The position numbers and the translations under genes were made by a program. A stretch of 37,673 bases of DNA from an uncultured Clostridia bacterium (GTDB lineage: Bacteria; Bacillota; Clostridia; Oscillospirales; Ruminococcaceae): assembly GCA_947589215.1 (NCBI GenBank), contig CANQCL010000017.1, positions 1 to 37,673 on the forward strand. Direction: 5' to 3'. Each line of letters opens with the position of its first letter. The first letter of the stretch is position 1. The notes under the pieces are model-generated. The model ran no database searches and was not told where the DNA came from. It was given only the letters and a program-made list of their open reading frames with translations. Below are positions 1 to 37,673 of the stretch, one piece after another.

Positions 1-11
1 ATCGTACACAT
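1..11 (-). CDS. first codons of a gene running off the left edge
   Basis: On the minus strand an ATG at 9-11 is preceded by AAAGGAG (21-27) with good spacing, followed by Cys and Thr codons before the window ends. The ribosome binding site makes a real start likely, but only three complete codons are visible, so the product cannot be named. The visible M-C-T does not help decide whether this is a fumarase beta subunit, which might be expected near the fumarase alpha gene upstream. Confidence 0.5.
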
Positions 12-126
12 AAATATCACTCCTTTGTTAAAGTATCTACATTATAACAAATTTCGACAGGGGTGTCAAGGGGTTTTATAAATATTTTTGAATAAAAAAT
101 ATAACTACTAACTCGTGCATAAATAT

Positions 127-159
127 AAAAAATCCGCGTACTTTTCAGTACGCGGATTT
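127..159 (-). terminator. intrinsic terminator after tRNA-Leu
   Basis: A 13-bp inverted repeat (arms AAATCCGCGTACT and AGTACGCGGATTT) with a four-base loop is followed on the minus strand by a run of T residues. It lies 20 bases downstream of the tRNA 3' end and so terminates the tRNA transcript, separating it from the gene at the left edge. Confidence 0.85.
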
Positions 160-179
160 GATGCAACTTCATCGTTGCT

Positions 180-266
180 TGGTGCCGGTGACCGGGGTCG
201 AACCGGTACGGTGTCTCCACCACTGGATTTTGAGTCCAGCACGTCTGCCAATTCCATCACACCGGC
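180..266 (-). tRNA. tRNA-Leu, anticodon CAA
   Basis: An 87-base tRNA including an encoded CCA end (180-182). The acceptor stem pairs GCCGGTG with CACCGGC, the anticodon loop reads CTCAAAA within a 5-bp stem, giving anticodon CAA (codon UUG), and a long variable arm identifies a class II tRNA. The T arm contains GGTTCGACCCC. The tRNA has its own promoter and terminator and is not simply processed from the fumarase transcript, although read-through is possible. Confidence 0.95.
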
Positions 267-279
267 AAACTACTAAAAT

Positions 280-308
280 ATTTTATCACATCAGCAGTAT
301 TATGTCAA
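280..308 (-). promoter_or_regulatory. sigma-A promoter for tRNA-Leu
   Basis: On the minus strand a consensus -35 TTGACA (303-308) and a -10 TAAAAT (280-285) are separated by 17 bases. The predicted start falls just upstream of the mature tRNA 5' end at 266. Confidence 0.75.
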
Positions 309-355
309 CAATTTTTTTAAATATTCAACCTATAATCACGATTTACCTAATCATA

Positions 356-1198
356 TTAAATAACAGCCTCTGCGTGTCTGGTAACATGACAGCCAATATT
401 TACAGATACAGGCAGACCTGCTATATGTGTCGGAGTCTGCTCAATGTTGACCGCCAGCGCCGTTACAGTACCGCCAAAGCCTTGAGGACCTATGCCAAGC
501 TTGTTTATCTTTTCAAGCATAGTGTTCTCTAAATCAGCATAAAGAGCTTTTGGATTTCTTATTGACACTGGTCTGCATAGAGCCTTTTTTGCATTATATG
601 CACAGCTCTCAAAATCTCCTCCAATACCTACTCCAACAACGATCGGCGGACATGGATTGGAACCGGCATGTGCAACTGTTTCTACAACAAAATCTATTAT
701 TTCATCGAAAGTTGCAGACGGCGTCATCATTTTAAGAGCCGACATATTTTCACTGCCAAAACCTTTGGGAGCAACTGTAATTTTAACCCTGTCTCCGTCA
801 ACAATCTTTGTATGTATAACCGCAGGAGTGTTATCATTAGTATTAACCCTTTCAAGAGGATCGTATACAATAGACTTTCTCAAGTAACCGTCTGTATATC
901 CCTTTGCTACTCCCCTATTGATAGCATCATATAACGAGCCGTCAATAAAATGCACATCCTGCCCTATTTCCAAAAAAATAACTGCCATACCAGTGTCCTG
1001 ACAAATAGGGATAGTTTCTTCTCGTGCCACATTTATATTGTCAATTATGTCAGAGAAAACATTTCTGCCGACATCTGACTTCTCCTCTTTTGCCCTGCAC
1101 TTTATACAATCCTCCAAATCTTTTGGAAGATTCAGGTTTGCCTTTATGCAAAGCTCTGCAACCTTTTTCTCGATTACCTTTACGCTTATTTCTCTCAT
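356..1198 (-). CDS. fumA: fumarate hydratase alpha subunit, class I Fe-S type
   Basis: This 280-residue protein matches the N-terminal half of class I, oxygen-sensitive [4Fe-4S] fumarases and tartrate dehydratases, split into alpha and beta subunits in many anaerobes. Three cysteines sit where the cluster ligands are expected: Cys66 in ICQDTG, Cys183 in SNPCPP and Cys270 in IGCH. GFGSEN and GPQGFGGT are further family motifs. The complex hydrates fumarate to malate in the cytoplasm. The start codon directly follows the stop of the upstream amidohydrolase, so the two are translationally coupled. The beta subunit normally found beside it is not visible: a tRNA and terminator follow. Subunit identity is firm; the substrate (fumarate or tartrate) is inferred. 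Confidence 0.88.
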   Translation of the reverse strand: MREISVKVIEKKVAELCIKANLNLPKDLEDCIKCRAKEEKSDVGRNVFSDIIDNINVAREETIPICQDTGMAVIFLEIGQDVHFIDGSLYDAINRGVAKGYTDGYLRKSIVYDPLERVNTNDNTPAVIHTKIVDGDRVKITVAPKGFGSENMSALKMMTPSATFDEIIDFVVETVAHAGSNPCPPIVVGVGIGGDFESCAYNAKKALCRPVSIRNPKALYADLENTMLEKINKLGIGPQGFGGTVTALAVNIEQTPTHIAGLPVSVNIGCHVTRHAEAVI

Positions 1199-2332
1199 CT
1201 ATATTTCATCTCCGTTTATTACCACCATTACAGGACTGCTCATAACTTCAAAAGGATCACCTTTGAACATCACTAAATCAGCGTCCTTGCCAATCTCTAT
1301 TGAACCAATTTTGTCGAACAAACCCATCTGCTTTGCAGGATTTTTAGTAACTGCTTTTAATGCCTCATAGAAATCAAGACCGTTTTTTATCGCAATGCCT
1401 GCCGATATCGGCAAATACTGAATTGGTACCTCACTGTGATCTGTGCAAATAGAAATCTCAACGCCTGCCGAGTTAAGTATATAGGCGTTTGCAGGAGTAA
1501 GATTGGCAAGCTCTGGCTTTGATTTATCACATATGACAGGCCCTATCACAGCAGCTGCATTTTCCTCTTTCAGCTCGTCTGCAATAATATGCCCCTCTGT
1601 ACAATGTATCAATACGTATTCTAAATCAAACTCCTTAGCAATTCGTATCGCTGTAAATATATCGTCTGCTCTGTGACAATGAAAATGCGCCTTTACTTCC
1701 CTTTTGAGAAGCGGTATCAGTGCCTCGCATTTTGCGTCATATTCGGGAGCTTCATCTCCTGCCTTATCTTCCATATACTTTTTTGCCTTACTCAAAGCCT
1801 CACGTATAAGAGCAGCTATTGCCATTCTCGTAACAGGTGAAGAATCCTTATCAAGATATGTCATTTTAGGGTTTTCTCCAAGACTTATCTTCATTCCAAC
1901 CTTGCCTAGCGACATTTTATCAATACGCTTTCCCTTTGTTTTTACAGCTATTATACTTCCGCAGATCGCATTAGAACTTCCCGGGGAAACCCCAACAGTT
2001 GTAATACCAGCTTTTCTTGCGTCCTCAAATGCCGAATCCATTGGATTAATTCCGTCAATTGCGCTAAGCTGAGGTGTTATAGGATCGGAATCTTCATTAA
2101 AATCCTCACCCTCAATACCAACACCGCTTGTGAAAAGCCCAAGATGAGTGTGTGCATCAATAAATCCCGGAAACAGTGAACTTCCATTTGCATCAACTAA
2201 TCTATCGTCAGCGCTATCGGGAAACCCCTCCCCCACACTGATTATTTTTCCGTTTTCGCATTGAACATAACCGTTCTCTATAATTTCATCGCTGTCATTC
2301 ATTGTATATATTTTTGCGTTAAAGATTACCAT
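1199..2332 (-). CDS. amidohydrolase, imidazolonepropionase-like
   Basis: A 377-residue metal-dependent hydrolase of the amidohydrolase superfamily, closest in layout to imidazolonepropionase-related enzymes. The N-terminal beta domain is followed by DAHTHLG (His61 and His63 as metal ligands), then FHCH, IHCTEGH and a TDHSE segment supplying the later histidines and the catalytic aspartate, and a closing IGKDADLV segment that completes the beta sandwich. No signal peptide is seen, so it is probably cytoplasmic. A GGAG lies 7 bases before the ATG, and a promoter is at 2367-2395. It is cotranscribed with the fumarase alpha gene, with no spacer. The substrate cannot be told from sequence; cyclic amides and dipeptides are typical for relatives. 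Confidence 0.75.
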   Translation of the reverse strand: MVIFNAKIYTMNDSDEIIENGYVQCENGKIISVGEGFPDSADDRLVDANGSSLFPGFIDAHTHLGLFTSGVGIEGEDFNEDSDPITPQLSAIDGINPMDSAFEDARKAGITTVGVSPGSSNAICGSIIAVKTKGKRIDKMSLGKVGMKISLGENPKMTYLDKDSSPVTRMAIAALIREALSKAKKYMEDKAGDEAPEYDAKCEALIPLLKREVKAHFHCHRADDIFTAIRIAKEFDLEYVLIHCTEGHIIADELKEENAAAVIGPVICDKSKPELANLTPANAYILNSAGVEISICTDHSEVPIQYLPISAGIAIKNGLDFYEALKAVTKNPAKQMGLFDKIGSIEIGKDADLVMFKGDPFEVMSSPVMVVINGDEI

Positions 2333-2366
2333 AAAGTCACTCCGCAGCTAAAAATTTATCAAAAGT

Positions 2367-2395
2367 ATTATAACATAAAAAATCAAGTAAAGCAA
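2367..2395 (-). promoter_or_regulatory. promoter for the amidohydrolase-fumA operon
   Basis: On the minus strand TTGCTT (2390-2395), 17 bases, then TATAAT (2367-2372). A TG dinucleotide one base upstream of the -10 makes it an extended -10 promoter. The 5' leader to the amidohydrolase start is about 30 bases. Confidence 0.7.
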
Positions 2396-2480
2396 CCAGC
2401 GAACCGGCGGTGGCACTCTGCCTTTGGGAAAATTGTAAAATGTTCAAGTTAGCGCAACGGCAGGCTTATCAATTGATAGT

Positions 2481-2506
2481 TGACAATGGATAATGGATAA
2501 TTGTCA
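2481..2506. repeat. short hairpin with internal GGATAAT repeat
   Basis: TGACAAT (2481-2487) and ATTGTCA (2500-2506) form a 7-bp stem around a loop with a short direct repeat of GGATAAT. It sits in a 306-base non-coding interval (2333-2638) that otherwise holds the amidohydrolase promoter, a terminator and a second GC-rich hairpin. No gene is seen in the interval. Confidence 0.5.
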
Positions 2507-2519
2507 GAAGCAAGACAAA

Positions 2520-2544
2520 AGCGTTCGGAAAAATTCCGAACGCT
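2520..2544. terminator. terminator with GCGTTCGGAA arms
   Basis: An 11-bp inverted repeat (AGCGTTCGGAA, loop AAA, TTCCGAACGCT) with T-rich flanks on both sides. It lies downstream of the lyase-like gene ending at 2639. Almost the same arms recur at 10958-10983, and a variant is at 37226-37260. Confidence 0.75.
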
Positions 2545-2618
2545 CTTGTTTAGCTATGTACGATCCGCCGTTGTACAAGCCCTAATAATTTTCAAACTTT
2601 TTATAGGCGGCAATGCGT

Positions 2619-2635
2619 GCAGGGGTCACCCCTGC
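2619..2635 (-). other. GC-rich hairpin just after the lyase stop codon
   Basis: GCAGGGG and CCCCTGC pair around a three-base loop three bases beyond the stop codon at 2639-2641. There is no T tract, so it may stabilise the 3' end of the mRNA rather than terminate. Confidence 0.45.
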
Positions 2636-2638
2636 CGG

Positions 2639-3619
2639 TTAGTTATCTTGGTCATAAGTTTCCTGAAAAAATTTAGCATAATCAGTTCTTTTTTCTTTCA
2701 TAAACGCAATAGCAGTTCTTGGGTGGCAGTTAAATCTTCCTGTCAGTAGGTACGGAACATCATATCCCCATACCAAACCGTCGTTGTGAAGCTTAACCAT
2801 ATGCTTTTCAATAAAGTTAAGCAAAGGAACCAAATCGTACTTCGGGTTCTTTAAAAAGCCGAGAAGAGTTTCCAAAGCGCAGTTTCCAGCTCCTCTGCCA
2901 AGAGACCTTACCGTACCGTCAAGATAGCTTGTTCCCATTATCATTGACTCAATTGTATTTGCAAACGCAAGCTGCTGATTGTCATGTGCGTGAATACCTA
3001 TCTTTTTATTGTATTTCTCACCAAACTCTAAGTATTTAGCAGTAAGCCTTCTGATATCCTCAGGGTACAAAGCGCCAAAGCTGTCAACAAGGTAAATTAC
3101 ATCAACACTGCTTTTACCAAGAAGCTCTAAGGCCTGATCGAGGTCACCATCGCTTGCTGTTGACACAGCCATAATATTAGCCGAAGTCTCATAGCCTAGT
3201 TTGTGAAAAGTCTCTATCATCTCTATGCAAGAGGGTATCTGATATACATATGTAGCCGTACGCATAATATCAACCACGCTCTCGCTCTTAGGAAGAATGG
3301 TGTCCATATCAGTTCTTCCTACGTCAGCCATAACAGAAATCTTTAAATCGCTGTCATTTTCACCGACTATTCCCCTTATCGACTCCTCATCGCAGAACTT
3401 CCACTTGCCGAAATCCTCCTCAGGGAAAATTTTATTTGAAGCCTTGTAACCGAACTCCATATAATCAACGCCTGCGGCAATATTTGTCTCATATAAATCC
3501 TTTACAAACTCGTCTGTAAAGCGAAAATTGTTCACCAATCCGCCGTCTCTTACAGTTGCGTCAACGACCTTTAAATCATCTCTTACAGAAATTAAATTAC
3601 CCTTTTTATTCTCACTCAT
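2639..3619 (-). CDS. DRE-TIM metallolyase (HMG-CoA lyase / aldolase-like)
   Basis: A 326-residue member of the DRE-TIM metallolyase group, which includes HMG-CoA lyase, 4-hydroxy-2-oxovalerate aldolase and isopropylmalate synthase. The signature VRDGGL lies near the N-terminus (about residues 23-28; the last letter of the usual DRE is changed to Gly), and HAHDNQQLA supplies two metal-binding histidines after strand 7. Length fits a stand-alone lyase without the DmpG communication domain or LeuA regulatory domain. Relatives are often annotated only as aldolase-domain proteins, and the substrate is unknown. It has its own promoter (3704-3732). The leader is odd: AAAGGGGG lies 27 bases from the ATG, with a hairpin at 3629-3644 between them. 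Confidence 0.7.
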   Translation of the reverse strand: MSENKKGNLISVRDDLKVVDATVRDGGLVNNFRFTDEFVKDLYETNIAAGVDYMEFGYKASNKIFPEEDFGKWKFCDEESIRGIVGENDSDLKISVMADVGRTDMDTILPKSESVVDIMRTATYVYQIPSCIEMIETFHKLGYETSANIMAVSTASDGDLDQALELLGKSSVDVIYLVDSFGALYPEDIRRLTAKYLEFGEKYNKKIGIHAHDNQQLAFANTIESMIMGTSYLDGTVRSLGRGAGNCALETLLGFLKNPKYDLVPLLNFIEKHMVKLHNDGLVWGYDVPYLLTGRFNCHPRTAIAFMKEKRTDYAKFFQETYDQDN

Positions 3620-3628
3620 AATTAATAC

Positions 3629-3651
3629 GCTCTTAATTCAGAGCTTCCCCC
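3629..3651 (-). promoter_or_regulatory. Shine-Dalgarno separated from the start by a hairpin
   Basis: On the minus strand the Shine-Dalgarno core (3647-3651) is followed by a GCTCT-AGAGC hairpin (3629-3644, six-base loop) and then 9 bases to the ATG. Folding out the 16-base hairpin leaves an 11-base spacing. The same geometry occurs before tarH and the LCP gene. Confidence 0.55.
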
Positions 3652-3677
3652 TTTCATAATTTATACAGTTTTTATGG

Positions 3678-3699
3678 TTTAAAGCTTTAACGCTTTAAA
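3678..3699. promoter_or_regulatory. inverted repeat downstream of the lyase -10
   Basis: TTTAAAGC and GCTTTAAA are separated by six bases and lie within the first 25 bases of the predicted transcript. The position would suit a repressor operator or an RNA hairpin. No cognate regulator is identifiable here. Confidence 0.4.
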
Positions 3700-3703
3700 G
3701 TCA

Positions 3704-3732
3704 ACTACTACATTATATACAAGTAATCTTCA
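3704..3732 (-). promoter_or_regulatory. promoter for the DRE-TIM lyase gene
   Basis: The minus strand reads TTGACA, 17 bases, TATAAT between the end of the ABC ATPase gene and the lyase gene, in close agreement with the sigma-A consensus. The leader to the ATG at 3619 is about 80 bases. Confidence 0.75.
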
Positions 3733-3762
3733 TTTGTCAAGTATTTTTCAAAAAAATTTACA

Positions 3763-4464
3763 CTACCACTCAATAGTTTCAACATCGGCAGGGGCATCAT
3801 TCAAAGTCACACTTTCTACCTTTGCATTTTTTATCCTGATTATCCTGTCTGCCATAGGAGCGATAGCCTGATTGTGCGTAATAACTACAACAGTCATTCC
3901 ACGTTCTTTACAGGTATCCTGCAAAAGCTTTAATATCTGCTTACCTGTATTGTAATCCAACGCTCCTGTTGGCTCATCGCAAAGCAGAAGCTTTGGATTT
4001 TTAGCCAACGCACGGGCAATAGACACCCTCTGCTGTTCTCCTCCTGAAAGCTGTGCAGGAAAGTTACTAATTCTGTCAGCTAAACCAACGTCATTTAAAA
4101 CCTTTTCCGCTGACTCTGCATTCTTACATATCTGAGCCGCAAGCTCGACATTTTCAAGAGCCGTAAGATTATTTATAAGATTATAGAACTGAAAAACAAA
4201 TCCAACGTCATATCGTCTGTAGGTAACGAGCTGTTTTTGTGTAAACTCTGATATATTCTTACCGTCAACTGTAATTTTACCCTCGTCGCAAATGTCCATT
4301 CCGCCAAGCATATTAAGAACCGTTGTTTTTCCTGCTCCCGAAGCGCCTACAATAACCGCAAACTCGCCTTTTTCGATTTCAAAGCTAACGCCGTCTGAAG
4401 CAGTTATAACAACCTCGCCCATTTTATAGCGTTTATATACATTTTCAAATTTAACAAAGCTCAT
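3763..4464 (-). CDS. ABC transporter ATPase, MacB/LolD type
   Basis: A 233-residue ATPase of the family that drives MacB/FtsX-type permeases. Walker A is GASGAGKT (40-47), the signature LSGGEQQRV is near residue 140 and the Walker B segment [12 protein letters not shown] follows. AGGA precedes the ATG. The gene begins 18 bases after the ychF stop, and the likely partner is the large permease on the other side of ychF (5722-8523), giving a permease-ychF-ATPase order. Such transporters act as mechanotransmitters, often exporting peptides or lipids or removing antimicrobial peptides; the substrate here is unknown. Confidence 0.88.
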
Positions 4465-4482
4465 ATAATTTTCCTAACACAA

Positions 4483-5577
4483 TTAAACATTAAATCTAAA
4501 CAGAACAATATCTCCGTCCTGCATAACATAATCCTTGCCCTCAAGCCTCATAAGACCTTTTTCCTTAACGTGAGCCATAGTTCCGCAAGCCATTAAATCG
4601 TCAAACGAAACCACTTCGGCACGGATAAAGCCCTTTTCAAAGTCGGTGTGAATTTTTCCTGCCGCCTGAGGAGCCTTAGTACCTTTCTTTATAGTCCAAG
4701 CACGAACCTCCGGCTCACCCGCAGTAAGAAAAGATATAAGTCCCAAAAGCGAATATCCCTCTTTTATTATTCTGCCGAGACCCGAAATCTCAAGACCAAG
4801 CTCAGACAAAAACATCTGCTTATCCTCGTCGTTCATATCCGAAATCTCCGCCTCAATCTGAGCGCAAATCGGCAAAACTGCACTTCCCTCTTCCTTAGCG
4901 TGCTGACAAACGATTTTGTAGTTTTCATTGGTTTCTATATTATTTGTAAAATCCTTTTCCGAAAGATTAGCGGCATATATAACAGGCTTGCCCGATAAAA
5001 GCGGCGTCTCCTTTATCCACTCGGTCTCATCATCGGTCATTTCAAAACTTCTTGCAGGCTTTCCGTTCTCAAGATGAGCTTTTAGCCTTTCTAAGAAATC
5101 AACTACACCTGCAAGCGACTTATCGCCCTTCATCGCCTTTTTGGTTCTGTCTAAACGCCGTTCGATCATCTCAACGTCTGAGAAAATAAGCTCCAAATCA
5201 ATGGTTTCAATATCACGTCTCGGATTAATGCTTCCGTCAACGTGAATAATGTTCTCGTCCTCAAAGCACCTTACAACGTGGACTATTGCATCAACCTCCC
5301 TGATATTTGAAAGAAACTTGTTTCCCAATCCCTCACCTTTTGAAGCACCCTTTACAAGTCCTGCAATGTCGACGAACTCCAAAGTTGCCGGCGTAAACTT
5401 AACAGGGTTATACATCTCCCTTAATTTATCAAGACGTTCGTCTGGAACAGACACTATTCCCACATTCGGCTCTATAGTGCAAAACGGATAGTTAGCCGAC
5501 TCTGCTCCTGCATTTGTAAGTGCATTAAAAAGTGTACTCTTTCCCACGTTTGGCAGTCCTACCATACCTAGTTTCAT
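4483..5577 (-). CDS. ychF: redox/ribosome-associated GTPase (ATPase) YchF
   Basis: A 364-residue Obg-family P-loop protein that binds ribosomes and prefers ATP. The G1 motif GLPNVGKST spans residues 7-15, followed by the G3-type DIAGLVKGAS, a coiled-coil insertion and the C-terminal TGS domain (FLTAGEPEVRAW, then KAPQAAGKIH near the end). I chose the start at 5577, giving the usual MKLGMVGLPN beginning. An ATG at 5589 and a GTG at 5607 are in frame, but the latter falls inside a palindromic repeat. AAAGGA is 12 bases upstream. Its location between a permease and its ATPase is unusual. Confidence 0.92.
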   Translation of the reverse strand: MKLGMVGLPNVGKSTLFNALTNAGAESANYPFCTIEPNVGIVSVPDERLDKLREMYNPVKFTPATLEFVDIAGLVKGASKGEGLGNKFLSNIREVDAIVHVVRCFEDENIIHVDGSINPRRDIETIDLELIFSDVEMIERRLDRTKKAMKGDKSLAGVVDFLERLKAHLENGKPARSFEMTDDETEWIKETPLLSGKPVIYAANLSEKDFTNNIETNENYKIVCQHAKEEGSAVLPICAQIEAEISDMNDEDKQMFLSELGLEISGLGRIIKEGYSLLGLISFLTAGEPEVRAWTIKKGTKAPQAAGKIHTDFEKGFIRAEVVSFDDLMACGTMAHVKEKGLMRLEGKDYVMQDGDIVLFRFNV

Positions 5578-5605
5578 ATTGATAATCATTCCTTTCTCCG
5601 AATTC

Positions 5606-5659
5606 ACGAGCCGATTCTGATACTAAATTGCCGTAATGTCTCTTGCGGCAAAGGCTCGT
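5606..5659. repeat. palindromic element, copy 1
   Basis: A nested palindrome: outer arms ACGAGCC (5606-5612) and GGCTCGT (5653-5659), inner arms TTGCCGTAA (5628-5636) and TTGCGGCAA (5643-5651). A second copy at 35331-35380 shares the outer GAGCC/GGCTC, the inner TTGCCG/CGGCAA and the linker ACTAAATTGCCG. Two copies in unrelated intergenic sites suggest a dispersed REP- or MITE-like element that folds as RNA. Confidence 0.65.
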
Positions 5660-5697
5660 TGCACGTAATGAGTGCGTGAAAAAACATTATTCACGCT
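5626..5697 (-). CDS. possible 23-codon ORF across the palindromic repeat
   Basis: On the minus strand an AGGAGG 5 bases before a GTG opens a 23-codon frame that ends in a TAG within the palindromic repeat, with a C-terminus of AFAARDITAI. The equivalent frame in repeat copy 2 also ends in TAG after REIAAAI, although it lacks a clear start. The AGGAGG is notable, but this may be chance coding in a repeat. Low confidence as a gene. Confidence 0.25.
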
Positions 5698-5721
5698 TTC
5701 CTCCTGTATAATACTTCTTTA

Positions 5722-8523
5722 TTATTCAACCGATTTAAGAGATTCTACCATCTCGATTTTCTTGAGCTTAAAATACAAAACAAAATTAACAGCAACTGAG
5801 AATATAACCGTCAGCATAAATGCAAAAGCATATGCCCACCATACCAAATTTCTATCAAACATAACAATGTCGACCTCAGAAGTTATAACAACAAAATGAT
5901 GCAGAAATATTCCCATTACCCAGCCGATTATTATTCCGATAAGGGTTGAAAGAACATTCTCACGGATTATATAAGCCGAGACTTCGCTGTTGTAAAAGCC
6001 CAGAACTTTTATCGTTGCAATTTCTCTCTTTCGTTCAGTAATGTTTATATTAGAAAGATTGTAAAGCACTACTATTGCCAGTGCTCCTGCGCAGACAATA
6101 AGCAAAATAACTATGGAATTTAAGCTGTCCAGCGTATCAGAAAAACTGCCGCCCAGTTCAGATATAAATGATACCCCGAGAAAGCTGTCGTTTGCAACTA
6201 TCTGCTCAGCCATTTTGTCCTTATCAAAATCCCGTGCGGTATGAATATAAAACGAGTTGAACTCCGTTTGTCTTTGAAACACTTTCTCAAACAGACCGCT
6301 TGACATATAAACATAGTGCGACGCATAATTTTCGGTAATTCCGCTTATCTTCATTTTATAAGTGTTACTGTCCTCGTCATTAAGACAAATCGTGTCGCCA
6401 ACGCTTAAATCAAGAAGCATACAAAGCTTCTCGGTAACTATTACTCCGTCGCTTTCTATATTTAGTTTTTCTTCACTCTCCCTGTTTTGAAGTGATATAA
6501 ACCGGGTTATCCTATCGGGTTCATCGGTTGCAATCACAGAAACGGTATTGGGAGAGCCGTCCTTAACACTTGCAGTAAAGCTTTCAATGCAAAGCGGAAT
6601 ACTGTCCTTGACTCCGCTAATGTTCTCAAGCTTCAACTGTGTATCAGCAATATTCTCCGCCTTATTTGTATTTATCATAACAGCGGCGTCATAATTAAGC
6701 ACGTTATCAAACTGCCTGTCAATTATTGCACTTATCGAATGTTTAAGTCCAACGGCTGTTACGATAAGAGCAGTACAGCCTGCAATGCCCACAACAGTCA
6801 TAAGAAAACGCTTTTTATACCTTAGTAAATTTCTTAATGTAACCTTTGTGAGAAAACTAAGACGCTTCCACAGAAAACCGATATTCTCTAAAAACACTCT
6901 TTTGCCGGCAGGCGGAGACTTAGGTCTCATAAGCTCGCTCGGAACTGCTCTAAGCTCTTTTATTATAGCATACACTACCGTTATTAAAACACAAGCCAGT
7001 GCAACGGCAGTACAGCCTATACAATACCAAGTCAAAAACGGAGTATTAAGCTTTGGTATGTTATATAAAATCTTATAGCTGTTATAGATAATCTTAGGAA
7101 AAATCTGAAGTCCTAAAGACACTCCAACAACGCTTCCCAGAACAGTTGGTACTGCGGCATATATAAGGTACTTTAGGGCAATTCTGAATGATGAATACCC
7201 AAGAGCCTTATATGCACCTATCTGCGTACGGTTTTCCTCGACCATTCTTGTCATTGTTGTAAGGCATACAAGCGCTGTGACGATTATAAAAAACACAGGA
7301 AAAACCTTTGCTATCATATTGACCTTTTCACTGTCGCTCTCAAAAGAAGAATAATCGTCGCTGTCAAACCGTGATGACGCATATATCTTTGGCTCAGCAA
7401 TTTCTGAAAGACTTTTTTCGCTTTCTATAATCTGTGCCTCGCCTTGTTCTATTCTTTGCTTATACTCATTATCAACAGAAGAATCTCCCTGATCCCTCGC
7501 CTTTATAAGCCTTGTAATTTGTTTAGATCTATCCTGATTTTGAACCAGACCCGCATTGAGGATCATAAGTCTTGTATTGCTTTTTTCTTTTTTAATCTGG
7601 TCCTTCAAACTTTTGAGATTTTTTCTGATTTCAGTTCTCATTGTAATCAGAGACTGCATATCGCTGTTAATAATATTCTGCAAGCTCTCAACATCAGACC
7701 TTGCGCTCTCTATATTCTCCTCAGCTTGTGACTTATAATCATCAAACCTGCTTTTAACGCTCTTTTCCAAAGCCTTTGATGCAAACTTTGAATACTCGTC
7801 TACCTTATTCTTATACTCATTGGAAAACGGCTCGTACTTATCAAGTCCCTCAACACTTAAATAAAGCTCGCTGTAATAATCGTCAATAAAATCCTCCTCT
7901 AAAAGAAATATATTACTGATTATTTTTCCGTTTCCGGCACTTGTTTTATCTCTTTGATATCCAATATAAAGAGGACTTGCAGCAACACCCACTATTTTAT
8001 AGGTGTCCTTAGCAAGTGAATCGGTTATTTTGGCGTTCTCCTCCACAGAAGAAATGGTTATGCTCTCACCTGTTTTAAATGTATCCGGTGAGCCGACCTT
8101 TCTTTCAACAACGCATTCTCCCGACTTTTCAGGCAGTCTGCCCTCAAGCAGAACAAGCTTATTTAATGCATCATTACCCTTATATCTGTCGGTATAAGAC
8201 ATTGCTTTTAACACGATATTCTCATCATTGTAATTATAGAAAACATCTTTTGAATATGAAGGCATTATTCCCTTGACAAACCCAAGCTGAGACAACGCCT
8301 GAACATCATCTGACTTTATACCTATCGTTGACTGAAGCCTTATATCCATAAGGTTGTTATCCTTGAAATAATCAGCCGCAGTACCCTTCATATAGGGCAT
8401 TGTTGCTTTAATCCCTGCAAAAAAGCCGCAGCCTATAGCCACTATCAGAAAAATAGAAACAAAACGTCCGACAGTTCTGAATATTTCACGCCATATATCC
8501 TTGTAAAATGCAGTAAGCCTCAT
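5722..8523 (-). CDS. large FtsX/MacB-type ABC permease
   Basis: A 933-residue membrane protein with one N-terminal membrane segment (about residues 16-36), a large extracytoplasmic region with a predicted coiled coil (about 250-380), three membrane segments at about 400-530 forming the first FtsX domain, a second extracytoplasmic domain, and a final block of three segments in the last 170 residues. This is the two-FtsX-domain layout of peptide- or lipid-handling ABC systems. I chose the ATG at 8523; a GTG at 8535 overlaps the GGAG. It starts 28 bases after the trpS stop and likely works with the ATPase at 3763-4464. The substrate is unknown. Confidence 0.85.
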   Translation of the reverse strand: MRLTAFYKDIWREIFRTVGRFVSIFLIVAIGCGFFAGIKATMPYMKGTAADYFKDNNLMDIRLQSTIGIKSDDVQALSQLGFVKGIMPSYSKDVFYNYNDENIVLKAMSYTDRYKGNDALNKLVLLEGRLPEKSGECVVERKVGSPDTFKTGESITISSVEENAKITDSLAKDTYKIVGVAASPLYIGYQRDKTSAGNGKIISNIFLLEEDFIDDYYSELYLSVEGLDKYEPFSNEYKNKVDEYSKFASKALEKSVKSRFDDYKSQAEENIESARSDVESLQNIINSDMQSLITMRTEIRKNLKSLKDQIKKEKSNTRLMILNAGLVQNQDRSKQITRLIKARDQGDSSVDNEYKQRIEQGEAQIIESEKSLSEIAEPKIYASSRFDSDDYSSFESDSEKVNMIAKVFPVFFIIVTALVCLTTMTRMVEENRTQIGAYKALGYSSFRIALKYLIYAAVPTVLGSVVGVSLGLQIFPKIIYNSYKILYNIPKLNTPFLTWYCIGCTAVALACVLITVVYAIIKELRAVPSELMRPKSPPAGKRVFLENIGFLWKRLSFLTKVTLRNLLRYKKRFLMTVVGIAGCTALIVTAVGLKHSISAIIDRQFDNVLNYDAAVMINTNKAENIADTQLKLENISGVKDSIPLCIESFTASVKDGSPNTVSVIATDEPDRITRFISLQNRESEEKLNIESDGVIVTEKLCMLLDLSVGDTICLNDEDSNTYKMKISGITENYASHYVYMSSGLFEKVFQRQTEFNSFYIHTARDFDKDKMAEQIVANDSFLGVSFISELGGSFSDTLDSLNSIVILLIVCAGALAIVVLYNLSNINITERKREIATIKVLGFYNSEVSAYIIRENVLSTLIGIIIGWVMGIFLHHFVVITSEVDIVMFDRNLVWWAYAFAFMLTVIFSVAVNFVLYFKLKKIEMVESLKSVE

Positions 8524-8550
8524 TAATATAAACACTCCGTAAGGAAATTT

Positions 8551-9561
8551 CTATCTTGCGTCAACAAAGCCCACCTTATGGTATACCTTTGAAAGGATCC
8601 TGTTTGTTATTCTCATCGCAGATTCCGCTCCGCTTGTGTAACATTCTTTCAAGTAAGCCTTATCAGCAATAAGCCTTGAAAAATCATCTCTTACCGGCTT
8701 TAAGTAATCGGCTACTGCCTCTCCAACCGCCAACTTGAAATCACCGTAGCCCTTTGACGCAAACTCACTCTCTATCTCGTCATAGGTTTTTCCCGTAACG
8801 CAAGAGTAAATCGACATAAGATTGTTTATTCCGTCCTTGCCCTCGCGGTAGCAGATTTCTGTTTCGCTGTCTGTTACAGCCCTTTTGAATTTTCTTATAA
8901 TAGTATCCTTGTCGTCGAGAATATAAACGGTCGCATTCTGATTTTCATCCGACTTCGACATCTTCTTAGTAGGGTCAGCAAGAGATTTGACACTTGCTCC
9001 CACAGGCGGTATATAAGGCTCCGGCAGCTTGAAAAATTCACCGTATTTATTATTAAATCTGCCTGCAACATTTCTCGCAAGCTCTAAATGCTGTTTTTGG
9101 TCAGCGCCAATAGGTACTAAATCCGCATTATAAGCCAAAATATCCGCAGCCATTAAAACAGGATATGTAAACAATCCTGCGTTGACGTCATCTGCGTGCT
9201 TTTTTGACTTATCCTTAAACTGAGTCATTCTCGAAAGCTCACCAAACTGCGTTGAACAAGCCAAAACCCAATTTAGTTCAGCGTGGCACTTATTATGACT
9301 CTGGAAGAAAGCAATTGACTTTTTAGGGTCAATCCCGCAGGCTAAAAGCAAAGCATACGCCTGTAATGAGTTTTGTCTTAGCTTAGACGGTTCCTGCCTT
9401 ACAGTTATGGCGTGAAGGTCAACTATTGAGTATATGCAGTTATATTCATCTTGAAGCGTTCCCCAGTTGCGGACAGCCCCTAAATAGTTGCCTAATGTAA
9501 ACACTCCCGTAGGCTGTATTCCGCTAAAAATAATCTTTTTTTCTCTATCAAACTCTGGCAT
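8551..9561 (-). CDS. trpS: tryptophanyl-tRNA synthetase
   Basis: A 336-residue class Ic aminoacyl-tRNA synthetase that charges tRNA-Trp. The HIGH-equivalent TLGN is at residues 22-25 after SGIQPTG, and the KMSKS loop is at 200-204. Length and both motifs are typical and complete. AAAGGAG lies 7 bases before the ATG. The 95-base upstream gap has no room for, and no sign of, a T-box leader, so it is probably not regulated by uncharged tRNA in that way. The ABC permease follows closely and may be cotranscribed. Confidence 0.95.
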   Translation of the reverse strand: MPEFDREKKIIFSGIQPTGVFTLGNYLGAVRNWGTLQDEYNCIYSIVDLHAITVRQEPSKLRQNSLQAYALLLACGIDPKKSIAFFQSHNKCHAELNWVLACSTQFGELSRMTQFKDKSKKHADDVNAGLFTYPVLMAADILAYNADLVPIGADQKQHLELARNVAGRFNNKYGEFFKLPEPYIPPVGASVKSLADPTKKMSKSDENQNATVYILDDKDTIIRKFKRAVTDSETEICYREGKDGINNLMSIYSCVTGKTYDEIESEFASKGYGDFKLAVGEAVADYLKPVRDDFSRLIADKAYLKECYTSGAESAMRITNRILSKVYHKVGFVDAR

Positions 9562-9619
9562 AGTAAATCTCCTTTAATCTTTTATTTTTATTAAACGAAT
9601 ATCAAGCGTTAATTAGCCA

Positions 9620-9660
9620 CTCTTGCTTCTTGCTTCTTGCTTCTAGCCTCTTGCATCTAG
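9620..9660. repeat. imperfect 7-bp tandem repeat (TCTTGCT)
   Basis: About five copies of a TTCTTGC-like heptamer, the last ones degenerate, lie immediately after the aminotransferase stop codon and run into the trpS upstream region. A looser version of the same word occurs at 10988-11012. Probably slipped-strand simple sequence with no clear function. Confidence 0.6.
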
Positions 9661-10850
9661 TGGAACATTTCTCTTGACAACTCACCTATAAGCTCACAAC
9701 CCTTGATAATCTGCTCATCAGTAGGCGTTGAGAAATTCAGTCTGAACGATGTCGTTTTATCAGTTTCGTTAATTGTAAATGCCGTTCCGGGAACAACCGC
9801 TACCTTGAACTCGGCGACAGCCCTTTTGCAAAAGCCCATCATATCACAGTCATCGGGCAGAGTGCACCATATAAACAGCCCACCCTCAGGCTTTGTGAAT
9901 TTAACCTTATGTGAGAAGTTCTTTTCAATCTCGCCTAACATTAGTTCGCACTTATGTTTGTAAATTTTTCTTATGTCCGCAAGGTGCTTTTCCATATCGC
10001 AGGTTGAAAGAAACCTCTCAGCCAAAACCTGCGCCCAAATATTCGTGTGAACATCTGATACCTGCTTGCAAACAATGATTTTAGAAATGATCTCCTTAGG
10101 CGCTGAGCAGTATCCCACTCTTATTCCAGGAGCAAGTACCTTTGAAAATGTTCCCGAATAGATAACCCTGCCGCTCTTATCCATACTTTTTATAGATCGT
10201 ATATCCTCTCCCGCAAAACGAATATCGCCGTAAGGATTATCCTCTAAAATGAAAATATCATATTTCTCGGCAAGCTCATAAACCTGTTTTCTCTTTTCAA
10301 GAGACATAGTAAGCCCTGTTGGATTTTGAAAATTCGGTATAAGATAAATAAGTTTTGTACTCTTATTATTCTTAATCGTTTCCTCAAGCTTTTCTATATT
10401 TATGCCGTCGTCATCAAGCTCTACCCCAACAAGATTGACATTATAAGACTTAAAAGCATTGAGCGAACCTATAAACGAAGGTGCTTCGCAGATTATAGTA
10501 TCGCCCTCGTTGCACAGCACCTTTGCCGCAAGCTCATTAGACTGCTGCGCACCGGACGTAATAATCAACTCATCACTATCGGGATCAAAATTCCCCTGTG
10601 CTTTCATTCTCTCTTTAAGAACATCTCTCAGAGGCGTATATCCCTCAGTTACAGAATACTGCAAAGCAAGTATAGGATTCTCCTCTAGAATACCCTTTGA
10701 TATTCTCTTTACGTCCTCTACAGGGAAAGCCTCAGGCGCTGGATTTCCTGCCGCAAAAGAAATAACCTCAGGGTCGGAAGTAAATTTCAATATTTCACGA
10801 ATAGCCGACGCCTGAAGATTAGACACCTTTTTTGAAAAGTTATAATTCAT
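9657..10850 (-). CDS. PLP-dependent aminotransferase, LysN/MocR-domain type
   Basis: A 397-residue fold-type I aminotransferase related to 2-aminoadipate and broad-specificity aromatic or branched-chain aminotransferases. It has FAAGNPAPEAFP at the N-terminus, NPTG at 176-179, DNPYG at 204-208 and the Schiff-base lysine 237 in SGTFSK. There is no GntR-type DNA-binding domain, so it is an enzyme, not a MocR regulator. GGAG lies 11 bases before the ATG. A promoter with two inverted repeats precedes it. The exact amino acid cannot be assigned from sequence. Confidence 0.85.
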   Translation of the reverse strand: MNYNFSKKVSNLQASAIREILKFTSDPEVISFAAGNPAPEAFPVEDVKRISKGILEENPILALQYSVTEGYTPLRDVLKERMKAQGNFDPDSDELIITSGAQQSNELAAKVLCNEGDTIICEAPSFIGSLNAFKSYNVNLVGVELDDDGINIEKLEETIKNNKSTKLIYLIPNFQNPTGLTMSLEKRKQVYELAEKYDIFILEDNPYGDIRFAGEDIRSIKSMDKSGRVIYSGTFSKVLAPGIRVGYCSAPKEIISKIIVCKQVSDVHTNIWAQVLAERFLSTCDMEKHLADIRKIYKHKCELMLGEIEKNFSHKVKFTKPEGGLFIWCTLPDDCDMMGFCKRAVAEFKVAVVPGTAFTINETDKTTSFRLNFSTPTDEQIIKGCELIGELSREMFH

Positions 10851-10891
10851 ATAAAATCATACTCCTACCCACATAAAATGCAATTGAAGTA

Positions 10892-10920
10892 AGTATAACA
10901 TATTTTTTACTTTTTGTAAA
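10892..10920 (-). promoter_or_regulatory. promoter of the aminotransferase gene
   Basis: On the minus strand TTTACA (10915-10920), 17 bases, TATACT (10892-10897). The -35 overlaps an inverted repeat, so binding of a factor there would block RNA polymerase. Confidence 0.7.
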
Positions 10921-10938
10921 CAACTTACCTTTTGTAAA
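10906..10938. promoter_or_regulatory. two tandem operators TTTAC-N5-GTAAA
   Basis: Two 15-bp inverted repeats, TTTACTTTTTGTAAA (10906-10920) and CTTACCTTTTGTAAA (10924-10938), have centres 18 bp apart, so they also form a direct repeat. The first covers the -35 of the aminotransferase promoter. The spacing would suit a dimeric repressor binding cooperatively; the regulator is not in the window. Confidence 0.55.
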
Positions 10939-10957
10939 AACATCAATATATAACTAA

Positions 10958-10983
10958 AGCGTTCGGAAATATTTCCGAACGCT
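10958..10983. terminator. terminator after the tarGH genes
   Basis: A perfect 26-bp palindrome with AGCGTTCGGAA arms is located 45 bases past the tarH stop codon and ahead of the aminotransferase promoter. T-rich sequence flanks it on both sides. The arms are the same as the terminator at 2520-2544. Confidence 0.8.
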
Positions 10984-11027
10984 ATTTTAGCATTTTGCTT
11001 TTGGTTTCTTGCCTATTGCAACAACAA

Positions 11028-11840
11028 TCACCCCTGCTGTTGCTGCTTTTTCTGCTTTATTCTTTTTCTTAAATTTTTAGGCAGATCTTCCAAATCGTAT
11101 TCCTCGTCTATAAGCTTTTCGTAATAGTCGCATACATCGTTTACATCGCCTTTTGCAATAAGTCTGCCGTGTTCAAGCAAAATGGCTTTGTTGCATATTT
11201 CTCTAATCTGATCGGTGTTATGAGAAACAAACAGTACAGTTACATTGCTGCTCATCATAGACTTGATTTTTTTCAAGCTTTTTTTCTTGAACTTTCTGTC
11301 TCCTACCGACAAAACTTCGTCAAGAATAAGTATCTCGGGGTCAACAATAGTTGCTATTGAAAATCCGAGCCTTGCCCTCATTCCAGAAGAATAGTTCTTT
11401 ATCGGCACGTCAATAAATTCACCAAGACCTGAAAATTCAACTATTTCATTATACTTCTCTTTGAGAAATTCCCTCGAATATCCCAAAACAGTTCCGTAAA
11501 GGAATATGTTCTCTCCGCCTGTGTACTGTCTGTCAAATCCTGCTCCCAGTTCAAGAAGCGGTACTATCTTTCCATCAACAGTTATTGTACCCTCAGTGGG
11601 CTTAAAAACTCCCGAAATAATTTTTAAAAGAGTTGATTTTCCTGCTCCGTTCAAGCCAAGAACTCCTACCCTGTCGCCCTGCTCAACTTTAAATGATATA
11701 TCCTTTAATGCCCAGAACTCATTGTAATGAAGCTCTCTTTTTAAAAGCTTTATAACAAACTCTTTTATGTTATCAACCTTTTCCTTGCTGAGATTAAATT
11801 TCATTCCTACATGAGAAACGTTTAGAATAGTTTTGCCCAT
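11028..11840 (-). CDS. tarH: teichoic acid export ABC ATPase TarH/TagH-like
   Basis: A 270-residue ATPase of the polysaccharide/teichoic acid exporter family (TagH, Wzt, RfbB). Walker A is GLNGAGKST (62-70), the signature YSSGMRARLGFS is near residue 155 and Walker B ILILDEVLSVGD follows. The C-terminal end is short and lysine/glutamine-rich, without the carbohydrate-binding domain of Wzt. It should power the TarG permease encoded just upstream. The leader is odd: an AGGAGG lies 30 bases before the ATG, with a 17-base hairpin (11852-11868) between. A 15-codon ORF starting at the AGGAGG overlaps the tarH start in another frame, and a second GGAG lies inside the hairpin. Confidence 0.88.
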   Translation of the reverse strand: MGKTILNVSHVGMKFNLSKEKVDNIKEFVIKLLKRELHYNEFWALKDISFKVEQGDRVGVLGLNGAGKSTLLKIISGVFKPTEGTITVDGKIVPLLELGAGFDRQYTGGENIFLYGTVLGYSREFLKEKYNEIVEFSGLGEFIDVPIKNYSSGMRARLGFSIATIVDPEILILDEVLSVGDRKFKKKSLKKIKSMMSSNVTVLFVSHNTDQIREICNKAILLEHGRLIAKGDVNDVCDYYEKLIDEEYDLEDLPKNLRKRIKQKKQQQQG

Positions 11841-11851
11841 GACTGCATATG

Positions 11852-11876
11852 TGCTCTCCTAGCGAGCATTCCTCCT
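11852..11876 (-). promoter_or_regulatory. Shine-Dalgarno separated from tarH by a hairpin
   Basis: AGGAGG (11871-11876, minus strand) is followed by a TGCTC-GAGCA hairpin of 17 bases (11852-11868). Folding out the hairpin leaves 13 bases to the ATG at 11840. The loop carries a second GGAG. Confidence 0.55.
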
Positions 11877-11929
11877 ATTTTAATTTATTAATTTAGACTA
11901 CAAAATCTTTTATTTCAAATTTAATAAAT

Positions 11930-12718
11930 CTAAATGTGCAAAATAAAGTTGTCCTGCTTTTTATAGAAAATAAAAAATCCAAACAGCACTACCGCCAAAC
12001 TAAACAGTGCCGCATACAGCATTCCATAAGGATGCATAGGCTGACCGGAAAATGCATCTCTAAAGCCTTCTATAAGCCTGTATAAAGGATTAAACTTGAA
12101 TATATTAAGCATCCAGCCTTTAAATCTGTTTGTCGTATAGAAAATAGCGCTTGTATACATAATAAGCATTGAAACAACTTCCCAAATGTACTCTACGTCT
12201 CTGAAAAACACATCGACGGTAGCAAGTATCATTCCTACTCCGAATGTCAAGAAGAAAATCAAAACAAGCGGTACGATAGCCTGAAGCATATACCAAGACG
12301 GTTTAACACCCATTATGACAGCAGCTCCGAACAAATCAATGAGAGATATAAGAAAAATCACATATGTGTAAAGCGTTGACGACAGCGGATACAAATATTT
12401 AGGAACATAAACCTTTTTGATCATAGGCGCGTTTGCTCTTATAGAACGCATTGCTGTTTTTGTACCTGATGAAAAATAAGAAAACATTAAACGTCCGATA
12501 AGAATATAAAGTGCGAACGGAATATTCAGTCCCTTTGCATCTCTGCCCAAAAGCCTCGTAAACACAACCGTCAGCACAGCCATTGTGAGCAGCGGCTCAA
12601 TCAATGACCATAGTATTCCAAGATATGACCTTCTGTATTTTAATTTGATTCCCTTTTTAACAAGCTCGTACATCAAATGTCTATAGCTTAAGAATTTTTG
12701 AATATACATATTACTCAT
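11930..12718 (-). CDS. tarG: teichoic acid export ABC permease TarG/TagG-like
   Basis: A 262-residue ABC-2 type polysaccharide permease with six membrane segments. Near the N-terminus it carries the family segment KLKYRRSYLGILWSLIEP, and FFRDVEY lies in the second half. With TarH it flips undecaprenyl-linked teichoic acid to the outside. I chose the ATG at 12718, 8 bases after GGAG; an in-frame ATG at 12739 has no such site. The tarH ATG follows after about 90 bases. An internal promoter lies upstream at about 12824. The order tarG-tarH matches other Firmicutes. Confidence 0.88.
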   Translation of the reverse strand: MSNMYIQKFLSYRHLMYELVKKGIKLKYRRSYLGILWSLIEPLLTMAVLTVVFTRLLGRDAKGLNIPFALYILIGRLMFSYFSSGTKTAMRSIRANAPMIKKVYVPKYLYPLSSTLYTYVIFLISLIDLFGAAVIMGVKPSWYMLQAIVPLVLIFFLTFGVGMILATVDVFFRDVEYIWEVVSMLIMYTSAIFYTTNRFKGWMLNIFKFNPLYRLIEGFRDAFSGQPMHPYGMLYAALFSLAVVLFGFFIFYKKQDNFILHI

Positions 12719-12823
12719 TTGATTCTCTCCATTAATCAATCTTCGTCCTTCGTTGTCGCCGTGCCTCTAATGAGGTTAAGCTAAAACCTGCCTGTACAAC
12801 AATTGCATTTCATATTATAGCAC

Positions 12824-12832
12824 TTAAAGCGC
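12824..12832 (-). promoter_or_regulatory. internal extended -10 promoter for tarGH
   Basis: The minus strand reads TGCTATAAT (TG-n-TATAAT) in the 158-base gap between the fusion polymerase gene and tarG, without a good -35. The predicted leader of about 100 bases holds two small hairpins (AGGTT/AACCT and CCTC/GAGG). It would let the exporter be expressed independently of the long upstream operon. Confidence 0.5.
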
Positions 12833-12876
12833 TAAATTCATTAATAGTGTATTAACTTTTCAATAACTCAGGATTT

Positions 12877-15800
12877 TTATTCTCCGAATAGTATCTTAAC
12901 TAATCTTTCAGCAGATCTTCCGTCGCATTTATTAAGATACCTGTCAACTACCTTTTGCTGCTTTGTAAAATCATACTGATCTATTTCAATAATTCTCTGA
13001 ATCAAATCCATAGTATCAGCTACAACCGGACCGCCTATCATATAATTGTAATTCTTTTTAAAATCATTATTCTCAATATGATTTTGCAGGTCATTTGCAG
13101 TGGCATATATAGGAACATTCAAAAGCGGCGCCTCAAAGAAGCTGCCTCTGTAATCCCCGACAACTACATCTGCGATTGAAAGCAGCGGTCTGAGGGCAAT
13201 GATTCCCTTAACGTCAAATACAAAATCCTTTTGCTGATTTGCAATGTGATACTTATTATCGTTCTTTACCGGTGTATGAAGCACCAATACATATTCATCC
13301 TTGAGATATTTATACATAAGCGGAACATCAAGAAATTCAAGCTTTTTGTAAGGCTCTGTTCTAAATCTGTGTCTCGGAATATAAACTATGATTTTTTTGC
13401 CTCTTGCCTGCGGGAATTTATCATACAGTGTTTTTCTTGTCTGCTCTTTGTATTTTTCATCAAAATAAACATCTGTACATGGGTTTCCTATAGGAACAAT
13501 GTTTGACGGTTCTGTATTTTTCAAAGATTTAACAAACATCTTCGACAAAGCCTCAGACGCAGTAGTAACTACTGAATAATTTACAGACTCTCTTACTTCG
13601 ATCAGCTTCTTTTCATATGATCCCATATTATCCATATTTCTCATATATCCCAAGCTTAGTGTGGGCAAAGCGCACTGCCACATCTGAACGATTTTCGTCT
13701 CAGGTCTGATATCAAGCATACTTATTATATCAATCTGCTCTCTAAGGATTATCACTTCACTGGTGGCAAAAAGCTTAAGATTCTCATCAGAATATGACTT
13801 CTTATTTACAAAATAATTTATCTTTATTCCATCGATTTTTGAAAGTTCATCGCAAAGAGAATACAACTCCGGCTTAATAACATTACCTATAAAATATGGA
13901 TCAAAAATCAGTACACTCTTTGGTATAACTGGATTTTTGCCGCATATCTTTTTATACTTCTTGTTATAAATGCGCTTATCCCAAATATACTTTTCATACT
14001 GTCTTTTAAATTCAATTTCCCTAACGTCGAATTTTTCCTTTTGTTTTTCTATACGCTTTTCTTCATTTTCTTCCTCAAAGTGTTGCATTATACGCTCGTA
14101 TTTTGCAATATTCTCCTCTGTAGACCGAATCATAGTTATCGGAAGAGAATATGTCAATTTTCCAATAGGAATTCCGTCCGCAAGATCCTCAAGCATCTGC
14201 TTAGAGATAGGCGGAGCAAATTCTCTCTTATCACCGTATGTTCCAACAGAGTCAACAAGCGGACCTAAACACTCGCTGAAAATCAAATCATCTTCCTGAT
14301 GCTCTGCGTAATAATTGAATGAGAAATCAAACAGCTCACGCTCCAATGTTTCCTCATCATTATATTGAACTTCACTGTCATAAAAATCCACACAGAACTG
14401 CTTTAAAAATCTCTCCAGTGAATAATTAAGCTCCTCATCGCATTGTATAGGTTCTATTACAGGAACGATCTTTGTACCCTCATATTCATATCTCTCAATA
14501 CTCTTATACGGAATATTTGCAAATATAGCCTCAACAAATATCAGCGATTGAACATGAGTTGTAAAGTTTTTCTTGATGCTTGCTCCCTCAGTTGAGTAGA
14601 TACTTCTCATATAATAATACGGAACATCAATTTCTTTTCCGGCTGCTGTGTGCATTATTCTTACATGGCAGTCTTGAGTATACCCTCTGCCCCAATACTC
14701 GACAAATGCAAACTTTTCAGAAAAATCAATCTCCTGATTGAAGTATTCATTAATTATTTTTCTTTCCTTTCTTGCATAGTCGAGAATATACTTCTTATAC
14801 TTCTCCGAATTCGACAGCACAACCTTTATATCTTCAAGCGTTCTCTGATCTATCCTGTCAACGTCTTTAAGATAAGCAAGCTCAGGAAACTCTCTTTGAA
14901 AGGTTTCTTCGTCAAGACAGGTTGCGTCAAGCAGATGGTCATAGCTCTGAACCTGTGCAAAGTTTCCAAAGTTCGTGAAAAACTCCTTGTCTATCTCGGT
15001 CACAAAAGAAGGTACTCTCCATGCTCTTCTTGAACCGTATATATACTTGGTCTTCATATCAATGCCTTTAGCCCTTATGATAGCATCTGCAATTCTCTTT
15101 AAATGATAGCCGTCTCTAGATATGAAATACAAGGTTTTTATTCCGTTTTTTAATGCGTCCTTTACAGCATAGCTTACATACGGTACCATATACATTGATA
15201 CATGAGCATAAGCATAATAATCCTTGATATTGGTATTTTCATCTCTAAATCTTGCAAGCTTTGCCGCAACAAGAAAAGAGTCATAAGTACCAATTTCTTC
15301 AACCATTGCTGTTTCGTAGTCGTTAAATTCAGGAATACCGTGAACCTTTGCCGTAATTCCTAACTGTCTCGGTCGTTTTCCATCGGCAAATTGACTGTCA
15401 CCGAAATGGCGCCACTCTGAAAAATTATATTCGTCAAAACTCTTATAGACCTCAAGATACAAAAGCTTGGTTGTCTTCTGAACACCGTAATCCGATGACA
15501 AAAACAGCGGCAGCTCTGCCAAAATAGGATTTGCCTTGTAAAGCAGCTTTCTGACAAATTCCTTAGGCAGATACATATCGCTTATTAGTATTACCTTATC
15601 TCCCCGTTTAATAAGTTCTTCAACAAAGCCTATCTTCTCAGGGAGAGGAATTGAGTTTTCATACTCTGCCTCTAGCTCTAAATCTTTAAGAATCTGCTTT
15701 TGCTCGTCGGTAATACCGTAAACATACTGTATCCTGTCAAAGATTTCGTCGAAATAAATTTCTCTTCTGTCGTCTTCCCTGAGATCGAGTGTCTTTATAT

Positions 15801-17211
15801 AATAGTCACGTACATTTGTTTCAGCTTCTCCCCTTATTTTGTGGTACTTTTTAACCAAAAATGCCGGAAAACCAGCGTCTGATTTCTCTATTTTCTCTTT
15901 TACATAGTAGAATATTCCAATAGGGTTCAATACCTTTCTGGATATAAGCGTATCAAAAATATCAAATGAATATAAAATAGGCAACTCTCTTTTTTCAGGT
16001 GTAAATTCCATTGTCTTTGAGATAATTTTCTCAAAGGTATCTCTGCCTGCATATTCCCAGAACAGATTGTTAATACGCTCTGTATCCTTATGGTCTTGCT
16101 TTGTATTCTTAACGTCAAACGAATCTAAAAGCTGCTCAAAATTATTACATATCTTACCTGATGTCATTTCAAGCAAGTCAAAAACAAGATCTCGAATAGT
16201 GTTTTCCTGTCCGTAGTCGAAGATATATCTTACAAAATTCTTAACCCCTGCCGCTAACAAATCATAGTAGATAGACGAGTAATCTACAATAGCTAAATCT
16301 ATCTTATCCATTATCTCATAGATGTCGTTTGAGTTATCCCAGAACAAAAAGTTAGGACAATCCTTATAATACTCCTTAACCTGAACGTATACCGAATCAC
16401 ACTCCATAAGAGGGTGCATTTTGAATATCAGCATAGTGTTGTTTTCTTTAAGCTTTTCCAAAAGAGCAGACATATCAGGTATTGCTTTACCGAAAAAATC
16501 AAATGGAGAAGCGTCACGGTATGTCGGCGCATATATAGCTATTTTTGCATCCTGAGGCATACCCTTTTGTGCGAGAATGTTATGGTCATACGTTTCAACC
16601 TTATCAAAATATTTCTGATACTCGCATCTAGGATAACCGGCTCTTATCACCTTGTCATCGTCTATACCGCACTGCTCCTTGAAATGCTTTTCCATAAGCG
16701 GAGAAGTTACCAAAAAAAGCTGATTATTCTTATATCTAGAGTTGTGTTTTATATATTTTTTTGCAATCTTTTCAAATAAAAATCCATAATCCACCTTGCG
16801 CTCTATTGATTTACAGCCTACGCCGTGAAAAAGATTTAAAATGACCGCATCCGGGTTTAATCGTGCAGGAAAAGACTCCTTAACATTTTCAACAACATAA
16901 ACCATAGCCTTAGGCTCATATGCAAAAGCTATATCCGAATTGTAATTATGTGCCTCATAACCCAGCTTATTTATATATTCAACAGTTTCATCATCATCGC
17001 ATAGCCAAACTGCCTTTATATCTTTTCTATACTTATTTACATAAATAAACAGCCATTTTGGATTTCCTGCAAACAGGTTTCCTGCATTGAAAAGCCATAG
17101 CGGTCTAAGGTCAGCTACAGGATCGTAAAACGACTTTATTCCGTACTTGACCTTTGAGGCTATTTTTCTTACAACACTTCTGTTATCCTCGTTCTGTACA
17201 CTTGTACTCAT
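12877..17211 (-). CDS. three-domain teichoic acid polymerase-HAD-polymerase fusion
   Basis: A 1444-residue cytoplasmic protein in three parts. Residues about 30-400 form a TagF-like glycerol/ribitol phosphotransferase with intact motifs LFHGVG (His129), KMHP (His266) and DYSS (310-313). Residues about 411-870 form a HAD-like region of the COG5610 type, with motif I FDIFDTL (Asp417, Asp420), ISDMYLP (Asp545) and FGDSQFAD (Asp605), plus a long extension. Residues about 1095-1444 look like a second TagF-type domain, but the histidine motifs are altered (MWQC, LHTP) and DYSS is DYRG, so it may be inactive or bind substrate only. AAGGAG precedes the start. It sits in the teichoic acid operon after a pyruvyl-transferase-like gene. 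The presence of the domains is well supported; the reaction of the HAD part is unknown. Confidence 0.82.
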   Translation of the reverse strand: MSTSVQNEDNRSVVRKIASKVKYGIKSFYDPVADLRPLWLFNAGNLFAGNPKWLFIYVNKYRKDIKAVWLCDDDETVEYINKLGYEAHNYNSDIAFAYEPKAMVYVVENVKESFPARLNPDAVILNLFHGVGCKSIERKVDYGFLFEKIAKKYIKHNSRYKNNQLFLVTSPLMEKHFKEQCGIDDDKVIRAGYPRCEYQKYFDKVETYDHNILAQKGMPQDAKIAIYAPTYRDASPFDFFGKAIPDMSALLEKLKENNTMLIFKMHPLMECDSVYVQVKEYYKDCPNFLFWDNSNDIYEIMDKIDLAIVDYSSIYYDLLAAGVKNFVRYIFDYGQENTIRDLVFDLLEMTSGKICNNFEQLLDSFDVKNTKQDHKDTERINNLFWEYAGRDTFEKIISKTMEFTPEKRELPILYSFDIFDTLISRKVLNPIGIFYYVKEKIEKSDAGFPAFLVKKYHKIRGEAETNVRDYYIKTLDLREDDRREIYFDEIFDRIQYVYGITDEQKQILKDLELEAEYENSIPLPEKIGFVEELIKRGDKVILISDMYLPKEFVRKLLYKANPILAELPLFLSSDYGVQKTTKLLYLEVYKSFDEYNFSEWRHFGDSQFADGKRPRQLGITAKVHGIPEFNDYETAMVEEIGTYDSFLVAAKLARFRDENTNIKDYYAYAHVSMYMVPYVSYAVKDALKNGIKTLYFISRDGYHLKRIADAIIRAKGIDMKTKYIYGSRRAWRVPSFVTEIDKEFFTNFGNFAQVQSYDHLLDATCLDEETFQREFPELAYLKDVDRIDQRTLEDIKVVLSNSEKYKKYILDYARKERKIINEYFNQEIDFSEKFAFVEYWGRGYTQDCHVRIMHTAAGKEIDVPYYYMRSIYSTEGASIKKNFTTHVQSLIFVEAIFANIPYKSIERYEYEGTKIVPVIEPIQCDEELNYSLERFLKQFCVDFYDSEVQYNDEETLERELFDFSFNYYAEHQEDDLIFSECLGPLVDSVGTYGDKREFAPPISKQMLEDLADGIPIGKLTYSLPITMIRSTEENIAKYERIMQHFEEENEEKRIEKQKEKFDVREIEFKRQYEKYIWDKRIYNKKYKKICGKNPVIPKSVLIFDPYFIGNVIKPELYSLCDELSKIDGIKINYFVNKKSYSDENLKLFATSEVIILREQIDIISMLDIRPETKIVQMWQCALPTLSLGYMRNMDNMGSYEKKLIEVRESVNYSVVTTASEALSKMFVKSLKNTEPSNIVPIGNPCTDVYFDEKYKEQTRKTLYDKFPQARGKKIIVYIPRHRFRTEPYKKLEFLDVPLMYKYLKDEYVLVLHTPVKNDNKYHIANQQKDFVFDVKGIIALRPLLSIADVVVGDYRGSFFEAPLLNVPIYATANDLQNHIENNDFKKNYNYMIGGPVVADTMDLIQRIIEIDQYDFTKQQKVVDRYLNKCDGRSAERLVKILFGE

Positions 17212-17255
17212 ATTTTTCTCCTTTTTAATAAGACATTTAAGTAATACTAAAAGCT

Positions 17256-18722
17256 TTATTTTCTTCCCCTTAGTTTTCCAACTATTTTGCTTGCCTTAAC
17301 TGCAAGCCTTACGCTTTTTTGACTCATTATCTTATTTTTATCATCTATAATTTTGTTCTTATCAGCTATTATTTTGTTTTTATCATCTATTATTTTATTT
17401 TTATCCTCTATTCTCTCTCTGAGCAGCGCCTTTATCTCTGCCTGCTTGTTAAGCCTTTCACTAAGCGTTTTTATTACTTTGCTTGAATACTTTACATATT
17501 CACCAGTTCGCATTATCTTCTCGTCTTCGGAACAACAATTATAAGTAGTTACAGCAGGCTGTAATTCCGCATTTGCAATTCTTCTGTCAAATAAAGTGTT
17601 TTTAGAATCATACTCATTTTCATAAATATTTTCAAGCTCATTTATTTTAAGAAATTTTCGATAATTATCAAAATTACTTTGATGATATTTCAAAGGTGCT
17701 TTGAAATCTGCTCTTTCAATTAAATCCCATATACTTGTATCGCTGTTTATATCACTGTAATTTACTCTAGTAAGATTGTGATATTCCGCAATCTCTCTCA
17801 TACGAGCGTCCTTTGGAATAATAAGGCTGGGCGTTCCTGAAATGACAGAGCTTATATTTCCGTGCAGCCTTGCTCCAAATGTAAAATCAGCTTTTGATAT
17901 GAATTTGCTCCACTCTCTGAAATTTATAAAAAACCTCACTCTGTCCTGCTCATAAAGGTAGTGTTTTATGTTTTGCGGATAATTAGTCTTATCTTCAATA
18001 TTTGAAAGCGGTATGCCGAAATATGTTAATTTAAGTTCGTTTGCCCGCTGCGGTATGAAATATCCGTTTTGAAATTCCTTACTGCTTCTTTCAATGAAAT
18101 CCAAAACATTCTTTGGCGATATTTTAGAATTATTTATGCAAACAAACGAATCCTTTGTAATATTTGTATCTCTAATATTCAAGTCCCGTCCGAACATATA
18201 CATTGACGGACAGCCTATGACCATGTGGTGTAATCCCTCAATATATCCAAGCGACGACAGATAATCCGCAGTTATCTGTCCCCTTACGCCAACTATTGCA
18301 GACTTCTCAAGTACAGCGTCCATAAATTCCTTTACAAGCCCGTCAAATGGAAAACCCTTTTCCAAATCAGGCTCAAAGGGCGCTCGCAATCCCACTCCAA
18401 TAACGATTACAGGTATTTTAAGACGTCTTACCAACCTTGTATGAGCTTTCAATTTTTCCTCAAAGCCTTCTCTGAATCCGTCAGCAAGAGGCATTACAAA
18501 TAAATCGTATTCTTCGTTGATCTTATCTATTTCCTTATCGGTGTAGTCAAGACGGTAATACGTTGAATCAATTTCTGTATCCTCTGTCATCAACGCACGA
18601 TAAATACTGTACGCATATACCAAATTACCGCTGTTCCCTCCGATTGAACCCTGTCCAATAACTTTACTAGGGGTAAAATTATCAAACGGAGTCATTCCTG
18701 ATCTCATCAGAATCCTTCTCAT
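17256..18722 (-). CDS. polysaccharide pyruvyl transferase-like protein with heptad tail
   Basis: A 488-residue protein whose first about 340 residues resemble the polysaccharide pyruvyl transferase family (CsaB/WcaK type): GNSGN near residue 29, VIVIGVGLRAP, VGVRGQITADYL, and the hallmark FGARLHGN followed by a Ser/Pro-rich loop. Members transfer pyruvate from phosphoenolpyruvate to sugars, or act as related glycan enzymes. The C-terminus ends in four DKNKII-type heptads (from 21-bp DNA repeats at 17325-17405), probably a coiled coil, then a basic tail (GKLRGRK). GGAAG precedes the ATG. Its location suggests modification of the teichoic acid chain or linkage, but pyruvylation is inferred. Confidence 0.75.
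   Translation of the reverse strand: MRRILMRSGMTPFDNFTPSKVIGQGSIGGNSGNLVYAYSIYRALMTEDTEIDSTYYRLDYTDKEIDKINEEYDLFVMPLADGFREGFEEKLKAHTRLVRRLKIPVIVIGVGLRAPFEPDLEKGFPFDGLVKEFMDAVLEKSAIVGVRGQITADYLSSLGYIEGLHHMVIGCPSMYMFGRDLNIRDTNITKDSFVCINNSKISPKNVLDFIERSSKEFQNGYFIPQRANELKLTYFGIPLSNIEDKTNYPQNIKHYLYEQDRVRFFINFREWSKFISKADFTFGARLHGNISSVISGTPSLIIPKDARMREIAEYHNLTRVNYSDINSDTSIWDLIERADFKAPLKYHQSNFDNYRKFLKINELENIYENEYDSKNTLFDRRIANAELQPAVTTYNCCSEDEKIMRTGEYVKYSSKVIKTLSERLNKQAEIKALLRERIEDKNKIIDDKNKIIADKNKIIDDKNKIMSQKSVRLAVKASKIVGKLRGRK
17325..17405 (-). repeat. four 21-bp tandem repeats encoding DKNKII heptads
   Basis: Nearly identical 21-bp units encode DKNKIID, DKNKIIA, DKNKIID and DKNKIM. In-frame repeats like this can expand or contract by slippage without breaking the frame, changing coiled-coil length. 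Confidence 0.85.
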
Positions 18723-18781
18723 ATTTCAACTTCCGCCCCCATTTTCAGAGCATTTATCCTGTGTAAATTGATTTTATATAT

Positions 18782-20095
18782 TCAAGAATTTACACCCTTG
18801 TTGTTCGCTAAAGCGTCGCCGAAAACAAGCTTTAAAATTCTCTCTGTTGCATGTCCGTCACAAGATCTCATAAACTTGTTTCTAAAATCTATTACCTGCT
18901 GTTTATCAAACATAGTATCTATATTCTTAATATAGTTTATTATCTCCTCATTCGTTTTATAAACAGGACCGGGTGTAAGTTCGTCATAATTATAGTAAAA
19001 GCCTCGCCAATCATTATATTCATCAATATCATAAGCAAAGAAAACCATAGGACGCTCAAACAGCGAATACTCAAATACAAGTGATGAGTAATCAGATATG
19101 CAAATATCAGCAACGCACAAAAGCTCGTCTATAGACATTTCATCTGTCATATCTCTTGCAAAACTCTTATACTCGAAAGCTACCTCAGGACGGCTCTTTA
19201 CAAACGGATGGTGTTTGAACAACAGCACATATTCATCTGAAAACTCAGTATAGAAAGATCCCACATCAAGCTTGTCAGGGGTCTTAGCCTTTCTTACCCT
19301 GCCTCTGAAGGTAGGCGCATATAAAATAACCTTTTTACCCTTTGCCGAAGGCATAATTCTATACAGCTTATCATAGGCTTTCTTTATTGTATCATCTCTG
19401 AAGAAAGTATCAGTTCTTGAAACTCCCGTTGCAACGACCTCAGTATCCCTGTCTTTGAGCATCATTGCCTCCTCGTATGCCCATATGACCTCAGGAGAGC
19501 TGACCGTTACATAATTTATATTCTCATAAAACGGAAACTGTTTCATTGATTCGCTGTCAGAACCGAAAATCAAGTCGGCAGTTGAAAAGCCGAATTTTTT
19601 GAACGCTCCGCAGGCATGCCAAAGCTGTGTTACAATGGTTTCTTTTCTTTTATTAAAAGCGCTGAATGGTCTTGAAGCCTCATCTAAAAATACATATTTC
19701 GCCGTTGCGACCTCTTTGACCATATCTATACACTTTTGCTCATACTCCTCCTTTGTAGCTTCGATCTCATTGAGCATACATACTTTCAATTTAAAATTAT
19801 ACTCGTTTTCCAGTATTCTGTAAATCTCACCGAAATTGTTTGACAGAGTATCATATCTCGGCTCAATAAATACGACCTTTTGCTCATCAATCGGCTTATC
19901 CAGACAGCTTTCATACACTTCTGGAATTGTATGATGCAGAAACTCCTCCATATGAAGCCGATTATAAGCCTTCTTTCTCTCTTTTTTCTTTTTATTTTCA
20001 TAGGTTATAATCTGCTTTATAAACGGCAGTTTCTTAACCTTCCACCAAAGGCGGTTAAGCCCTAATGCCCTTATTATTTTTTTTATAAAACCCAT
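18782..20095 (-). CDS. CDP-glycerol/CDP-ribitol phosphotransferase, TagF/TarL-like (A)
   Basis: A 437-residue teichoic acid polymerase-family protein. Conserved motifs are LWHACGAFKKFG (His160), YAPTFRG, KHHP (294-297) and DYSSLVFEYS (335-338), all intact. The N-terminus is basic, as in membrane-associated TagF proteins. AAGGAG lies 9 bases before the ATG. It is closely similar over its catalytic half to the next gene (20122-21315), also at DNA level, which indicates tandem duplication. Given tarI and tarJ in the same operon, CDP-ribitol is the likely donor, but glycerol cannot be excluded from sequence. Confidence 0.85.
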   Translation of the reverse strand: MGFIKKIIRALGLNRLWWKVKKLPFIKQIITYENKKKKERKKAYNRLHMEEFLHHTIPEVYESCLDKPIDEQKVVFIEPRYDTLSNNFGEIYRILENEYNFKLKVCMLNEIEATKEEYEQKCIDMVKEVATAKYVFLDEASRPFSAFNKRKETIVTQLWHACGAFKKFGFSTADLIFGSDSESMKQFPFYENINYVTVSSPEVIWAYEEAMMLKDRDTEVVATGVSRTDTFFRDDTIKKAYDKLYRIMPSAKGKKVILYAPTFRGRVRKAKTPDKLDVGSFYTEFSDEYVLLFKHHPFVKSRPEVAFEYKSFARDMTDEMSIDELLCVADICISDYSSLVFEYSLFERPMVFFAYDIDEYNDWRGFYYNYDELTPGPVYKTNEEIINYIKNIDTMFDKQQVIDFRNKFMRSCDGHATERILKLVFGDALANNKGVNS

Positions 20096-20121
20096 TTTAT
20101 TAATCTCCTTGCAGCTTTGAG

Positions 20122-21315
20122 TTACTCACTTAAAGCTAAATCTATTATACGGCTTGTTGCTTTTCCGTCACAAGCGCTCATAAATTTATCTCTGAAATCA
20201 ATAATCTTTTGTCTGTCAAACCGCTCGCCAATATTCTTTATATAGTCTATAATCTCATCATCAGTTGTGAAAACCGGTCCGGGAGTAAGCTCGTCATAAT
20301 CGTAATAGAAGCCTCGCCAGTCGTTATATGAATCTATATCGTAAGCAAAGAAAATAATCGGACGCTCAAACAGCGAATATTCAAACACCAGCGACGAATA
20401 ATCAGATATGCATATATCAGCAGTGCAGAGCAGATCCTCTATATCGCAGATCTTGGATAGATCTACTGCAAAGTCGCTGTAAATTTCATCAATGAGCGGA
20501 GGATTTTTAACATAGGGGTGGTGCTTTATTATCAGCACATAATCTTCTTTAAGCTCCTGATAAAAACGCTCTATATCTACCATTCCTGTTCTTGCACTTC
20601 TCACCTTGCCTCTGAAGGTGGGAGCATAAAGTATTACCTTCTTATCCCTCGCATTAGGAAAGGCTTCATAAACACGTTCCTTTGCTCTGCTTACAAAATC
20701 ATTTTCAAAAAACAAATCGGTTCTCGAAACTCCCACAGGAACGACCTTGCTCTTGAATGCCTTACTGTTCATTGCCTCCTCGTATGCCCAAACAATCTCA
20801 GGACTTGAAACAGTTATATATGAAATATTTTTATAGTACGGATATTTGAGCATTCTCTTTTCAGAATCTCCGAACTTCAAAAGCGCAGTTGAAAATCCGA
20901 ACTTCTTAAATGCTCCGCAGGCATGCCATATTTGAATAAGTCTTGTTTCTTTTCTTAAATTAACACAGCTTGTTATCTGACAAGCGTCTGTTATAAACGC
21001 AGCCTTTGCTGTTGCAAGCTCCTTAATACACGCAAGACCTCTTTTAAGGCAGCCAAATACCCCAACTACAGTTTCCCCCAAATACTGATATGAAATCTTT
21101 ATATCGTCCCGTGCTTTAAGCTCTCTGTCGAGAACAGCATAGCTGTCGGTAAGGCTAAGCGAGCGAACCTCAATAAGCAAAACCTTTTTTTCATCAATAG
21201 GTTTTTTCTTATAAAAATTATAAGTGAGCGGATATATAACCTTGAGCGTTGCAAATTTATATATTCTCGACGCCGCTTTATTATAATATTTTTTGAATAT
21301 CCTCTTTATTTTCAT
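20122..21315 (-). CDS. CDP-glycerol/CDP-ribitol phosphotransferase, TagF/TarL-like (B)
   Basis: A 397-residue paralogue of the neighbouring polymerase, lacking about 40 N-terminal residues. It has IWHACGAFKKFG (His131), YAPTFRG, KHHP (264-267) and DYSSLVFEYS (305-308), all intact. The segment around WRGFYY-YDELTPGPV is nearly identical in both paralogues. AGGA is 12 bases upstream of the ATG and a competing ATG-AAA-TGA overlaps the start. It ends 26 bases before the next gene. In systems of this type one copy often primes and another extends the chain; which does which is not visible here. Confidence 0.85.
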   Translation of the reverse strand: MKIKRIFKKYYNKAASRIYKFATLKVIYPLTYNFYKKKPIDEKKVLLIEVRSLSLTDSYAVLDRELKARDDIKISYQYLGETVVGVFGCLKRGLACIKELATAKAAFITDACQITSCVNLRKETRLIQIWHACGAFKKFGFSTALLKFGDSEKRMLKYPYYKNISYITVSSPEIVWAYEEAMNSKAFKSKVVPVGVSRTDLFFENDFVSRAKERVYEAFPNARDKKVILYAPTFRGKVRSARTGMVDIERFYQELKEDYVLIIKHHPYVKNPPLIDEIYSDFAVDLSKICDIEDLLCTADICISDYSSLVFEYSLFERPIIFFAYDIDSYNDWRGFYYDYDELTPGPVFTTDDEIIDYIKNIGERFDRQKIIDFRDKFMSACDGKATSRIIDLALSE

Positions 21316-21368
21316 TTCATAATAATATCCTGTTCTAAAGATTCTAAGAACTTACCTGCAAAGTCTTT

Positions 21369-22394
21369 TTACTCATCCCATATCATAACCGTTTTTCCGA
21401 TGAGCTTGTGAATATCCGTTTCAAACGCATAGGCAATGTCTTTAACGTCACGAACATTTATTACCGTTCCTACAATGTTTTCAAGATATGCCACTACCTC
21501 CGGCTTTTTCTTATAAAGCTCAATAAGTCCCACAAAGTCTTTCCTTCCGCTTCGTGAACTTCCGAAAATGGTCAAACCCTTTTCAAGAACCATTCTTGTG
21601 TTTATAGGAGCTAAGTCCTCCGAAACGCCAAGAATAGATATAGTACCCTCTGGATTTATATAATCTATTATCTGATTTATCGCCCTGTGCGCAGCGCCTC
21701 CGCCAACACACTCAAAAGCGTGGTCGAGCGTCAAATCATCGGGAATCCTGCTTATATGATATGCTCCGTCTGCAAAGGTAAAGTCGTTCATTTTAGACTC
21801 ATCAATTCCGAAAACATACAGATTTATCTCAGGATGCAGGCTTTTTAAAAGCAGAGATGTGATATACCCCAGATTTCCGTCTCCCCACACTCCGATATTA
21901 TTTCTTCTCTTGTGTGAAAATCTGTAAAACCTGTCTATTGCGTGATAGCTTACGCTTACGATTTCCGTAAATGCCGCAACCGTCTTATTTATACCCTTCG
22001 GCAAAAGAACAAGCCTGTCCGCCGTTGTCTCAACATACTCCTGCAAAAAGCCGTCAAATCCGCTGCCTCTGAATTTGCTTGTACGCAGATAGTTTTCTGC
22101 AATTATCTCGTCCACCTGTTCGGGAACATTAGGTATCATAACTACCTCGTCGCCTGTTTGAAATGTTCCTGTCGGGTCGTATACTACCTTTCCTATCCCC
22201 TCGTGAATAAGCGCCATAGGAAGCTTCTTTGCCAAAACCTCCTCGCTTCTTGTTCCCTGATAATATCTCTGGTCAGCATTACAAATAGACAAGTGAGTGG
22301 GTCTTACTATAACGTGCTTGTCATCGAGTGTAATATCCTTAAATAATATATCTAGCTGTCGTGGTTTCTTTAGCTGATAAACTGTATTAAGCAT
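21369..22394 (-). CDS. tarJ: ribulose-5-phosphate reductase TarJ
   Basis: A 341-residue zinc-dependent medium-chain dehydrogenase that reduces ribulose 5-phosphate to ribitol 5-phosphate with NADPH. The beginning (YQLKKPRQLDI, then RPTHLSICNADQRYYQG) closely follows Staphylococcus-type TarJ. Cys38 and the His64-Glu65 pair are zinc-site candidates, and the nucleotide-binding loop is GDGNLG (171-176). GGAGG precedes the ATG, and one base separates it from the tarI stop, so the two are translationally coupled. The pairing with tarI is diagnostic for poly(ribitol phosphate) teichoic acid. Confidence 0.92.
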   Translation of the reverse strand: MLNTVYQLKKPRQLDILFKDITLDDKHVIVRPTHLSICNADQRYYQGTRSEEVLAKKLPMALIHEGIGKVVYDPTGTFQTGDEVVMIPNVPEQVDEIIAENYLRTSKFRGSGFDGFLQEYVETTADRLVLLPKGINKTVAAFTEIVSVSYHAIDRFYRFSHKRRNNIGVWGDGNLGYITSLLLKSLHPEINLYVFGIDESKMNDFTFADGAYHISRIPDDLTLDHAFECVGGGAAHRAINQIIDYINPEGTISILGVSEDLAPINTRMVLEKGLTIFGSSRSGRKDFVGLIELYKKKPEVVAYLENIVGTVINVRDVKDIAYAFETDIHKLIGKTVMIWDE

Positions 22395-22395
22395 A

Positions 22396-23109
22396 TTACT
22401 TTTCGCCTCCTAACAGAGATTCGGCAACCCGCAGATCGTACGGGTATGTTATCTTTATATTGAATACCTCTCCGTCAACAAGGTGAATTTTCTCTCCCTT
22501 TAAAACAAGTATCTTACAAGCGTCAGTCAGCACGGTTTTTTCTTCCTCAGTCAGAGAGTTATAAAGCTCTCTCAGCATCTTTGCTCTGAATGTCTGAGGC
22601 GTCTGCCCCTGATACATCTTTGAACGGTCGGGAATATTTGTTATAAATTGATTATCCTTGCTCTCTACTATGGTATCGGTCGCAGGAATCACAGTATCAC
22701 AAGCGCCGTACTCTTTAGCGTACTTTACATTCTCCTCTAAAATTCTGTGAGTGACAAAAGGTCTTACCGAATCGTGCGTAACAATAATAGTCTCATCATC
22801 AAGACAGCCCTGCTCGTCGATATATTTAATAGAATTCATAATTGTTTCGTTTCTCGTCGAACCGCCCTCTAATACAACTACATTGTCGCAGTTAGGAATA
22901 AACTTTCTAATTAAATCCTGCGTGTGGTTTATCCACTGCTTTGGAGACAAAACCAAAACCTTGTCAAACTCCTGACAGACAACGAACTTTTCTATAGTAT
23001 GAATAATAATAGGCTTGCCGCCGACTTCCATAAACTGCTTGGGCTTTTCGACATTTCCCATTCTGGTGCCCTTTCCGCCGGCAAGAACCACTCCGTACAC
23101 ATTTTTCAT
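22396..23109 (-). CDS. tarI: ribitol-5-phosphate cytidylyltransferase TarI
   Basis: A 237-residue IspD/TarI-family cytidylyltransferase making CDP-ribitol from ribitol 5-phosphate and CTP. The nucleotide-binding LAGGKGTRMG spans residues 9-18, with KPKQF just after and HDSVRPF at 112-118. GQTPQTF is also present. Alone it might be confused with IspD, but the coupled tarJ assigns it to teichoic acid synthesis. Its ATG overlaps the stop of the upstream polymerase gene by one base (TAATG), and GGAGG lies 7 bases upstream. Confidence 0.9.
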   Translation of the reverse strand: MKNVYGVVLAGGKGTRMGNVEKPKQFMEVGGKPIIIHTIEKFVVCQEFDKVLVLSPKQWINHTQDLIRKFIPNCDNVVVLEGGSTRNETIMNSIKYIDEQGCLDDETIIVTHDSVRPFVTHRILEENVKYAKEYGACDTVIPATDTIVESKDNQFITNIPDRSKMYQGQTPQTFRAKMLRELYNSLTEEEKTVLTDACKILVLKGEKIHLVDGEVFNIKITYPYDLRVAESLLGGEK

Positions 23110-24278
23110 TATATGTCCTCCTTAACTTTCATCTTTGTTTCCTTAACGTATTCTACTATCCTATCTGTAGAATTACCGTCGCAAGCGTACATATATCTTT
23201 CAATAAAGCTTTGCACTTTACTTTCATCAAACTGCGAAACGGCTTTATCAATATTCTCTTTTGTCAAGCACTCCGCATCTGTAATGATATCAGCAGGCAG
23301 GTTATTAATTTCAATATAAAAACCTCTTTGCGCTTTATATTTTTCCAAATCGGGTGCAAATATTAATATCGGTTTTTTAAACAATGCGTATTCATATATT
23401 ACCGATGAATAATCAGTTATAAGCAAATCAGCAACAGCAAAAAGCATTTCAGTCGGTATATCCGACTCTGTACTCGCAGCAACTGGCTTTTTTATATGCG
23501 GGTGAAGCTTTGTTACAAAATACCACTCACCGCTTTTTGAAAGCTCGTCTGCCAGCTTTTCAACAGCGTTATTGCCCTCTAAATACGGCTCAGACGGATT
23601 TCCCCTAAATGTAGGCGCCCACAGGGCAACCTTTTTACCCTTTGCATTAGGGTTTTTATTATAAAATCTCTCTTTTGATTTTCCTATAAAATTTTCATCA
23701 AAGTAAATATCAGTACGGCTTACACCCAACTCTTTAAATACGCTTTCGTCAAGCCTCATTGCACTAGCAAAGTGTTTAACACATTCGTCTGACGAAACAG
23801 TAACTAAATCGTAATTTTTATAAACATTACCCTTGTAATACTTAGGAATATCTCCTGCCGTATCGTATCCGAACTTTTTAAAAGCCCCGCAGGCGTGCCA
23901 AAGTTGAATTACTAATGTTCCCTTTCGCTTTGTACAGGCAGATACCGGAAGAAAATTATTACAGATAAAAACAAGCTCCGCTTTTGCATAAATACGCATA
24001 AACTGAATTGAGTAAATAAAACTTCTTATACTTCTGCATTTGTTAAAGTCATAATAAAACTCAATAACCGAAAAATCATTATCACTTTTAAATCTGTCTG
24101 AAATGCACTTCATACTCGCAGGACACTCGTCATTATGAGCGTCAGCGAAAATAACCAGTCCTTTTTGAATTTTCCTTGCCTTTGAAAAAAAATAAACAAG
24201 CGGCAGTATGATATTCTGTACAGCCATTTTTAAGCACTGCTTTAAAAAGAATTTGATACCATCACCTGCTTTTCTCAA
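23109..24278 (-). CDS. first polymerase of the operon, TarL/TagF-like
   Basis: A 389-residue teichoic acid phosphotransferase-family protein with LWHACGAFKKFG (His128), WAPTFRG, KLHP (257-260) and DYSSVIYEYA (289-292). It is first in the operon, about 40 bases after the predicted transcription start, and overlaps tarI by one base. The start is uncertain: the longest frame begins at a TTG (24278) with no recognisable Shine-Dalgarno, and the first ATG is at 24227. A stop lies three codons upstream of the TTG. It is more divergent than the duplicated pair and may be the polymerase proper or a primase. Confidence 0.82.
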   Translation of the reverse strand: MRKAGDGIKFFLKQCLKMAVQNIILPLVYFFSKARKIQKGLVIFADAHNDECPASMKCISDRFKSDNDFSVIEFYYDFNKCRSIRSFIYSIQFMRIYAKAELVFICNNFLPVSACTKRKGTLVIQLWHACGAFKKFGYDTAGDIPKYYKGNVYKNYDLVTVSSDECVKHFASAMRLDESVFKELGVSRTDIYFDENFIGKSKERFYNKNPNAKGKKVALWAPTFRGNPSEPYLEGNNAVEKLADELSKSGEWYFVTKLHPHIKKPVAASTESDIPTEMLFAVADLLITDYSSVIYEYALFKKPILIFAPDLEKYKAQRGFYIEINNLPADIITDAECLTKENIDKAVSQFDESKVQSFIERYMYACDGNSTDRIVEYVKETKMKVKEDI

Positions 24279-24325
24279 ATATATACTTTAAATCTGGTTT
24301 TATTTTCTAAATATAAATATAATAC

Positions 24326-24354
24326 ATTATACTACAATAGACTTTAAAAGTCAA
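24326..24354 (-). promoter_or_regulatory. main promoter of the teichoic acid operon
   Basis: On the minus strand TTGACT (24349-24354), 17 bases, TATAAT (24326-24331), a near-consensus sigma-A promoter. It is divergent from the mgtE promoter 190 bases away. Between them lies only AT-rich sequence with a TATAC/GTATA hairpin at about 24406-24421. Confidence 0.8.
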
Positions 24355-24545
24355 CAAATTGGGCTTTTTTACCTTAACGCACATCTTTATATAGTAACTC
24401 AAAATATACAAATCGTATATACAACTAATTTAAAAGCAAAATCAGTCATACAAATCTACTTGATCCTCACTATCTTATTATTTGATTTAAAAAAGGATAA
24501 ATACCAAATAAAAACCAGACTTTATAACTTTGGTCGTAAAATGTA

Positions 24546-24574
24546 TTGACAAGAACACAAAATCCGAATATAAT
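24546..24574 (+). promoter_or_regulatory. promoter of the M-box/mgtE transcript
   Basis: TTGACA (24546-24551), 17 bases, TATAAT (24569-24574), a perfect sigma-A match, about 20 bases before the M-box. Confidence 0.85.
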
Positions 24575-24595
24575 AGTTATTGATAAGTAAATAAT

Positions 24596-24760
24596 TTCGG
24601 TAGGTGAGGCTACCACAGGGATACGGGACGCTGCCGCGAAATGGTGGAGACACTGTCAGCTGGTCAACAGGAGATGTCGATTCAAGGCATAACCTAACGC
24701 AGTTCCAATGCAAAAATCTTACGCCCTGCGAAGCTGAAGCTTGAACGTCTGTGATTGGTA
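24596..24760 (+). ncRNA. M-box (ykoK) magnesium riboswitch aptamer
   Basis: The leader carries the conserved blocks of M-box RNAs: GGTAGGTGAGGCTACC, GGGATACGGGACGCTGCCG, GGTCAACAG, GGCATAACC and the TGCGAAGCTGAAGCTTGAACG close. It lies ahead of mgtE, the usual target. M-boxes sense intracellular magnesium and shut off the transporter when it is plentiful. The exact ends are estimated. Confidence 0.92.
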
Positions 24761-24853
24761 ATTTAAATTTTAACTACCAGCCATAGTTTTTATGTATTGA
24801 AATCTTCTAAATGGTTCAAGCGTGTTGTCTTGCCAGTTGTGAAGATTATTTTT
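24739..24853 (+). promoter_or_regulatory. M-box expression platform with alternative stems
   Basis: AATCTTC (24801-24807) pairs with GAAGATT (24841-24847), followed by ATTTTTAT, forming a terminator with an inner CAAG/CTTG helix. The end of the aptamer, GCTTGAAC (24739-24746), is perfectly complementary to GTTCAAGC (24814-24821) within the terminator, so the two structures exclude each other. This supports magnesium-dependent transcription termination. Confidence 0.65.
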
Positions 24854-24892
24854 ATGCTTATTTTTCAATAACATTTCAAAGGAGATGAGATC

Positions 24893-24985
24893 ATGGACAG
24901 CGGAAGTCGAAGTAATAGTAAAAACTCAAAGCCGCGAGCGACGCTTATAATTTTTTGCAGACTTTTGCTGTCTGTTAAACGATAA
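24893..24985 (+). CDS. 30-codon leader ORF between M-box and mgtE
   Basis: An ATG with a strong AAAGGAG 8 bases upstream opens a 30-codon frame ending at TAA (24983-24985). The peptide has a Ser/Arg/Lys-rich first half (beginning MDSGSRSNSKN), a single Pro and a hydrophobic second half (TLIIFCRLLLSV) ending in KR. It ends 54 bases before mgtE. It could be a small membrane peptide or a regulatory leader peptide controlling mgtE in addition to the riboswitch. No known family is recognised, but the ribosome binding site is as good as that of any gene here. Confidence 0.55.
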   Translation: MDSGSRSNSKNSKPRATLIIFCRLLLSVKR

Positions 24986-25039
24986 CGGCATAAGCAAACT
25001 CCGGCTATCCTAATAAAATTACTTAAGGAGGATAAGCCG

Positions 25040-26407
25040 ATGGATGAAAAAACACTCGAAGCTACTGCCCTTGAGCTTATTGAAAATAAGCAGTATACAA
25101 AGCTTAAGTCTTTTCTAAAAGACCAAAATCCGTATGACGTGGCATCTCTTATGGAAGAGATAAACGATGTGGATCTAACTCTTGTTTTTAGAATACTTCC
25201 TAAGGATAATGCGTCTGAAATTTTCTCCAATCTGCCTAGTGAGATTCAGGAAAAGCTGATAAATTCTTTTTCTGAGAACGAGCTTCGTAAGGTATTAGAC
25301 GAACTGTTCTTGGACGACACAGTCGACCTTATTGAAGAAATGCCTGCAAATGTGGTATCGAGAATTTTAAAGAACACCGACCCGCAGACAAGAAAGAGAA
25401 TAAACGAAGTCCTAAACTATCCTGACGACAGCGCAGGAAGTCTTATGACTATCGAGTATGTTTTCTTTGCAAAGGATATGACCGTTGCTGAGGCAATGAA
25501 AAAGATAAGGCAGGTCGGCTTTGTAAAGGAAACCATATACACCTGTTATGTAACCGAGTTTAGAAAACTGATTGGAACGGTCGAGCTTCTTGACCTTATC
25601 ACTGCTGACGAGGACGCAAAAATAGAAGATATAATGGATACAAACGTGATCTATGTAAACACTCACGACGACCAGGAAGAAGTTGCAAACTCAATACGCA
25701 AATACGACCTAATGGCAATTCCCGTTGTTGATAACGAAAACCGAATTGTCGGTATTATCACTGTAGACGATATCATCGACGTTATCCACGAGGAAACAAC
25801 AGAGGACATTCAGAAGATGGCAGGTATTTCTCCTACCGACGAATCTTACTTTAACACCTCTGTATTCTCTCACGCAAAAAGCCGAATTCCTTGGCTTTTA
25901 TTTCTTATGTTATCTGCTACCCTATCGGGTGCTGTTATTAACCACTATGAAAGTCTTTTAGTTTCAATACCAATACTCTTTTCATTTGTACCTATGCTTA
26001 CAGGTACAGGAGGAAACTGCGGTTCGCAGTCATCTACTATAGTTATCAGAAGTCTTGCTATGGACGAAATTGAATTTAAAGATTTCTTTAAGGTTATGTT
26101 CAAGGAATTCAGAATTGCCCTTTTGGTAAGTTTTGTTTTAGCGGCGGTAAACGGGGTGAGGATCTGGTTTGTTTACAGAAATGACGCCGATATAAATTCC
26201 GCATTGCTCGGTTTTGTAATAGGACTTTCTATAATCGCAACTGTCATACTTGCCAAAACGGTGGGCTGCGTGCTTCCTATGATCGCAAAGAAGCTTCACT
26301 TTGACCCGGCAATTATGGCGGCCCCGCTTATCTCGACTATCGTTGACGCCTGTTCGGTATTTTTATACTGTAACATAGCAATAAAAATTTTTGATATACT
26401 CGGGTAA
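25040..26407 (+). CDS. mgtE: magnesium transporter MgtE
   Basis: A 455-residue MgtE/SLC41-family Mg2+ channel. It has an N-terminal superhelical domain (about 20-130), two CBS domains (about 135-260) and a five-helix membrane domain from about 285. The pore segment includes MLTGTGGNCGSQSS, and another conserved stretch, DPAIMAAPLISTIVDA, lies in the last helix region. Cytoplasmic Mg2+ binding closes the channel, and the M-box upstream adds gene-level control. AAGGAGG lies 9 bases before the ATG. A strong terminator follows. Confidence 0.95.
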   Translation: MDEKTLEATALELIENKQYTKLKSFLKDQNPYDVASLMEEINDVDLTLVFRILPKDNASEIFSNLPSEIQEKLINSFSENELRKVLDELFLDDTVDLIEEMPANVVSRILKNTDPQTRKRINEVLNYPDDSAGSLMTIEYVFFAKDMTVAEAMKKIRQVGFVKETIYTCYVTEFRKLIGTVELLDLITADEDAKIEDIMDTNVIYVNTHDDQEEVANSIRKYDLMAIPVVDNENRIVGIITVDDIIDVIHEETTEDIQKMAGISPTDESYFNTSVFSHAKSRIPWLLFLMLSATLSGAVINHYESLLVSIPILFSFVPMLTGTGGNCGSQSSTIVIRSLAMDEIEFKDFFKVMFKEFRIALLVSFVLAAVNGVRIWFVYRNDADINSALLGFVIGLSIIATVILAKTVGCVLPMIAKKLHFDPAIMAAPLISTIVDACSVFLYCNIAIKIFDILG

Positions 26408-26434
26408 GATATTATATTCGCTCAATAATTCAGT

Positions 26435-26460
26435 ACCACCGCAAAGGCGGTGGTTTTTAT
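26435..26460 (+). terminator. terminator after mgtE
   Basis: ACCACCGC (26435-26442) pairs with GCGGTGGT (26447-26454) around a four-base loop, followed by TTTTAT. A textbook intrinsic terminator. Confidence 0.9.
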
Positions 26461-26486
26461 TTAGGTAAAAAATTCTGAAATAGGTA

Positions 26487-26515
26487 TTGACAACTTGATA
26501 ATCTTGGGTTATAAT
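26487..26515 (+). promoter_or_regulatory. promoter of the ylxM-ffh operon
   Basis: TTGACA (26487-26492), 17 bases, TATAAT (26510-26515), perfect sigma-A elements, about 85 bases before ylxM. Confidence 0.85.
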
Positions 26516-26605
26516 ACATATTTGTAAAGGCTGTCTGCTTTACAACGCATTAAAGCTTCTGTCTTATCAAGAAATTTATAAATCTGCAAGGAAGGTTAGA
26601 TTTCA

Positions 26606-27028
26606 ATGGCAAAAAATCTCGATATAACCATACTAATTGATATTTACGGTTATATGCTGACCGACAAGCAGAAGGACGCTCTTGAGCTTTATTACTTTGA
26701 CGACCTGTCGCTTGCTGAAATTGCCGAAAACCTTGAGATAACAAGGCAGGGCGTCCGTGACAGTATTAAGCGAGGCGAGGAAACTCTAATAGACCTTGAG
26801 GAAAAGTTGGGTTACCTGAAAAAAATCAGAAAATATGATGAATTTATTAAAAATTTAAAAGAGCAGACTAAGCTTATTATTGAAGAATGTAAGACAATTA
26901 GCTTTACAAGAGGGATTGTCGCACGAAGCGAAGCTATTATAGGTTATATTGACCAAAACAGCAACCTTTTTGAAATTGAGGAGAATGCAGACGCTCCTCA
27001 GGAAAGCGGATTTAAAATAATACGGTGA
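26606..27028 (+). CDS. ylxM: YlxM-family DNA-binding protein (SRP operon)
   Basis: A 140-residue protein whose first 80 residues form a sigma-70 region-4-like helix-turn-helix (LTDKQKDALELYYFDDLS, then EIAENLEITRQGVRDSIKRGE), as in YlxM/UPF0122 proteins. It regularly precedes ffh and is linked to the signal recognition particle operon. The C-terminal 55 residues are more variable and rich in charged residues. AAGGAAGG lies upstream. The 119-base gap to ffh contains a GACAGC/GCTGTC hairpin and a possible second promoter. Confidence 0.88.
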   Translation: MAKNLDITILIDIYGYMLTDKQKDALELYYFDDLSLAEIAENLEITRQGVRDSIKRGEETLIDLEEKLGYLKKIRKYDEFIKNLKEQTKLIIEECKTISFTRGIVARSEAIIGYIDQNSNLFEIEENADAPQESGFKIIR

Positions 27029-27147
27029 CTATTGACAGCAATTTTTAAAATTTTATGTTAGCTGTCGCTCAACGGAAAGTTTTATAATACACTATAATTT
27101 TTTATCATAATTAAAATCCAAACTGTCAATTATTTAAGGAGATTACT

Positions 27148-28554
27148 ATGGCGTTTGAGGGTCTTTCGGAAAAATTAAACGGCGTTTTCAAGCGTCTTAA
27201 AAATAAAGGAAAGCTTAACGAATCAGATGTAAAAACAGCAATGCGAGAAGTCAAGATGGCGCTTCTCGAAGCCGACGTAAGCTATAAGGTAGTTAAAGAC
27301 TTTGTATCAAAAGTATCAGAACGTGCAGTCGGCGAGGAGGTTTTAAACAGCCTTACTCCTGCTCAGCAGGTCATAAAAATAGTAAACGACGAGCTTATCG
27401 CTTTGATGGGTGAATCCAACGCTAAAATCAACTTCCCTAACAAACCTCCGTGTATCGTTATGATGTGCGGACTTCAAGGAAGCGGTAAGACCACCCACTC
27501 CGCAAAGCTTGCAAAATACTTTAAAGAGAAGCAGAGCAAACGTCCGCTGCTTGTTGCCTGCGACGTTTACCGTCCTGCTGCTATAGACCAGCTTAAAATA
27601 GTCGGTGAAAAAGCGGGAGTTCCGGTATACGAAATGGGACAGATCGACCCTAGAAAAATCGTAAAGGAAGCCTTAAAGCACGCAAGCGATCACGGAAACG
27701 ATTTAGTTATACTTGATACCGCAGGACGGCTTCACATTGACGAAGAGCTGATGAAAGAGCTTTCGGATATAAAGAAAATTGCAGAGCCTAATGAAATTAT
27801 CCTAGTTGTCGACGCAATGACAGGACAGGACGCAGTTAATGTTGCAGAAAGCTTTGACAAAACGCTCGGTATAGACAGTGTTTTGCTCACAAAGCTTGAT
27901 TCGGATACAAGAGGCGGTGCGGCATTGTCCGTTCTGGCTGTTACAGGAAAGCCTATAAAATTCGTCGGAATAGGTGAAAAGCTTGACGAGTTTGAAGTTT
28001 TCCACCCTGAGCGTATGGCTTCGAGAATTCTAGGAATGGGCGATATGCTTACTCTTATTGAAAAGGCATCTGAAAATGTTGATGAAGAGGACGCAAAGCG
28101 TCTTGCAAAAAAAGTGAAAGACAGAGGCAGCTTTGATTTGAACGACCTTTTAAATCAGCTTAAACAAATTCAGAAGATGGGGTCTATAAAGTCACTTCTG
28201 GGTATGATTCCAGGATTGGGAAACCAGATAAAGGACGCAGATATAGACGAGAAACAGTTTACACGTCTTGAAGCGATAATACAGTCTATGACGCCGAATG
28301 AGCGTGAAAAACCTAATATTATAAATCCCAACAGAAAACGCAGAATTGCTTCGGGAAGCGGAACAAAGGTTGAGGACGTCAACCGACTCTTAAAACAATA
28401 TGAGCAAATGAACAAAATGATGAAGCAGATGACTAATTTGTCAAGAGGCAAAATGGGCAGAAAGAAAATGCGCAATATGCTCGGAGGACTGGGCGGAGGT
28501 ATACCTGGTATGCCCGGAAACGGCGGATATCACGGAAGCGGAATGCCGTTTTAG
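27148..28554 (+). CDS. ffh: signal recognition particle protein Ffh
   Basis: A 468-residue SRP54 homologue that targets nascent membrane and secreted proteins with the 4.5S RNA. The N domain has the motif ALLEADVSYKV; the G domain has the P-loop GLQGSGKTT (108-116), DTAGRLHID near 190 and TKLDSDTRGGAAL near 250; the M domain is methionine-rich, with the GSGT/RNA-binding segment about 372-400 and a Gly/Met tail (GIPGMPGNGG). AAGGAG lies 6 bases before the ATG. Confidence 0.96.
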   Translation: MAFEGLSEKLNGVFKRLKNKGKLNESDVKTAMREVKMALLEADVSYKVVKDFVSKVSERAVGEEVLNSLTPAQQVIKIVNDELIALMGESNAKINFPNKPPCIVMMCGLQGSGKTTHSAKLAKYFKEKQSKRPLLVACDVYRPAAIDQLKIVGEKAGVPVYEMGQIDPRKIVKEALKHASDHGNDLVILDTAGRLHIDEELMKELSDIKKIAEPNEIILVVDAMTGQDAVNVAESFDKTLGIDSVLLTKLDSDTRGGAALSVLAVTGKPIKFVGIGEKLDEFEVFHPERMASRILGMGDMLTLIEKASENVDEEDAKRLAKKVKDRGSFDLNDLLNQLKQIQKMGSIKSLLGMIPGLGNQIKDADIDEKQFTRLEAIIQSMTPNEREKPNIINPNRKRRIASGSGTKVEDVNRLLKQYEQMNKMMKQMTNLSRGKMGRKKMRNMLGGLGGGIPGMPGNGGYHGSGMPF

Positions 28555-28614
28555 TATTTAAGTTAATTATTGCAAAAGCATAATTTTATATTCTGACGTG
28601 GAGGTGAATTAAAA

Positions 28615-28857
28615 ATGGCAGTTAAAATCAGACTGAGAAGAATGGGCGCTAAAAAAGCACCTTTCTATCGTATTGTTGTTGCTGATTCAAGATACCCGAG
28701 AGACGGAAGATTTATCGAAGAAATCGGATATTATGACCCTACCAAAGAGCCGTCAGTCGTAAGCGTTGACGGTGAAAAGGCAAAGTCATGGATAGCAAAC
28801 GGCGCACAGCCTACAGACACTGTAAAGACACTTTTAAAGAAAAACGGTATTCTTTAA
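28615..28857 (+). CDS. rpsP: 30S ribosomal protein S16
   Basis: An 80-residue S16 with the family beginning [26 protein letters not shown] and a normal length. GGAGGTG lies 8 bases before the ATG. Its place between ffh and khpA is conserved in Firmicutes. Confidence 0.96.
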
Positions 28858-28866
28858 TACCAGACC

Positions 28867-28950
28867 AAAGCAGGAGTTTCACACAAGCCCCACAAAATCT
28901 ACAACAATTACTTATCCTGCTTTTAAGCCTGCCGCATGATGCGGAGGCTT
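28867..28950 (+). other. structured spacer between rpsP and khpA
   Basis: Two stems: AAAGCAGGA (28867-28875) pairs with TCCTGCTTT (28915-28923), and AAGCCT-G-CCGC (28925-28935) pairs with GCGG-AGGCTT (28941-28950). There is no clean T tract. The 125-base spacer is long for this operon; the structure could be a processing or regulatory site. Confidence 0.5.
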
Positions 28951-28982
28951 CCTCTCAGTGGGGGTGCTAAGGAGAAGATATT

Positions 28983-29219
28983 ATGAAAGAACTACTAAAA
29001 ACATTGGTTTCTGAGCTTGTTGATGACAAAAGCTCAGTAGAAGTTATTGAAGATGAACCGAACGATGAGGGCATTATAACATTCCACCTGCACGTTGCTC
29101 CTAGTGATATGGGCAGAGTTATAGGCAAGCAAGGAAGAATTGCAAAGGCTATTCGTATAGTAATGCGTGCAAAGGCGTCAAAAGAAGGCAAGAAAATCAT
29201 GGTGGAAATTGAAGACTAA
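28983..29219 (+). CDS. khpA: KH-domain RNA-binding protein KhpA
   Basis: A 78-residue KH protein (formerly YlqC) with the RNA-binding GKQGR loop within MGRVIGKQGRIAKAIR. Family members bind RNA, often with KhpB/Jag, and influence cell envelope and division. AAGGAG lies 8 bases before the ATG. A terminator follows, so the usual rimM-trmD-rplS continuation is not present here. Confidence 0.93.
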   Translation: MKELLKTLVSELVDDKSSVEVIEDEPNDEGIITFHLHVAPSDMGRVIGKQGRIAKAIRIVMRAKASKEGKKIMVEIED

Positions 29220-29251
29220 GACTTTTTCAAGTAAACTAAAATTGAAATTTT

Positions 29252-29292
29252 AGCATCAACTCTGTTTTTAAAATAGTTTTGATGCTTTTTTA
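29252..29292 (+). terminator. terminator after khpA
   Basis: AGCATCAA (29252-29259) pairs with TTGATGCT (29279-29286), followed by a run of six T. The loop is about 19 bases. It ends the ylxM-ffh-rpsP-khpA transcript. Confidence 0.8.
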
Positions 29293-29332
29293 TTGAAAGT
29301 ATAAGTTGAAAATACTGTATTTAGGAGATTAT

Positions 29333-30067
29333 ATGAACAGACAGGCTTTTTTAGACGCTTGCGATAGAATTGTCGGTAACAAGCGTGACAGAAAAGGTAT
29401 CGGCACTTTAAGTGAAAAAACGATGCACGCAGTTTTAAAAGAATACTATCAGCCATATTCCGACAGTCAGGAGGTCAGGATAGGAAACTTTGTAGCTGAC
29501 ATAGTGAGCGAAACAGGAATTATTGAGATCCAGACTCGTTCTTTTTATAAGCTCATTAAAAAGCTCGACTGCTTTCTGGAATTTTGCGATGTAACGGTAG
29601 TCACTGCCCTGCCCGCAGTAAAATATATTTCGTGGCTCGACCCAAAAACAGGAGAATACACCAGCCGGAGAAAATCACCTCACAAGGCAACCATATACGA
29701 CGCAATACACGAGCTTTACTCAATAAAGTATACCCTTGACAATCCGAGAATGCACCTGAGACTTCTGCTTTTGGAAATGGAAGATATAAGGTACTTAAAC
29801 GGCTGGTCAAAAAACAGAAAGAGGGGCTCGTCAAGATGCGACAGAATACCCATTGATATCATCGACGAAGTGGAATTCAATTGCACAGACGATTACAGAC
29901 AGTTCATTCCAGAAAATCTACCAAGTGGGTTCACTTCTAAAGATTTCGCCGCCTGCGCAGGTATTAACCTAAGTACAGCTCAGACAACGCTTAATATTCT
30001 TTCCTATCTTGAGCTCGTTGAAAAGGTTGGAAAAGCAGGTAATACTTTTATATACGCGGTAAGGTAA
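29333..30067 (+). CDS. PD-(D/E)XK-like protein with C-terminal winged helix
   Basis: A 244-residue protein with no recognised name. The N-terminal half carries a pattern expected for a PD-(D/E)XK nuclease fold: Glu28-Lys29 in a first helix, Asp56 in NFVADIV, then Glu65 and Gln67 in IIEIQT. The Gln in place of the usual Lys occurs in some members. The last about 45 residues (FTSKDFAACAGINLSTAQTT...) look like a winged helix-turn-helix. A basic stretch (KNRKRGSS) lies between. I chose the ATG at 29333, with TAGGAG 5 bases upstream; the frame could extend to 29306. It has no apparent partner gene. Nuclease activity is inferred only. Confidence 0.6.
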   Translation: MNRQAFLDACDRIVGNKRDRKGIGTLSEKTMHAVLKEYYQPYSDSQEVRIGNFVADIVSETGIIEIQTRSFYKLIKKLDCFLEFCDVTVVTALPAVKYISWLDPKTGEYTSRRKSPHKATIYDAIHELYSIKYTLDNPRMHLRLLLLEMEDIRYLNGWSKNRKRGSSRCDRIPIDIIDEVEFNCTDDYRQFIPENLPSGFTSKDFAACAGINLSTAQTTLNILSYLELVEKVGKAGNTFIYAVR

Positions 30068-30134
30068 AAAATTTATACTATTTACACTAGGTTTAACTCT
30101 CATTTGCCAATTTAATTAAATTTTTATAAACTCC

Positions 30135-30163
30135 TTTTCAAACGACATATTTTTTGCTATAAT
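30135..30163 (+). promoter_or_regulatory. promoter of the carboxypeptidase gene
   Basis: TATAAT (30158-30163) with a weak -35 TTTTCA (30135-30140), 17 bases apart, about 70 bases upstream of the start. Confidence 0.5.
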
Positions 30164-30232
30164 GTATTTAGTCTTATACTGATTTATTAAACATATAATA
30201 TTTTTAGTAATTTAATTGTTGAGGGATACATA

Positions 30233-31621
30233 ATGAATAACTTTTTTAAAAAGAAAAATGCTCTTAAAAAAAGAGCTTTTAATAAAATAGCTCTAATAAC
30301 AACCATAACCGTCATAGCTTCGCTGCTTTCAAGCACATTTGCGATTTTTGGAGGGGCTTATAATTTTACTCCAGAAGCCGAAGGAATACGGCTTATGTCT
30401 GAAGCTGTTTACATGGAAAATTTGGACGCAGAAGATGTTATTCTCGATAAAAACGCAGACGTGCAGTATGCTCCTGCGTCGCTCACTAAAATAATGACTT
30501 GCGTTTTAGTGCTTGACGAATTCAAGGACGACGTTGAAAGTCTTAAAAAGACAAAGGTCTCAGCAGGAATTGAGGCTTTCAAAGAGCTTGAGAACACCTT
30601 TGCCTCAACTGCCGGAATTGAAAAAAACGAAAAGCTAAGCTATTATGACCTTCTCTGTGCGCTGATGATACCGTCTGCCTGCGAGGCTGCTAACATAATC
30701 GCAGTAAACATAGGCGGTTCTATAGACGGCTTTGTTGAAATGATGAACGCTAAAGCAGGGTCGCTCGGAATGAAAAATACCGTCTACTATAATGCGCACG
30801 GTCTTGACCTTAACGGAAACGTAAATATGACGACCTGCCGTGATCAAGCAATTCTCTGCAAATACGCTATTAACAACTACCCTATTTTTACCGAGATCAC
30901 CTCAAAGTACAGCTACACGCTCTCAAACGGCACTACTGTTGTAAATACCAATTCACTGCTTGACGAAACCTCAGACTTCTACTATGGATATGTAAACGGA
31001 ATCAAAACAGGATTTTATGACGAAGCAGGAAGATGCTTAGCGTCGGTTGCTACGAAAAACGGATATACTTATCTGATAGTTTCTATGAAAGCTCCTGCAC
31101 AGGACAAGGACGGCAACGATGTAATGTACAATTGTCAAGACCACAAAAAGCTCTATATGTGGGCTTATGAAAATCTTGATTACAGCGTCTTTGTTAAGGA
31201 GAACGAGGAGATAACTGAGGCGAAAGTCCTATATGGTAAAGGTGCAGACTTTGTTACTCTGAAGCCTGCAAATGAGGTATCAAAAATCTGGCTTAATTCA
31301 ATAGATATGAACGAGGTCGAGCGCAAAATAACTGTGAACGAAAACATAGTTGCGCCCGTCTACAAGAATGACACTCTGGGAACTCTTGAGCTTATCTACG
31401 AGGGTGAAACAATAGGCTCAGTAAAGCTTGTTGCGACAAGTGATTTACCTCGTGCTACTGTTAAAGCAGAAGCCGCTGTTGCAGGTAAGTTTTTCTCCTC
31501 AAAGCAATTTAAAATCGCACTCGTTATAATTATTTTTGCAGTTGTTATATACGTAATTGTATTTAAGACTATAACAAACAAAAGCAAACAAAAAGAACAA
31601 GAATATATTAATGAGGACTAA
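30233..31621 (+). CDS. D-alanyl-D-alanine carboxypeptidase (PBP5/DacA family)
   Basis: A 462-residue low-molecular-mass penicillin-binding protein. It has an N-terminal basic region and hydrophobic segment (about 18-40), the catalytic SLTK (83-86), a second motif SAC (148-150) in place of the usual SxN, and KTG (258-260) in NGIKTGF. A C-terminal beta domain follows (about 310-415), then a membrane helix (about 428-447) and a charged cytoplasmic tail. The C-terminal helix replaces the amphipathic anchor of PBP5. It removes the terminal D-Ala from peptidoglycan stem peptides outside the membrane. GAGGG precedes the ATG. Confidence 0.88.
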   Translation: MNNFFKKKNALKKRAFNKIALITTITVIASLLSSTFAIFGGAYNFTPEAEGIRLMSEAVYMENLDAEDVILDKNADVQYAPASLTKIMTCVLVLDEFKDDVESLKKTKVSAGIEAFKELENTFASTAGIEKNEKLSYYDLLCALMIPSACEAANIIAVNIGGSIDGFVEMMNAKAGSLGMKNTVYYNAHGLDLNGNVNMTTCRDQAILCKYAINNYPIFTEITSKYSYTLSNGTTVVNTNSLLDETSDFYYGYVNGIKTGFYDEAGRCLASVATKNGYTYLIVSMKAPAQDKDGNDVMYNCQDHKKLYMWAYENLDYSVFVKENEEITEAKVLYGKGADFVTLKPANEVSKIWLNSIDMNEVERKITVNENIVAPVYKNDTLGTLELIYEGETIGSVKLVATSDLPRATVKAEAAVAGKFFSSKQFKIALVIIIFAVVIYVIVFKTITNKSKQKEQEYINED

Positions 31622-31651
31622 AAATTAGTTTACAAAAGTTCAAATAAATAA

Positions 31652-31683
31652 AAACAGCATTCCTCAAGGAGTGCTGTTTCTCT
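31652..31683. terminator. terminator between converging genes
   Basis: A 13-bp imperfect inverted repeat (arms beginning AAACAGCA and ending TGCTGTTT) lies between the plus-strand carboxypeptidase and the minus-strand membrane protein. Runs of T on one side and A on the other let it serve both. Confidence 0.8.
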
Positions 31684-31701
31684 TTATATGGTTTTAATCT
31701 C

Positions 31702-32268
31702 CTACTCATCCTTTGAAGCATACTCTGCATTCGGGTTTTTAACTCTCCAGTCAAGAGCCGGATGCTTTTTCATATATACTGCGTGAGCTATCACATATAC
31801 AACAAGGCACAGGATAAGTGTTACTCCAATACTTATAAGTGCTGAAACCTCATAGGTAAGAGAAAACCGTTCGCTTATCCATTTGCACGGAAAATAAAAT
31901 CCCTTAAAGCCTGTTTCAGTGTTTCCTGACGTTTTGTTCATAAACAAAATAGGTACATAATAAACAGCAAACATCAGTATAAGAACTATAGATGTCGATG
32001 TGCTGTCATAGCTTTCATATGCTGAATGTTTTACCCCATCGTCAATAAATAAAATCAAGAGAATAATCAACACAAGAAGCCAAGCTACAAAAGAATAAAT
32101 ACCTCCACTTTCAAAAAAGGCTTCTTTGATTTTGATTTTTCCGCCGCTTCCTGTTACAAATAAATTGGAAATCCACGAAACAAGAGTTATCGCAAGTATT
32201 GAACATATAACATTTGCCATCAGCAAAATTCCTATTCTTGAAATAGTATAAAGTATTTTTTCCTTCAT
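31702..32268 (-). CDS. four-helix membrane protein of unknown function
   Basis: A 188-residue protein with four predicted membrane segments (about 12-38, 58-77, 92-111, 141-166) and a polar loop between the third and fourth. The C-terminal about 20 residues are charged and probably cytoplasmic. I do not recognise the family. The start at 32268 (MKEKILYT) is chosen over a GTG at 32277 because a GGTGA precedes it; the ribosome binding site is weak. It follows the small membrane protein at 32332-32580 and may be cotranscribed with it. Confidence 0.6.
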   Translation of the reverse strand: MKEKILYTISRIGILLMANVICSILAITLVSWISNLFVTGSGGKIKIKEAFFESGGIYSFVAWLLVLIILLILFIDDGVKHSAYESYDSTSTSIVLILMFAVYYVPILFMNKTSGNTETGFKGFYFPCKWISERFSLTYEVSALISIGVTLILCLVVYVIAHAVYMKKHPALDWRVKNPNAEYASKDE

Positions 32269-32331
32269 TAAAATCACCGTATCTTTTTATCTTAACGTCA
32301 TAAGCAAATTGAAATTTAGCAAAACCTATTA

Positions 32332-32580
32332 TTAAAAAAATTGCCCAGTTGCGCCCATATATGCACCAATTGCGGAATTTGCAACAGTTAGAACAAGTCC
32401 GATTATAGACATAATTAGTCCTGCTGTGCCAAAAGACTTTTTTTCACTTTTAATTCCAAAAGCGCCCATTACTACACCTACAATGGTTACCGGGTATCCA
32501 ACCAAAGGAAGTAACCAAGCAATTAAACCAATAATACCCAAAACCAATGATGCAGTTGCTTTACCGTTATGCTTAATCAT
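32332..32580 (-). CDS. small two-helix membrane protein, DUF4190-like
   Basis: An 82-residue protein with two to three hydrophobic segments (about 10-42 and 52-75) separated by a basic turn (IKSEKKSFG), the pattern of DUF4190-type proteins (KATASLVLGIIGL near the N-terminus). Function unknown. AAAGGAG 8 bases before the ATG at 32580 decides this start over longer in-frame possibilities. Confidence 0.65.
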   Translation of the reverse strand: MIKHNGKATASLVLGIIGLIAWLLPLVGYPVTIVGVVMGAFGIKSEKKSFGTAGLIMSIIGLVLTVANSAIGAYMGATGQFF

Positions 32581-32608
32581 TACATAAGCTCCTTTCTTAT
32601 TTTTTATT

Positions 32609-32637
32609 ATTATACCACATTTGTAAATTCTTCGCAA
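32609..32637 (-). promoter_or_regulatory. promoter of the small membrane protein genes
   Basis: On the minus strand TTGCGA (32632-32637), 17 bases, TATAAT (32609-32614). It diverges from the promoter of the HAD gene. Confidence 0.65.
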
Positions 32638-32650
32638 CATAAATACCAAA

Positions 32651-32680
32651 TTAGACACCCTGTGAATTTTGTGCTATACT
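32651..32680 (+). promoter_or_regulatory. promoter of the HAD hydrolase gene
   Basis: TTAGAC (32651-32656), 18 bases, TATACT (32675-32680), about 25 bases before the start codon. Confidence 0.55.
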
Positions 32681-32704
32681 GTTATTAAAGAATGGAGAAA
32701 AAGT

Positions 32705-33370
32705 ATGATTAAAGCAGTTATTTTTGATATGGACGGTCTTATGATAGATACCGAGAAGCTGCTAATGCGGTTCTGGATCGAATCCGCTGAGAGCTTTGGT
32801 TTTGATATGACAAGAGAGGACGTCCTTTCTATAAGAAGTCTTGCGGGCAAGCTTACAGAGGCAAAGCTGAAAAAACGATTCGGCAAAGGCTTTGACTACC
32901 AAAAGGTTCGTGCTAAACGCATTGAGCTTATGAACAGCTACATAATGAAAAACGGAATTGAAAAGAAAAAGGGTCTTGACGAACTTTTAGAATATCTGAA
33001 AAATAACGGATATAGCACAGCAGTTGCAACTGCAACCGATTTGAAACGTGCGTCAATGTATCTTGATATAATAAATGTGACAGAATATTTTGATAAGATC
33101 GTTTGTGCTGCTATGGTGCAAAACGGAAAACCTCACCCCGATATTTATTTAAAAGCTTGTGAGGAGCTTGCCGTTCTGCCATGTGAAGCCATAGCATTAG
33201 AAGATTCCCCAAACGGTATCATCTCTGCTCACAGCGCAGGCTGTAAAGCTGTTATGGTTCCCGATTTATCAGAGCCGGACGAGGAACTAAGAAAAATTTT
33301 GTTTAAGAAAATTGACAGTCTTGACTTGCTCATTGATATTTTAGAAAATACAAAAAATCAGATTATTTGA
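32705..33370 (+). CDS. HAD-family phosphatase, beta-phosphoglucomutase-like
   Basis: A 221-residue haloacid dehalogenase hydrolase of subfamily IA. Motif I is FDMDGLMIDTE (Asp8 and Asp10), the motif II threonine is in VATATD, a Lys is in NGKPHPDIY, and motif III is ALEDSPNG. The helical cap between motifs I and II is of the phosphoglucomutase/phosphatase type. It probably dephosphorylates or isomerises a sugar phosphate; the substrate is unknown. I chose the ATG at 32705, with GGAGA upstream. Its stop codon is part of the -35 of the LCP promoter. Confidence 0.82.
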   Translation: MIKAVIFDMDGLMIDTEKLLMRFWIESAESFGFDMTREDVLSIRSLAGKLTEAKLKKRFGKGFDYQKVRAKRIELMNSYIMKNGIEKKKGLDELLEYLKNNGYSTAVATATDLKRASMYLDIINVTEYFDKIVCAAMVQNGKPHPDIYLKACEELAVLPCEAIALEDSPNGIISAHSAGCKAVMVPDLSEPDEELRKILFKKIDSLDLLIDILENTKNQII

Positions 33371-33395
33371 CTTTTTTGTGTAAAGACTATATAAT
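33367..33395 (+). promoter_or_regulatory. promoter of the LCP gene
   Basis: TTGACT (33367-33372), 17 bases, TATAAT (33390-33395). The -35 overlaps the stop codon of the HAD gene. The leader is about 80-107 bases, depending on the start codon. Confidence 0.75.
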
Positions 33396-33474
33396 GAGTT
33401 ACCATAAGCGGAAAAAAGGCAAGATTTCAAATATTTAATTAATATCAAAAACTTACTCCCTAATAAAAACAAAA

Positions 33475-33498
33475 GGAGGAAATGCTCCTTGCGAGCAT
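33475..33498 (+). promoter_or_regulatory. Shine-Dalgarno followed by a hairpin at the LCP start
   Basis: GGAGG (33475-33479) is followed after two bases by a 17-base hairpin ATGCTC-CTTGC-GAGCAT (33482-33498), then 10 bases to the ATG at 33509. Folding out the hairpin leaves a 12-base spacing. The ATG inside the hairpin is only two bases from the Shine-Dalgarno and in frame. Confidence 0.55.
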
Positions 33499-33508
33499 AA
33501 TCATAAAT

Positions 33509-35146
33509 ATGAAACAAATCGACAAAAATTCCGTAAACAGCGACGGAACATATCACTTTAAAGGCGATAAAAGCAAGGAAAGCTTTACAGATTATTATGA
33601 CAGAGCCTTTAATTCAGAGCCTAAGGAGGAGGAACTCGGCGCTGAATTCGCCAAAGGCTTTCACGAGGAAATAAATATAGATGTAGATCCTTACCGAGAT
33701 TACAAAAAAGAAAATCCTTTTCAAAATCCTAATTACAGACGCTCAAATAACGAAAGAAATTACAACAATCAAAATGGATATAATGATTACGGGTATAACC
33801 CATACGATGATTACAATAGGGGTAACGGACAAAATCAAAACAAAGGAAACGGACAAGCTAATATGAATAATAATGATTTCGGTTATGAAGACCGGTATAC
33901 AAGACGCAGTCAAAATCAAGGCAGGGGCAATCAGAACAGGGGTAATCAAAGCAGAAGCTACCCGAACAGAAATCAAAATCCACCGCCGAGACAAAACGGT
34001 AATTACAGAGAAAATCAGAATTACCAAAACAGAAGACGCCCTCAGCCTAATAACCGTCAGCAAAGAAATTATGACAGCAGAGATTATGAAAGGGATTACA
34101 GACCACGTGAAAGATACGACAATTTTGACAGACACGATAAGAGAAATAAAAAGGGTAAAAAGAAAAGAAGATTTACATTCAAGAAGTTTTTGCTTATTCT
34201 TATTCTGTTGATTCTAATTGCATTCGGACTGGTATCTGCACTGATCCTTCATTATATAGGACTTATGAATTTGGTCGATACAGGTGACAGAGTTGCAAAC
34301 TCGGCAAGCGTTATTTCATCAGATAAGGTTGAGAATATTCTTATAATAGGCAGCGATTCAAGAACAGAAGATGAAAGAGCTCGTTCTGATTCTATGATTC
34401 TTTTATCTGTTAACAAAGAAAGCAAACAGCTTGTACAGACCTCATTTATGAGGGATATGTATGTTGAGATACCCGGATTCGGCGAAAATAAAATAAACGC
34501 TGCATACAACAACGGCGGTCCTGAGCTTGTTATGGACACAATTGAGCAAAACTTTAATATTCAGATAGACCACTATATACAGATAGATTTCTTCTCATTT
34601 ATTGATATTATAGACGCTCTCGGAGGGCTGGATATAGAAATCTCAGACGCAGAAGCTCAGGCTATGACAGATCCGTTAGGTGAACAGAATAAGTATCTTG
34701 ACAACGACAGAGGTACAGACTACTTGACCAAAGGCGGAAAAATTCATATGAACGGCAACCAGGCTCTTGCATATGCAAGGATAAGGCATATTGATGGAAC
34801 TACAGGTACCGACTTTGGAAGAACAGACCGTCAGAGAAAAGTTTTAAATATGATCATAGACAAAATCAAGAGCGCAGGTATATCTGATATAAACAAAATG
34901 CTCGAGAATGTTCTTCCTAAAATCACTACCAATCTGACAAAGAATCAGCTATATTTCCTGTCGTTAAGAGCGCCGTTTATTCTAGGGTATGAGCGCATTG
35001 AAATGAGAATACCATACGGCGATGAGGACAGTCAATCAAACGAAAGATACTGGGAATATGGAACAGGCGCAGGAGGTTCTTCAATATTGGTTGTAGACTT
35101 TGACAAAAACTCAGCATTGCTTAGAAAGACCATTTACGGTTATTGA
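33509..35146 (+). CDS. LytR-CpsA-Psr (LCP) family cell-wall polymer ligase
   Basis: A 545-residue protein (554 if the ATG at 33482 is used). The first about 220 residues are cytoplasmic and low in complexity, rich in Asn, Gln, Arg and Tyr, ending in a Lys/Arg cluster (KKGKKKRR). One membrane helix (about 227-249) follows, then an extracytoplasmic LCP domain with IGSDSR, MRDMYVEI, NKINAAY, YARIRH and DFGRTDRQRKVL, the conserved Asp and Arg residues that bind the polyprenyl pyrophosphate substrate. LCP enzymes transfer teichoic acids or capsule from lipid carrier to peptidoglycan, a fitting end to the tar pathway. The long N-terminal tail is unusual. Confidence 0.88.
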   Translation: MKQIDKNSVNSDGTYHFKGDKSKESFTDYYDRAFNSEPKEEELGAEFAKGFHEEINIDVDPYRDYKKENPFQNPNYRRSNNERNYNNQNGYNDYGYNPYDDYNRGNGQNQNKGNGQANMNNNDFGYEDRYTRRSQNQGRGNQNRGNQSRSYPNRNQNPPPRQNGNYRENQNYQNRRRPQPNNRQQRNYDSRDYERDYRPRERYDNFDRHDKRNKKGKKKRRFTFKKFLLILILLILIAFGLVSALILHYIGLMNLVDTGDRVANSASVISSDKVENILIIGSDSRTEDERARSDSMILLSVNKESKQLVQTSFMRDMYVEIPGFGENKINAAYNNGGPELVMDTIEQNFNIQIDHYIQIDFFSFIDIIDALGGLDIEISDAEAQAMTDPLGEQNKYLDNDRGTDYLTKGGKIHMNGNQALAYARIRHIDGTTGTDFGRTDRQRKVLNMIIDKIKSAGISDINKMLENVLPKITTNLTKNQLYFLSLRAPFILGYERIEMRIPYGDEDSQSNERYWEYGTGAGGSSILVVDFDKNSALLRKTIYGY

Positions 35147-35178
35147 TATTAACCAGTTATAAAGGCTATAAAATCAAA

Positions 35179-35216
35179 GTGGGTGTACCAAAACGGCGCA
35201 CCCACATTTATTATTA
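35179..35216 (+). terminator. terminator after the LCP gene
   Basis: GTGGGTG (35179-35185) pairs with CACCCAC (35199-35205), with one further wobble pair, followed by ATTTATTATTA. The T tract is weak, but the position 33 bases past the stop fits. Confidence 0.65.
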
Positions 35217-35330
35217 CAGTGAAAATAAAAGCCCCGTGCTGAAAGCTCCCCTATGGACATAAATGAACATACACCCGCAATATTAATCACTATGCCTTTA
35301 ACAGCAAAGGCGTAAATTTTTCAGTTCAAC

Positions 35331-35380
35331 GAGCCGGTTTCGATTACTAAATTGCCGCTGCGATTTCACGGCAAAGGCTC
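35331..35380. repeat. palindromic element, copy 2
   Basis: Outer arms GAGCC (35331-35335) and GGCTC (35376-35380), inner arms TTGCCG (35352-35357) and CGGCAA (35369-35374). It matches the element at 5606-5659 in arms and in the ACTAAATTGCCG linker, while the loop differs. It lies in the 1332-base stretch without protein genes (35147-36478), which also holds the LCP terminator, an AAAGGC-type small hairpin at about 35290-35312, the candidate RNA and two divergent promoters. Confidence 0.65.
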
Positions 35381-35521
35381 AAAAATGTGCGCGATAAAGT
35401 AATTTTAACGCTATCCGCTTATGCCACTCTCTGCACATACAGAGCTTTTAAATGCACTGATAAATTATAATATTCCAAAAGACATTACAATGTGACAAAT
35501 TAAGACGCTTAAAAACATAAT

Positions 35522-35556
35522 AAGACCGATACATTACTGGTGTATCGGTCTTTTAT
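35522..35556. terminator. 12-bp terminator-like stem
   Basis: AAGACCGATACA (35522-35533) pairs with TGTATCGGTCTT (35541-35552). On the plus strand TTTTATA follows; on the minus strand TTATTATGTTTTT follows. It is placed where the candidate minus-strand RNA would end. Confidence 0.65.
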
Positions 35557-35829
35557 ATACCATATTAAATTTGTATTCTAAATCACATTTAATTTTACTT
35601 GATAATCGGTTTCACTCTTCCGATATCATTCACAGTATTAAATCATTTAGTCTTAACACTACATCCGTTAAGCTGATACTAACACTAATGTTATTATTTT
35701 AATGATATTCTTAAAGCATTTAAAATCTTAAAACTTATATCAATGCACTTCTGAATGTCTGCGGCTTTTGTTATAGCTTTGTTAGTTTAAATCTTCATCA
35801 GTTAAATAGATTCTGAAATTAGATTTCGT

Positions 35830-35889
35830 TTATATAACTGCCGAGCCGACCTTCAGGCTAACATACACTGATAAATCTTCTGTTGCCAT
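35830..35889 (-). CDS. 19-codon ORF in the candidate RNA
   Basis: MATEDLSVYVSLKVGSAVI, with GAGG 8 bases before the ATG (35887-35889) and a TAA stop. An in-frame ATG six codons upstream lacks a good site. It starts 19 bases after the stop of the preceding small ORF. No homology is recognised. Confidence 0.35.
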   Translation of the reverse strand: MATEDLSVYVSLKVGSAVI

Positions 35890-35908
35890 TGGACTCGCCT
35901 CTTTCATC

Positions 35909-35968
35909 TCAAATTTCAAGCAATCGGTCTTGATAGGCTTTAAGTTTTCTTTTTAACATTCCTATCAC
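35909..35968 (-). CDS. 16-19 codon ORF in the candidate RNA
   Basis: From the GTG at 35968 it is 19 codons; from the ATG at 35959 it reads MLKRKLKAYQDRLLEI. AAAGGA lies 6 bases before the GTG. The peptide is basic and could form one amphipathic helix. No family is recognised. Confidence 0.35.
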   Translation of the reverse strand: MIGMLKRKLKAYQDRLLEI

Positions 35969-36025
35969 GCCCTTTCCTTTTATTCCAATCTTGAGAATTA
36001 AATCAGCAGCCTCTTATAAAGCTAC

Positions 36026-36057
36026 ACAGTCTTAACTGTTCATCGGACTGTTCTCCT
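36026..36057 (-). other. repeated SD-hairpin module 3 with M-N-S ORF
   Basis: AGGAG (36053-36057), stem ACAGTC/GACTGT (36026-36031 with 36046-36051), loop with CCGATG; ATG-AAC-AGT-TAA occupies 36032-36043. Confidence 0.55.
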
Positions 36058-36099
36058 ATTCAAAAATTTGATTTGCTTGGTATTTTTCAATACCTAATT

Positions 36100-36123
36100 A
36101 TTAGCACATCGGTCTAATCTCCT
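36100..36123 (-). other. repeated SD-hairpin module 2 with M-C ORF
   Basis: AGGAG (36119-36123) abuts the stem ATTAG/CTAAT (36114-36118 with 36100-36104). The nine-base loop contains ACCGATGTG. ATG-TGC-TAA occupies 36101-36109. Confidence 0.55.
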
Positions 36124-36156
36124 TTTCAAATAATTGTTACAGTATCAGAATAAATC

Positions 36157-36184
36157 TTAACAGTTCATCGGACCTGTTCTCCTT
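36157..36184 (-). other. repeated SD-hairpin module 1 with M-N-C ORF
   Basis: AAGGAG (36179-36184) abuts the stem AACAG/CTGTT (36174-36178 with 36159-36163). The ten-base loop contains GTCCGATGAA. ATG-AAC-TGT-TAA occupies 36157-36168. Confidence 0.55.
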
Positions 36185-36257
36185 AATCAGAATTTTGAAG
36201 TAAAGAAAAATTCAATCAATCTTATATTAATAATCGTCTTTTCCTTTCCTCAACTAT

Positions 36258-36286
36258 AATATATCACACTTATTATCAGTTGTCAA
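36258..36286 (-). promoter_or_regulatory. promoter of the candidate large RNA
   Basis: On the minus strand TTGACA (36281-36286), 17 bases, TATATT (36258-36263); TATTAT two bases further is an alternative -10. It is divergent from the DUF1292 promoter. Confidence 0.75.
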
Positions 36287-36344
36287 TAGTTTTTTTCAAC
36301 TTTTTTATAATTTTTTTATTTAATTTTACTTTTACAAAATCTGC

Positions 36345-36373
36345 TTGACAATTGAATTTGTATATATTATAAT
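36345..36373 (+). promoter_or_regulatory. promoter of the DUF1292 gene
   Basis: TTGACA (36345-36350), 17 bases, TATAAT (36368-36373), perfect sigma-A elements about 105 bases before the start codon. Confidence 0.85.
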
Positions 36374-36380
36374 ATTAATG

Positions 36381-36424
36381 TTGTGGTGATTATATTGTTT
36401 TTTTGAAACACCATAACTTTTTTA
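36381..36424 (+). terminator. early hairpin with T tract in the DUF1292 leader
   Basis: TTGTGGTG (36381-36388) pairs with CACCATAA (36409-36416), followed by CTTTTTTATT. It begins at or next to the predicted transcription start, like an early attenuator. Confidence 0.5.
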
Positions 36425-36478
36425 TTAATCAAAAATTCGCATCAGTATTCTTAAAAATCATCTTGGGAGGTTTTAATT

Positions 36479-36856
36479 ATGAACGAAGAATTGGATATGC
36501 AGCCTGATCTGTATACTCTTGTTGACGAAGAAGGTCAGGAGCAAATGTTTGAGCTTTTAGATTCTCTTGAATATGAGGGTGAAACTTACTACGCTCTTAC
36601 ACCTTATCTGGAGGACGATGAAGCTATACTTGCTAACGATGGAGAGGTAGTCATTTTAAAGTCGACATACGAGGGCAACGAAGAGGTACTTGTTTCTGTT
36701 GACGACGACGAACTTTTTGATAAACTCGGCGACTTGTTTATGGATCGTTTTGCTGAGTTGTTTGAAGATGACGACGATGACTCTATTGAAATTGAGGGCA
36801 GCGACAGAGTTGATCTTGAAAGCGGAGAAGTAGACTTGACAGATTTAGACGATTAA
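36479..36856 (+). CDS. acidic DUF1292-family protein
   Basis: A 125-residue, strongly acidic cytoplasmic protein. Its first about 80 residues show the DUF1292 pattern (YTLVDEEGQEQMFELLDSLEYEGETYYALTP in outline, then LKSTYEGNEEVLVSVDDDELF). Its Asp/Glu-rich tail (DDDDDSIEIEG) is longer than the common YrzB-type member. In many Firmicutes this family is found near alaS and ruvX; neither is here. Function unknown. GGGAGG lies 9 bases before the ATG. Confidence 0.85.
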   Translation: MNEELDMQPDLYTLVDEEGQEQMFELLDSLEYEGETYYALTPYLEDDEAILANDGEVVILKSTYEGNEEVLVSVDDDELFDKLGDLFMDRFAELFEDDDDDSIEIEGSDRVDLESGEVDLTDLDD

Positions 36857-36897
36857 TTTCGCTGTGATTTTAATATTAATTTGTCGAATATTACCGC

Positions 36898-36926
36898 TTG
36901 TATACTCATACTGCAAGTGGTATAAT
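36898..36926 (+). promoter_or_regulatory. promoter of the small RNA at 36933
   Basis: TTGTAT (36898-36903), 17 bases, TATAAT (36921-36926), placed 40 bases after the DUF1292 stop. Confidence 0.65.
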
Positions 36927-36932
36927 ACTTAC

Positions 36933-37121
36933 AGTAAGAATCATTTGTTACTTACAATAAACTTTCTGCCTTGTACGAACAAGCACAGTTTTTATAATCC
37001 AACACATAGAATAAGGGAACTAAGCTCTGACTGAGGATTGCAGACCTCCCGAATTTTTTCGGACGAAGGGAGCGCGAGGCTGTCAGGCCGTTACCCACCT
37101 GCACGAGTGCGGGTTTTATTC
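36933..37121 (+). ncRNA. unidentified structured RNA of about 190 nt
   Basis: Downstream of a promoter, the sequence folds as a GTAAG/CTTAC hairpin, a CTTGT-ACGA-ACAAG hairpin, an 82-base complex arm (37015-37096: GGGAAC with GTTACCC, CTGAC with GTCAG, CTCCC with GGGAG, CCGAA with TTCGG) and a terminator CCTGCAC/GTGCGGG followed by TTTTATT. There is no ORF with a ribosome binding site. Size and independent transcription fit a 6S-like RNA, but I cannot match the 6S consensus. The 412-base gap (36857-37268) also has a second strong hairpin at 37145-37199. Confidence 0.55.
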
Positions 37122-37144
37122 ACTGTGCGACGGCAAGGCGGATA

Positions 37145-37199
37145 TATTTGAAATTCAACTGCCTATCTGGTATCATGCCGGATGGGCAGTTCGCAAATA
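37145..37199. other. long hairpin downstream of the small RNA
   Basis: TATTTG (37145-37150) with CAAATA (37194-37199) and AACTGCC (37157-37163) with GGCAGTT (37185-37191), extended by ATC/GAT pairs. There is no T tract. It could belong to a read-through form of the RNA upstream. Confidence 0.45.
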
Positions 37200-37225
37200 A
37201 AGTCAAAAATTTAGAGACAAGACAA

Positions 37226-37264
37226 AAGCGTTCAGGTCTTTTTAATGACCTGAACGCTTTTTGA
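37226..37264. terminator. bidirectional terminator
   Basis: A 14-bp inverted repeat (arms AAAGCGTTCAGGTC and GACCTGAACGCTTT) lies between the small RNA on the plus strand and the surface protein gene on the minus strand, with T tracts for both. It is a variant of the terminators at 2520 and 10958. Confidence 0.85.
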
Positions 37265-37268
37265 CGTC

Positions 37269-37673
37269 TTATTTTACTTTCTTCTTAACAACCTTGCTCC
37301 ACTTTCCAAAATACTTCCTGCCACTTGCAAGCTTATAAGCTCTTACCTTTACAAAATATTTCTTCTTTGGTTTTAGCTTTTTAAGTATGACCTTGTTCTT
37401 TTTAACCGTTACACTCTTCTTGTTCCTTGTAAACTTATTATTCGTAGCATACTGAACCTCATACCCCGTCGCTCCGCTTACCTTTTTCCAGCTTACATTT
37501 AATTTCTTTTTCTTTGCCTTTAGCTTAACTGCTTTTACCTTTGCTGGTTTTGTTGCTGTTGTAACTGTAGGCGGTGTTATGGGTTTAGGCGTTGCCGTTG
37601 TAGGTGCAGATGTAGATGGTGTAGCCGGAGTGTTTGGTGATTGTGACTGGTTGTTATTGTCTGATGAGTTTGA
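37269..37673 (-). CDS. C-terminal end of a fibronectin type III surface protein (partial)
   Basis: An open frame enters from the right edge with no start inside the window and ends at TAA (37269-37271), giving 134 residues. The first about 45 are a Ser/Thr/Pro/Asn-rich linker (PTTATPKPITPPT), and the rest is a fibronectin type III domain (SWKKVSGATGYEVQYA, then KLKPKKKYFVKVRAY and GKWSK) with a very Lys-rich end (VVKKKVK). Such domains occur in clostridial secreted or cell-wall proteins. No sorting signal follows the domain. The main part of the protein lies outside the window. Confidence 0.85.
   Translation of the reverse strand, partial: SNSSDNNNQSQSPNTPATPSTSAPTTATPKPITPPTVTTATKPAKVKAVKLKAKKKKLNVSWKKVSGATGYEVQYATNNKFTRNKKSVTVKKNKVILKKLKPKKKYFVKVRAYKLASGRKYFGKWSKVVKKKVK

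Follow-up and report, generated by a model that had tools for sequence, protein, structure and literature searches.

The window, a stretch of 37,673 nt from an uncultured clostridial bacterium of the family Ruminococcaceae, carries near its right end a predicted RNA gene on the minus strand (Table 1). A LytR-CpsA-Psr gene converges on it from one side, and on the other lie a DUF1292 gene and then 6S RNA, which is divergent. The promoter matches the consensus at 11 of 12 positions, with a TG preceding the -10 box, and the far end carries a 12-bp stem that is perhaps common to the RNA gene and the convergent LytR-CpsA-Psr gene. The near-consensus promoter and the terminal stem had both been pointed out in a first-pass annotation of this DNA, and both were confirmed. 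Because the RNA terminates in a hairpin and converges on the LytR-CpsA-Psr gene, a leader or attenuator of a downstream gene was rejected. The statement, made in the same annotation, that the region contains no ORF of more than 25 codons holds nearly but not exactly, as two minus-strand ORFs of at least 20 codons touch it: nt 35830-35919 (TTG start, 29 codons) and nt 35448-35534 (ATG start, 28 codons, mostly past the terminator stem). As regards remnants of a decayed gene, the longest ORF in the RNA region has 29 codons, and start and stop frames are conserved, not decaying.

Table 1. Features of the predicted RNA gene and its 6S RNA neighbour (positions in the window).
Feature	Position	Strand	Basis
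6S RNA, divergent syntenic neighbour, separate gene	36960..37148	+	Rfam RF00013 match
Sigma-70-type promoter TTGACA-17-TATATT, extended -10	36258..36286	-	consensus matches and family conservation
Predicted RNA gene, ~730 nt; predicted start ~36251, end ~35520	35515..36252	-	sequence-based
RBS and minigene A, AUG AAC UGU UAA (MNC, stop)	36157..36184	-	
RBS and minigene B, AUG UGC UAA (MC, stop)	36101..36125	-	
RBS and minigene C, AUG AAC AGU UAA (MNS, stop)	36032..36057	-	
RBS and tiny ORF D, 16 codons, MLKRKLKAYQDRLLEI, stop	35909..35977	-	
Element E: RBS GAAAGAGGCGAGUCCA and 19-codon ORF (MATEDLSVYVSLKVGSAVI, stop)	35830..35905	-	
Hairpin CUUAAC/GUUAAG	35652..35672	-	
Hairpin AUCGG/CCGAU	35605..35624	-	
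12-bp terminator-like stem, flanks T-rich on both strands	35522..35552	-	

The minimum free energy of the RNA region is -160.2 kcal/mol, compared with -136.3 ± 4.7 in 20 shuffled sequences (z = -5.0). Near the 3' end (nt 35605-35672) there are two small hairpins, and the helix enclosing the second shows compensatory changes in the genus. Repeated CCGAT and ATCGG words are present as described, with 8 occurrences in 738 nt (6 + 2) against a Markov mean of 0.56, a count reached in 0 of 1000 shuffles. The loop-loop contacts proposed on the strength of these complementary words did not hold up: the words are far above chance, but three of the six CCGAT copies in the window lie within start-site motifs (two UCCGAUG, one ACCGAUG), and the complementary set is not conserved, because relatives vary between CCGAT and CCAAT at the start-site motifs and keep 0-2 ATCGG words.

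Rfam searches of the whole window returned, at gathering thresholds, only an M-box, 6S RNA and tRNA, and none of these in the RNA region; the 4227 models were assumed to include ROOL, GOLLD, OLE and raiA, to which the region gave no match. Six relaxed matches (E ≤ 5; STnc240, SpF39, TtnuHACA28 and three others, E 0.15-4.7) were rejected as chance because they fall below gathering and were described from unrelated organisms. With no family at gathering and low, unrelated relaxed matches, the earlier idea of a large ornate, oligomeric RNA of the ROOL/GOLLD kind was not sustained; the RNA resembles ROOL, GOLLD and OLE in size and predicted independent transcription, but differs in the missing Rfam match and in complementary words that are not conserved. 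Judged by titles and the opening lines of abstracts, no description of this RNA was found in the literature. PMC8040213 reports 3161 candidate structured RNAs, and fragments of this RNA may be included among them. The M-box (magnesium) riboswitch occupies nt 24589-24760 (plus strand, 97 bits), upstream of an ORF at 25040.

Searches of related genomes recovered homologues, with a DNA match in 11 of the 15 genomes of the window's genus. Nine matches are long (174 bits or more, the window's own included), and those in G001 and G002 cover only the 37-base core of element E. An alignment of the window with eight relatives (alignment A1, promoter included) has a mean column identity of 66%, and its conserved blocks are the ribosome-binding site (RBS) motifs; by eye, conservation is lowest between the ribosome sites. 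The 3' portions vary more: the match in G013 stops at query base 474 and G009 and G012 carry a different terminator hairpin. In five genomes (G001, G002, G007, G008 and G014) the RNA lies beside the same DUF1292 gene in a rearranged form, with E first and then the minigenes. G006, which is 84% complete, showed no match to the RNA or to the DUF1292 gene.

Beyond the genus, the tallies of the order, DNA and pattern searches, which do not represent prevalence, are as follows. Model R1, built from element E, matched 67 of 394 genomes of the order at E ≤ 0.01, with strong matches in families f1 and f13; the weaker ones outside these two include ordinary gene starts (e.g. L110, L126, L130). The DNA search matched 13 of 396 genomes, seven of them beyond the genus at 41-50 bits, two of which (G189 and G349) are family members. 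The family pattern gave 30 matches in 29 of 396 genomes, and several of the 18 inspected are ordinary gene starts (e.g. L055, L057, L070). In total, 63 units (47 plus 16 more) of about 245-1460 nt were obtained from 15 genera, the end of the longest unit being set by hand, as was that of G248, and some ends by default; 16 more genera are added by the signature described below. A promoter score of at least 11.2 was found in 46 of 47 delimited units, as against 4 of 940 Markov controls, and in 15 of 20 further loci, some of which are false matches. A terminator-like hairpin was detected in 42 of the 47 units by a crude search run without a control, the one in G248 probably being internal. Promoters, terminator-like ends and synteny strongly support, at the level of sequence, the dedicated transcript of unusual size predicted in the first pass.

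The hallmark of the family is a repeated RBS element, GGAG..(A/G)GUCCnAUG. Sites A, B and C of the window fit the definition of a minigene, in which a Shine-Dalgarno sequence precedes an AUG that is only a few codons from its stop. All nine A1 sequences have GGAG or GGA..(A/U)CC(G/A)AUG at these sites and then one or two sense codons and a stop, and in the A1 translations the stop is retained despite codon changes (MNC, MNG, MKY, MIC and MN at site A; MC, MCC, MCY and MVH at site B). Among 67 units, an in-frame stop no more than three sense codons after the AUG was present at 101 of 128 UCCnAUG motifs outside E, compared with 27 and 12 early stops in the +1 and +2 frames of the same motifs and with 204 of 893 other AUGs, in a tally that counts related genomes singly, so that the events are not independent. 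Minigene B was left out of this tally because the window has ACCG there and not UCCG. The 101 early-stop motifs have 0 (6), 1 (51), 2 (43) or 3 (1) sense codons after the AUG and use TAA (59), TGA (28) or TAG (14); within the single RNA of G103, AUG GAC AGU is followed by UAA, UAG or UGA. The pattern is present in most genus groups, with at least one minigene in 41 of the 67 units. The other 26 comprise 15 without a UCCnAUG motif outside E and 11 whose motifs all lack an early stop; g165 and g216 together have an early stop at 0 of 11 motifs, and g138 has no minigene motif. The sequence GGn(1-3)GAGUCC occurs 38 times outside E, against a shuffled mean of 1.28 (maximum 4) and 9 occurrences on the reverse strand. 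Site spacing in the minigene arrays is about 50-110 nt. Judged by these patterns, the start and stop of the tiny ORFs are under selection, and it is in this form that the first-pass suggestion of a micropeptide carrier stands. The number of minigenes differs between close species, the A-B unit being tandemly duplicated in both G005 and G010 (loci L020/L014).

Longer frames are opened at sites D and E. The E ORF has 11-28 codons in 63/63 units (a count made without a control) and 11-23 in the nine A1 sequences; it starts with ATG in 61 units, GTG in one and TTG in one, the start codon, unlike ORF length, having been a picking criterion for most units. The D frame, which in the window contains a GATAGG/CCTATC stem (nt 35932-35966), stays open at 15-17 codons across a 3-nt indel in 9/9 sequences. 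These frames raise the possibility of a polycistronic micropeptide mRNA, in which the E (M-x-x-E...) and D peptides would be the products and the minigenes accessory. Such an mRNA would account for the survival of D across the indel, for the glutamate found as the fourth residue of the E peptide in 52 of 63 units, and for the synonymous excess of E in g216 (10 sequences; 97:80 in frame 0 against 37:140 and 23:122 in the shifted frames). We read the last as peptide-level selection in at least one group, beside the selection on start and stop. The excess is weak in g138 (14:19 against 6:28 and 12:22), small for E of the window's genus (15:22 against 11:28 and 11:21), and absent for D of that genus (7:22 against 6:21 and 11:18) and in g1b (6:13). 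The E peptides, moreover, differ almost wholly between genera past the first residues, and the minigenes, being an AUG plus 0-3 changing codons, cannot encode a conserved peptide. On this balance a micropeptide mRNA is unlikely.

Element E is a conserved structure as well as an ORF, judging from its alignment. In the window, CGAGUC (nt 35897-35892) pairs with GGCUCG (nt 35847-35842). Across alignment A4 (47 rows) the stem pairs in 83.7% of cells, a percentage raised by the omission of the four genomes without a stem in the window's genus, of L062 and L112, of the f24 loci and of near-duplicates, and the share of paired cells was reached by 2 of 500 shuffles; coordinates were set by hand for L108, L115, L116, L132, L047, L085 and L106. 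The covariation score of 0.182 was reached by 0 of 500 shuffles (slid maximum 0.052), and in an earlier, model-fitted alignment by 3 of 500. Three of the nine pairs are changed on both sides, mainly GC/AU at the first and CG/UA at the third, but this count was reached by 79 of 500 shuffles. In roughly half of the rows or more, the first pair and the last pair cannot form, and G004, G005, G010 and G011, a clade of four genomes, lack the stem. The CUCG strand occurs in all three frames of the E ORF and is therefore kept as RNA. That strand, the stem and the low folding energy (z = -5.0) would be expected if the RNA were large, noncoding and purely structural, after the manner of ROOL or GOLLD, and if its AUGs and stops simply happened to fall in a structural motif. 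This is very improbable, as no Rfam match to the RNA was found in the 50 sources scanned and the identity of the stop varies while its frame is kept.

The sites, E above all, are predicted to pair with the 3' end of 16S rRNA. Mean pairing energies with the 16S tail are -18.3 kcal/mol for E (63 units), -14.3 for GGnGAGUCC sites without an AUG (13 sites) and -13.1 for minigene RBSs (105, prefiltered at -5 kcal/mol), compared with -10.3 for 19 genes of the window, although the strength at E is partly built in because the E models and patterns contain the GAGUCC core. The gain of the real last 8 nt over shuffled ones is 3.0 kcal/mol for E, 2.3 for sites without an AUG, 1.5 for minigenes and 1.1 for genes. 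None of the 19 window genes has UCC at -4 to -2 (starts taken from the longest ORF). The 16S tail GCGGCTGGATCACCTCCTTTCT was found in three of six genomes searched (G145, G588 and G707), and no 16S match was found in the other three, the window's own assembly among them. With this tail the core AAAGGRGGYGA-G-UCCA is the near-antisense of UGGAUCACCUCCUUU, with one bulged G, and we infer from this that the sites would capture 30S subunits.

Sequences of this type may also serve to protect a transcript. According to PMC4113751, STAB-SD, the stabiliser of cry3A mRNA, is an SD-like, untranslated stretch that can bind the 16S 3' end; it binds 30S, blocks RNase J1 and directs no translation. An SD-like sequence, predicted here to pair with the 16S 3' end, is the point of resemblance to the present RNA, yet the window has several copies, sites A-E, each followed by an AUG and a short ORF. 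By analogy, the RNA could act in trans or as a scaffold through a part other than these sites, which would only shield the transcript from RNase J or Rho. The spacing of the array sites and the compensatory changes in the genus, in helices within and after E, would fit. We nevertheless consider it rather unlikely, since STAB-SD needs neither a start codon nor an early stop, both of which are selected here, and since the sequence between the sites is by eye the least conserved.

The RNA gene is often found divergently upstream of 6S RNA. A 6S match above gathering was present in 15 of 50 Rfam-scanned sources (1/1, 5/9, 4/20 and 5/20), and all 15, as read from the coordinates, are upstream of the RNA gene and divergent from it. 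In the reverse test, which is the stronger one, 118 genomes were searched for 6S, and the 30 loci returned, selected on 6S score and nothing else, were inspected for the signature (a minigene, an E-like ORF or GGnGAGUCC). The divergent-upstream quadrant carried it at 19 of 30 loci, and the other three quadrants at 0, 2 and 0. L178 of these 19 was previously known, L164 and L173 depend on a single weak feature, and the remaining 16 each represent an additional genus. The 6S match of G103 is on a different contig from the RNA. In one genome a pair of 6S RNA matches is separated by about 3 kb (G018:C3:1077168-1080319).

Taken together, the sequence evidence points to an RNA built as an array of translated minigenes, whose role may be to engage ribosomes and not to yield a protein, a reading to which we assign a probability of about 0.45. 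It starts from the transcription unit, the promoter, the E stem, the selection on starts and stops and the synteny, all visible in the sequence, and would extend to expression, ribosome engagement, trapping and a physiological role. The Shine-Dalgarno sequence, running into the fixed (A/G)GUCCn just 5' of the AUG, would form a ribosome-landing site; site E would open the 11-28-codon ORF closed by the stem, and the further sites (in 41/67 units) would open ORFs only a few codons long, so that ribosomes would initiate and stop almost immediately. Extensive pairing of the sites, above all E, with the 16S 3' end (UGGAUCACCUCCUUUC, one bulged G) could make the RNA a multi-site trap for ribosomes (30S subunits), which would tune initiation capacity or store or protect idle subunits, a counterpart of what 6S does with RNA polymerase. 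Against this reading, pairing of the UCC depends on the bulged G and would stop a single base short of the AUG, which may hinder initiation, and the UCC could instead fold back on the GGA. The most specific version, in which hyper-Shine-Dalgarno sequences and start-stop minigenes form a multi-site decoy that parks or protects 30S subunits, draws on the analogy with 6S and RNA polymerase and is doubtful; the putative decoy would be encoded back to back with 6S in many genomes. Also considered as possible were a CsrA sponge and a resemblance of GAGGCGAGUCC to RNase P.

We know of no described RNA with this architecture of minimal ORFs in tandem. Its parts (Shine-Dalgarno sequence, minigene, dual-function RNA) are of known kinds. 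6S RNA, which binds RNA polymerase, is alike as a neighbouring conserved RNA gene and in the proposed analogy of a trap for a core machine, but it is not known to have such ORFs, and the RNA region gives no covariance-model match to RF00013. RNAIII and SgrS are dual-function RNAs of regulatory size, each also with a small ORF; they have one ORF, whereas here there is an array, without an Rfam match. Lambda bar is one example of a minigene. Known minigenes (two-codon ORFs; axe-txe mg2) likewise have a strong Shine-Dalgarno sequence, an AUG, one or two sense codons and a stop, and in PMC8708949 they are described as potentially toxic on overexpression, with a suggested cis-protective effect on mRNA through ribosome binding. 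They lie in leaders of protein genes, whereas here they stand in tandem in a predicted, terminated RNA of their own with no gene downstream.

If expressed as predicted, this would be an RNA gene found in about 30 genera of bacteria from the gut and rumen. It would then be possible to test directly if RNA decoys serve bacteria in the control of free ribosomal subunits, and if the translation of one to three codons matters physiologically. Such genes can escape gene callers, their ORFs being too short, and also structure-based RNA finders, a large share of the gene being short RBS repeats and not helices.

The true range of the family is wider. A class-wide search with model R2 matched 10 of 391 genomes, six of them inside the order; of the four beyond it, by eye, L136 and L141 resemble ordinary gene starts and L140 a short true relative, with L138 ambiguous. 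Four Ruminococcus MAGs (L027-L030) have, in the same position, a version of about 1.15 kb that includes an E-like ORF (MDSLEPKSIRRLG.. or a similar one) and minigenes reading AUG-UAA (3/4), AUG GCA UAG, AUG GCU UGA and AUG GCU AUG UAA/UGA. R2 misses their E-like element and gives weak matches (14.4-16.6 bits) on later minigene sites, and the range therefore exceeds what the models find. With respect to viral origin, one exact element-E pattern gave 0 matches among viral contigs. In f13, units of g138, g165 and g216 carry another conserved block, likely a hairpin, with the sequence GGGCATACYGATGRGTATGG or one close to it, about 100-370 nt after element E (L087, L090, L094, L107, L111, L118, L123); five g227 loci (L113-L117) are without it. 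The possible relative L140 is about 200 nt long and has GGAGGTGAGACCAATGG, a 20-codon ORF beginning MGSE (by eye) and a terminator-like hairpin.
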